From positions 38,852,430-38,916,429 of the forward strand of contig OZ007571.1 in NCBI GenBank assembly GCA_963931925.1: a stretch of DNA of 64,000 bases. The letters are read 5' to 3'. Numbering within the stretch: the stretch's first letter is position 1; every line of letters begins with the position of its first letter. The notes below the pieces were generated by a model. It was not told where the DNA came from. It ran no database searches and saw nothing but the letters and a program-made list of their open reading frames with translations. The position numbers and the translations under genes are program-made. This DNA comes from Onchidella celtica. Taxonomy: Eukaryota > Mollusca > Gastropoda > Systellommatophora > Onchidiidae. Shown one piece after another: positions 1 through 64,000 of this stretch.

Positions 1-284
1 GTTGCCTTTTATCATTGGTTATATTGCATGTAGATTGGTTTTTGTTTTGCATGTAGACCTAGTGCCTGACTGGGGACCTTTTGTTGTTGTATACTGTAAT
101 TTGTACAGGATTGCAGGGGTTTCTCACAATGCATTTTCAGGCTTGATAAGTTCAGTCCTCCATTGAATATCCACTTTCATGCTTGAAATTTGAAATGTTA
201 CTGACCTCAGTTGTGCTGAAGTACATCGTAGTGCATAACTGTGGTTTTAAATTAATTCCAGATAAGATTTTATATAAGTCAAAA

Positions 285-580
285 TATGGCAAAAAGAAAA
301 AGTTGTATGTAACAAAGCCTCGCATAAAAAATAATACCAAAATGATACAATAAAAGGCAAAGAAAAAGGGAAGACAAGTCAATAGTTCGGTTAAAAATCT
401 TCTTCCGGAAAACAAAACAAAAAAACAACCGCAAAAAAACACACACACACAAAAAAGAAGAAAGAAAATTGAACAGATAAAACAACTGAACAATAAAAAA
501 AATTATAGAGTTATGAATTATTAAGTCAATACGATCATTTATCTGCAAGTCCTGACTATAAGACTTGCTGCAACCCCACG
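285..580 (-). repeat. dispersed repeat, copy 1 (minus orientation)
   Basis: Reverse-complement match to 36620-36945 over several blocks: GTGGGGTTGCAGCAAG, TTTATCTGTTCAATTTTC, a TTTTATTGTATCATTTTGG block and CATACAACTTTTTC. Diverged and with different internal low-complexity runs. Family unknown. Confidence 0.6.
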
Positions 581-671
581 CTTTTCTGTAATTTTTATAA
601 TATTTCGTCAAGAGTTTGTGTTATCGTGGTTCACAAGTAGGCAGTCTTTCACCTATACATGCGTCCAGCAT

Positions 672-968
672 TTAACTCTTTCCCTACCACACAATCTGGG
701 GAGTATTCCACGGTTGGACCAAGCTATATTTGAGCCACATTTTGTTCCCTCAATAGACAACCAAAAGATATAAAATTGTGTGAAAATGAATGTAGATTCA
801 AAATATTCAGGTTTGAATGTACAACAGTGAATTGTATTTACAAAAATGTTTCGTAAACACTGAATTGGAATTGAACATGAATTTCATGAGCCGCATTTTG
901 CGGCTCGCGGTAGGAATCGGGATTTCGCTTGAGCCGCAAAATGCGGCTCGCGGGAGGGAAAGAGTTAA
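672..968. mobile_element. piggyBac-like MITE with TTAA target duplications
   Basis: TTAA (672-675) is followed by CTCTTTCCCTACC and, at the other end, GGGAGGGAAAGAG is followed by TTAA (965-968). This gives 13-bp terminal inverted repeats with one mismatch around a 289-bp body without transposase. TTAA duplication is the hallmark of piggyBac elements. The right end carries two 19-bp hairpins of the form GAGCCGCA-NNN-TGCGGCTC (888-906, 931-949). Confidence 0.75.
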
Positions 969-3049
969 AGAAAAAGTAGGAAGTGAAGGAAAACACCTCT
1001 GACATCCATGGTGCTGGTGATACTCTGCTGTCATCTGCGGGAAGAATTTTATAGATCTTTTTTTTTTTTAAATTGTAGATGTACATGACCTTACAAAAAA
1101 TGAGCTAGAACTAGGCAGACTTTTTCTTAATTTGGTGTTTTTGCATTCACTGTGTGATATTTTTGTTTACTGCCATTCTTTTTCCTTATATTTTTTCTTA
1201 ATCAAATCCAATCCTCTCATATTGCAGTTACAGGTAATACTGGAATGATTTGTGCATATCTGTTTTTTGGTATTATTAATTATTACTGTGTATGCTTTAA
1301 TTAAATGTATAAATTATTAATGCAAGTTTTCAACTCAGGGCTTCACCATCAGTGTGCAATCATCATCCTGTTTGAGTATAATAATATGTAGCATTAGCAG
1401 TGGTGTGTATCAGTGCAGTTGGTTAATGAACATTCATATGGTCACTTGGATGAGGGGACATCTTCTCCCTTAATATGATGTTATTTTAATGGATCATTTT
1501 TTTTTTTTTTAATCAATGCCTGTCTTGGCTTATAACTACACATGCATTGAAAATTTTAGGAGACTGATTTTTTTTTTGTGTCTTTTTTTATTTTTAAATT
1601 GAAAATCAATGCTTGTTTTAAAAATATAATGGCTTTGAAATTTTAGTGGCCCAATTTTTTTTTGTTTTAAATTGAAATGAATACCTGCCTTAAAACTACC
1701 TGGGCATTGAAATATAATCATACCATGACAGTCATACCATCTGTTGGATTTTTTTTTAGTACAGCTTGAGCAAGGGCCACTGATTTGGCCTGCAGAATGA
1801 CAATTTGACAAGGGATATTAAAAGTAATCATCTTTTCTGCCTTTGAAACCATAATTTCATGACCTCAAATTATTGGAATTCAACCTACTTTGACCTTTGT
1901 TTTGAGGAACTCATAAAAGAAAATATGATTATGTTAAATGAGTTTGTTTCAAGACATTTATGTGTATATTACTTTCTGTGAAAGTTGTAAGGATCTAGCT
2001 TCTTGTAATGATGGCAATTGCCAAAGTAAAAGTTATAAATATAACCCCTTTATATTGGATTGTGAAGATAATAAGTAGAATCATAGCCCTATGAAGATGA
2101 TTACAAAATACTGGAATGAACTGAAGATCACATTTCAATATTTCAACATATTTTATCATCAGTGTCCAAACACAAAAACATTTCAGTGAAGCTTAATAGA
2201 GGAAGTAAATGTATCGAAATGGGACAGAAGGTGGGTTTGCAGCCCAATTCCTATACATGCTGAAACAATATCTGGAAAAGGTAGAAGTTTTATTATGCAG
2301 TTAGAGAATTGATGTTGAAAACATGTTCAGAAGGATACAGTGTGAAAAGAAAACAAAACACAGTACAGTTATTGCACAAAATAACTGAAGTTAGAAGTGA
2401 CTGGTTAAGGCTGAGTTTCTTGTGACTGCGTATCCGTGTAGAATTTGTTTCCTAAAACAATCAAACTATATAATTAAAATATGCTTATGCTTTGACACAT
2501 TTATGTGAGTTTATGTATTATATTATTATATCTTTTTTTCATGTGAAAATCTGTCGCAGCTCTTCAGTTCCACTGTCCAGATACTCTGCACATAGTATCA
2601 GGATTAAAAGTAAAAGAGAGGTGTTTCAATTTCAGTACACCTTAAAATGTCAGTGTGTCTTCTCAAAATCAGTTTGTACTTCTACCTTTAGTAACTAGAT
2701 GAATGTTTTTATCATCTTTTAATGATTTGCTGCTCCTTTTCTTGAAAGCGGTGATTTTTTTTTTTCTTTTTCTTGTATTACTTCAAGGAATGTGTGTATT
2801 AAAAATTTTATTTGAAATTTTCATTTTCATTAACAAATTAAACTTTCACAATTTTTATAAGCCATGTTGCACATGTTTGTGAAGTCCTTTGAATATAAGT
2901 GTATTAATTTTGTATGTGAAAAGTGAATCAACCAGACAGAAAGCAGTTTTGTATGTTTTACAACAGCAGCCCAGAATCTTCTGTAAAATATTCATTTTTT
3001 GTGTCAAGCCCAGTCAGTGCCAATAATATAAAACATCACTGCTCTGCGC
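969..3049. other. noncoding A+T-rich stretch
   Basis: No gene recognised on either strand. ORFs are all under 95 codons, as expected by chance. T-rich runs (1499-1511, 1567-1576) are the only structure seen. Confidence 0.4.
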
Positions 3050-3132
3050 TAATGGCATAAGTCATTTTTGACATTTCTGAGATATTAATGAATAATGTTT
3101 CTTTCCCTGTCATTTGGTGACTTATGCCATTA
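3050..3132. repeat. 83-bp element with 15-bp perfect inverted ends
   Basis: TAATGGCATAAGTCA at 3050-3064 is the exact reverse complement of 3118-3132, with a 53-bp loop. Either a tiny MITE or a hairpin. Confidence 0.6.
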
Positions 3133-3750
3133 TGAATCTACTGGATTATGACCTTTTCCTGTCAGGGCATTCCTTCTTCTATAATATTATCTGGCAATGA
3201 ACCGTCAGTTGCCTTTTGGCCTAAGCCTGATATTATCGTAGGGCAGTGACGATAAGCAGTGATTATGAGAAGCTTGTGTTTGTGAGAATGTCACAGTTCA
3301 TGTTTAGAAGGAAAGTGGGCAAGTGTCGTTTCGTGGGTGAAACTTGTGGGGTTTTCCGCTCTCCCTCACTCATCTTCATAATTAATGGTCCGTGAATTGA
3401 TCTAGTGGCGGACACCAAAGGCCATCTGCGTTTCGGCGTGTCTTCATGATGAAGAAAAACTCAATGATTGACACTCATAAATGCAGAGTAGGAAATTAGT
3501 GAAAAAAATCATAATGTTTCAGTTGATGAGAACGTCACGAGGTTTCATTCATGTATCCCCTTTGCCATACTTTTTTTTTCTTTTCCTAAGTGTATTGCAA
3601 AAAACGTCCTAAAACAACGAATATGAGTCACTGGTTTTTTGGGGGTACAATTGGCCAGTGGGAAATAGAAATTGAGGTTAACAATTTAAACGTGGGGAAA
3701 GATGTTGAGAAGGGGTTAAAAAAAAGAGAAAGGGAAAGGAAAAAGTTCAC

Positions 3751-3825
3751 AGGCTAGGATCAAACCAGGAAATTCTCATTGTAGGGTGGACGCTCTTTCA
3801 GTAACATTATACTGCGCGATCAAGA
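3751..3825 (-). repeat. tRNA-like fragment (possible SINE head)
   Basis: On the minus strand, a B-box-like GGTTTGATCC preceded by a tRNA-like anticodon/T-arm spacing. No convincing A box or cloverleaf. Could be a degraded SINE or coincidence. Confidence 0.25.
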
Positions 3826-4787
3826 GGACGTTTGTCTTCCAGTTCAGACAAACCCGGATGGCCACAAACCTCTCTACTGATCTCTCGTGAAAATATTTTT
3901 AATTTTATGATGAAAGAAGTCGATTAACTCCTTGGCGAATTATACTAAATTTATCCACTGGCACAAGTAGTGATCAGCGGGTACATTCTCGTAAAGGGTT
4001 TTGTTCGAACTGCGGACATGGGGAATTTTGCTCATACATGTACTTTGTTTTGAGTGACACCCCACGCAAATTGATCAGGGATTCCTCGGGAATACCAGAA
4101 TCTCCAACCTGTCTCGCCCACAAACAGGGGAGCAAACAGCCGGGGCTGTGGATTTATTAGTGGAGAAAAAATATAATAATATAAATAGTTTTAAGCCAGT
4201 TCGTCTCTTTAAATATTCTTGATTATAACACTATAACTGAATGTCTTTGATTAGTCTATCTGACGCAGAGGGCATCGTAACAATGTTGCCCAACGTGATT
4301 ATATTTTTTGTTCTTTCATCGTTGTTGTTTTTTTAATTTGGACATGTTTTTATTTTTAAACAAAACAAACAAAAAATATGTATTTTATCGGCATTATTGT
4401 CATATTGTTGATACCGTAATGATAATTGTTGCAGCAACTGGTGCTGAATCTGGGTCATATAAGACCCCAAAATGACCCATGGTCATCCCTGAATTATATC
4501 TCTATGAACAGAATTCATTTCCCTCGGTGAGAGTGAGACATGAGGCCAGCGTCGCTTGACGTTTGAAATTTGGCTATTTAAAATAATAGAGATGGAATTT
4601 GTCACATTTGCTAGCGTGAACAAATTGGGGACAGCACGAAAATGGCGCCCCGTAAAAAAAATTATGAAAATCCCGTCACCTCTGCGACGAAGTTTAAATT
4701 AAAGACTGTATGGAGCGTTTACTGAGGGAAACCCGGTAGTCAGATCCGGTGACCTTGCTTGTTTGTAGCACGGAAATCGTAAGGGAA

Positions 4788-4810
4788 TGAGTCACACTGG
4801 CTATTTATAG
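4788..4810 (+). promoter_or_regulatory. adjacent AP-1 and MEF2 consensus sites
   Basis: TGAGTCA (4788-4794) and a perfect MEF2 consensus CTATTTATAG (4801-4810) lie six bases apart. The same pairing occurs in mammalian c-jun promoters. No gene starts nearby that I can see, so this may be a distal element or chance. Confidence 0.35.
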
Positions 4811-6770
4811 CACTGTAAGCAAAGGAGTGTTCGTCATACAGGGGATTTTCTGCCGTGATCGACTGAGGCCCCCATGTGTTGGCCTCCTTCAGCCCATCGA
4901 TTTTTTTACTTTGTGCCTCTCAACATCACTCAACCTCCCCGTGCTTTCGTCTAGTCAGTCTGTCCTGTGTTGAAATGTTCCCTATCGTTTGAAAGCTTAA
5001 ATACGTCGACTGGATGTTGTCCTAGTTTTGAAATTTCCTCCGCCATCAAGCAGCTTCAGCACTGAATAGTCCTGTCGTATATCGCGATTTCCTGTGACTT
5101 GGGACTCTCCCACCCCCCCCCCCCCCGCAACTTTTTTTTTGTTTTTAAAGCGTTAACCGAGATTTCTAAACTACAGCGCGGGATGATTTAATTTCCTGTT
5201 TCGGGCTCCATAACATGTTTAATATTTTATAAGGCGCACATTACCGCACCGTTTTATAAGGCCTGGGAAGCCAGCTGCTAGACTTTGCAGATCGCGACCA
5301 CGTAAAACAAAGCATGCCTATATAATTATTACCCAACAAAGCCTTACTTCTATAATTTTATATAAAGTAAGAACTATTTTAGATGTATGCCATAATACTG
5401 TAGGTCCACGTGTGAAACTTCATAATTTGTAATGGCTGTTGTTAAAGGACGGTACGATACCGTAGTCTAAATACAAAGCCAAACAGAGAAAATAGAAAGC
5501 TGATTTCACTGGTCATCTGTAGCTTATAATGTAAAATACCGTGGTCTAAAATTTAAAACAGGAAACCACCAAGAATTCCATCGCCGCATCGTGGATTTAC
5601 CGGAAAAATCAAACACTGACACAACCGTTTATCACATAATCTGCAGCGGGAGACCAAAGTACATGGACGTGCGAGCACTGATTCCATTGAACATGATTGT
5701 CTTATCGCAATAGTGACATACGCGTAGGTCAGTTTTAATGCTGCGCAAATTGGGCTGCAACATAATCGTGAATCCACACGAGTGTTATTACACGCGCATT
5801 GTGCTTTGTAAGCAAAACCATCTCATCATTTGCTTATTTTACGTATGCAACACACACGAACTTTTATTACAACTTTTTTTTTTTTACATAACACATTTAC
5901 CATATGCTGCCTCAATAAACAGCGGTTTTAAATACCTAGGTTCTACAGTGCATCACTGACTAATGTATGGATAACTAAGCTTAGATTAACGTTCGTGCAC
6001 ATGTTCTGCCTCTCTCCTCTCCCACTTAAATAAGGTGGATTAAACAATATTATTAATGAAATCATGTCGGTGGGGCCTTTTTTGCTGCCGGAATTCTGTG
6101 TGAGCAGAGAAGTTTCATTGCAAGTTTAACGTTTTATTCACATTTTTTTTTGGTTTGTAATCTGTCTCTGTATAAATCATATTGGACGACCCGGGATTTG
6201 ATAAGGCTTTAGTAAGAAATGCGAGGCTCAACATCTTGATGCCATACAGTGTTGCACCTGTACTTGTTCTTGTGAATAGTGACTCGATGAAAAGCTTACA
6301 ACTTTAATGACACACGGGAATCCGGGAGGGGTAAAGCACTGAGATGTTGATCTACCGTTTCGCACAAAATTTTTTAGATAAGACTCTTATTAAGAGACAG
6401 TCCATAGGGTCGCCCACAGAATAGACAAGACTTTCCGTGAGGTCGCCAATAACGCTAGGCCTTTTTCCTCATGGAAGGACCTGCAATCGCTTGATGGCTT
6501 TTTTCTTTTTCGAATGTTGTGTTAAACTAGGGTTTTTTAGTATTATTATTATTATTATCTTAACCCGAAGAAGCTCTTTGGTGATTGAAAACTTGTTTTT
6601 CCCGTCTACGTTTCATTATTGTTTGTCCCCGGCGCAGGGCTTTATAACACATAACCTTTTCTCTTTTGTTTTGTCACAATTAATTTCATTGGTCTACTGG
6701 TTTGATAGTTATCTTTGTTGGGCTTTCCTGGAGAGGGGAATGAATGTAGGTGGGAATAAATGAGAACAGA

Positions 6771-7097
<327 letters not shown>

Positions 7098-8236
7098 TGC
7101 ATGACAGCATGTCCGTGTGTCTATTTGCATGTGTTTTAGACAATCTTAATTGCTATTTAAGGTGGCAATTATTTTTTATAAATTAATATCGCCCATTCAC
7201 ACTTCTGTCGCATTATTTTTGTTACGTGAAAAAATAATCCCCACTTCCAACACACTGCCAAGATTTCCCCGTGGAACAAAGAAAAGTTCAGCTAACAACG
7301 AATGCATTCAACACTGGCACATTAATGTAGGCCTTATATCGCCCGTTCGCTTACGCACGTCGCTTTTTTAAATAGGCCCATAAAGTCTGTTTACTGACAT
7401 TGGAAGTTCCGCCTTTACGTTACCGTATAAATCCGTCTTGTTTTGGAATTACCAGCTTTGTATCATCCGATGAGCAACAGCGCCGTATGACCCCGGGGAA
7501 ATCAAAACTTGAATACGAACTCGATTTCTCGTTATTTCAGACTGTAGATCGGCCACATTTTACTGCGAACTAACAGATCTTTACGACAGGCACACAAAAC
7601 TGAAATAAACACTGGAGAACGGGGAAACGGGGAAGAAAATGTGAGAAGGAGCGGGAAAGAGACAAAATAATTCTATTAGATCCCAAAATGTCAGCCCACG
7701 CGCTAATGTTTAATACGAGCAGTGGCGAGTCCTTTTTTTCTCTCCCTGAGATGGGGTGTCTTCTGGGCACTGGGTGGCATATAATGCTCATTATTTATTT
7801 ATTCATTTCTCTTTTTTGTCGCTCTTGATTTTTTAAATTTATTTTTAATTATCGGTTTTCTGCCACTGCAAAAGATGGTGGCAGATGCCCACCACCCCCA
7901 CCCCCGGCTCTCTTTTCACCACAGCACCCTCCTCCCCCCCGGATCCGACGCTGATCGGTGAGAGTTTTGCTATTTTACAAGACTTAGTGTAGATCCTACT
8001 TTTCACACACAGGCCCAAAGAGGACCAAAATTAACCCCAGGCCCTGATGCAATTCGAGCGAGCCACGTGACTTGTGAAAATCTGGTAGTGTTCACACAGT
8101 GAGCTGTGTAGGCGATACAACGAGCTAATTTTCATGTGTAGCCCATTACATTTACATGTAACCACTTTGTTAGGTCCTAGCTCTCCAAAGAATCTACGAT
8201 ACGTGGTGTCTGCACACTGGGAACCACTTGAATATA
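7098..8236. other. noncoding stretch
   Basis: No gene recognised. Short C-rich tracts (7887-7940) only. Confidence 0.4.
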
Positions 8237-8473
8237 TCGTGACCCTAGTTCTTGTTTGTTTTACCTCCATTTTCTGAGAAACTGGAGATCGTTTAGTTGC
8301 CTACTTAGGAGGTAAAACACTTTGATACTTGCAGTAGGCCTACTCATCAGGATGTTTCACAGTTCCGATTTATTCCATCTCCTTATCATAAAACTAATGC
8401 CGCAAATGTTTGACGTCGAATTTCTAAGTAGTGCAAAAATGAGAGTTGGAACAAACAAGAATAAAGGTCGTGA
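8237..8473. mobile_element. 237-bp MITE with TA target duplication, short copy
   Basis: Ends TCGTGACCCTAGTTCTTGTT and, reverse complemented, TCACGACCTTTATTCTTGTT form imperfect ~30-bp inverted repeats. TA flanks both sides (8235-8236, 8474-8475), as in Tc1/mariner elements. A second, much longer copy lies at 60338-62776. Confidence 0.75.
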
Positions 8474-11400
8474 TATGTTGTAGAAAATAAGTTATACTGC
8501 ACTTAGAAGAGAACCTTGAAACAGAAACTGAGAAAGAGGAGGGGGGCCGGGGGAAGAGAGAAGACAAGCACCAAAGCCCCCCCCCCTTTTTTTGTCTAGT
8601 TTGTGTACTACCCCGGTACTCTTAAAGGTTTGAGAGCCCTCATAACGTAAGCCCCTGCCTATGATTGTGTAATGGGTCTTGGGTGCAACTGTGTGCTAAC
8701 TGACGTTACTAATAAATTACTGAATGCTGGCGCCAGCGTGCAAGTGCAAGGCTAAAGTTGTCTTCCTTTCCCTCTCCGAACAACCATCGCGTGAGCATCC
8801 AGTTCAGGCTTAGAGTCTGTGGTCATGGTGCACTTAGACTTATCTTTCTATCCTGTTGCAATGCTCGTGCCAGGCATTTGGGAGTCAACCTGACTCCAGA
8901 CAAAGGACCTCGTTGTTGTTTTCGTTGTTGTGTTTAAAAGATTTCGTCACCTCTAGAAAACGCTATGGCGGTAGGTTTAAGATAAGAGTTAGGATTAGTA
9001 ATTTAATGTCGGAAATTACAGTAGAGGCGGAGGGCGTAATATTTTAATGGACTATAATTTTACACGTAGTTCTTCTTCTGGGTGTTGGGATTTTACACAC
9101 GGCTTCTTTACTTCGTTCAAACTGCATATATAGGATGTTTGTGTGCAAAGGACTTGAAATAAAGGAGGGTGGAGGAGGCAAAACGAGCTATAATTTGTTA
9201 GGTCTCAGTATAAAGCGTACCTTAACCCATTTTGGCATACTGCTTCTTACAGTACAGGCCTATAAACAGCTCAAAGATATGAAGGAGTGGAGAGGAGGGG
9301 TTATTTTCAGGGGAGAGGTAACATAGGCATTGTGTAGATTAAAGCCAGAGGGGGCGATGAGCAAATATTGAAGAGACAACCTAAAGTTAGGACTGAAGAA
9401 AATAATTTTAAACCCAGGCATATATCCCATATCCCATCTATACACAGTGTAATTATCAGAGAACCATAGTACAGGAACTCGATCAGTTTATCATTATTCT
9501 CAGATGCGACTTGACGAAGCAATGGCTATTGTTTCCACAAGAAGGGCTGATGCTATGGCATGATCATAAATAAACAAAAATGAATGTTTGTGAAAACCTG
9601 TGGGAGATCCTTTCAAATCACCGAAATAATATTGAAACATAAAGACGAGGCGAAGAAAAGTCAGAAAGGGTAGTCATAAAAAAAATGGCGCCGATCTGGA
9701 ATCGAGAACTCTTCGGCCACTTCCATTTTACCGCTACACAGTCCTATCCCAATATACCCAGACTGCCATCTCTCAAGTCTCTCAAGACTCAAGAACTCCT
9801 ATGTAATGTAAATAAAGTCTAAAGCACAGAGTTCCTAACAATAGTCATACCGCCTGTCCTAGTTGATATTTGTTTGTTCAGTTTTTTTTTTGTTTTTTTA
9901 TAATGGGTATGTGGCAATGTATCTTAGAGTTTTAGCTATCTTAAATTACTTCTTGTCTTCTTAAAACGGTGAGCTTACGTGGATACTGTAAACTCCAGGA
10001 AATATCGTATTCATAGTATTTCGCTCATAAACAATGCCACAACATAAAGGAAATCTACGTCCTTGAATCTGTCATGATGTTAAAGTCGCATGAAAATTGT
10101 TGCTATTATTATCTTTCTAATTAATATGCAATGTCTTTTTCTAAACAATGATAATATGATACATCCGTTAAATACTTTATTTCTAATGAACCACATTTTG
10201 GGATTCCCCACTGAGCCACTCAATAGCTACACGTACACGGCATGAGTCACGCCCTGAAGTAGAAGTTTTTTTTTTGTTGTTTAAGGAGCTAGGATCCTGT
10301 TAGGGCATTTTGTTGGTCATGCTATACATCAACCTGGTAACATTGAGACTATCGAGAAATTATCAATCTCTCGCCACAGTAATTCATTCCGTGCTCAATA
10401 CATGTAAACAAAAACGATCTTGTTATGTCACTCTGTACACTGTTGGGGGGGAGGGGGGTGGGGTTCCATTATTAGGCCCATATGTGTCACGACACTTATA
10501 TGTATACCGGTATGTGATTAGTAATATTATACTAATTGACATTAATAACGGCGAACTGTGTGCCAGTATTAGTTCACAACCCCAGTGAAAAGTTAAAAGA
10601 TTGAATCTGAGCCATGTTTATGTTGTTGGTTACAAAGCAAAGCATTAAATCTCTATCAAGGCATATCATGTGAGTTTTATCTAGGAGATTTTGATCAATT
10701 ATTTTATATTCTGGTAGCCAAACAAAAACATACAAAATATTTCTCTTCTGTACTAACTCATGGTTGGGGCAAGTTAATACGTCATGGCCGTCCTGGAAAA
10801 TGAGCTTTAGTGTAAATCAAATTGGATTACTTCTAACATTAAAATATGTAGTTATATTTTATGGCCCCGTTTTGTTTATGTGGTTAAGGTGTAGAGTGGG
10901 GTCACGATCGAGATAACGCCAGGAGATCACAATTGCCATTACGACCCTATTGTTAGTATGTTACACACTGTTTATTTTGATGATGGATCGTGCGAATTGT
11001 TATACTATCAAGATACTGTAAATACCGGTACCAAGTTGGTTATTGGTATGCAGCATGCAAGTTTTGCGACTCCGTCGTTGGTACATAGAAAACAATACCC
11101 ACATTTCATAGTAAACAGTTACTGATAGTGATATTGTCTTTTTTTTTTTTTTAAATATGAAATTTACAAACCTAATTATTCATGTATGTACAGAAAAAGC
11201 ATTTCATGAAAAAAGGGAATAAGTGTATGGGATGAAATTGTGAGGCCATAGGTCCAAATCTAATGTGGCAGACAATTAATACCGTCGTGGTCATACTGTT
11301 GAAACTGAAACAGTAGTACAGGCGGATTGGTGGAGTATTGCCAGTTTTTGAGTTGATCATTGCCAACAGTTTCTTAGTTTATTAATAATAATGTAGGCCT

Positions 11401-13899
11401 ACTAAAATCTCTTGTTGTTATTGTTATGTACATGCCAGAATTAGTACACTACTTTCTTTTTTTCTTGATTTTAACCAAATCATACATTAATAAGATTAAG
11501 AACCGATCTCACGTGTGTGATGAAGATGTGTTTTCACGTCCTATAGGATACCTTGGGAAAGAATAAGACTGCTTACATCTTAGTTCCTATATAATATTTT
11601 AGTGTGTTGACGTGTTACTATAAAAAAACCACAACAAAAAAAAAAAAAAACCGAAAGCCTGATAATATGTCTACCACTTTCGTTTGAATTTTATTGCATT
11701 GGTTCTGTATTATTTCGACGGCAAGGTTTTGCTATATAGATCTGCCTACAACTTTTTTTTTTTTTTTTTTGCCATATTTAATTTTAGTTATTGTGATATT
11801 CACACGTTAATGGACCGGAATGATTTTATACTAGCTCTGGCCACAAGTTGGTATAAAGCGGACTGCTGTTGGACAAACTTAAAGGAGTTGTAATGTCTAA
11901 CCCTAGTTATAAGACATGTTTTGTTTTTTTCCAATTTGAAGCCCTTTAATAGTTCGGTTTCGAATACTAATTTCCTATCAGAAAGTTGCAAGTTGAGGGC
12001 GCAAAATATCATAAAAACCACAGTTGAGGGCGCGTAAGAGTTTGGGCAAAAATGGATGAAAATCAGTCATTGCAATGCAAAAGATACCAAATACATTAGG
12101 CTACTTGTAAGTTGTATGTATGCATGAGGATTTTCTCAGAAGTGTAGACTAACCTTTGTACCTAGAGCATTTTAATTTCAGCCCCACTTTAATGCACGAC
12201 ACATTGTTTATAGGAAACATTGGACAAGATTGAAAGGAAATTCAAGTAACCACGAAAGGAATTACATCATGTGATAATGGAAATTTGGTAATATGCTTCC
12301 CCATGCCGTCTAATTTCGTCTGGACTTCTGAAGGAAGGAAGATGGGCGTATTGTTATTTTTGGGAATTAAATTGGGACAAAATTAGCAGTCATCAAATGT
12401 CTTTCCCCCAGTGATTTCTGTCGCCTTACTTTACTACAGTACAAGGCGCTCAAAATGTGTCAGCCAAAATTAAATAGGCTTTCATATATAAATGAGGGAT
12501 AGGCCTATATCGGAAGGAATCTAGGTGCCATTTGAGTGCTTGTGAGAAAAATGGAGAAAAACGTCATTTCATTTAAACCAATCGAATTTAATAAACGGTT
12601 GCAATACTGACATCAACTCTTCGGGTAAATCATGTGTCGATCGGATTACAATTTTACATGTACATGTATAGTGAAGTTTTTTTTCTTTTTTTTTTTGCTT
12701 TGCTTCTTTCTCAAAAGCAGCCAAATGGTACTTAGAAATTAGATTAGTTACATCCTTTCTACTACGTCTGACCTCATCGAATTTTGACAGGCTACCTTTT
12801 ACTTGCGCCCGTGATCAGTTGACACCAAATAGAACGCAACAATATTGGGATTTAAAGATGCAGAGATTTTGCAGACTCCCCCCCCCCCCCCCCCCCCCCA
12901 AATCCCCTTGATTCTGGTGTTGGTCACCCAGATATATATATACATGTATTATAAATATATTCTTTACGATCACATGGCGTAGACGATGTGAGGGCAACAT
13001 GCGTTTCCCGTGAGAAACGAACTGAGAAGAAGTTCCTCTTTCGTTCTTTTTGTTTATTCTTGCGTTACCATCAGAGATCTCACCCTGATGCTAACAAACT
13101 CGTGATAAAATGCACGTGTGGCGTGCGTGTCATACATTACTGAGCTGATGTTAGCCTACATTTCATTTTGTTCAGAATTAAAAATTTCAGTTTCTCACAA
13201 CTGGACTCATTGTGATAACATGAACATGTAAAATATTGTATACCGAGGTTAAAACTTCCAGAAAATTGCGAGTGTCGCGGCTGTCATACTTATGTACTGA
13301 AATTGAAAGTAGTTCCCTAGTAATAGCCATCGCGCCAATAACAGCCTGTTATGAAACATGATTCTATGGCGAGCACTGCCGTTTTAATGTGCCGACACAT
13401 AATTTTAATGCAGTTCCTGGTCCAAATAATGCATTATTTTATTTGACAGTAGTGGTCCCTGATGTTTAATTGACAAAAGATACAATTTCAGTTAGTCTCC
13501 ACCACCACGAGCCACAGACAACTCACTCTCCCAGTCCCACTCCCCATACTCTTCCAGATAGCAAATAAATAGCCTATAATTTAGATGTAGGCATAGGTTT
13601 TCCTGTGGACTGTAATGTGACTAGGTGTATAATTTATCTCTCTAAGTATTTATACTTCCAGAGAATGGCCCTTACAAATGTGCTTAGTACAGAATTTGGG
13701 GAGAATTTGTGACAAATAAAATGATGAACAGTATTTTTATGTTTTTGTTTTTCATACTTGTGGAATATGCCTCTTTATTACGAGAGAAAGAAAATACAGA
13801 GCGAGGAGAGCTCTAGAACATTATTTATTTAAGCATTTTATTGTATTTTTTAGTAGTTTTGTTTGTTTGCCAATTCACTTTTCTTTCCTCCATCCGCAT
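8474..13899. other. noncoding stretch
   Basis: No gene recognised. Holds C or G tracts (8577-8586, 10445-10460, 12879-12899), T/A runs (11140-11152, 11752-11770) and a possible tRNA-like fragment at 9650-9740 on the minus strand that I could not confirm. Confidence 0.4.
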
Positions 13900-15897
13900 T
13901 ACTTTACCCTCGCCATCCACCCCTTCTCTGCCATCATCTTTTCCACCACTCCTGATTTTGGATGATGCAAACTGCCATCACTACACTTATGTCAGTCACT
14001 GAGTCATGTGAAGGACAAAATCACAACAAATAACTGTTCACTCATACATCCACGGATACAAATCATAGATCACAGCACATTTTGACTATGGTACACAAGA
14101 GGTCTTAAGCTCTTTCTTTGTCACCGGAAGGTAGAATATTTTACTTTATTTTAAGATACTCTCAGTCAAATTTTACTGTTGCAGAAATGACAAATTTGAT
14201 TCTTCTTCAAGCTAAGGCACAAATAATCATAAAACGTGTGAAAGATTGTCTTAATACTCTACACATCACAGACATGTTGCTAAATGTTTTCTATTACAGG
14301 TAACTTACAATTCAACTACCTATGCAGTGGTGATTTTCTGACTGTCATTAGCATGATTATTAAACTGTAAAGATATTATACTGACCACTTGCACCTTAAT
14401 CCAGCATGCAACATGTACTAATGATCAACAAAACTGAACAAACAAAACACGCTCACAACCGTACGCAACAAAAATCAGCAACAACGTGTTTAGAATTTAT
14501 AAACATTATGCAATTGTATGTATTGAGAATTCATAATGCATCACAAAATATAATTGTATTTGTCATAGAGATAATATATCACAAAAGCATCAAAATACAA
14601 CAACATGAACATAATAATAACCCAATACTATGACACAAGATTCAGTTCTTTAAAACTTGCATGAAAAAATAGCCAACAAAATAGAAAACATGCTTCACTT
14701 TTTACCCTGTTTCCACTACACTATTACTGTATGAATGACATAAAATTTTCATGCCACTGTTCTGTGCAAGATGGAAAAACCAGTACGATACAATGTATAC
14801 TATGAAGTTCCAAATCAAAAGGCATTATTGTCATTGAATGCCAGGGCTACATTCTTGTAATTTTCATTTTTTAATCACTTCACTTTTACTGACATTGACC
14901 ATCATTCAGTAGTAACTTAATACAAACTTCATTTAGGCCAGTAAATTCCAAACACCTCCAAAACACAAAAATACAAAGTGCTCATCTTCACAAAAGCACC
15001 AGTAGACAAACTAAATAAAGTTTACCTTTCATCCAAATCTAAGATGGTACTAAATCTTAAAGGGAAGTGTATTATCTGACTCTGTCCTTGCAAATGTTTG
15101 TAACACAAAGCTCTTATAACACACAGATGTACAAGTAGTTGTAAGTGGCAATTTTTTTACCTTACTTGACTAAATGTGTCATTATGTAATAAAATGCCAC
15201 TGGATCCATTGTGTAGTTTTGTAATTTTTAACACAGTACAGTGTATCTCCTTTCAATTTGAAACTGCTCACTATTTTCATTCACTTGTCTGTCTTTGATT
15301 AGAACAGTAGAAGCATTATATATCACTTTATCTGGTAGGCCTACAATTAATATTAATTTATTACTATTTTTGATGAGAAAAACCCACTATTCAGACAATG
15401 AAACAATTGAAAGGTTACTCATTTATGCCAGATACACTAGGTGATGTTAAATAATGAGTCCTTTCTGTCCTCTGAAGTCAATGCTGAGGGTGCCACATGA
15501 TAATCCAGCCCATTTCTTGAACAGAAATGAGATTTTGGGTTACCGTTGCTGGCATGTGGCATTTACATTATAAAAATAATTACTTGCAAAAAACAAATTA
15601 AGGGTCCTTCTAATGCAGCAAACAATAACATAAGAGGTCTTCAAATGCATTGGAGGAAAACACAAGCAAAAGAAATGCTGAAATAAAATACCTTGCATCA
15701 AAATACTAATTATTACATATGGACATGTTTTGCATTTCAACACGCCAAAGTCATCACAATCAGACTGGAAGCACCTAAACAAAGAAAGAAACAGATGATA
15801 GATGTATACACATTCATTGCTGGAGAAAGGCTTCTTCATAAAAGTTATGTTTTCACAAAATGAAGTATAATGTATAATCCACTGACATGGCACACAA
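13900..15897 (-). other. Jun 3' flank / probable 3' UTR
   Basis: A+T-rich sequence downstream of the Jun stop with no supported gene. On the Jun strand, AATAAA-type signals occur at 15362-15357 and again near 14150 and 13829. A 122-codon ORF overlapping the Jun stop (15540-15908, minus) has no recognisable features and is of a length expected by chance here. The transcript end is undetermined. Confidence 0.35.
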
Positions 15898-16797
15898 CTA
15901 AAATGCAATGTTCTGAGCCATCATAATCTGACAACCACTATTCACATGTTCAACAATTTGCTGCTTCAGTTTCATAACTTGGTCCCGCAGACTCCCAGCT
16001 GTGCTAACGAGATCACAATTCTGTCCTTTCAGTTCTTTGACACGATCCTCTAATCGTGAAATTCTTTCCAACTTACGTGTGCGACATTTGCGTGCTGCCA
16101 CTCGATTTCGCGCACGTTTACGCTCCAGTTTAATTTTTTCCTGAGATTCCATGTTTATGGGTGATAACGGTGGTGATGAACTGAGGCAGGGAACAGTTTG
16201 TGGTTCTTCTTTGATTGTTGGTATCCTCACATCAAGTCCAGCGGTGGACACTGGCATATTAGCCCTTGACGTTGGGAGAGCAGTTTTTGGAGGGCTTACG
16301 GTAGTCGGTGCTCGACTAACGGGGCCACCAGGCAAGGATGTTGTCGCTGAAAGTTCACTAGCTGATGTAAAAACTGGTAGTGTCGCAGCTGTTGGTACCG
16401 TGGCACTCTGAGAAAGGGCAGTTGGCACAGTTAATGTGGTAAATGTCCGATTAAGTTCTTGAGAGCGGGGTCCCGTAAGAGCACCACTGTTTTGAAGCTC
16501 TGCCAAAGCATCCACAAAGCCCCGAGCGTAAGCCTCTTGTTCCTCAGTAACACACTTAGGAAAAATGAACTGAGTCGGGGTGGGCGTTGTTGTCACCATT
16601 CCATTGGCCTGTATAATCATCTTCTCAAGCTCAGGAGAGGCCAATTTCAGCATGTTGAGATCTGGAGATGCTAAAACAGTCGCCAACTTCTTTTGCTTAT
16701 TAGCAGAACTCGAATTAAAATCAAGTGTCATACTTCTCTTTAACTTTTTCACAGCTGAATCGGGTCCGTCCGTATCAGGATAAAGCGAATGCTCCAT
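15898..16797 (-). CDS. Jun: Jun transcription factor (AP-1 subunit), intronless
   Basis: A single 299-residue ORF encodes a complete Jun-family bZIP protein, which binds TRE/CRE sites in the nucleus as a homodimer or with Fos/ATF partners. The N-terminus has the JNK-docking delta-like motif ([10 protein letters not shown], about residues 18-27) and two SP phosphoacceptor sites in LASPDL and LASPEL (Ser44, Ser54), corresponding to c-Jun Ser63/73. The motif [14 protein letters not shown] (85-98) is typical of Jun. The C-terminus has the basic region (about 222-243, with N231xxAAxxCR239) followed by a zipper with heptad residues L249, L256, L263, L270, L277 and H284. The middle (105-190) is Ser/Thr/Pro/Ala-rich and poorly conserved. 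It is about 30 residues shorter than human c-Jun. The start has a good context (A at -3, G at +4). Absence of introns matches the vertebrate JUN genes. Recognition is certain; the paralogue class (c-Jun, JunB, JunD) is not meaningful here. Confidence 0.97.
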
Positions 16798-16885
16798 CCT
16801 GGACTTCGAAGATGGTGTTCGTAAATCCAGATTGAAAAAAGGACACGCGTGTCAGTACTGACTCGCCTCTCAGTTCAAAATATAA

Positions 16886-16892
16886 TGACTCA
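16886..16892. promoter_or_regulatory. second AP-1 site (TGACTCA) in the Jun 5' leader
   Basis: A perfect TGACTCA lies 89 bp upstream of the Jun start codon, between the ATG and the TATA-like box, so probably in the 5' untranslated region or just downstream of the transcription start. Two consensus AP-1 sites within 130 bp of a Jun gene suggest positive autoregulation. Confidence 0.55.
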
Positions 16893-16998
16893 CTACAGCC
16901 TCGGCTGCGTTCCGTTCAAAGGCCGATGCCGTTAGTCACAGCAAGACGCTATGCCACAGACGATCAAAGCTACACTGTTATAATGTCGAAGAGGACAG

Positions 16999-17018
16999 CC
17001 TATATAGCGAATGAGTCA
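16999..17018 (-). promoter_or_regulatory. Jun core promoter: TATA-like box with adjacent AP-1 site
   Basis: About 200 bp upstream of the Jun ATG, on the Jun strand, TGACTCA (17018-17012) is followed after four bases by CTATATAGG (17008-17000). The first is a consensus AP-1 site. The second is a plausible TATA box, or a degenerate MEF2-like site. Mammalian c-jun has a comparable proximal arrangement of an AP-1 site followed closely by a MEF2 site, and is autoregulated through it. Autoregulation here is inferred. Confidence 0.65.
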
Positions 17019-17060
17019 CTACACTAAATTCGGAACATGACAGCATTTTCCTAAATGTTC

Positions 17061-17091
17061 ATTGGCTGGAAATGATATCATTTATCACGTG
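17061..17091 (-). promoter_or_regulatory. CCAAT box and CACGTG E-box upstream of Jun
   Basis: ATTGG on the plus strand (17061-17065) reads CCAAT on the Jun strand, about 60 bp upstream of the TATA-like box, the usual place for an NF-Y site. A palindromic E-box CACGTG lies at 17086-17091. A half-CRE TGACGT occurs further out at 17149-17154. These are motif matches only. Confidence 0.4.
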
Positions 17092-17159
17092 GTTGAACTA
17101 TTCCGAGTCGGCGGAAGGACTCCTGGTTTTAAAGAACACGTTTTCTGATGACGTTTACA

Positions 17160-20100
17160 CCAAATCTATTTAAGGGTAAGGGATTCTCCTTCCCAAATGA
17201 CCCTCGAACCCACTGAGAGGTCGGGTCAACTGTTTCATCTTGGCAGACGTAGAGCAATGGAAAACGGTCTTGATAAGTGGGTCTAAGTACCCCTACATGA
17301 GGACTTGGTGAACATTTGCCAAAAACCTTGAAAGAAGGCGTGAGTTGTGCAGACAAGAATAACACATTGCTTGTCTTGTAGACTTATTCAGGGAAGTGTT
17401 TTGCGCAGCCACACAATGAACTTGAACCGAAATAACCCCGTTGACCTCAACTAAAAATTATTATAGTCGAAGTTATCATTGCATCCACTGCCACTAGACT
17501 AGATCTAAATCTAGATCTAATCCAGATTCTAGGTCTACTCAAGCAGTTTGTTTAACCAAGAGGTCCAGGTCTAGGTGGACAGATTTTGGTGGGATTAATA
17601 AAGTACCAGTGTCAGACAATTGTAATGAGAGATATTTTGCATTGTAGTGGTTTCACATAATTGCTTTCGTAGAACACCAGAAAATGGTCTCGTCGATTGC
17701 GTAGTTTGTTTATTATTATTAGATCTAGTCTATGCCCTCATTTGCAAAAGCAGTAGGATCTAGACTGTAAATTATTTTGGGGTGAAGGGAAAATGACATA
17801 ACATTAAATTTGTTAAGCGTGTTTGTGTTTTTTGGAGGGGGCGAGACCACAGTAGGACCAGTGTAATGCACGTACGCCCATGTCGCAAAAAGAACATTTC
17901 ACCTCAAAAAAAAAAAAAAAAACATTCCCAGCTCTCACAAGCAGACTCATTTCATAAACTCTTCAGTTTCACCTTTAGACATAATGGTGTAGGTAATACA
18001 TGTATAGATCGAGATAACATATGATAAAATAATATCAGTCCATTGGGCTCTTCCACACTTCTATCTAGGCTAGTGTCTGAGAAATCCACGCCTTTACATA
18101 ATATATATACATATAGAACTAATTCTGCGTGTACGCCCAACTATCGAATAGCCTTGAATGACTAACCGCTACATCTGGAAGACCAGAAATCTATAATCTG
18201 ATCTAAAAGTAGACCTTGACTCAGCCTAGGTAGACAGACAGGTGAGAAACTGCGCCATGCTGGCACGGGGAAATACCCGTGCGTTCCCAATTGCAAGAGA
18301 ACAGTCACAGCGTGACTCATTGTGTTTATCTTGTTCATTGGGCGGGCTGGCCATTAATTTTGCCAATGTGATAAACATTACCTAAGGGCCCCGCCACCAG
18401 ACCTTCAGCCACTAGAATGTGAAGGCAACCTGAGGAATGTCTTCAAAGAAGGCATGTGGGATTTATGAGAGGGGGAAAGTAAGGCAACTGTGATTTAAGA
18501 GGAGGGGAAAGTAAGGTAACTGTAATTTAAGGGAATGTAACTGCTGTAAAACTAAGAATGAGAGATGCAAGTGTCTAGAACGGTGTTCCACGAAAACAAA
18601 GCTCCTGGGAGCCAGGACTGGAAATAAGGAGGGGATACAGACCAATAGCAATTAAAAGGAAAAAAATACAACTATACAGGCAACAGTAAAGCATATTTTA
18701 TATTACAGGAAGTGAAGAATTGCGCAGCTGATTCAAGCCATGTACAGAATTTGTCAGTCACAGTGTTCTACTTGTTCTTGTAATCATACATATATGCGCT
18801 GTGTAGCACAGGCCCATTGCAAAAAAAAAAAAACACAAAAAAAAAAAAAACATCCAAGGATGGTCCCCGAAATTGTTTGTGACTCCAAACTGTAAGAAGT
18901 ATTCATAAAATTAATCCCAAACCCTAACTCTAACCCTCTTGTCATTTTGTTTGTGCTCAGTTGTCAGATTAATTTGACCAGTTTTCTTGTTGTCTCTGTC
19001 TGCCAGTAAAGATTGCACACCTTTTAATTCTTAAATTGAGATTTGTTTATCAATACTATATGTATAACATAATATTTCAGGACTTGCCGATGCTTGGCAT
19101 GAATTACTGATTCAACAGCGAAACATAAAGGCTTCAAAAGTTTTATACAGGCTACAATTAATAATAATATTGAGATCATAACACGACCATTGATAATTAC
19201 TGATTCTAAGGTGTTTATTTATTTTTTTAAATATTATTTCGATTCATTGCATCCTTGCATGTTGTCCACTTTTGTCTTTTATAGCTTTTATTTGACTGCT
19301 CTTCAAGATATGTGTTCACCTTGAACGGAGAAACAATTGGTGAATACTCACCAAATAATACTCCACACACTAAACTAAACACACACTTTTTATTAATTCA
19401 CGATTGTTATCCTTTGGACTTTGAAAATATGGGCAAATCTAGCTTTATAGAATCTATTGGGGCGGGGCATGGAGTGGGGAAGGGGGCAAGGCGCAAGCGG
19501 GTTATCCCTGACAATTATGGGATCCGCAGCCAGTTTTATATTGTATGTATGTGTTAAGATAATATGTTTTATATATGCTTGAAAATGTAAGGTGATAAAC
19601 TTATATATTTGTTGTTTTCTCATGTATTTTCTATTGGTATTAGTGGGCACATATTTTCTTATTTGCAAGTATTTCATCCCCTACTAAGGTATGTCACATT
19701 TAGTAGGAATATTTTCTTATGAGATCACTTTCTATGAACTTTGCTTTATTGAATGTCATTTTCACTGTTGTGAATTAAGGATTGAAGGTAAAGTGAATAT
19801 GTTTCAACCAATATTTTAAGCTACATGGAATGTTTTTGTCATGATGTCTGCATAGGTGAAACAATTTAAACATGAGAAAAGGTTGGCAAAAATAATATCA
19901 AGAAAAAGATGATAAAGTGTTAATACAAAATTATTCAGTTTGTGTTTGTTTCTTGTTTCTTTTGCCACACTGGGAGTATTTGTTCAGCGAGTTTAGCTCT
20001 GCACCCAAAAAAGATAAGTTTTTTTTTCTTAACATACAAAAGAGTCATCTTTTTCAGAAGATCTGACATTGTTGACTATTCTACTCCTGAAAGTAGACTT

Positions 20101-20195
20101 TTGTATTAATTTTGGCTTCTAAAGAACTTTAAATCAGATGCTGTATATAAAACTTCATGTATATATAATGCTTTGTTTAACCAGATACAGTGTTC
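17160..20195. other. Jun-MSH5 intergenic spacer
   Basis: The two genes are transcribed divergently. Nothing coding was recognised. The spacer holds a twofold imperfect duplication of about 35 bp (18467-18534), A-rich runs (17907-17922, 18822-18850), and a short degenerate telomere-like CCCTAA run (18922-18945). A candidate splice acceptor (ACAG at 20187-20190) just before the MSH5 ATG suggests an untranslated first exon somewhere in this spacer. Confidence 0.4.
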
Positions 20196-20348
20196 ATGGC
20201 ATCTCTCACATCTCGCAGTGCGCATGGCACACCAAATCTTGCACGGTCATCTTGTTTACTGAATGCTGAGAGTGAGATACTCTTTGATGGTAATTGGGGT
20301 AGTGATGATGAAGAACTGAGCAGAAGCAGTGAAAACTTGAATCGAGAG
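20196..20348 (+). CDS. MSH5: MSH5 coding exon 1 (residues 1-51)
   Basis: Acidic, serine-rich leader without homology. ATGG follows a candidate acceptor by five bases, so the 5' UTR may be split. Donor GAG|GTAATT, phase 0. The start choice is the least certain part of the model. Confidence 0.75.
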
Positions 20349-23300
20349 GTAATTATCAATTCAGGACAGGAGTAGTATTGAATTCTCACCTCACAAGAAT
20401 CGTCTTGTGTTAAGTGAGTCATGAGTGTTAAATCTTCATGTGATGCATTTTGTTGCTTGTTTAATAAAATAAGTACATAAAATGTTCAAATAAAATGATT
20501 TATAATAATCTGATGAGGACAGTTCATTTTGGAATGAATGTGTGTATAGGCTTAGTATTTAGCTGTAGAGGAATAAAGAAATGAAAAGAAATTGCATAAG
20601 CTGACGTTGTTGTCAAAAATATAATAATCCAGTGCATTGTTTCAGGAAATCAGTTCATGTATACTTTCAGCTATGTCCTTAGTTGACAGGCTTTGATAAT
20701 CCACAATATGTATTCCCTTTGTTAAAGTATTTGGTCGCTTCTGAGTCACTAATGTTTTCTAAGTGGCACTTGAGTATAAGAGACGTGTCATTAGCCACTT
20801 CATTTGTGTAAAATAGGATGCTGAGTCTTAAGAGGTAATGAAAAAAGCGTGCCAATTTGTGAGGAAGGAGAGCCTAGAGAAGGAAAAAGTGAGAAAGAAT
20901 GAGGAACAAACTGTGAACAGCAGCACGGTGCATGAAGGAATAATGAAGAAAGCATGGTTTAAAGTAAAGTAGCAGGCATGTCAGAAGGTAGAAAAAAGAC
21001 TAAAAATATATACGTCCCAACATGTTACAGACAAAATGATAAAGATCAAATTTGAAAACAAAAAGGTCCAAATACCTCAGTTTATACTCACATAGAACAT
21101 TAGAGTTCTTGTTCCTCATTCTGATGATTTATTCACCTAAGTATTACATCATGTACACATTTCAATCTAGCAATGGAATATTAGACTGTACAAAATAAAT
21201 TGATTTCAACAAAAAAAAAATGCTACTTTTTCAGGTATATATGAGTTTAGTGTGGCACGGTGGACATGTGGGTATTGCTCATTATGATTTGTCCAGTCTT
21301 CAGATACATGTTACAGCTGACACCCTGGAGAATGACAACTTCTCACTGATCAAGCAAAGTATGCGTATATGTGTTATATGCCTGTCAAACAAACAAAACA
21401 AAAAAACGCTTGGATAAAATTGAAAATCATATGTCCTCTCTAGTGAGGGGCTGAGTGCTGACCTTATTGCCATGTAAATAATGAAAAAGATTATCACAGA
21501 TTGTGTCACTTTGAATGAGTCAGATTCAACAACAAACCATCTTCTATTTGACTGATAAGCTGTTTGAAGACAATACATGGTTTGATCCTCAAATAATCTG
21601 TATTATAAAACAACCAGCTGGATTTTTAATAATAAGAGGACAATAATTATTATTCCTTCCCAAGAATATCCCTAGAAACAAACATTGGGGAAAAGGTCTT
21701 TAATGATGTATATTTATATGTGTAATATTTGTTCTGTCCATGTACATAAATAATTCTGTAAAGAAATTGATGACATTTCAAGATAATAGTGTTACCAATG
21801 TTAGTGTTTAAGTGAGACTTCCCTCAGATTTTGCAGGTTGCAAATTCACTGTAACAAGAGGACTTGAAACAAGAGCAAATAAACCTGCTATTCACTGTGG
21901 TTATGAAATTGGATTATTCCCTGAACATCTAAACTACCTATCTCAATATTTGAGGAGATATATATAGGTATTACAAGGATTATTTGATGCCTTTCCCATC
22001 AGTTGTAAGTGAAGAGAAAATTATTCTGCATCACTCCACAGTTGTGAGAGAAGTTCAACCTACTGCTATGGTTCTGAGTGCCTTGCAGGACAATCAACTA
22101 ATAGCTTATCTCAAGAAAATGGGTAAAGTTAGAGCTAGCTATTTAACAGAGGTTTTGTTGTTGTTTTTTTCTTTTGTGGAACAAAAGCATGAATCAGTGC
22201 TGCATTTACTGTGTACATGAATTGATTGGCTAGGTTGGTGATGAAAGTTATTTCATCTTTAATGGTGCTTTTAAAAGTAGAGAAAAAAGACTATATGTTA
22301 GATGGATTTTAATGTCAAGAGAGTTACGATGGACCGAGAGTCCTATTTTAAATCAATAAGTGACAATTTCATGCCATCTTCATCTCTTTTCTAAAAGCAT
22401 CTAAGTTTAGCGTTAAGCCTTCCCATTGGTACTGAACTTGCATTATCTGATATTTTACAGTAAATGACAGAAGTCCAGGCTCGATGCTCTATACAGACAC
22501 CTGCAAGTTGGAATTCTTGCCAAACTCTGATTTCAGTAAGCAGCAGAGATTGAAATGGGTGGATCAAGAGTGGCGGTTTTGTTACATTTCTGATTACTAT
22601 GCTGTGGAAAAAGCCTACCTTTTGTTCAGTGAATCTTTACTCAGTATGTAGAAAAATTAAAAACCAATCAAAGAGCTAGTATCCTTCACAAAGTTGGTAT
22701 ATATCTTATTTGATGTATGGATATGGGAAAAGAAAAACAAAAAATTAAGACCATAGCTTTAGCTGAGCTTTTATTGAGCCATATTTGAATTTATCTACAA
22801 GAATATGGAAGGTGCCTTAGTGGCAAAAAGTGGATAATTTCTCTGAAGGAATGAGCAAGTGACAAAATAGTTTACCTGATAATATATTATACTACTTTAC
22901 AGGTTATGAAGTGAGCAAAAGACGCATTTTGACCCTGAATCTACCATCGGTACCAAGACATTTCACTGTTGAAGAAAGGAAACTTTATTTTTCATCTCTT
23001 ATTTCACTGGACAGTACAAACATGGTAACCCTGTACTTTTTTGGATAAATGTGGATATTTTAAGTAATTTTTTCAAATCCTTAATCACTTGCAAATTCCA
23101 GAAGGCAGATTTTGAACTGTAATATGACAGAGTAGTCAACAAGCAAGTTACTCTCGTATTTATTTAGTACAGTTTTTAAAAAATCTACTTAAAAGCACAC
23201 TAACGTGCTTTCAGTGGCCTGGTGAAATGGATTTGATTTCAACTGTGATTTACGATGTTGTTTATTGTATTTTTCCCTATCAAACGAATTTAACATTTCA

Positions 23301-26300
23301 ATTGATTCTAGATCCGCTCTGTTGGGGGTCTCCTGAAATACCTTGAAAAGTTGAGAGTGGGAATTGAGCTTGAGGATACCCGAACTTGTGTGCCCGTCCT
23401 TGGTTTTAGAAAATATTCTATGTGAGTATAACCTGTAGAAGTGAAAAAGGTACGGAGTGAAGAGATGTATTTGTGCAAAGGGAACTTAGCATGAAACCTA
23501 ATATTGTAACTCTGTTCATTTGGGATAACAGCTTATTGGGCATTTGTATCATGGATTTATGGCACATTTGCTAGTTTGCTGTACATTACACAGTGCTTTG
23601 ACTACTAAGCTGCCATTTCGATGGAATTTGGGTGACATAAATAAATTTGGTTTCAACATTCAGATTTAACATGAATAGAACAGTATATACTTCAGGTATT
23701 ATAAGAATGCAGATTGAAGTGAAAGTAAATAGTTCACAATTATACCAGTGGTTTTTGTTTCTTTGTGAAAAGTAGATCCATTACATGAAAAACTGAATGG
23801 TAGACATTCATTTCTGAAACTACATTATTTGATGTTAGTACTGTGAATAGCTCTGTATTTTTTCCCAGATTTAATTTAATACTGCAAATTGATGAGGTAT
23901 TGTTACATTTATTTTGTAATTATTTTTTTTTGTCATTCTCTTTCAGTTGTGGGTGAGCTCGGAACTGTCATAAAGAGAATTTTTTTGGTGCTCATTGACA
24001 TGTCTTCTCATAGTTTACTCTTTTTTATATGAAAGGAATTCCATCTGAAAACTTAAATGGGCTGATGTTTTTGAACTTCAGCTGTATTGTCAAATCCAAT
24101 TCATCTGTAATTGATAAGCCACATTTCTGAGTACAACTTCGAAACTATTTATGCTGTTATTATACTTTTTTATCGTGTGACATTTCTTTACTTGAGAATG
24201 TGAGATGTTAGGAGTAGTAATAAGGATTTTTAAGTGGAAACTTCATTTTATTTGTCAGTGAAAGTATGATCCAGATGGACACTATTACATACTGTGCCCT
24301 CAACATTTTCCATATGGAGCTTCACCCATCTGCTTATAAATTTGGCTCTAGTGGAAGCAAAGAAGGGCTAAGCCTCTTTGGTAAGAACATTATTATGTGA
24401 TGTGCCACCTCATGAATACTGCATGATTGAAACTTTTAGAATGCTGTAATGCAGGATGCCAACTACCCTGTGTAAATTATATTTACAATAAATAGATTGT
24501 GTCCCTAGCTCATGGAAAATCTTATTCAGGTATGTGATTTAAAAGATTGGCCGTGCTAGTGTATTTATCATGTTTTGTCTTGAACCATATTCTGTGGGAT
24601 ATTTTGAAATAGGACCAAAACACTTAGTTCCCATGCTAAATATGTCATAAAAACTTCTTGCAATTTCCATTAAAATCACATACTTATTTTATTCTCCTAG
24701 TTGACTTTGTTTATATTGACCAAAAATGTTGCTTTAGAAAAGCTGGAAGAATTCTGCTCTTTGATTGCTTATGTTTGTATGGAACTATCTGCATTATGAA
24801 CTAATTTTCAGGAATACTGAACCGATGTAGATCTTCAATTGGCAGTAAAGTGTTAAGGTAATATCTGTAGAGATTTTGATTGTGATTTACTTTTTTATAA
24901 CTTGTCTGAGTGTTATCACCTGAACGATTGAAATGTGTCTGTGTGATAATTTTTTTTGTTTATATTGAAATATTCTGTCCGCTCTACATGAAATAAGTAC
25001 AGTTAACTCAGAACTCCTGATGATAGAACAATATGGTTTACATTATGCTGACAGCTTGTCAGGAATTTTTTCCTCTGTGGTTTGTACTGTTCAAGAGAAT
25101 GCACATGCTACATACTGGAACGTCTTTAAACAAAAAAAAACTGAAATGCAACAGCATAATGGCCTGCCCAGGTTGAAAGCGCTCTTGGTCTGCCCACTCA
25201 AACCCCATCAACCATCTGGGCAGTCATGTATAATGCTGAAGGGACTCGCAGACATGATATGTGAACACGTGTTTCATGTCATACATGGGATGCAAGACTG
25301 CCTGGCAACATGGCCAAGGCAAGGGAAACTAACTTGTGCCACAAATTTTAAAATGGACAGCAGACACGATGCCTGGCCAGCAGATAGCTTATCTGTAGAT
25401 GAGGGGACAGAACCAATCCATAAAAGGGTGTGTGATGTCTATCATCTTGCAAATAGGGAGAGAAGTTGCAGGAATCTCTTTAGATTACTCAATGCTCAGT
25501 CATTTCTTACAGAGGCACAGATACTTGTCATGCCTCTATTATCTCATTCTTTATTGCACTACATGAGTGGAGGCAGTGAAAATAAAACACAGGAGCATTT
25601 TTCAACTAAAAATTTGGACATCACAGCTAGAGAGAGCACAAAGACCTGCAACTTAAACTTAGCAAGAAATAGCAACTCAAATGCTCCTGGTGTTGATGAT
25701 GCTTCTGTAATATAGTCCAAGCAGAGACTCGCTCATTTTTTTTTTGCCGGGTAATGTAACATCATGCTCAGGCATGTGAACCAACCATGTTAGGCAAATT
25801 CAAATGTATTTAGGATTTAACACTTTAACAATGAAATTTAACACTCTACGTACACAGTAATGCAAATTATTGTAAAATCTTCACACTCCATCACTGCTTT
25901 ATTTCTGTGTTAAGGTCATGTTTATAACAAAACGTATCATTTGACATGAGTGTGAGAGTACATCTAATAACATGGATATTGAGTTGTAAATCTGTCTTTT
26001 GTGACGTGGCAATAGAAAAATTCATGATGAACATGACTTATCTCTACACAGGTCTTTGAGCTACTGCATATAGTTTTTATTAAATTTGTTGCTTTCAAAT
26101 AATCATTTAATGTGACAAGTGTCCAGCACTTCCAGATCTTCTTAACAACCCCATGAAATGAAACTATTATCCTATGGCAAAAGTGGTAGTGCTCACAATC
26201 TTGCTTAGTGAAAATATTGCCACACGCTTGGGGCAGGCTTTCAAGTTTTTGTAAAGGATCAGAAACAGACAGGTCAGATGTTCTCAGAATATTAAATGAC

Positions 26301-29300
26301 CTTGGACTTACTTGATTTATATGTGCAATATCATAACTGTACATGGATTTATGACACTGGCAAAGTCGGAAAATTTCTTCATTTTTATTGTCTATTTGGA
26401 ATGCACTGTTACACCTTTACTTAACCACCTGATACAACCATGCTGTTTACTTTCAGGAAGATATTTTCTGAAATATACCTCAGTTTGACCTATTCTATAT
26501 TCTTTTCTATGTCTACTAAAAACTACCTTTGCCTTTAAACTGTTGTTAAACAGAGATAGCTTGGTATTGTTCATTAACCTGAAGTAACTGCGATGAACTC
26601 TTGAATTTACGGAGAAGAGATGCTGTGGAATTTTTGCATAAGTTTAGTCTCTTAAGGATAAATATAACAGGCAGTTTGTATTGCCCTCAAGAGGCTCTGC
26701 TTTCATTTATGTACTTCACCACAATCCTTCTTCATGTATACAACATGTGTGTACAAAACACATATGTTTAACATGTGTTCTGAACATGTCAAGAAGGTTG
26801 TTACTGTGAAAGATGATGTCATCAGAATGTGACTCAACATCAGACTAGGAGGAGGAGGGAGTTGGAAGGATATGACAAATACAAGGGAATAAAGATAGTA
26901 TATTGTTTCATTCTATTGTACATTAAATGTATCATAAGTTTTTCACTGGAATTTTTTTTACACATCAGTATCGAGGCTTGATGTGCAGTGAATTTTGCTG
27001 AACACTGTGTGAGTAATACACAAGTTTAAATTATTATTTTGTCGTCTTGAAGTAAAATTAATAACAAAAAAATGAAAAGATCGTCTTACCATCTTTTGCA
27101 CACTTGTATCATTCTTTTCCCACACAGTCATGAGTAAAAACAGCCAGGATATTAAAGATTATATTTTGTTTCCATAGACAGTGGTTCACACGCCCTTTAA
27201 AGAATGCATCAGTGCTTTGTCAGAGATATGATGCTATCAGTTTCTTCATGACACCTTGTAATGTGGAGATTGTCACTTGTCTTCAAGGCTGTCTCAAGCA
27301 CATCAAGTATATTCCTGTAAGTTGGCCTTATTGATGCATCTTTGTACATCAGAACCAATTGCAGCAAAACTTTATTTTGGTGAGGTGAAGGTGACATGAC
27401 AAATCCAGGCTTTCCCTATGGATAGGTTTTCATCGACCCTTCCTATTGCTCAAAGATTTCAGCCCGCTCACTGTTTTGACACTACCTTCATGTTGGGCCC
27501 CAAACATAATATCCAATCTTACTGAACTAAAATTTTCAGTTGTCCTTCCTGTCTGAGTCAGTCAGTCTCATTTATCATTTTTCTTGACCAACCCCTTTGC
27601 AATCTGTATCTCTTCTACAACCGATAGAACTATATAGGAGCAGGTATGTTTTTAAAATCATCCCTGTTTACTTGATTTTCCAATTTTTGACTTTAGAGTA
27701 CATGAAGCTGACTACATTTGCAAAAATGACAAATAAGTTTTGTTTTTGGCCTAGACAGATAATAAATCCGCTGTGTTAATACTAACAATTTTGTTATCTC
27801 AAACATAGAAGGGAGTGAGAGGATTATTTATAATGTATTTTGCAGAAAATTCTCTTGAGAATGTCAAAGGCACAAGCAACTATTGGGGATTGGCTTGCAT
27901 TGTCCAAGGTAATTCTTATTGCCGAGAAAATCTTGTCCCTTAAAAACGTACCTGATAGTGATGTACATGTTTAGGAATGTGACAGGGTTAAAGACTTCAC
28001 CCCCAGTGGGTTTACGTGAAATTTAATGGGACAGGTTATACTGATTTAATAATTGGAATTTTCTGAAAATGTTTCATATGGACCTGAAGAATGTTGACAA
28101 GTTGTTTTTTGAATTTGATGAAGCGGACAGACGCAAAGCTGGTTTTTGAATGATTTCCTAATTTCAGTGTAAAAGACAGGAACAGTGGGGGAGAGTTCAG
28201 TATAATAATTCATACACTGTCTTTGCAGCTTTTCCTGCAATTGAGGCACAATTTATGACAAATGAAACTGATGCTGTGACTGATTATGAAAACAAGGCCA
28301 TAATTTTTATTTTATCATTCTTTAATCTGTAGACTATTTACCATGCAGTTTACATTGGCGAGATCTGCAGGGCACAGAATCAGATGGTGGAAATTTTCAG
28401 AAAGGTACATATTTTGATTACCATTTGTGTTTCTAGCAGTGAAACCTCCATCAAGCAGTTATATTTGAGGAAGGTAAAACTAACAACCTAAGAGTGTGAC
28501 ACCTTGTGTCACAAAACATTATGGTACCGTCTTACTCCTTGAGATTCTGAAAATCAAGCATGTCTATATTTATGATGCTTGGTTCTATGTATGAAACAGC
28601 ATAGGATGCTTTCATTATGAGCATCTTGGGTTGGCTCATATGTAGTGATCTTGAGTTATAAAAAATGTGCCATTTTAGCCTAAAAATTGTTTACATGATT
28701 GATTTGTCTAACTTTGTTGCTGGTGTCTTGAAAAGTGGCTCTGTTTAGTAATGTGAAATGTTGTTACTGTCAAAGTAAGATGGAAAAATTTCCAAATGAG
28801 AAATTGAGATGAAAATATAATAAAATTGCTTGAGAATATTAAGCAGCATTTAAACTATATTTTGATCATCTCACAGATTGGTGCAGCTTTCACAGATGAC
28901 CTTCATAGATGTGCTAACATCATTTGCAAAACAGTAAGTAAATACAAATCCATTTTCATACATATGACTTGTATGTGTGTCTGCACACTAAACTGTTAGC
29001 CATGTTTTCATTTTCTTTTTGTCGTACATATAATCTGCATATTAATGAACTTTCTGATGGTAGAAATGAATTTCTGGTGTATAAAATTCATCGAAGTGAG
29101 TACATTTGTATTTTTTTCGCAGTAGCTTATTGTGGTTGAAAAAAGGTTGTCTGCATTGACTCCCAGCTGTTGGACAAAAATTTCCTATGCTGTTTAGTGT
29201 TTAACTGATTTCTCTTGATGATATTTCTGCACAGTAGATCTTACATCAAATATGGAAAAATGAATCTGATCAACATTTATTTCAGATAGACTTTGAAGCT

Positions 29301-32300
29301 TCAAAACAGAACAAAAGATTTGTGGTCAAGGCTAATGTGGATGATGAATTGGATGCAAGTAAGAATAATGAGCAAATGATTTCGTCTCAGCAAAGTCTTC
29401 ATTGTAGCCTGACAACTTCCCCCTTTTTACAAAGTTCATACACTACTTCATGCAGGTGTCAAATATGCTGTTTCCTTTTAAAGATTTCATTTATGTGGAT
29501 CAGGTGATTGAGAGTAAACGCTAATTGACGGTGCCTTAATCTTTTGCCTGTGTCTGTCAGTACCTCATGTTGTGGTAAGGAATAACATTCTTTGTGGTGC
29601 CTTCTTAATCTGCCTAAACAGATGAAATAGGTCATGTGGTGTTGGAAAATATTTTGGAGTGAAGAGAAGGCAGGATTCATTTTATTTGTGACAGGGCCGT
29701 GTTTGTTATTCTTGCAGAGAAACGCACTTTTAACGGTTTGCCTGATCTGATGAGTCAAGTTGCAAGAGAAGAGTTGGAAGGCTTAAGTGATGACATTCCT
29801 GGTTGTGTGGTTAGCTACCTACCACAGGTGAGAATGCCAGTGTTTGAAGTAATTCAATCTACAGCCTGTCAAAATGCATACATTATAAGTGTGTGTGTTA
29901 TGTAAAAATGGTAATTGACAGAAATTACTTCATTTCTTTGAAAATTATTTTGTTTCAGTCAGTGATTCACTTCATCGATTTTTATGCAGATTGTGTAGAA
30001 ATCTGAGTGATGAGTTTGAAATGAGTACCTGGCTCAGTTTTATCTCAAGAAAAGAAATTAATTACTGAAAATCTTGTGGATGTTGAGTTATGGTATATTG
30101 TATTAAATGCCTGAGCGGAAATACTTTGCTCCAGTTTACATCAGTAATTTATCACGTGATTTTTGTAGGTTTGATCAGATAAGCACTCCCATTTAGGGAA
30201 CAGAGTACATGGAATATAATTTTGAAATTATTTCCTATAGGTTGGCTACCTGCTTGTAATTGACATGCCTGAAGGTAAAACAGAATCAGATGACCACACC
30301 ATTGAAGGATTGCAATATAAAGTAAAACATCTATATTCTATTTTGTATACACTCTTTTAGCCACAATAAGAGCCTTTCTGTTGCTTTGCTTTCCAAAGGC
30401 CATTAGTGAATCATGGCTTTTCAGTTGATATGTTGCAAACTGGAGGGTTGTCATTCAGCCCTGCTAAGATGAGGTCACCTAACACTGTACATTTTCTGCC
30501 GGCTTCTTTATTATTTAAATTGCAACAAGTTTGTTTACATTAGTCAAGTGATATATAATCTCATGCATCATAAAATTAATGAAAAAAGAAAAGTGCTTTC
30601 TCATTTCATTGTCTGTGATCCACTGTATTGTCTTTTGGGCCTCACTAGCAGCAATTAAATTAGTCTGTCTGCATACATAGTTTAAATAGCAATTTGCTGT
30701 TCATGACCAATTTCTACAGGTTTGAGCCTTTTCCATAATTTTTATATCTTTCAAGTTGTTCTTTAGAGGCTTTGTTTCACTAGGCAAAAGAAATTAGTCT
30801 TTTGACTGTCTATCTCTTGTCTGATCATCTATTAATAAAAATTATACTTCATTCTCTTGAATAGTGTCAGTCCAAAAATGTGTTCAGTCGCGGAAATTAT
30901 TGTGAAAAAATGCATAACAATGGACCCAGAATTAAGTCTTACAATTAGTGTCAAAAAAACAACCAGTAGCATTTTAAGTTATACAACTTACAGATTGTTT
31001 CTTCTTTAATATTTTTTTGTTTTTTGAGGTATGATTAAAACTGTAGATAGTCCTTAACTTGCTGTGATAATTTCGCTTTCTGTGTGGATGGTAAATGAAA
31101 GAGTTTTTTGAAATTAATTTTTTTGCATTTATTTACCAAATTTTCGCAAACATTTTTTTTTTGTGCACATATTTTGAGGGATATGAGAGAGGGAAAATTG
31201 GACATTTTTCCTCTTTCATGGACTGTATCTTAATATTATGCCTGAACCCATTTTCCACACTTTTGAAACAAATATCTTGTGGTGGGAACGACAGTTGATT
31301 TAATTATTTTCCAGTTTGCATCCAATAATCAGCTTTTTTACAAGTCTCCAAAAACTTTGGGTAACCAGTAATCTTTGTGTTTTGCTTCTGTAAATTTTTC
31401 ATATTCAACTTGTTGCACTTGGCTGTTCATAGAGTTTGTTATAAAATTAAGTTGAGTTTGCATGAAGTTATTGATTCTTATAGAAGTACTTTCTAGATTC
31501 TTTGACTTGCTTGTTTTTGCTTTCATTATGGTAAGAAATCACCCCTACATTATGGAATGTTTTGGCCATGTTTCTCTATACACAATTACATGTAAATACA
31601 CAAAATGTTGCTTGTTTTCTTGTGAGAAAGCTAAACAGCCCAGATGAAGAATCTGAACTTATTTTAAGAGGATAACATGTTATGTGTTAAATAAATTTAA
31701 CTTATATCTGTTGCATCCAATCACTTTGGTGGCACAGCTGAAATTCTGTAATTAATCTCTAAATTATTTTTTACCTGTTTTCAGAACTTGACAGGATATT
31801 AGGGGACACACAGTTGGATATAATAGGTAAGCACTGTCTAGCAGTATGAAAAATCTTGTATGTTGCAGGCATGATTGAGAAGCTGACTGAATGTTTTGTA
31901 AAGGTCAACATAATCCATAATCCCTTTATCGAACAGCTTTGAAATGAAGCTTGTGAACTGTGGACAAACATTGGAGTTCAAAAGTAATATGACTTTTAAT
32001 CAAAACTGTGTAGGATTGAGTATAGAAATCAAGTAGTGAATTGTACATTTGACTTAGTTTTTGAGGAAATACATGTAAATTAAGCATCTGTGAGAAAGAA
32101 GGCAGAGACTTTCCTTTTTTTCATTTATACATTTTAACCTGCTTAAGCCAAAATTCAGGGGACCAACAACTGTATTTTATATTAACATATTTTTTATTAA
32201 AGAATTTTGATTTCAAATCACAATATTCAGGTTCTTAAGGAGAGTAAGGAAGCAATACAAGACACCTTAGTAATTTTTTGATTGTTTGCTTTATTGTCTC

Positions 32301-35300
32301 TCTTGATATATTGTATTGGAAATCTGAACTCCATTTTGTGTATGAGTACATCTAGGTACAGTAGCCTAAAAGAACCACTATAACAGTGGGTGGTGATTGA
32401 CCAGTTGTATCAAATATACTGTATTCTAACTGCCCAACTGGTACTGTCAGGGAATGTATTGTGGTTGATTGACATGCATGACACATTCATAACTGTCCAC
32501 AGAAAGGTGTGAAAATGAGAGAGTGACAGGGATAAAAAAAAAATGGTTTGTATCTCACCACTACAGTGGCTTTTTGTGTTTGGTGTTTGTGAGCCAGTTA
32601 AATGGCATTATTTCATTTCCCCATCTCCCTCCATCCCCATTAAGTAGGCCTGCATAGTCCAGCATGAAATATAGAGTCGAAATTTTTTTCTTTCACAACA
32701 AAGGCATTTGCAATTTCGAGGCAACATCCTCTCTCAACTGAGTAAATGAAAAACAATCTTTCACGCCAGAGAGATTTATATGATTTTCTTTACGCATAAG
32801 ACCAGATATAAACTTACAGGAAATATAGAAGGATTACAGCCATGCCATGGAAATCTTTTGGATAAAGGGGACTTTGTATATAGGAGGTTCCATTGTATAA
32901 GTTGAAATCAATTCTTCCAAATGTTTTCACATTGTCATGTACTGGAATTAAATTGTCATTTTTATGCAAATAACATGAGTAATAGAAGCAAGTCTTTGCC
33001 AGTAGTCATGGTCTTGTAGCCCATCAGAATACTTATTGCATAAAATCTACACATCAGTACATAACAGTGGCGGATCTTCCTGCTGTTGTAAACGCATTAT
33101 CATTTTTTTGTCCTGTGACCCCCAATCTTCCTAGATGGGTAACATCCAAAATACCCCCGTCTCCAAAGGATTAATATTATGCTTTTTACAAATGTGTGAA
33201 AATTTAATGATTGATCCAAAGGATCTGGCTGAATTGAGGTAATAGGGAAGGTTCTTCAGCTCTGAAATATTGGAGCTGTGAGGCAATACAATTTGTGTTA
33301 TGAAAATATCAATGTGATCTTTAACGCTAAAATAAATTTTTCATGTAATGGATATGTTTTTATTCTGCTACGAAAATCTTTCTTCCCTGCTTTTTTTTTT
33401 TAGTTGTTGAAAATGGTATACATAATAACCAGAAACTTGCAGCCATGACTGAAAAAAGAGACATGATCATATAGTTTTACATGATTTCAGACATGGAAGT
33501 GAATATCATGCATCGGTTACAAAGCGCCATATTGGAAAACACACAGGTGTTGTTGGATGTCATGGAACTGGCTGCTGAGTTAGACTGGTAGGTAAATTGT
33601 TGTACACATTGAGAGAGAGAGATATAACGACAGTGACTTACTAGTAATTAATGATATCATAATATGAAACAATTAATTCATAAGATTTCAGAAACATTTG
33701 TGAAATCAGTTGAACACTTAACAGTGATAACCTTTTGTGAATCTACTTACTACTACCAATTGAAAAAAGTGAACTTTGGGTCTTTAACTCTAAAACCATT
33801 GGACTTTTTCTGTCTTTGGCATGTAGGTAGTTTGAAGGTATGAAACTTTGATAATCTGGGAATTTTGTGCCCGAGACTATCGATGCTATAGATCTGAATC
33901 AGTTTGTACAGCATCGATGTATATGATGTATATAGGTTTTTTTTATCCATTTGTTTTCTATCTCACTAATATAATTATTTTGAATGATTTCATAGCAAGA
34001 TGATATTTGCTAGAAATACTGAAAATGAAATGAGTGTTTTTTATACTGGTTTATTTTTTATATAGTTTAATGGCTTTGGCAACTTGTGCTAGTGAGTTTG
34101 GCTACACTCGCCCTCACCTTGTGGAAGAAGATGTCCTTTCTATTAAGGCTGGAAGGTGAATATAATGAATTACAGTCGAATCCTTTATCTGGACATTGCT
34201 TTCATTGACATTCTGCATAATTCCAACAATTTTTGGGTGTTAACTTGTTCCTTCTTTAATGCTACTGAGTACTTCCCAGTAATTCAGAGTGTTATTCCAT
34301 TCCTTCCTCTTATATCAACATATTCCCTGATCAGAGCACAATGAGTGCACTAGACTGACTGTATTGCCATGAAAACGCACACGCCACTCCCACACATCAG
34401 ACTTCCTTATTTCTTTTGAAGTGCTAATGAGGAGGGGTGGATGGACAAAGAACATGGTTTGTGGCTTAGATAATGTGAATGTGGAGTGCGATGCATAAGT
34501 ACTCAGTGGTAGAACTACAGACGTGTGTGTAGTTTCTTTTTCACAAAGCACTCGTGCACTGTTGGTACTAGGCCATCTTGACCTACAGCTCTTGGTTACT
34601 TGCCATGCATTTTTCTGAAGAAACAGCCATATGGTGGTTAAAAAGAAAAACTAAAACACCGAGCATTTGATGTACAGCTACAACATGTTGCTGATGTCTG
34701 TAAACAGTTTACCATGCCCCTGCAACTGCTTCACACAGTAATGAAATTGGAGGTATTTGTGATGCCATGATGCCCATTAGAAGAAACAAGGGTCACAACT
34801 GCATTATTTATCGGACACCGTTCCCACAATGGTTATCTCTGAACTTCACTGCTCATTTTCTCTCTTTCCTCACTAATCTGTTATTTCAACTTTCTGCTTA
34901 CTTGACGCAATTCTGATGGTCCTACTGATGTCGAGATATTGGGATTAAACTATAATTATTCTGCTGATTATGCTGGGCCATATTCATGAACATTAATTTA
35001 TGGGAAAACTGCAGTTGATTCTAAATACTTTTAAGGATATGGCAAAGCAAACTTCAGCCTGTCCAATGCATAGATGTATAGCTGAGTAGCTGTGACCAAG
35101 GTTAGTGATAACACTGCTGATGTGTACAAAGAGGCAGTACAAAAGTAGATCAAATGTACATGACAATTCATTACATTACTTCCTTTTCCATGGCACTGGT
35201 CTTGAGTTTCCATTTTGAAACGTACAGCATTTATGCTTTGTAATGTGTCTTCACAGATATAATAATTATTCGACTTATGTTTTGGCATATTTTCCGTTAA

Positions 35301-38300
35301 AATTTGTTGCTTACTATTTTATTTTGTGCCAATACTTATGTCATAAGGAAGGTCCAGCCAGATTCCTGATTGTATTCAGTATTAACAGTGAATTTTCCTT
35401 TCATAGTAAGTGGTATAGTGAGAGACCCTATCACCTATCCTACTCCACGCCCTAAATTGATACAGAAATGTTAAAAAGAAGTTCTCTTTCTCATACATAT
35501 TTATTAAATATATTTTGGTTTTTTCCTGTGCTTACATAATCTTTGTTTTACATTAGTCCTTGAATTACGAAACCATTTTACAGCTAAAATATGAATGAAA
35601 CAGTGACTTCTGAAAAGTCTCACCAATACAGGAGTGGTGGAAATGGGATAGGGAAACAGAAACTTTACAAATATTTCATGCTGCAGCATTGACAAAAAGA
35701 AAGCTATCATACCACTTTTGACAAAGAAAGAAAATGTGAAATATATTGGAAAGATGAGCAGGCATTTGATGATTGGAATATTTTGTCCCTAGACTGTCCA
35801 CAGCTTATGTACTCAGTTCACAGTCTCGGTGAGGAATGTTTACGGGAAAAAAAAACATCATTTATGAGTAGGTCAGCTGAAAACTTGAAGTTGCACAGGG
35901 TTCCATGGTTAAAATCTATATACCAGCAGTCACTAATGTTGAATATTTTCAAAGTAGAGGTGTCAGCACACCAGGACAGTATTACAGGACCTAAGATCAA
36001 GTCAGTTGAAATCCCATTGAAATTTTTTTATGATAAAAAAGAACATTCATTTGACTCTAGAGATTGCTTGAAATTAATCTAGCAGAGTCTCTCCTAATTT
36101 GAGTTGACTATACCTTGTAACTTTGGATTGATGTACATGTCCATATATTGTACATCCCACAGTGATCAATTCTTTGCTGTTTCTCTCGAGGAGAATTAGG
36201 ATCTCTTTGGAATATAATCTGTTTTTCTTTTGCATACCATAGACATCCACTGCAAGAATTATGTTGTAGCCCATTTGTGCCAAATAACTCAGCAATGGGA
36301 GGCAGGTACAGCAAAATTGTATTGTTAACAGGGCCTAATGCATGTGGCAAGAGTGTGTATTTAAAGCAGGTATGTTTATTAGTAGAACATCTTCTGGTGT
36401 GTTCATAATGTTTGTTTTAAATTTTGTATTCCTTTTGTTTGAGGTGGAATTAACAACGATTGTTTGTATCTGATGAGGTTCACAGCTGAAATAAAGTACA
36501 TTTAAAATAAAAGATGCAACCTTTCTAACCAATAATTTGATATGGTACTATATTTATTGTGAAAAATTTCTTCCTAAGACCTTTGACAGCCTGAAGACAA
36601 AACATTATAAAAACCACAGAAAGACTGTGGGGTTGCAGCAAGGCTTAAAGTAGAATCAAAAATTGGCAAAAGAAAAAGTTGTATGTAGCAAAGCCTCGTG
36701 TAAGAAATAATACCCAAACGATAGTGAAACGCAAACTAAAATTGTTTTATCAATTGTTTTATCTGTTCAATTTTCCTATTTTTTTCTCTTGTTGTTTTTT
36801 TCTTTTATTTCCTTGATGAAGGCTGTTGTCGAAATATGTCTTTTTCTGTCTTCCCTTTTAATTTGCATTTTATTGTATCATTTGGGTATTATTTCTTATG
36901 TGAGGCTTTGCTACATACAACTTTTTCTTTTGCCAATTTTTTATTTTGAAGACAAAACAGCATTTATATCTTGGACTCTGCAGAGTTAGATTGGTGAACG
37001 AAAGAAGAAGAAAATATTTTGGATGATGGTGCCCATTACTTTTTAGCCCACAACAATTATTAATTATAAAATCAGTTCTTAATTCTGTTTGAAGTATTTG
37101 GAGTGGATGTTTCATTCAACCTTAAAATTTTGTTAAGAAAGGGACAGGAATTTGATATGATAAAAATATAAGAATTTCAAGAGAACTAAACTAGTTGAAA
37201 AACAGTAGCATTAATGTCATGTATTTATCCTTTTTTAGGTGGCTTTGATAGTATTTATGGCACACATTGGAAGTTTTGTGCCAGCAGAGGAAGCCAGAAT
37301 TGGGGCAGTAGACCAGATTTTCTCCCGTATCAAATCCCTGGAGAGTGTATCTGGTGGGCTGTCAACATTTATGCAGGATAGCATTCAAATCTCCACTGCT
37401 TTGCGATTGGCAACATCCCACTCATTGGTTGTTGTGGATGAATTTGGAAAAGGAACAGAGACAGTAAGATCTAAATGAAATAATGTAATGTTGATAATGG
37501 TCTGAAATACTTTGTTACAGTAATCTGTTGTCACTGTTTCTCAAAAGCTATTAGCATTAAATATTGATTGTGTTCTAAGTTGGGTTTTTTTTTTGAGATT
37601 TCCCCCTTTTTCCTATGCTTGTATTGTAATTTTCTAATGCTGCTACTGATCTTATTCCCTTGAAGTAGATGGGTTGTATCGCTGATCCATTTTTTGAGGC
37701 ATAGTGTTATGGCAATGCCTCATTAATAAACAGCAGTGAGTAGAGCCAGGCTGTTGTTTTCTTACATCTTCCTCAATACTTTGTTACTGTTTTTCGTAGG
37801 CTAATGCAATGTTAGTCAAAGATTTTCTTGTGTAAAAATGAGGTAAACTTAAATCCAGAATTCCTTGTTGTGTGGGAAACAGTTGCATATTGAGGAAAGA
37901 AGAGTTGAGGACAAATTGTATTAAAAATATCACTTTTGTTGTAAATGTTTCATCTTAATCATTTAATTTTATATTCAGACTGATGGTTTGGCACTTCTGA
38001 CAGCAGCTCTCAAATTCTGGATGGCAAGAGGCTCAGCATGTCCTTTGGTGCTGGTGTCCACCCACTTCCATAGTATAATACAGCAGAAATTGCTGCCACA
38101 ATCAATGCAATTACAGTTTCTGGTATGCATTTCAGTGTGCTTGAGATCTATGGTGTGGAGAGTTAACAGTTCGATAAATTACTCTGATGAGGATCTTTAT
38201 GAAAACTATCATGAAAATCAGCTGACTTTTTAAAATCGATACCAGATTCCTTAAAAACATTGATGATGGGCATCCTTTGCTTCTGTTTCATAACGAATAG

Positions 38301-41300
38301 TTTCAGCTGTAAAGATTCACAATCTCTTATATGATTTCAGTGTCAGAATTTGAATTTCTTTTGTTTTGGAGAAGTACAACTGTATGCACTTAGTTATATG
38401 CAAATGCTCTTGTGGGATCTACTGTGAAAACTTTGGAAATATTGAGACAGTGTGATATTTATATGTACAGTTACAAGTTATAAAACTGACAGTTCCCACA
38501 CTGTACGTAATTTTCTTAAACTTTTATTTTGAGAAAAGGGATCAAATGGAGGGCACAGCAGTTTTATTGGCTGGAGGTATTTGCTTTCAAAATGTAAGGT
38601 TTTCACCTGTAATAATTCATCAGTATTCTGTTATAAGATAACAAACATCAAGTATTTTCATGTATAAAAATGCATAGAATGCATTGACAGATGTTGATCA
38701 TATGACCTTACTTCCAATTTTGCATAAGCTTGTCAAACTTTGTGATCTATGCTTATCATTATGATTGACTGACCTTATCTTGAGTGAAAGGAGCCATGAG
38801 ATGTGTTAATGTTATTTTCTCGAAATGCTAACATGTTGTAAATGAAGCATAAATGAAAACAGTGGAATTTGGTTATAACGAGAGGTCATGTTCCACCAAA
38901 AATATGTCGTTATACCCGAAGTCTCGCTATTCCCGGAAAGAGTACAAAAGGCAGGGCAAGGGATTAAAATACTCCACTATGTGCAGGGCATGTCAATAAG
39001 GGAGGCAACCATGGAAAAATAGTGGAGTGTTTTAATGGTTACCTCCCTTGTTTGCATGTCAAACTGACGGCAGATCTCGGCCTTGATATTGATACTGCTT
39101 TTATTTTTATTGTTATATTTTTTTTGTGGTCTTTTTGTGCTGACGGTAGACATGTTTTGGTCAATTAGGAGAGAGTCAGATGCAAAAGTTAAAGGCAGAC
39201 GAGTCAGTTTGTTTCCTGTGGTTTCCCGTGCTGTATCATTCAAAGTATGGGAACAGACTGCCCACGTGTTTGTGATACAGGGAGTGTAGGCCTGTGGTCA
39301 TGAAGCCCGGTGTCGACAAAGAGTCGCGTGGCGATCAATTACGATCAAAGACCGTGGTGCATGTAATAATTATCACACATCACAGGTAGTGACCAGAGAG
39401 TGCACATGTCTGACGAAGCTACATGGTTGTAGCCTTCATGGCCTGTCCCACAGTGTGCGTCAGTGAGTGATGAGTCATCACCTTGAGCTGGCTGAGTGTA
39501 GTGTGCTGTCTCAGCACGTGGTCAGACGGGAGTGAAAGCTTTACTAGGCCTAAGTGAGAGATGGCCAGGTCGGGCCACAACTCGCAAGGCGAGCGTGTAG
39601 TAACAAACAAAGAACGATGCATGTTGTCATTGTCTGACTAGACTGACTCTCAAGATGTTGTTCTGTGGCCTCCCCCACCATTTGCCGTACGCACTCAAAA
39701 TTAATTCTTTCGCTATAGCAAGTGCTTTGATTATCGATTGCTGTTATACGAGTATTTTATTATATAGCTCATATAGCAGATAAAAACGGAGATTTGAAAT
39801 GTTTTCGCTGTTGGCAAAGGTCTCGTTATTAGCAGTGTCGTTAAACATGATGGTCCACTGTAGTATTTTGTATACTTCTTTAATCCCATTTGGGAAATTT
39901 GCCTTAGTGTTATTGCAGCCCAGTTACAACTGGAGCGACACATCGTCGTCACAGTGCAGCTTTTTAAAAAAAATATTTATGAACTTGTGTATATACATTT
40001 TTTTTCTTTCCACTTGACAGACCCTGGATACTGTCATGAATGGAGAAGAACTGGTCTTCCTCTACCAGATCAGAGAAGGCCACACAAGTTCCAGCTATGC
40101 GGGTAATATTGCAGTTCAAGTTGGCATGTCTTCAGCCATCATTAAGAGAAGCAGTGAGGTTTGTTTATGGCATTTATTCAAAATCGGTAACTTATTCATA
40201 ATACTTGAATAAAAATGACACAGAATTCTGTGAAATTGTCAACTTGTCATGTTGAGTTTCTGGAGATGACCAAAGTTTGTCTTCATATGTATGTAGGACG
40301 ATTGGGAGTATATTTTATTATTATTATGAATAGAAGTGCAATTTGCATTCATGTATGAGTGTTTGAGAGAACTTAATTAGTCTTAGAAGAGGTACTGGTG
40401 TAGTGAAACTTTAATTACATGCTTTATTTATGATTAGGACCTTCTTTCATTTAAACTTTTCAAACTGCATCCCTCTAGTACTCCATCTTTGTTGAAAGTA
40501 ATATGTAAGCCCTAGTCTACACGAAAAAAAAAAATGATAGAGTTTTCATCCACAAACAAATAACAGTAGCACATGTTTTATTGTCTCGAATAGAGACTTT
40601 TACAGTGGTTCCCATTCACTCTGACAGAAGTCTAACCCTTTGAGCCCTGATTTCCTGACCAATAAATTCAATCAAAACTCACGGAAAACACTTGCCAGTT
40701 GGGCGCAGACAAAATGCATCTCCACACCGTTATATCAGTGGTATAGCATATAGCTGCCTGAGGTTCCCACTGGTATACCGGTGCTACGGTCTCAAAGGAT
40801 CAATGATGCATGCCTTATATTTACTTTCCAGGTGTCGGATCTGCTTCGTCAGAATAAATCAGTTCCCCATTTGAAAGATACAAACACAAAGCAGCAGAAT
40901 GAAAGGTGAGGATGAAAAACAAGAAACACTGTTGTTTGAATAAGAAAGCAAAATTTCAGAAAACATGATTTCACCAGGTTGTTATAAAAAATCTTTGTGA
41001 CTTTACATATCTTTAAATTTGAATTAAAATACTTTTATACAATGAAAACAAAAGAACACAAATGGTGCATTTTTATCAATCAAGTTGCGCAGAAGTTGTT
41101 TCAGTGAAGGAAAATTCACATTTTGTATAAACTTACTAATTAAATTATAGATTTACAGGGGGACAGTTGCAGACATTAGCAAAGACATTGACATTACTGC
41201 TGAAATATTATGGTAAGAAAACCTCTGCAAGCATGTAGTCTGCTCTTCCATGAATAAGGAAACTGAAATAGAAGCAGATACTAATAACTACACTGCTTTG

Positions 41301-42925
41301 CATGTTTCATGTCTTTGATCATTTGCCAGGATGATAATTTTTTTTATAAATCTTGTGAACTGACAATTTCTATTGTTGCTTTAAATTTGTATGAGTTGAA
41401 ATGTATCATCTCCAAAAATGTTAGCGACGAATTTGAAATATGCTTGACGAAATGTATCATACATGTAATTCAGTCTAGCTTTTCTAGGATAACAAGACAG
41501 ACCATTGTTTGTGATATGTTCCTCAGTTTTGACTTTGAATTTCATGGCAGTAAGACAATAAATAAAAGATGGAAAGGAAAAAAAGAGTGATGACAATATT
41601 GAATTTTAATCAGTGTGCCATGTGAATGGCGCATAATTATTCTTATCATTCCGTCCTAAAATGGTGAGTGGGCTGTTCCCTTAACTACAAAGTAATTAAC
41701 TCTGTGTCTTTTGTGATATAATACAGTGAACACCATCTCTTACTTTTGCAGACATGAGAGAATTGTAGATGCATTCCTAAAACTTGACCTAGACAGAAGT
41801 GATTTGCACTCTTTTTTGAAAGACACTGTTCTTCAAATGTGCTGTGAATCATCTGAGAGATCAAAGTCCATGCAAAATGCTGAACAGCCCCAGCGTGTTC
41901 CTGAATTGAGGGCAGTACACGGAAAAGAAAGTGCATCAAGCAATAAGGTCACAAAGGCAAAGAAAGCATTAGATAAGGATCAGCTTCGTACAGGTTTGGC
42001 TGGAACTAATGTAGAAACAGCATCCACAAATACTCAAGGAGAGGAGGTGGCCGACGGAATGTTTCATCCTACAACAAGTGATAAGTCAGGTAATGACATG
42101 ATAAAACACTCTCTACCTAAATCAAGAATCTGTGACAAGTCAGGATTAAGGAACAGCTTTGGCGGTGCCCCTCATGTCACCAATATTCATTGGGAAAGGC
42201 ATTTAAACTCTGTGAAAGAACATTTCGACAGAACTCCACTTCATCAGCACAGGGAAAATGTTAGTCAAGGACAAAATGTAAGTGTCACTGGGAGCTGCAT
42301 AGAAAAACTTCATCTCCCCAGAAATGTTGCTGACACTTTGGAAAAGAGCATCTTGATTAGGACAAGAGAAACTGGTGAGGTTGACATTACTGGAGTTGAG
42401 AGGAGGAAAACTGATTTGGGACCATTGTTCCCAAGAACACTTGAGCAAAGTAAACAAAGCTTGCTTTCAGAAAGACAGGCTGGTAAGACACATAGACCTG
42501 ACCGTTGTACAGAAGGTGCTACTTCATCTCAAGAAAGAGACAGAAACAGCACTCCACAGCACACAGGTTTGTTTTATGGCAGACATAAAAGAACCAGGCA
42601 GACTGACAGTATTACTGTTATGCCCAACAGTGAGACATCATCAGATGGGAAGCCTGAAACAGTCATCAACCTCAATCAAGTAATGCCAGATACTTCCGCA
42701 AATGGGTACAGAGCTAAAGGCCAGACCAAGCGCAGCAATTTTTCCTCAAACGAAACTGTATCTGAATGTGAAGAGAGCAGAAAACCAACTACTGAAAAAG
42801 CAAAGGCTGAGACAGTGAAAGGTATATGGACAGGACATACAAATACTTCATCACTTCCTGAGAGTGATACTTCTTCGAGCAAACGCAGAAAAACTTCAGC
42901 AACCACTGAAAGCTCTTCAGGATGA
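20196..42925 (+). CDS. MSH5: MSH5, meiotic MutS homologue (25 coding exons, 1194 aa)
   Basis: MSH5 forms the MutS-gamma clamp with MSH4, which stabilises recombination intermediates and promotes meiotic crossovers. It lacks the mismatch-binding domain of other MutS proteins. The model joins 25 exons with GT-AG introns and consistent phases: 20196-20348, 21235-21358, 22042-22122, 22461-22535, 22903-23024, 23312-23421, 24259-24380, 24812-24857, 27178-27316, 27846-27908, 28333-28404, 28877-28933, 29286-29358, 29718-29827, 30241-30321, 31315-31360, 31785-31826, 33491-33587, 34066-34155, 36243-36369, 37239-37463, 37979-38122, 40021-40158, 40832-40905, 41752-42925. Walker A is GPNACGKS (about 598-605) and Walker [11 protein letters not shown] (about 674-683). 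Residues 52-830 align almost without gaps to vertebrate MSH5. The last ~360 residues form a polar tail absent from vertebrate MSH5 (about 830 aa). Intron 8 (2.3 kb) contains a long unexplained ORF. No frameshift or internal stop was found. Confidence 0.95.
21235..21358 (+). CDS. MSH5: MSH5 exon 2 (52-92)
   Basis: Encodes [18 protein letters not shown], matching the start of the conserved MSH5 core. Acceptor TTTTTCAG, donor CAAA|GTATG, phase 1. Confidence 0.92.
22042..22122 (+). CDS. MSH5: MSH5 exon 3 (93-119)
   Basis: Encodes [18 protein letters not shown], which aligns without gaps to vertebrate MSH5 when this acceptor (TCCACAG) is used. An upstream acceptor (CCCATCAG at 21995-22002) would add 13 in-frame codons from 22003. 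Confidence 0.8.
22461..22535 (+). CDS. MSH5: MSH5 exon 4 (120-144)
   Basis: Encodes [10 protein letters not shown]. The donor TTCA|GTAAGC gives an ungapped join into exon 5 (DF-SYEVSKRR). A second in-frame donor at 22644 would add 36 codons not seen in relatives. Confidence 0.8.
22903..23024 (+). CDS. MSH5: MSH5 exon 5 (145-185)
   Basis: Encodes YEVSKRRIL and the [14 protein letters not shown] segment of the core. Phase 1 in, phase 0 out. Confidence 0.93.
23312..23421 (+). CDS. MSH5: MSH5 exon 6 (186-221)
   Basis: Encodes [21 protein letters not shown], a strongly conserved segment, then [10 protein letters not shown]. Donor TAT|GTGAGT, phase 2. Confidence 0.95.
24259..24380 (+). CDS. MSH5: MSH5 exon 7 (222-262)
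   Basis: Encodes the [20 protein letters not shown] segment matching the family motif before the core helices. Donor TTTG|GTAAGA, phase 1. Confidence 0.95.
24812..24857 (+). CDS. MSH5: MSH5 exon 8 (263-277)
   Basis: A 46-bp exon encoding [15 protein letters not shown]. Followed by the 2.3-kb intron 8 that holds the 231-codon ORF. Phase 2 out. Confidence 0.9.
25020..25715 (+). CDS. uncharacterised 231-codon ORF inside MSH5 intron 8
   Basis: The ORF opens after a stop at 24966 and ends at TAG 25713-25715. The predicted product is rich in His, Cys, Ser, Gln and Leu, with no signal peptide, membrane segment or domain I recognise. It lies on the MSH5 strand between exons 8 and 9. Its base composition is less A+T-rich than the surrounding intron. 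A candidate acceptor (GTACAG, ending 25002) would join it in frame to exon 7 if exon 8 were skipped, and another (CTGACAG, ending 25052) would join it in frame to exon 8. Either would make a truncated MSH5 with a novel end. It could also be a nested gene or a mobile-element remnant. No function is proposed. Confidence 0.4.
   Translation: MIEQYGLHYADSLSGIFSSVVCTVQENAHATYWNVFKQKKTEMQQHNGLPRLKALLVCPLKPHQPSGQSCIMLKGLADMICEHVFHVIHGMQDCLATWPRQGKLTCATNFKMDSRHDAWPADSLSVDEGTEPIHKRVCDVYHLANRERSCRNLFRLLNAQSFLTEAQILVMPLLSHSLLHYMSGGSENKTQEHFSTKNLDITARESTKTCNLNLARNSNSNAPGVDDASVI
27178..27316 (+). CDS. MSH5: MSH5 exon 9 (278-324)
   Basis: Encodes [20 protein letters not shown], matching the W-F-x-R-P motif shared by MutS family members. 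Phase 0 out. Confidence 0.95.
27846..27908 (+). CDS. MSH5: MSH5 exon 10 (325-345)
   Basis: A 63-bp, phase 0 exon; [19 protein letters not shown] aligns without gaps to vertebrate MSH5. Confidence 0.92.
28333..28404 (+). CDS. MSH5: MSH5 exon 11 (346-369)
   Basis: A 72-bp, phase 0 exon encoding [17 protein letters not shown], helical core segment. Confidence 0.9.
28877..28933 (+). CDS. MSH5: MSH5 exon 12 (370-388)
   Basis: A 57-bp, phase 0 exon encoding [19 protein letters not shown], with the conserved F-x-D-D-L-H motif. Confidence 0.92.
29286..29358 (+). CDS. MSH5: MSH5 exon 13 (389-412)
   Basis: Encodes [20 protein letters not shown] ending in ELDA. Matches the conserved V-D-F-E...R-F-x-V region. 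Phase 1 out. Confidence 0.92.
29718..29827 (+). CDS. MSH5: MSH5 exon 14 (413-449)
   Basis: Encodes [19 protein letters not shown] and [11 protein letters not shown], part of the clamp domain. Phase 0 out. Confidence 0.93.
30241..30321 (+). CDS. MSH5: MSH5 exon 15 (450-476)
   Basis: Encodes [12 protein letters not shown], corresponding to the IGFLLSI strand of vertebrate MSH5, then an acidic loop. Phase 0 in and out. Confidence 0.9.
31315..31360 (+). CDS. MSH5: MSH5 exon 16 (477-491)
   Basis: A 46-bp exon encoding [15 protein letters not shown], matching the LHYRSARTKEL region. Phase 1 out. Confidence 0.88.
31785..31826 (+). CDS. MSH5: MSH5 exon 17 (492-505)
   Basis: A 42-bp exon encoding [14 protein letters not shown], matching ELDALLGDLHCEI. 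The following intron carries a 766-bp CAGTG-ended element. Confidence 0.88.
32130..32895 (+). mobile_element. CAGTG-ended nonautonomous element, copy A (MSH5 intron 17)
   Basis: A 766-bp element flanked by TA on both sides (32128-32129, 32896-32897). Left end CATTTTAACCTGCTTAAGCC and right end, reverse complemented, CAATGGAACCTCC. It shares its left end, a GTGGGTGGTGATTGACC block and a CTTTCAC block with copy B. No transposase ORF. Confidence 0.75.
33491..33587 (+). CDS. MSH5: MSH5 exon 18 (506-537)
   Basis: Long-helix (lever) segment ending in [12 protein letters not shown]; ungapped against vertebrates. Phase 2 out. Confidence 0.92.
34066..34155 (+). CDS. MSH5: MSH5 exon 19 (538-567)
   Basis: Encodes [18 protein letters not shown], the conserved run before the ATPase domain. 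Phase 2 out. Confidence 0.94.
36243..36369 (+). CDS. MSH5: MSH5 exon 20 (568-610), Walker A
   Basis: Encodes RHPL followed by the P-loop [13 protein letters not shown]. This is the nucleotide-binding exon. Phase 0 out. Confidence 0.97.
36620..36945 (+). repeat. dispersed repeat, copy 2, with ~78-bp foldback arms (MSH5 intron 20)
   Basis: Left arm about 36658-36735 and right arm about 36863-36942 are nearly identical reverse complements (each includes GTTGTATGTAGCAAAGCCTC). They are separated by about 125 bp of pyrimidine-rich sequence. The right half matches the copy at 285-580. Confidence 0.75.
37239..37463 (+). CDS. MSH5: MSH5 exon 21 (611-685), signature and Walker B
   Basis: Encodes [20 protein letters not shown], the LSTFM signature helix and Walker [11 protein letters not shown]. 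Phase 0 both ends. Confidence 0.98.
37979..38122 (+). CDS. MSH5: MSH5 exon 22 (686-733)
   Basis: Encodes [14 protein letters not shown] and [10 protein letters not shown], with the conserved ATPase T-H-F switch motif. Phase 0 both ends. The next intron holds the 1-kb pogo-like element. Confidence 0.96.
38860..39860. mobile_element. pogo/Tigger-like nonautonomous element (MSH5 intron 22)
   Basis: Left end CAGTGGAATTTGGTTATAAC and right end, reverse complemented, CAGTGGACCATCATGTTTAA. Both are followed by TAACGA-type subterminal repeats characteristic of pogo/Tigger TIRs. TA follows the right end; the left flank is AA, so one side is mutated. 1001 bp, no transposase. Contains nested hairpins at 38971-39060. 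Confidence 0.75.
40021..40158 (+). CDS. MSH5: MSH5 exon 23 (734-779)
   Basis: Encodes [19 protein letters not shown] and the [11 protein letters not shown] segment, the family's dimerisation helix-turn-helix region. Confidence 0.95.
40633..40802. mobile_element. possible degenerate piggyBac-like MITE (MSH5 intron 23)
   Basis: CTAACCCTTTGAG at one end and CTCAAAGGATCAA at the other form short inverted ends (CCCTTTGAG / TCCTTTGAG) next to TTAA-like flanks (CTAA, TCAA). About 165 bp. Weak. Confidence 0.35.
40832..40905 (+). CDS. MSH5: MSH5 exon 24 (780-803)
   Basis: Encodes [16 protein letters not shown], matching the VSDLIRSGKPIKP region. Phase 2 out, which fits exon 25 at 41752 but not the candidate exon at 41151. 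Confidence 0.93.
41752..42925 (+). CDS. MSH5: MSH5 exon 25 (804-1194), long C-terminal tail
   Basis: Begins with the conserved [13 protein letters not shown] helix where vertebrate MSH5 ends soon after. It then continues for about 360 Ser/Thr/Lys/Glu-rich residues with no recognised domain and ends at TGA 42923-42925. The tail has two TP sites (about 965 and 1071), SQ/TQ sites (about 898, 975, 1063) and a basic KRRK cluster near 1181. Confidence 0.93.
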
Positions 42926-43292
42926 TAGGCAAATGGCAATGTATATAATGGCATTTTAATTCTAAGGATTGATGTCCACTACACAGTCTTGTTATAAAAA
43001 TATTGTCTGGGCCTTGTCAGTGTTGCCTGATTTGTGACTGGGCAAAACTTTCTGATTTGCTGTTTCTACTGGCAAACTTACTCAAACATAACAAGCATAA
43101 TCCTGAACTCTCTGTTGTGTTTATCAGTTTTTAGTAATGTTTAATGTTTTGACAAAAGTTGACAAACACCTGCCATGTTAATGATATGCTATATCGGTTG
43201 ACGTTGGTTTGCCAAAGTTTTTCTATTTTTCAGCATCATCCTTCACCAGGGTAAAATAGTTTTTGCATTTCATTGTTAGTTTTGGGATATTA
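42926..43292. other. MSH5 3' flank
   Basis: Probable 3' UTR. No canonical AATAAA was seen before the CAGTG element begins; the transcript end is unknown. Confidence 0.4.
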
Positions 43293-44104
43293 AGTGAAAC
43301 CTGCTTAAGCCAAAATTCAGGGGGGACCAACAATTTATTTCATATTAAAAGTGTTTTGGATAAAGAGCATTTGATTTAAAAATTTACCATTTTCATGAGT
43401 TTCAGTCCCTTAAAGAGAAGCAATACTTGGTAGTTTTACTTTTTTACTGCCCTTGGTAAACTGGAACCCAAATCCAGTTCTTTTGAGTTTTGTTTTTGTT
43501 TTTTGAAGGCATGTGTGTGTCAATGAGATGCGCCTTTATGTAAGTTGCGGGACAGATCCATCAAAATAGTGGGTGGTGATCAACCAGTTGTATTGAGTAC
43601 ATGTATTATTTATTTGAACTGCTCGACAAGTACTGCTAGTGAATGTAATGTGGTGGATGAGACACATATGGCACATTTGTAACAGCCCACTGAAGGGTGT
43701 GTGTGTGAAGATGAGAGGGTGGGAAAAAGACAAAAATAATGGTATGCTGTTCCGCCTTTCTGTCTGGTATCCTCATGGGCTAGCTCATTGACATTATAAT
43801 TATCGTCTCCGCTCCCCTCCTCCCTTGACCCCATCAAGTAGACAGGCATGAAATTGACACATTTGGACCTTTTTCTTTCACCTCAAACTTCAAAGGCAAT
43901 ACAATTTTGAGACTGCACTTTCTTTTGACCAAGTAAATGAAAGAGAATCTTTCAGTTAAACAGGAATGCCATGGTTTTTTTTTACAGGTAAACAGATCAG
44001 ATATGAACTTACAATGAATAAAGAAGGATTACAGTGGCACCATGGAAATCTGTTGCATGAAAAGAAATTCTTGTTGTCCACTTTCATATCAAGCAGGTTC
44101 ACTG
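43293..44104 (+). mobile_element. CAGTG-ended nonautonomous element, copy B (downstream of MSH5)
   Basis: An 812-bp element in the same orientation as copy A. Left end AGTGAAACCTGCTTAAGCC and right end, reverse complemented, CAGTGAACCTGCTTGATATG. TA flanks both ends. TIR sequence and TA target site fit the pogo/Tigger-like part of Tc1/mariner. Confidence 0.75.
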
Positions 44105-46001
44105 TATCATTTAGCTTATTGTGAATGCATTGAAACTTTATTCAAATGCAGATTATTTGATTGTATTTTGTTGTTGTTATTACGATTATTGAAATCCTTC
44201 TGTGCCATATTGCTCCAGTTTTCTTTGCAGACTGCAACTCTTGCCTGAATTAAAAACAATTACTACTAAACTACAGTGTCCTCACATGGCAGATATGTTA
44301 CTGATCTATCATCATGCTCTTTTTCCACTAAATATTTGTATGTCTCATTGCCCTTCCTATTTACCATTTCATTGAAACAACATTCCATGCATTAACATTG
44401 TCATAGGCAAAAATTTTGGCCTATATCCTGGCAGCAGTCGCAGAGGATATTACTCCAAAAACCACCTCCATGTATGCATATGTAAGTGCCATACAAACAT
44501 ATGCATAAAATACCAAAACAGTTCATCTTCATCTTACCGTTTACTTGGTATACTGCACATAATTGATATTATGCTTTTAACAATAAGTTATACATTCCAT
44601 TGAAATTCCAGCATGTCAGTCTCACAACCATTCAGGCAATTCAAATAAACTGAAAGTTAAAAGTGTATGAAAGTTTTGTGGAAGAGTATTTTCTAAATGC
44701 AAGATTCAAAACAGCAAATAAATGCAGATTCATGGGCTGAAGGAATTATATACAAATCTTTCCTATTGACATGATTGTATGTCTTACAACTATCCATATG
44801 GAATGCAGCAAATTTGATCTTTCAAACTAACTCAAGAAATTATTCCATCAGTGACTGCGAGGAAAGGTACAGAAAATTTCCCTGGCATTCGCATTTGTCG
44901 CGTTTGGTAGTCAAACACAGTTTTATGGTGAAGTAAAAAGAAAACAAATAATGTCCGTAAGTCGATCAGAAAAAGATAAGAATAGATACATTTTACTGGC
45001 CCAAACAACTGCATTAAAAAATTCATTGGAAGCTTGGACATTGAGTTATAATGATGCCCCCATGTTGTTGTGCGCACCTTACATACAAGTAGATACTGCA
45101 GTGCAGTCCACAACTTGCAAAAGAAACCTATACTCACCACACCTGTGTTTTGCTCAAACAGCTACAGTATATCAAATCATAAGGTTTGGGAAACCATGGG
45201 CAGTGTCACCATGGTGTCAATTTTTGGAAATCGCTGGCTGAAATATTTGAGAGAACAAAGATGATGGAGCTTTCGCAAATGTTTTGAAATAAACTTAACG
45301 GCCTCCTGAGATAATCATTCCTTTAAGAGACAGTTCACCAGACCAGGCAAAAATATTGCTGAATGGGAATAAAGGCAAAATGCCCTACTTGAACAGTGCT
45401 GTCTTACTTCAGTTTTGTTTCCTTTAACTCTAAAACTTCCCCTATCGTTATTACTTCTAAGCTGATAGGGAAAAAGCGACAATTATGGAGAACCCGTAAT
45501 GTAATCTTGTGTCTGCTAATGATTGTCTTTAAAATCAAGCATCTATCCTCTGTCCTCATCCTGAGTTTTTACGGTACATAATATCAGCTATGACCGTCTC
45601 AACTGTTTCCACACTTCAAAGATTTTAGATATTTTATGCATGTCTCTTATTGCTATGCGTAGCATCCATCCTAAAAAAGGGGGCGGGGGGGGGGGGGGAG
45701 GTGCAAATTAATGTGCAAACCACCGGTTTCCAATGAAGTTTCCTAACTGGCAAATTTATGTGACAATTATTATTCTTTCAGTTTCAGATCTGTCGCTTTG
45801 AGGAAACAAAAGTAGTTTTTCCATGTTGTCTCCGTTGGGTTATTTTTGAAAAATAAAATATGCTCATTTCAAGGCAGGTACAACTTAGAGATATTCCCTG
45901 GCCGGCAAGCAATTTATCAACAGTAAATAATTTCGTTTCTGGCAGTTCTCTATTTGACAGAGAATTGCAACTGGCTCTTCCAACTAAAGATACCTTTAAT
46001 T
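44105..46001. other. noncoding spacer
   Basis: No gene recognised. ORFs up to 102 codons have no recognisable features. A G tract lies at 45680-45702. Confidence 0.4.
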
Positions 46002-46657
46002 CAGTGTTTCTTAACTCATTTCCTACGGTAACTTTTGTGGGTGTGGACGGGAACTCTCAACACCATCCAGTTGAAAACTAGACGTAGTTCAAAGATGTTT
46101 TTTCTTTCACTCATTATAAACACAAGACATTATAATTATATACCAAGGACTACTATAATATAGTAGTCCTTGTTATATACACATTAGATGTTAAAAGTAA
46201 AGGAAAGTGAGTGAACCAGGATGGAATTCAATACTTCGAGAAGTTGGCTTAGATATTCGTGTTGAAAAATTGGTGTCCACTGGAGCCAAGTATTCGGCTT
46301 ACCGTAGAGAATGCGTCAAGGTGGGGATGCATGTCCCACTGGTGGTGTGTGGCAATATTTTGGTGGGACGTGGGACTTCGGAATGGGGCGTAGGGATTTT
46401 TCATAGAAGTCTTATTTTACAGTGTATTTTTTAACTTAACTATAGGCCAATATAGGTGGACGGTCGTTTTTTTTTGGTATTTTTATGTCGTGTTGGTGGT
46501 TTCCTTGTTTAACTGGATACTGAATGTATATTTATATTTCAAAAATCTTTTTGTGAATATTTTGCACTCTATACTATGTCCGATTATGGTGGGGCGCACA
46601 TTTTGTTAGGAAAATTGAAGTGGAGGAGCGAAACAAAAAGGCTGAGAAACACCGCTG
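46002..46657. mobile_element. hAT-like nonautonomous element
   Basis: Left end CAGTGTTTCTTAACTC and right end, reverse complemented, CAGCGGTGTTTCTCAGCC, resembling hAT terminal repeats. The 8-bp flanks do not match, so it is old or the boundary is off. Contains the palindrome at 46144-46172. Confidence 0.5.
46144..46172. repeat. 29-bp near-perfect palindrome
   Basis: CAAGGACTACTATA and TATAGTAGTCCTTG are exact reverse complements around a single central A. Would form a 14-bp stem. Confidence 0.9.
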
Positions 46658-48316
46658 TAAGTATTCAGTGACTGCCTGCTCGCAATTGAGATCCGTGTTC
46701 GTCCATCTGACAGACGGAAGTTTCGTCCTTCAGACAACTGCGCTAAAGGATAAAACCAACAAAATCTATTAAATCGCATGCAAGCATCCACATTGAACGT
46801 CCGTGGCCGTCCATTCTTTAATTTCAATGCTTTCTATTGTGGCGCTTGAAATGTGTGTTGATTACACGGATGGAAACGGATATAATTAGATGTGAACACC
46901 TACCCATACACCAACGCACGTGCGTGAAACGGATGGACGGACGCGGATGGCTGGTGGTGGGAACGGGCAGTGACACCGATTCTGTCAGCTGAGCAGCAGC
47001 ATTTCAATCGTTTATTAATTTCCTCCGGTAAATTGGAACAGGGAGACTATGTGTGGCATGGAAGGTTTTAATAAAGTTAGAAAATTTAATAGTAGTAATA
47101 CAGATAAACAGTTCAGCAATCACTGAAATGAACAGTTTCTGGCGAACAGTCAGCTGTAGTATCCCCAACCGATTACGTTAACAACAACGACAACAGAAAT
47201 CTGAAATCGAAAGTAGCCCTACATGCAGTTGTGGTGAAAAGCTGGTGTTTCCATTTCGTGAAAATGTAAAATGTTTCAGATCTTATCAGTGCAGTACGAG
47301 CAGCAGACAATCTGATTGGTCGTTTAAAAGATCAATACTCGATTTGAAAACACATATTATAAACAAAGGCTATATGATGTGTGTCATATCATATCAATTG
47401 TGCGGGACAAACAACAACAAGATTATTCATAGTTAAAAAAATTACCATAATCTTCATCGATCCCCTTCTCTTTCTAAATATCACTATGTCTGTGTTATCT
47501 TGCCACACTATAGATTACCAATTGAGTGATACCTCTTGCTAAAGATATAGGGCCTATATTAGCCTATGTATCATTTAAGTTGGTTGACAAAGTGAATGAT
47601 AGAAGTTGAATCAGTTGGCCCAGTTATGGCAAGTGAACAGCAGAATGGTTAAAATCTGATTATGTAGTTTGATTTCTTGCTGACTTGAAAACGAAAAACT
47701 CAGACCCTATCGATATAGACACAGTATTATACCCCCGGTACCAGAAGTTTGACCACACCCCCCCCCCCACACACACAAACACAAAAAAGGGGGAGGGGAG
47801 GCATAGCCTCACAGAGAGACAGCTAAAAAATTTTATGGTCTAACTAGGTATCTCACTCATTGACATGGTTTCTTGGAACTGATAATCCTTCAACAAAATC
47901 AATCAGTCACGATGTACAAAATACAATGTAGGATCCAAAAATACCTCAGGAGGAGTGGAAATAGGACTCTCGTTTTCAAGGGCCTATTCCACACCCCATT
48001 TTCAGTTGATTTGTTTATGACAATGGGAGCCTATTCCTCTAATTTTATACCGAAAGGGGGAAAAGATAATTGTAAAGTTTATGTAGGCCTATTAAGTATG
48101 ACTGGTATGTAGGCTATGAAGTTGTCCTGGAATGTTCTAGTTGCCTAGCTAAATTCTGAATGATTCATCTTCTCAATTACGTGATGGGACATCTAACTTG
48201 CCGACGTTGCTCAGTATATTTGATTTAAACGGATATAAATATTTTTTATCGCGTTCGTATGTAAGTGAATGACGCACCTGTATTGTCGCGGGTTTTACAC
48301 CTGGATAGGTTAACAT
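46658..48316. other. noncoding spacer upstream of GIPC
   Basis: No gene recognised. Contains a C-rich tract (47756-47770) next to a CA/AC run. Confidence 0.4.
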
Positions 48317-48390
48317 GCCCCGCCCACTTCCCCCCACACTGTTCACTGTACGACTGCGTTTACGTCACTTCCTCCATAATCGCCATTTTG
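48317..48390 (+). promoter_or_regulatory. GIPC proximal promoter: GC box, CRE-like, ETS and YY1-like sites
   Basis: Upstream of the GIPC ATG: a GC box CCCCGCCC (48318-48325), CRE-like TACGTCA (48361-48367) overlapping an ETS core ACTTCC (48367-48372), then CGCCATTTT (48381-48389), which on the other strand is a YY1-type AAAATGGCG. This close-packed, TATA-less cluster is typical of broadly expressed genes and suggests a start site within about 150 bp of the ATG. Motif evidence only. Confidence 0.5.
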
Positions 48391-48532
48391 TCGTGCCTAT
48401 GTGAGGCATTGATAGCTTCCTGGACCAACGGTCACAAGTACATCTTATGAGTGACTGAAACGATAAGAAAACATTTTTATCGATCATATTATTTATTATC
48501 ACAGGTGATATTTCTTATTTTCGCGATCAGCC

Positions 48533-48829
48533 ATGCCGCGGTTGTTCGGTAAGAAGAATAAAAGCAGCGAAAACCTCAACGATGCAGCACCACAGAATGC
48601 TAGCGACCCGCCCCACCCAAACGACACAGGTAACGAAGCTAACGGGGGATCGAAGGTTACTCGAAGTGCTGTCGAGCAGCAATTACCTCCAGTCCAGCCA
48701 CCTCGACCAAAATTAGTGTTCCACTGTCAGCAAGCCCATGGCAGTCCCACAGGCATTATTTCAGGATTCACAAATGTCAAGGAACTCTACCAGAAGATAG
48801 CAGACTGTTATGATTTACCAGTTTCAGAG
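48533..48829 (+). CDS. GIPC1: GIPC exon 1 (residues 1-99)
   Basis: Begins [10 protein letters not shown]; ends in SE with donor GAG|GTGAGT, phase 0. The start has G at -3. Nearly 3 kb of MITE-filled intron follows. Confidence 0.92.
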
Positions 48830-51800
48830 GTGAGTCGGTGTACACCTATAATATAGTCTAGTATAGATCTACATGTATCAATTCCAGTAGGCTGTTTATT
48901 GTTTAGAAATGCTGTGACTATGGTCATCAAATGGTTCATTTTATACTCATAGGACTGAGTAAAAGTGCAGTGACTGTGCCGGAAGGAGTTCCGTACTCGA
49001 GCGCCAAAGACCAGAAACTAACTAAACACAACTACCCCAGCCCCTTTTCGCCTGATTAGTCAATCTGACTACCGCCCATTGATACAAACTGACTAGACCC
49101 TCACGCCCCCAGGTCCATCTGACCATTCCATGTGTTTAAATTGATAACAGTGAAAGTGGCGCTCGAGTAAGGTAGGCTACTCCTCCCACTGTGCCACCCC
49201 CCCCCAAAAAAAATTGTGTTTCGCATTTTCATTAGGCCTACTTAGTATCGATTAACAATACATAATACATAGGAAATTTTAACAAAGGAGCAGGGATGCA
49301 TTTAGTAGAATCAAAGTAACCAATATTAAGTAGGCCTAATCAAAATGCTAAACAGTAACACAATTTAGAGGGGGCTAAACCAAACTGCACTTTTAGCGGA
49401 CAGTGCTTAAATTCGTAAAATTCTCTAAAGTGCCAGCACCATTTTCAGCCTTTCAGAATTCATTGTAACTTCTGTTTTGGTAAGTAGGGCCTAAGTAGAG
49501 AAGAGATCTGGCCTAACTGACGATTTCACAGTCTTATGTATGATTTTCATGAGAGGTTTTGGGATCAGATCTATTAAATAATAAAATGAATATTATCAAG
49601 TTGTATGCTGTATAGCTAACTACATGTAGGCCTAATTATTTGATGCATACTCTTAATTCAACACCAGAATCTCACTTTTGAATACACTGCACTGCATTTC
49701 ATTAGGGAGGAGTACCTTACTTGAGCGCCACTTGATAGATTGATAAGTAACGACGTGAGGGTCTAGTCAGTTTGTATCATCGAGGCCGTAGGCCGATGTT
49801 CGTCTGGGCAGTAGTCAGATTGACATATCAGGGAAAGCCCCCGGGGTAGCTATGTATCATCTCTTTTACTTTTTTAGTTAGTTTCTGGTCTTTGGCGCTC
49901 GAGTACGGAACTCCTTCCTTTCATTACTGGTAAAGGTTTGTTTCTTTCATTAGACCATTTATAATCGTATTTATTTATTTAGCAAGGCGTTATTTACAAG
50001 GCATGCCTTGAAACTAACTCCAGCGTTATTTTCAAGGCATGTACCGTAACAGCTTCTGATTGGTCAATGAAACATGCCTTGAAAAAAATGCTGGCGTTAG
50101 TTCCAACTCCAAGGCATACCTTGGGTCCAATAAACAATACATAGCTACCCCGGGGGCTTTCCCTGATATGTCAATCTGACTACTGCCCAGACGAACATCG
50201 ACTTACGGCCTCGATGATACAAACTGACTAGACCCTCACGTGTTACATATCAATCTGATGATGCACAGTCTTAAAAGTTAAAAGGCTTCACGTTTAGAAA
50301 CAGCTTCTGATTGGTCAATGAAACATGCCTTGAAAAGAACGGTGGCGTTAGTTCCAAGGCATACCTTGAAAATAACCACTTTGATTTATTTATTTTCATT
50401 ACCATGCTGGATTGTCTGGTCATTGAAGCAAACATTTCTCTGTAGCTTGACAATGACAGTTGTCTCATGCCAGTGTTGCTAGATTGTATCTTTTAATGTA
50501 CTCTCCAATTAATTGCTGAGCCACACTTTAAAAATATCCCTGTAGAGGACTAATTTACCAGGGGGAGCAACACCCTGCACATGGCTGCTCCTAAAGTTGC
50601 ACTGCCGTGGGGATCTGGGGAGAGTACCATATGAGTGACACAACTTGTGTGACACATATTTCATGTTTTATGTGTTAATCACTGAGCTGTGCATTTACTA
50701 TAAAAACATCCACCAAGAGGATTAACTTGCCAGGAGCTCCCTGGTGCACACAGACTAAAGTCGTGTCTTTGTATAACAACCTTATAATTGTACATAGCTC
50801 AAATGGAACTACACCCGGGACCTGTACATCCCCGCAGCATGAAGTATTTCATTATTGTAATAAAGTCCGGCCAAGAGACGCATTTGGAAATCCTTCCTTC
50901 ATCATTTCTTTGAATGTCAGAATGAAGTCAAGGGAGTGATGATAGCTTCACACAGAGCATCTGGTTCTATTTGATACTCTATCATGTTCCGCAGGGTTCA
51001 CATTGTATTTTCATTGGCGGGTCCCCAAATGTGCTTATCCGTTAAATGTTTGGCGTGTCTAGTACAATTTTCTAATGTCAAGAACTGAACTATGTTTGGT
51101 AATTAAAATATGGGAAGATTTCTTGAAGAAACATAAACATGCAAGCATGGGTTCAGATTAAGGCTCAAAATGGGATTTTAGATTTCAGGTAAAAAAAAAA
51201 AGTGAGGTTGTTATTGTGTTCAGAAGGCCTTCTCTGGAAACCTATAAGTAAATTTTGGCACGCAAATTAAGATCTTTGGACTTGGATAATGTTGGACTAT
51301 TTGTAAAACTAAAAGCCGTAGCATGATACAACTTGAAAGACCAAAGATGTTGTTAGAATCATGGTAATTGGTATACTAGTTTTTGGAAGACAGTTTTTGC
51401 GAACAGCATCCAGGTAGCCGAGTCTTGCAGGCATAGTGAAGACAACAAGACTCTTACTCTCATCAACCTTAACATAAGACCAAAACCATTCTAATTGTAT
51501 AAATGCTTGCATCTCAGGAGTTTGAACTGGCAGTCTCTCATAAAATGGGTCTTTTTCCATATCAGATGATCCAAAAGCTCATCATTGCTGTTTGTAACTG
51601 TCCAGTGATAACACGACCTAAATGGGTGGCATTGAAGGGCATCTGAGATGAGTTTGTCATTATTGTCATGTGTTGGGGTTGGTCCTAATTAAAGTAATGA
51701 TAATTTCTGGGAGTATGAATATTTCATGAGCTGTCATAACATGTGGATAAATTAAGTACATTAAATGGAGTTTCACATTTGCATTTTCTCCAGATTTTAT

Positions 51801-52163
51801 TTTGTACACTCAACACACACAAGATTGACATGACGAGGTTACTGGGTGGACAGATTGGCTTAGAAGACTTCATCTTTGCCCACATCAAAGGTCAGCCCAA
51901 AGAAGTGGATGTAACAAAGTCAGAAGATGCTCTTGGCTTGACCATTACAGACAATGGTGCAGGATATGCTTTTATTAAACGCATCAAAGAGGGTAGCATA
52001 ATGGACCAAGTGCCCTTTATAGCTGTTGGAGACCATATCGAAAAAATTAATGGTGAAAGTTTAGTGGGATGTCGACATTTTGAAGTGGCCAAAAAGTTAA
52101 AAGAAATTACTAAAGGATCAACATTTACCCTGCGTACAGTGGAACCCATGAAATCAGGTTTTG
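48533..52163 (+). CDS. GIPC1: GIPC-family PDZ adaptor (partial: exons 1-2 only)
   Basis: GIPC proteins are cytoplasmic adaptors whose PDZ domain binds receptor C-termini (for example RGS-GAIP, integrins, neuropilin) and whose C-terminal GH2 domain binds myosin VI for endocytic transport. Exon 1 (48533-48829) encodes residues 1-99: a charged, low-complexity N-terminus, a [13 protein letters not shown] run, and the GH1 dimerisation segment including [20 protein letters not shown]. Exon 2 (51794-52163) encodes about 100-222: the end of GH1 ([26 protein letters not shown]) and the PDZ domain with carboxylate-binding loop [20 protein letters not shown]. The last codon is split (G|GTAAGT). The GH2 domain is not visible in the remaining 11.8 kb, so the gene probably continues past the window. 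The symbol denotes the family; 1:1 orthology to a vertebrate GIPC is not implied. Confidence 0.92.
48981..49187 (+). mobile_element. hAT-type MITE copy A with perfect 8-bp TSD (GIPC intron 1)
   Basis: Terminal inverted repeats GGAAGGAGTTCC...TACTCGAGCGCCA and GGGAGGAGTAGC...TTACTCGAGCGCCA. Flanked by ACTGTGCC on both sides (48973-48980, 49188-49195). 8-bp duplications fit hAT-type transposition. Confidence 0.88.
49705..49918 (-). mobile_element. hAT-type MITE copy B with perfect 8-bp TSD (GIPC intron 1)
   Basis: Inverted relative to copy A, same ends, 214 bp. Flanked by TTTCATTA on both sides (49697-49704, 49919-49926). Internal region shared with 50141-50262. Confidence 0.88.
49996..50370. 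repeat. composite palindromic cluster (GIPC intron 1)
   Basis: Arms at 49996-50042 and 50072-50122 are imperfect reverse complements rich in CAAGGCAT. CAAGGCATGCCTTG (49997-50010) is itself a perfect palindrome. A segment starting CAGCTTCTGATTGGTCAATG (50049 on) recurs at 50301-50370. Between them, 50141-50262 matches the inner part of the hAT-type MITE but lacks its ends. Confidence 0.75.
50371..51793. other. remainder of GIPC intron 1
   Basis: No exon or repeat recognised. A+T-rich with short A run at 51190-51201. Confidence 0.4.
51794..52163 (+). CDS. GIPC1: GIPC exon 2 (residues 100-222, PDZ)
   Basis: Acceptor TTTTCTCCAG, donor TTTG|GTAAGT, phase 1 out. Contains the entire PDZ domain in one exon, through [13 protein letters not shown]. 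Confidence 0.95.
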
Positions 52164-54514
52164 GTAAGTATGCTGAATGTTTGTCTGTTGTTTCAGAGCT
52201 TTAGTAAACTTTCTCTCTTAGCTAAAAGGTTTGAATTGTTCTGGTGAAGTGAATGCACATTGCATTAATTGCATCATTGGTCACTCTGCTCACAATTCCT
52301 TTGTTTGTACTGGTAGATGCACTAAAAGAATCACAGTATTTAGGTCAAGTGTACTTTTCAGGGATTATAGTAATCTGAAAACCCTGACATTACAAAACTT
52401 TAAAGATTTTAAAAGAAAACTTGAGCAAACTGAGCAGTGCATAATTTTGTTTTTGCCATCAAAGGTTGTGTTACTTGAAAGTTTGAACAGTTACTTTGGG
52501 ATACAAGATATCTTTTACTTACAATTGTCTGCTCTGGTAAGCCCAAAAAAGGAGGTTTAAGGGAGGGGGAGTTGGGGGGAGAGAGGGATGAAGGATTTCA
52601 GACATGCTGTCACCTGGAATGAACTCATTTTGTCAGAATTAGAAGCATTCTTGCAGCCAGCTAATTGTCCATGATACCCAGCCTTTAAACAGTTCTTTGC
52701 ATCTGGTGGCAGGTGACCTGTTTGATTTGATGGCATTTTAAACTAATAGACATATTGATCTGGGCCTCTTTGTAGTTTTAGCATAAACCATGGCAAATGT
52801 TGGAATCAGTCGCTGTTGAAATTTGAAAAAAAGAGAGTTAAGTTTGTACAGTGCTGCACAGAAATGGCACACATTGGCAAATGGCATTTTAACATTTCTA
52901 AGTGCTCTTCCTGATGTCAGATACTAGTACTCAAATGTTCAAAAGTCATTCTGGAAAGAAAAAGCTACAATGAACTTGCTAATGTTTTTGTACTTTTCTT
53001 TTTTTTAATCAGAGAAGCAGCACGGTTAAGAATGAGAATTATAAATCAAAGTGAACATTTGAATGCACATTTTATCAGTGAGTCATTTATTTGCCAGTAG
53101 CTGGCCTGTTGGGCTACATCTTTTCTGTTTTGTATGCATCACATTTTGAGAGATACCCCCCAGGACAGAAGTTTAAGTGCTCACTGCATTTTCTTCAGAT
53201 GAATAAGTCAGTGCTTCCAATGTGTCTTGCCATTTATTTCATTGTCATCAAATTGTTATATCAGTAGAATGATTTTTATCTCCGCCCTTAAGGATTTGAG
53301 TCTGTGTGACCCTTTTTTTGTTATGAGTGCCTTTGAGAAAGAATTGCATTCTCTGTTTCTTCATCATTCATTCATGATTTTATTCTTTACAGTATTTTTC
53401 AAATATATTTTTATATACACGCCCATCTTCATAATTATGGCTTTATCAGTTTGCTGCTTAGCATTGCTTAGTGGTTTGATTTCATTTGAAGGTTTTAGCA
53501 ACTTGTCAGTTTTTTGTGGTAATACTGAAGACACAGTGTACCCAGCGCTATACACTTTATTTTTATGAAATCCCATGCGCCTTGACAAATAATTATGTGG
53601 GAGGGGCCTTCTCATTTTTATTTGTGATATTCACTCGTTTATTTTTTAATTCCGATTGGAAAGAAAAATGAATCTAGCCTTTCTTTACGTAAGCTAAGCT
53701 AGCTTTGCCATGTTTTCATCGGTGTCTTTTTAGAGTGGCGGTTAAATATTATGTACAACATATTACGGCAGAATGCCACTGAAAAGTGCGCTTAAACGCA
53801 GCATATACTATAATACTATCAGTCTCTGCTGTCTATTGCTCCTCGAAGGAGACTGGAGAGCTATGTGAGAGGATCGGGGGTAAACATCGCGAGCGCTGGA
53901 GTGCCTGCATTGTGTGATCTTCTACAGCACAAGTAGGACAGATAGTGCAATTGTCTGTATGCTGATGAAAGCATTTTATGGAGAGCAGTAGATTTGGAAA
54001 GTGTTCAGATTATTTTATTGTGTAGAGGCAGGGAAAACAAAGACGTGATTTAAGTTTTAAAAAAAAGAAAAAGATGTGGCAGACAGAGAACAGTACGGTA
54101 GTAGGAAATGTCTGTGACCCAGAAACTTTTGGCTTTTCAAAAAGTTAACAGGCAAGAAATTGTCGGCTTCTTATGATTCTCTTTCTGCTGTCTGAAGGTG
54201 TAATTTTAATGTAGCGAAGTGCAAATTTATAAAACAGCAAAAGAAAACTGTCAAGTCAGATTCTTGTCTGATGCTGTAACTGTAAGTCATGGTTGATAGG
54301 GTTTGAAAAGAGAAATTTAAGCCGTCTCTCCAGTGGGTGGTTTGAAATTGGTTTACCTTGCTGTTTTCTCCCAGTGTTTGTGGTCCAGACTGAGTGACAT
54401 ATTAGAGCATCAACTCCTTATCTAAAGTCTTCAGCAGCCTTGTCATTCATTAGATCAACGTTTATACATCTTATGTAATTTCTTGATTGATTTAACGGAA
54501 AAGAAGAGCGATGG
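52164..54514. other. region after GIPC exon 2 (probable intron 2)
   Basis: A donor GTAAGT opens the region. No GH2-encoding exon found. A 109-codon ORF (52231-52560) has no recognisable features. Confidence 0.4.
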
Positions 54515-55438
54515 ATACATTACGCACTTTCCAAGCGTTCAGAGATCTACATGTAGTGTACTTTGATATTAAATACTAGGCATGTCAACGCATGAAAGGA
54601 GTTTCAGAATGCGAAACAGAATTTGTTTCTTGTATTCATTCAAGTATTATAATAAAAGTGAAAAATTATGTTAGTCTGTATCCGATTTCACATTCGAACG
54701 CAACTCAGTTGTATGAACGTATTTACACCAAGCAGTTCCTAAACGTGCCGAACAAAATAAAGAGAGTGGGAGATGAAAGGCGATTTCATTTATGAAACCT
54801 GAAAATGTTTGCGCATGTATAAATACATTACGCACTTTCCAAGCGTTCAGAGATCTACATGTAGTGTACTTTGATATTAAATACTAGGCATGTCAACGCA
54901 TGAAAGGAGTTTCAGAATGCGAAACAGAATTTGTTTCTTGTATTCATTCAAGTATTATAATAAAAGTGAAAAATTATGTTAATCTATATCCGATTTCACA
55001 TTCGAACGCAACTCAGTTGTATGAACGTATTTACACCAAGCAGTTCCTAAACGTGCCGAACAAAATAAAGAGAGTGGGAGATGAAAGGCGATTTCATTTA
55101 TGAAACCTGAAAATGTTTGCGCATGTATAAATACATTACGCACTTTCCAAGCGTTCAGAGATCTACATGTAGTGTACTTTGATATTAAATACTAGGCATG
55201 TCAACGCATGAAAGGAGTTTCAGAATGCGAAACAGAATTTGTTTCTTGTATTCATTCAAGTATTATAATAAAAGTGAAAAATTATGTTAATCTATATCCG
55301 ATTTCACATTCGAACGCAACTCAGTTGTATGAACGTATTTACACCAAGCAGTTCCTAAACGTGCCGAACAAAATAAAGAGAGTGGGAGATGAAAGGCGAT
55401 TTCATTTATGAAACCTGAAAATGTTTGCGCATGTATAA
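54515..55438 (+). repeat. three tandem 308-bp units, each with a 67-codon ORF
   Basis: Units 54515-54822, 54823-55130 and 55131-55438. Units 2 and 3 appear identical; unit 1 differs at two bases (GTCTGT versus ATCTAT). Each carries one ORF (54592-54795, 54900-55103, 55208-55411) starting MKGVSECETEF and ending RRFHL. Probably a recent satellite-like expansion. Confidence 0.95.
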
Positions 55439-58400
55439 CAATTGGAAACGCTAAGAGGCCTTGGCTAAAACTTATGGTCTGCAAATTGTCCTGATTTTGA
55501 TAAGTGGGGCCACAAGTGATAAAGAAGTGAAACACGATCAATCAAATTGAAAAGCAGTTTGGTTAGGGTCCAAGTGAAATTAAAACGGAGTCACCCCACA
55601 CACTTTCCCCACTCATTTGCAGGAGATCCTGACGACCCCCCACCCCCCTACTTCTCATTGTTACCCAACGATGGGAAGGCCCTACTTTTACACCGCGTGT
55701 TCTTTTTAACCCTTTTATAGACTGCACTTGGCAGGCAAACATGTTTCGAATTCTTCAGCGTCTCTATAAGCCTATTCACAAACTTGGTGTCCTCTGGGCT
55801 TAGCATTGCAGTGAGAAGGAGCTGGGGATCGTGGGTTACATTTTAATTTGTAGTCCACTCAAAGGAAGGCCTGATCACTTTTACCACTCCCGCTCCTTAA
55901 ACCTTTAAAAAATATAAAAGTATGAAAAAGGGTTCACGTTGCATACGCGTTATTCAATATTATTAAGGAACAAAATTGAATGCTCACCAATTATGAATTT
56001 GCCGTATTAATTTGTCATGGCCTAGTTTTCGTGAGTTAGTGTATAGAACCGGATAGGAGTGACACATTTACGATCTTGTGACGCAAAAAATATCCGCCAA
56101 TTTTATAGTCAAAGGGCAATTGTATTTGTGCCATACGAATAATTTACATGCAGATCGAAAGCGCACATTGTTATACAAATGTGTCATCTAATTTTATGAT
56201 ATGCGAAGTGGCAGCTCTGCTGTGTGCATATAATTATTTAGTTATAGTTATTTATGGCTGCATGGAAGAGGACAGAAGACAGGTGGTTGACATTCTTTGG
56301 TTGTTTGTGTGTCAGTTACAAATCCAATAGTCCAGGTCAAGAGGAAACTATTCTTCTTCGTATTTTGTACCTAAACATGATTATATGTATCATATCGACT
56401 GGCGGGGACCTGAGACTGAATGCATCGCGGACTAAATGAAGAAAACTGAACAAGACTCGAAGAAAAAAAAAAGATGAGGAAAGGACACAGTTAAGCTCCT
56501 GTACTATCGATGTTGCTGCTGAAGTGAAAAACACTCCTTGTCTCGATTTGATTGTGCTGCATAGCGGAGTTGCCGTGGCAACGCTTTACAACGATGCTAA
56601 AGCAGTGAAAGCACAGTTAATCACAAGTTGAAATGATCGAAAAGGAGAGACTTAACGACCGCGGCTGGCTTACCCAGGCACCGTGTCACACTTATGTAAA
56701 GCAGGATTTTCTACACCCTAGGTTTGAATGTTGCTGTACCCTAACACTCTTGATATGCATAAAAGGCAATCAAAATTCCAGATCCCCCACTTGTGCGAAA
56801 ATAGAACTTCGTATCGTATCAGCCGTAGTAAGTAAGGATCGTTGTCGTGCTGTGAAAGGAACAGCAGTTACATGTCTTCGTAAAAAAGTCTAATGTCTAG
56901 GTTCAAAGCTTTCAGATTCAAGTTTGTTGTGGAATCATTGTGTATCGAGTCAGAGAATCGGGCGGCCCTCGGACAAATCTTGAATGACATAGGCGAAGTT
57001 ATCTGAGGTCTATATTTATCAAATTGTGTGAAGAGACGGCCTTCAGCATCGCGCAGTTGAAGAGATTATTATCTTAGGCCCACATCCTTCATGGGACTTC
57101 AGGAATTCTGTATACCTCAGCACAGGCAACATTAAAACCTGCAATGTGAAAAAAGGAGGGTTGGAAATGGGGAGAGGGCGATGTATGACTTCTGAAGTAA
57201 TCAGTGAAGTCAGGCTTGTTCACATGCCAGCAGCAAACAGACTGCGGGACAACTCGAAGCCACGCTAACAAGCAAACCCCTTGAAACAGACAGTTGTTGT
57301 AATTTATTGACATAGTTTTGACATGTACGTGAATTGTTGTTGCAGAAAATGTGCAGATTTGCACACGGCTTTGGGGATTGGAAAAACTGGCCCACGTGTA
57401 CCTATTAACGTAAAATACGAAGTAAAGCAAACCCGACAGCGGAAGACGAGACACAGGATACTGAGACGAATCAATTCGTCATATTCCGTCCGTCGATTTG
57501 CGCGCATATCATCGATGTCAAGAATGCAATAAAAAGCACTGCACCCCTTCATAATTGAACGAAAAAGACTCACCTTACTCACCGTATTTATACGCGGGCA
57601 ATGTGTGGACATAATAGTGGAAGTAGGAAAGGTTCGTCTCGGTATTAGAAGGTGTCTCGGGTGGAAATATTGCTGTACGTAAGGCAGGGACTGAGTCTTG
57701 TTAAACAAAGCCCCAAATAACGTGCTTGGATTCTTAGTCGATGGGAAATACTTGCAAAATCCGTAACAAATCAAAACCCATTTCACCAATCTCAAATGAA
57801 CATTTCCATATTATTGTAAACACATATCACCGGTTCAAGCCAACACAGTCCACCTGATGGCTCAGCCACTCACACTTTTGAATTAAAAAGATTTTTTGTT
57901 GCCTACATGAAACCTGCATTTCACGAAATACGCCACTCTGTGGGAAAAATGGCCGTTTGTTGGCAGCAGAAAGACACACACACCCCTGTCAATAAAGTGG
58001 CAGCGAAAATATACTTTAGTAATGTCATGAAAAGAGCAGTGTCGTGGAACCATGAATGATAACATTTATACTTTTCCATTTTCCAGTGCAATTTTCTAAA
58101 TCCTAAAGTCGATACAATGTGCGTTTATTGTGTTTCTAACTCACATAGTCTTTTGAGACTAGTTTTAGCATCTGGATGAGAACTTCAGACCACGTAACCC
58201 TCATTGTTAGCGGATGCTGATCGCTGAGACATATATTCTGTAGTGGCTTATCGATGGCCATAGTTTCCTCTTCGATCGAACCAGGAATGGTAAAAATAAC
58301 TAGGACCGACACCGTGTGTTATAAAGGCACTGTCCTGCACAATTTCCTCAGCGTAAAACCGCGGAAAAGGTTCAGAAAAATTTTGATATTTAAGAATCGA

Positions 58401-60337
58401 AGCAGAAGAAAGAGGCAATGGCAATGTGTATTGTGTCAGCACTTCATTCGTTCTGTTTAACATAGCAAAAGCATTTCGTCTGAAAGAGGAAGAATGTTGA
58501 GCAAGGCACAGAAAAGATGGGTGTTAATGTTCCTCGCTGTTCCTCGCTCTGGAATGTCACATGAGCTTATGAAAAGCTGATGGAACAGAGTTACAATAGA
58601 TGCAATATCAGAATACGAACAGGCTGCAATGAAAATGTATAATATATTCCGGGTCATACAAAAAAGTCAGACCCATGGGATCAGAGGATAAAACAACTGC
58701 ATTAGGTCGTATTAACAGATGCTGGATCGTAGGGGTTGGTAGAGAGCTATGTCATCTGTACATGATTATTATATAGCGCAATAATAATACATAATGATAA
58801 CAACATATTTCTTTCCTGTGTCTGCTGAAATTCTAGAATACAATATAATAAACCTATAATGGTGCTAGGGTGGGTTTGGTCGGAATGAAACAGGTAGAGA
58901 GAGCTGAAAGTAAACTGACATTTCTGTAACTGGTAACGTTTTCGTAATCATGGATATTGCCTATAATGATGGCAAGGAAGAACAAGACACTGTCAATTTA
59001 CCATTGTCATGTCAATCACTGTTTGCTTTTGAATCATCCTCCATCTTCAGATGTTTTCTTAATTTTTCTCATGTGATTTGTCTTCTCGCACGACAGATGA
59101 ATTTGGTAACTGTTGACATTGTACTTTCCCGTGTCTTGAATAGTTCTGTGTCTGTGTTTGTGCCTCTGTAACACCGGGACACACAGTTCTTGAACATTCG
59201 TAGTATTATAGTTATGCTTTATTGTTTCTTAAATAGGGAAAGCAGACAGTTGAAATTGATTATTTCTTCCAGCACAGAAATTGGTTCCCACTTAAGCCTC
59301 TTTCATGGGTGGCTTCTCTCGATCTCGTATGCACGGCATACAGAATACCAACCTTTTATCTTGTGCACACAAGGGGGGGGGGGTGAGGGGGGTCTTGTTA
59401 CCACAGCTGTTTCCATGGCAACCCCAATCAGAAAACAATACATGTTTTTTGTTTTTATGTCGTACGAGTCAAGTCCACATTTTAGATTCAGGTCACGACA
59501 GATTAAAAAACAAATGGGAAGATAAAGATCAGTGCATATTAATTTATCATCAGATTTCCAGATTAGCAACTCAAGTTAGATAGCTACAGATTCATATGGA
59601 ATGGGGAGGGGGGGGGGGGGAGGAAAATGAAATGAGTTATCTAAACGTACGCTACAATGAAATAGTTATTAACTGGATAGCTCATCGAATCATTTTGTGC
59701 TTACAACCTATGTTTGCTCTTATGTGACAAGTTTTCTGAAACCTACACATTTTCCTGGGATACAAGTTAATGAAAAATAAGGGGAAAAGGTGCTTGGGCG
59801 AGGGTCACATGTTACTGCAATGGAGGTAGAGGATATTGTGTATAATGCTTTCATATCTACGCCACTGGCATTCATGAAATTTGACCTACCATAGCTTTTG
59901 CGTTTGCGTATTTCCATGGCAGGCTAAATTGTAGATTTGATGAAGCTTTCATTTGGAAAGAACAGTGCATAAGTAAAGAAGAAATAGATTTTTTACCTCA
60001 ACCGAAATGGCTGCCTGCGACAAGATTTCCTCCGACAAGAATTCGACATGGTGCAGTTTGAATCAATCAAGTGGAAGGGGGGACTTTAGACGGAAAAGCA
60101 GAATGGAGAGCTACTCAAAACTCTGTACTTTTACAGTCACTTGGGTGCACCAATATAGCAAAGGATAGAGTATTGTATTCACTTCTGACTGTGTATTTAC
60201 AATCACTATTGTTGTCCTTGAAAAGATGTCTTCATGGAGGCTTTGAAGCAAGCATGAGCAACGTTTCATTTTTTTAGTAAAATGTGAGGATGTAGAGGGC
60301 TGATTACTTTCATCTCCTATTAAAACTTTTCTATAAA
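55439..60337. other. probable GIPC intron 2, continued
   Basis: No exon recognised. G tracts at 59371-59394 and 59604-59621. The longest ORF is 163 codons on the minus strand (57304-57795), without recognisable features. Confidence 0.35.
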
Positions 60338-62776
60338 TCGCGACCCTAGTTCTTGTTCGTTCGATCTCCGTTACCTGAAAAGCTGGAGGTCTTTTAGTAT
60401 GCGTGAGAGGGATAACAAATGTACACTTTGGCACTTGTTTAAAATGCGTTGTGGCACTTGTCAAGCAGTTTCACAGTTCCGATTTATTCTAATTTCTTAT
60501 CAGTATCATCATATTATAAATGAATTAGGGTCCCCAGTGTAACCTTGAAAGGCTTTTTAACCGCTGAGCCTTTAATTCTAAAATATCATACCATGCACAA
60601 AAAGACGTAGAGGCTTTCATGGGCATAATTATGTTATATGGTCTTGAATTTCACTATGTTTTAAACATTTTCGTTGATTTTGAGCCACAACTGAGTTGAA
60701 CAGAAGAAAGTGTTCCGACATTTTGAGTGGGGAAAAGGACGCATTATAAAGTACTAGTAACTGCCCCATGCCCATTCTTCGAATGGTAAAAAAAACAAAG
60801 CTCACCACTCCAGACCGAAAGGAATCAGCACAAAGACATTGATGTCGAGACACTTTGGGCCATCCACATAAAATCGGCGATCAATAGATAGATAGTGCGC
60901 ACCAAGCATTTTTCATGGGCTCATGTGTTCGTAAAAAATGATCTAAATATTTACGCAGTTTTCTTGGTACGAATGAATGGCACTCACCTCATCTGTATAA
61001 CACTATACTCGGTATCACTATCAACGTTTTCTTGGCGTGGCTGGATCGTGAACTCTAGTTTACATTTCCGGTAAGAGGCGGAAATGACGAAATTGACAGA
61101 AATACATTATCAAGTCATATTTGCAATCATGAATTGATAACTGATAATTATAACTGAATTTCTGGGAAAAGTAAAGAGTTTTGGGAAAAAATGAGCTCGA
61201 CACGTGCAGGCCTAATAAATTTTACATACATGTGCCAAGTTTCATGTCTCTACGTTACGTGGTAAAAAAGCCTTTGCGGTCGCAAAGTTGGGCCCAAGCT
61301 CCATTATTATATGATGACAGGAAATTTCCCTTTTTCCGGCCCAATTTACACATTGGTGATTGTCACGAGCAGAGTTATGGTCTTGGGGATCTAACGACAG
61401 CACGAGAGGCAGTTAACTCACACTCGGACACAAACACACAAGAAAGTATTAAATAACTAGAGTATATGTATGTCAGGCCGGCCGGGCCATATTATTACAT
61501 AATATTAATATACTAAACAAAAGACAGAGGTATATTCAAAGCAAAAATTCTAATTACTAAACTTAACCTATCATATTCATGTAACTAAGTTCCCTATCAA
61601 AGGTAATGCAATTAATAGCCAAATTGGTATATTATAAGAAATAAGGTATTAATCTAAACTAACAGTTGAGTCGCCACTGGCCAGACGCCAGGCAAACTCT
61701 CCAGCAATAATACAGATTCTCAAGGTACACTGAAGGCTAGAACAGCCCAGTACATTCAAAGCCTACAGAAGCACAAATTGGCTTGTATGTATTTAAGCAG
61801 CTTGTAAAAGTATATATATATATATATATATGCAATCACTCAGTCACTATTCATTTCACAAACAAGGTGCCATATTTCTTCAATCGTATTATGGAGATAG
61901 CTTTACAATACAGAACACTCGTTCGTCGAGTGCAAGCTGTGGGTTTCTCAGACTTTCTACGAGGCTGTGGGTTTCCTCCCTATCTCTGGACTTCTATCAA
62001 TTACTAGTGAAAAAGATGAGTTACCGTTGGTCACGCCTAGCTAGTAGGCGCGAACATCATACGAGCGCAGCGTGGACTCTTAAGGTCAGTCCAACCAAAA
62101 CCTTTCTTTCTATGAGCTTTCTCTCTCTAGGCTCCTTCAGTCCGATGACAATGGACTAGTCTTCGTGCCACTCAGTTCAGGTACTGGCCAACCGGAGATA
62201 CTTCACGAAACGATGCTTCTCTCGTCTGTATTCAATGAATTTCAACGTTACACGATGTTTTATACTATCCAACTACCCGGTAAGGCTAGTCCGCAGGCCA
62301 AATTAGTTCAGCAATCTCATTGGCCGAAACATCCCACCATTTTGAATGTAGGAATATAGTCTGCACTATTCTACCAGCCAGTTAACGTGCAAAAACTTGT
62401 CTAGTCATACTTAATGTCAACTATCCCCACCTTGTCTCACCCCTACTCTATTACTTCCAATCACGAACATTAAAACCGACAAGCGTGAATCTAACAGTTT
62501 AACTTTGCAATTCTTTACTCACAAACAATAATACGCGAGGACCGTTCAAGGCCACCAGCCAATTTCTCATGGCCCTGGTGAAAAAAAACAACTCACGGCT
62601 CTGCGTGAGATTTAATAACACTTGACTCATGACAGTGATCGAAACTCTTTAAAAATTACATCTGTGTATCCCCCCATTCTGCGGGCCTACTAGTCATGGC
62701 AATATTCACGCCGCAAACGTTTTATATGGAATAGTGCAAAAAGTGGAGCTGGAACAAACAAGGACTATGGTCGCGA
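60338..62776. mobile_element. long, interrupted copy of the TCGCGACC mariner-type element
   Basis: Left portion (60338-60510) and right portion (62705-62776) match the two halves of the 237-bp element at 8237-8473. Shared blocks are GTTTCACAGTTCCGATTTATT on the left and GCCGCAA, TAGTGCAAAAA and GGAACAAACAAG on the right. They are separated by about 2.2 kb absent from the short copy. Either an insertion into a MITE or a fuller element from which the short one was deleted. No transposase recognised. A TA dinucleotide run lies at 61811-61831. Confidence 0.6.
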
Positions 62777-64000
62777 AACAACAGAATGTTATTTTTTGGT
62801 TGGATGTTGATTTTTAAAGAAAAACTATTTGGGTCAGGGGGAGAGTTTGTATGCCTTTGGGGGGGGGGGGGGTGTATTAATTTTTTTCCAGCTTTGTGAC
62901 CATTTCAAATTTTCAATCAGCCCCGAGGGTCGGCCAGATTTGCTTGGCAGGCAGTAGGTTGCCCATGTCTGTTTCACAAGTATGTGGGAAGGGAATATGA
63001 AGAAGATGAGCATGATAAGGTATTCAGATAAGGCCTTCTATCGGAGAAATTCATGTCACGTGGAAGCCAGACCAGAATTATAAAAACAACAACAACAACA
63101 GAGTAAAATGTTTCATGTCTAGCGAAGCTACAACCCTGTCATAGAAGACGGACCGCAGAAGATTAAGTGTTTTGGAACGTGTACAATTGAAGGCTGGAAG
63201 GGCTGTTATGTGTCTTGAGCCGTCTTGATGGTTAGATCAATCCATACCACTATTGTGGCCGGGGGCGGCTGTGGTTGGTCACCGAGGAAACAGGACTATT
63301 TCAGCGTAGAGACTTCCTCACAACGTCGGGAGTTTGAAAAACAGTAACATCAGCAACAGTATTTCTGATTGCCTGTCATAACCCCTAGAATATCTCACTG
63401 ATTGCATTGTTTGGGAGGATCATCATCACCTTTATCAAAATAATGACCCTCAAGGTCCACCCATTGCTGATACCACCGAGGGTACTTAAAGATTCACGCT
63501 GGTCTACCCGAGTGATTGTGACAGCAATCAGATAACAGATTTGATTTTATTGTTTTGAATCTCAGGAAAGATAATAAATAAACTAAAAAAAAGAAAACGG
63601 GATCGTTGCAGAAAGAGCTGTCTTCTCATGGTTCTTTTAGCGTGCCTGCCCACAGAGCAGGCGCTCCAATCCTCATTGTTTCACCCGGTGACTGCAATAT
63701 GAACTATCCACGCCCATATCTCGGAGTTAGTGACTCTGGATTCTGGTTATGACGTCAGTAATTAGCAAAGTTTTCGCGTTGGCTGCCGCAAAAAGTGTAG
63801 GCTTTGTGTCCACATAAGCTACAGGGTTAACACCGGGCTACTTCAAAGTAATCAATAAGCTAAATTACCCCCATTCGAACGTTTAGATGGAGACAGGCGA
63901 CGAACACTAAGCAAGCATTGTCAGAGCACTGTGACAAATGCTTCGGTGTATAGAAAACTGCCTGTAGGGGAGAGCAGAGAAGGAAGATGGAGGATATTGA
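62777..64000. other. right-edge noncoding stretch
   Basis: No exon recognised. A G tract (62859-62872) and an ACA trinucleotide run (63086-63101) are present. Confidence 0.4.

Follow-up and report, generated by a model that had tools for sequence, protein, structure and literature searches.

We conclude with high confidence that the 231-codon open reading frame (ORF) at 25020-25715 belongs to a decayed copy of a non-autonomous transposon in an intron of MSH5, and that the frame most likely arose by chance and is neither a gene nor an exon. Coordinates refer to the window, i.e. the whole stretch of 64,000 nucleotides that was analysed. The ORF starts with the ATG at 25020 and ends with the TAG at 25713-25715, within a stop-to-stop frame of 248 codons (24969-25715). 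It is read from the same strand as MSH5, and the host intron is bounded by the exon ending at 24857 and the exon starting at 27178 (QWFTRPL...). An earlier reading of the DNA, made from the letters alone (hereafter the sequence-only reading), had reported the same position, length and strand, which were confirmed. The features discussed below are the following:

24858..27177, plus strand: MSH5 intron holding the insertion, defined by the flanking exons from reading frame and splice sites
24998..24999, no strand: TA, probable left target-site duplication, directly 5' of the element's first CAG
25000..25806, plus strand: relic of a non-autonomous transposon with terminal inverted repeats (TIRs), probably pogo/Tigger-like; from the profile match, exact ends by eye
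25000..25022, plus strand: left TIR, degenerate (CAGTTAACTC...), from the comparison of majority ends (20/22)
25020..25715, plus strand: open frame of 231 codons, most likely chance (codon usage P = 0.60 under the dinucleotide null; nine majority stops in other copies)
25785..25806, minus strand: right TIR, strongly degenerate, from the boundary alignment and the majority ends, extent by eye
25807..25808, no strand: TA, probable right target-site duplication, directly 3' of the degenerate right end AAATTCAAATG

The open frame and its host gene

The length of frames expected by chance was estimated from 64-kb windows that were simulated after training on the remaining sequence, with the three longest ORFs and one tandem repeat excluded. 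Frames of at least 248 codons were present in 3 of 1000 windows simulated with an order-2 Markov model and in 4 of 1000 simulated with an order-4 model (7 of 2000 together); the median longest frames were 156 and 158 codons, respectively. Judged by these values, the previous estimate that such an ORF should occur once in several hundred windows is fair per window, and the figure of about 130 codons for chance ORFs was too short. Extrapolated to the 1.14-Gb genome by our own arithmetic, this rate corresponds to about 62 frames of such length. The same intron also contains a minus-strand frame of 150 codons (25967-26416), the length of which is close to the chance median of 156-158 codons and the codon usage of which gave P = 0.96.

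The G+C content of the stop-to-stop frame (24969-25715) is 41.2%, as compared with 27.0% in the preceding (24858-24968) and 33.8% in the following part of the intron (25716-27177). The higher G+C content relative to the intron had been noticed before; it is a property of the inserted repeat.

The exons of the host gene were read by frame, and 13 of its acceptors were located. In a PDB search with the joined exon pieces the matches were MutS homologues, with Msh3 as the best (E = 1.3e-36). Because the matches are MutS homologues and MSH5 is absent among the 37 PDB sequences listed, the name MSH5 is that given by the sequence-only reading, and is used here as an assumption. The last MSH5 exon (41717-42925) has coding-like codon usage in its tail (P = 0.007), and about 360 of its codons, as judged by eye, presumably run beyond the conserved C-terminus of MSH5. 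The tail had no match in Pfam; by eye it is of low complexity, and it contains two S/T-P sites. The nearest lead for it is the phosphorylation of C. elegans MSH-5 by CDK-2, as reported in PMC9173770.

The repeat family and its ends

When the translated ORF was used to search the 1.14-Gb genome of which the window is part, six other places were detected, two of which overlap, and all of them had in-frame stops. DNA searches with this copy and with two others revealed at least 30 further distinct copies in this genome, many of them fragmentary; for this count, which is a lower bound obtained from the best candidates scored, overlapping or neighbouring rows were merged by hand and deduplicated by position. 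The DNA matches were 64-88% identical to the query copy. A profile built from five other copies, with the window copy left out, matched the window in two pieces, which together span 24997-25812 and correspond to model positions 133-721 and 818-1005, the window copy being without 96 model positions near 25622-25626. Nine of the 44 match pieces, representing eight other copies and the window copy, begin at model position 131-136, and nine, again from eight other copies and the window copy, finish at model position 998-1010. These shared start and end positions show that the ends of the element are fixed, and they give it a length of about 870 bp. The ORF, from ATG to stop, lies wholly within the window copy (25000-25806).

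Two other interpretations, both weighed by eye, were dropped because the family ends are elsewhere: a retrocopy, suggested by runs of A and of T close to 25132 and 25738, and an element whose limits would be the inverted repeat 25131-25144/25733-25746. The flanks of two relic copies (L009:2440-2842 and L013:1906-2238) share a further, less diverged repeat with 87-90% identity. Among the papers returned by a literature search, none appeared, in the portions covered, to deal with this locus or this repeat family.

The family's terminal sequence is CAGTCGACTC. When the majority left end, CAGTCGACTCTGCCTAACAGAA, was compared with the reverse complement of the majority right end, CAGTCGACTCTGCTTAATAGAA, 20 of 22 positions were equal, and none of 2000 shuffles was as good; thus the two majority ends are terminal inverted repeats, a feature expected of a pogo/Tigger-like element. 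Ends taken from different copies pair with a mean score of 23.3 (17.4 for shuffled and 17.7 for same-strand ends). Within individual copies little of the pairing survives: the five copies with both ends gave scores of 16-25 with alignments mostly out of register, and in the window copy the in-register pairing of the ends has gone. Inspection by eye of 11 degraded left ends, including that of the window copy, found a clear TA in eight, an ambiguous one in two and none in one; at the right ends, equally degraded and also 11 with the window copy, a clear TA was seen in only four. The exact end pattern TACAGTCGACTCNGCNTAAC had no match in the genome, and neither had the backward control. The zero count is consistent with an old age of the family and is no positive evidence for it.

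Coding history of the frame and alternative readings

For 222 of the 231 ORF codons five or more copies could be aligned. At nine of these 222 codons a majority of the other copies that align have a stop: 25059 (9/16), 25092 (13/16), 25113 (13/16), 25143 (11/16), 25209 (12/17), 25221 (11/15), 25311 (11/15), 25467 (11/13) and 25518 (8/11). The identical nine stops were obtained when 18 other copies were aligned by means of a profile that included the window copy. These majority stops show that the ancestor of the family did not encode the ORF. Mismatch frequencies at the first, second and third codon positions were 0.356, 0.343 and 0.356 between the window copy and the others, and 0.371, 0.353 and 0.320 among the other copies themselves. 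On the branch leading to the window copy 32/161, 24/159 and 34/170 positions had changed (P = 0.43), and 50 of the 207 indel steps separating it from the others were multiples of three. The window copy is about as distant from the other copies as those are from one another, hence it does not represent an older coding branch.

Against a null of simulated open frames with the dinucleotides of the ORF, its codon usage did not stand out and is not coding-like (P = 0.60). Under the same null the coding controls gave the following values (with the gene in parentheses): 0/1000 (MSH5), 0.003 (JUN), 0.006 (GIPC) and 0.007 (MSH5 tail). For ten other ORFs of the window, chosen by us, P ranged from 0.21 to 0.97, with none below 0.2. 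The dinucleotide null replaced a null based on base composition only because, although the ORF had passed the latter (0/5000), three of five other ORFs had passed it as well (P of 0.0015 or less). JUN is a JUN-like open stretch with Jun and bZIP domains on the minus strand (15898-16851), and the GIPC exons are on the plus strand at 48509-48856 and 51740-52204. At 6750-7186 there are overlapping ORFs of 129 and 140 codons composed of repeated IYLS units, such as would arise from a simple DNA repeat.

Some observations point in the opposite direction. The window copy is free of all nine majority stops, whereas 13 other copies had lost 21 of 76; in the remaining 5 of the 18 other copies none of the nine codons was alignable. 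We take this loss to be the result of picking the copy for its open frame; recent selection would leave the same pattern. From the background of the other copies, the changes expected at codon positions one, two and three were 30.3, 32.0 and 27.7, as against 32, 24 and 34 seen; fewer second-position and more third-position changes is the direction that constraint would produce, and the difference is not significant (P = 0.17). The ORF frame also has the best codon score of the six frames, and its GC1 is somewhat raised (P = 0.055).

Acceptor scoring was trained on the 13 MSH5 acceptors, and 1398 other AGs in 20000-43000 served for comparison. The sequence-only reading had proposed acceptors in phase with two upstream exons. 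Their phase was correct as determined by hand, the AG ending at 25002 being in phase with the exon ending at 24380 and the AG ending at 25054 (not 25052, as previously given) with the exon ending at 24857. Both score poorly, at -1.74 and -4.75, and are exceeded by 514 and 810, respectively, of the 1398 other AGs; when the MSH5 acceptors were left out in turn, 12 of the 13 scored 2.78 to 10.01 and one scored -0.59. The putative acceptor at 25002 consists of the CAG with which the left TIR begins. Between the ORF stop and 26888 there is no AATAAA, though ATTAAA is present at 26079 and 26291.

A protein profile search, which had been suggested before, identified no family or homologue of the ORF in the libraries searched. 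Pfam, PHROGs and NCBIfam gave no families, PDB gave a single match with E = 1.8, and no relative was detected in IMG/VR, GTDB genomes or phage records. Rfam, applied to 20000-43500, gave nothing at gathering score. The AlphaFold2 model of the single ORF sequence had a mean pLDDT of 32.9 and was uninformative.

Three other explanations of the open frame have to be weighed against these results. That the copy shed its stops after insertion and then came into use, either as a small nested gene or as an alternative terminal exon of MSH5, is, in our judgement, very unlikely, and there is likewise only a slim chance that its product is a truncated MSH5 without the ATPase or a new small meiotic protein. 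All nine majority stops are indeed gone, in-phase AGs are available for both upstream exons, and the fewest changes on the branch fall on second codon positions, non-significantly by either comparison. Nevertheless, hundreds of other AGs outscore the candidate acceptors, the codon usage fits open non-coding DNA, the downstream region is without AATAAA, and no homologue was found in the libraries searched. The open frame itself and some non-significant leanings are all that speaks for a de novo exon, and recent recruitment of the frame is unlikely. The two proposals of this kind made by the sequence-only reading fared alike: the alternative terminal exon received no positive support, given the weak acceptors, the origin of one of them in the TIR and a codon usage that is not coding-like, and the nested gene received none either, as no homologue turned up in the searched libraries and the codon positions gave no significant signal. 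Should such recruitment be real, this would be a documented case of a coding exon born within a conserved meiosis gene.

The ORF might instead be the remnant of a transposon-encoded protein, left from the protein gene of an autonomous element; in its favour, the stretch belongs to a transposon family and yields translated matches between copies. We regard this as extremely improbable in view of the nine majority stops, the frame-breaking indels, the near-equal divergence of the window copy at the three codon positions, its distance from the other copies, which is no greater than theirs from each other, and the lack of any Pfam family in the ORF. Thus, of the earlier suggestion that the ORF is a relic of a mobile ORF, the mobile element has held and the old mobile ORF, contradicted by the majority stops, has not. 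A plain chance ORF in unique intron sequence, without a mobile element, would agree with the 3-4 per 1000 simulated windows that contain a 248-codon frame, but it is at odds with the dispersed copies, their shared ends and their inverted repeats, and its probability is close to nil. The preferred reading, a chance frame in a decayed transposon copy, carries little biological weight, the object being an intronic copy of an old transposon. The case does serve as a caution that even an ORF of 231 codons, rare as it is in a single window, may mean nothing, and that aligning the sister copies of a repeat quickly shows whether a frame was ancestral.

Probable relation to pogo/Tigger elements

According to PMC7386202, the TIRs of pogo elements are mostly no longer than 40 bp and their target duplications are mostly TA. 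The same genome contains at least 150 matches to DDE_1, the pogo/Tigger-type transposase (150 of 407 candidates were scored). Among ten DDE_1 loci that were fetched, four (L068, L069, L070 and L072) have TA-flanked inverted ends on both sides and L073 has one on one side; these ends read CAGTAGTCT(C/T)CGC(C/A)TAAGAAC and have the form CAGTAGTCTCCGCCTAAGAACC, give or take one base. In the remaining five loci no such ends were present in the two best places per strand. The end-pattern scores in the DDE_1 loci (14-16 of 22) are not above the maxima of shuffled loci (15-17), therefore the evidence lies in the symmetric, TA-flanked placement. The alignment between the family end and the DDE_1 end was equalled by none of 5000 shuffles, in a comparison that was chosen after seeing the ends, which are similar and not identical. 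The relics and the ten fetched loci have no internal sequence in common beyond one 24-nt match, and for this reason the designation pogo-like is no more than probable. In the ORF frame no Pfam family, hence no DDE_1 transposase, was detected at E values up to 10; the element is therefore classed as non-autonomous only.

Elsewhere in the genome, four same-strand DDE_1 matches with open frames of 552-646 codons lie within about 53 kb (G000:C1:7956372-8008964), possibly a tandem or host-recruited transposase cluster; another group, of three DDE_1 matches, is at C10:35026903-35045670.

The history that we propose is as follows. A non-autonomous TIR transposon would have inserted long ago at a TA in the MSH5 intron, with a DDE_1 transposase of the pogo/Tigger type as the most likely agent of its mobilisation. 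The copy would then have decayed without selection, like its sister copies, and point mutations may have happened to clear every stop in one frame, giving rise to the 231-codon frame. This frame would not be expected to be translated, and would be removed with the intron by splicing.

As an open frame inside an intronic transposon copy, the case resembles de novo and transposon-derived exons, from which it differs in being without codon-usage or good splice-site evidence of use. The likeness to non-autonomous pogo/Tigger elements (MITE-like, of the IS630-Tc1-mariner group) comprises short inverted repeats that open with CAGT, a TA beside many of the ends, no transposase gene seen, and ends that can be aligned to some DDE_1 ends of the same genome. 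In contrast to such elements, this family has a full length of about 870 bp, is old and degraded, and is internally dissimilar, beyond the 24-nt match, to the ten DDE_1 loci with which it was compared.
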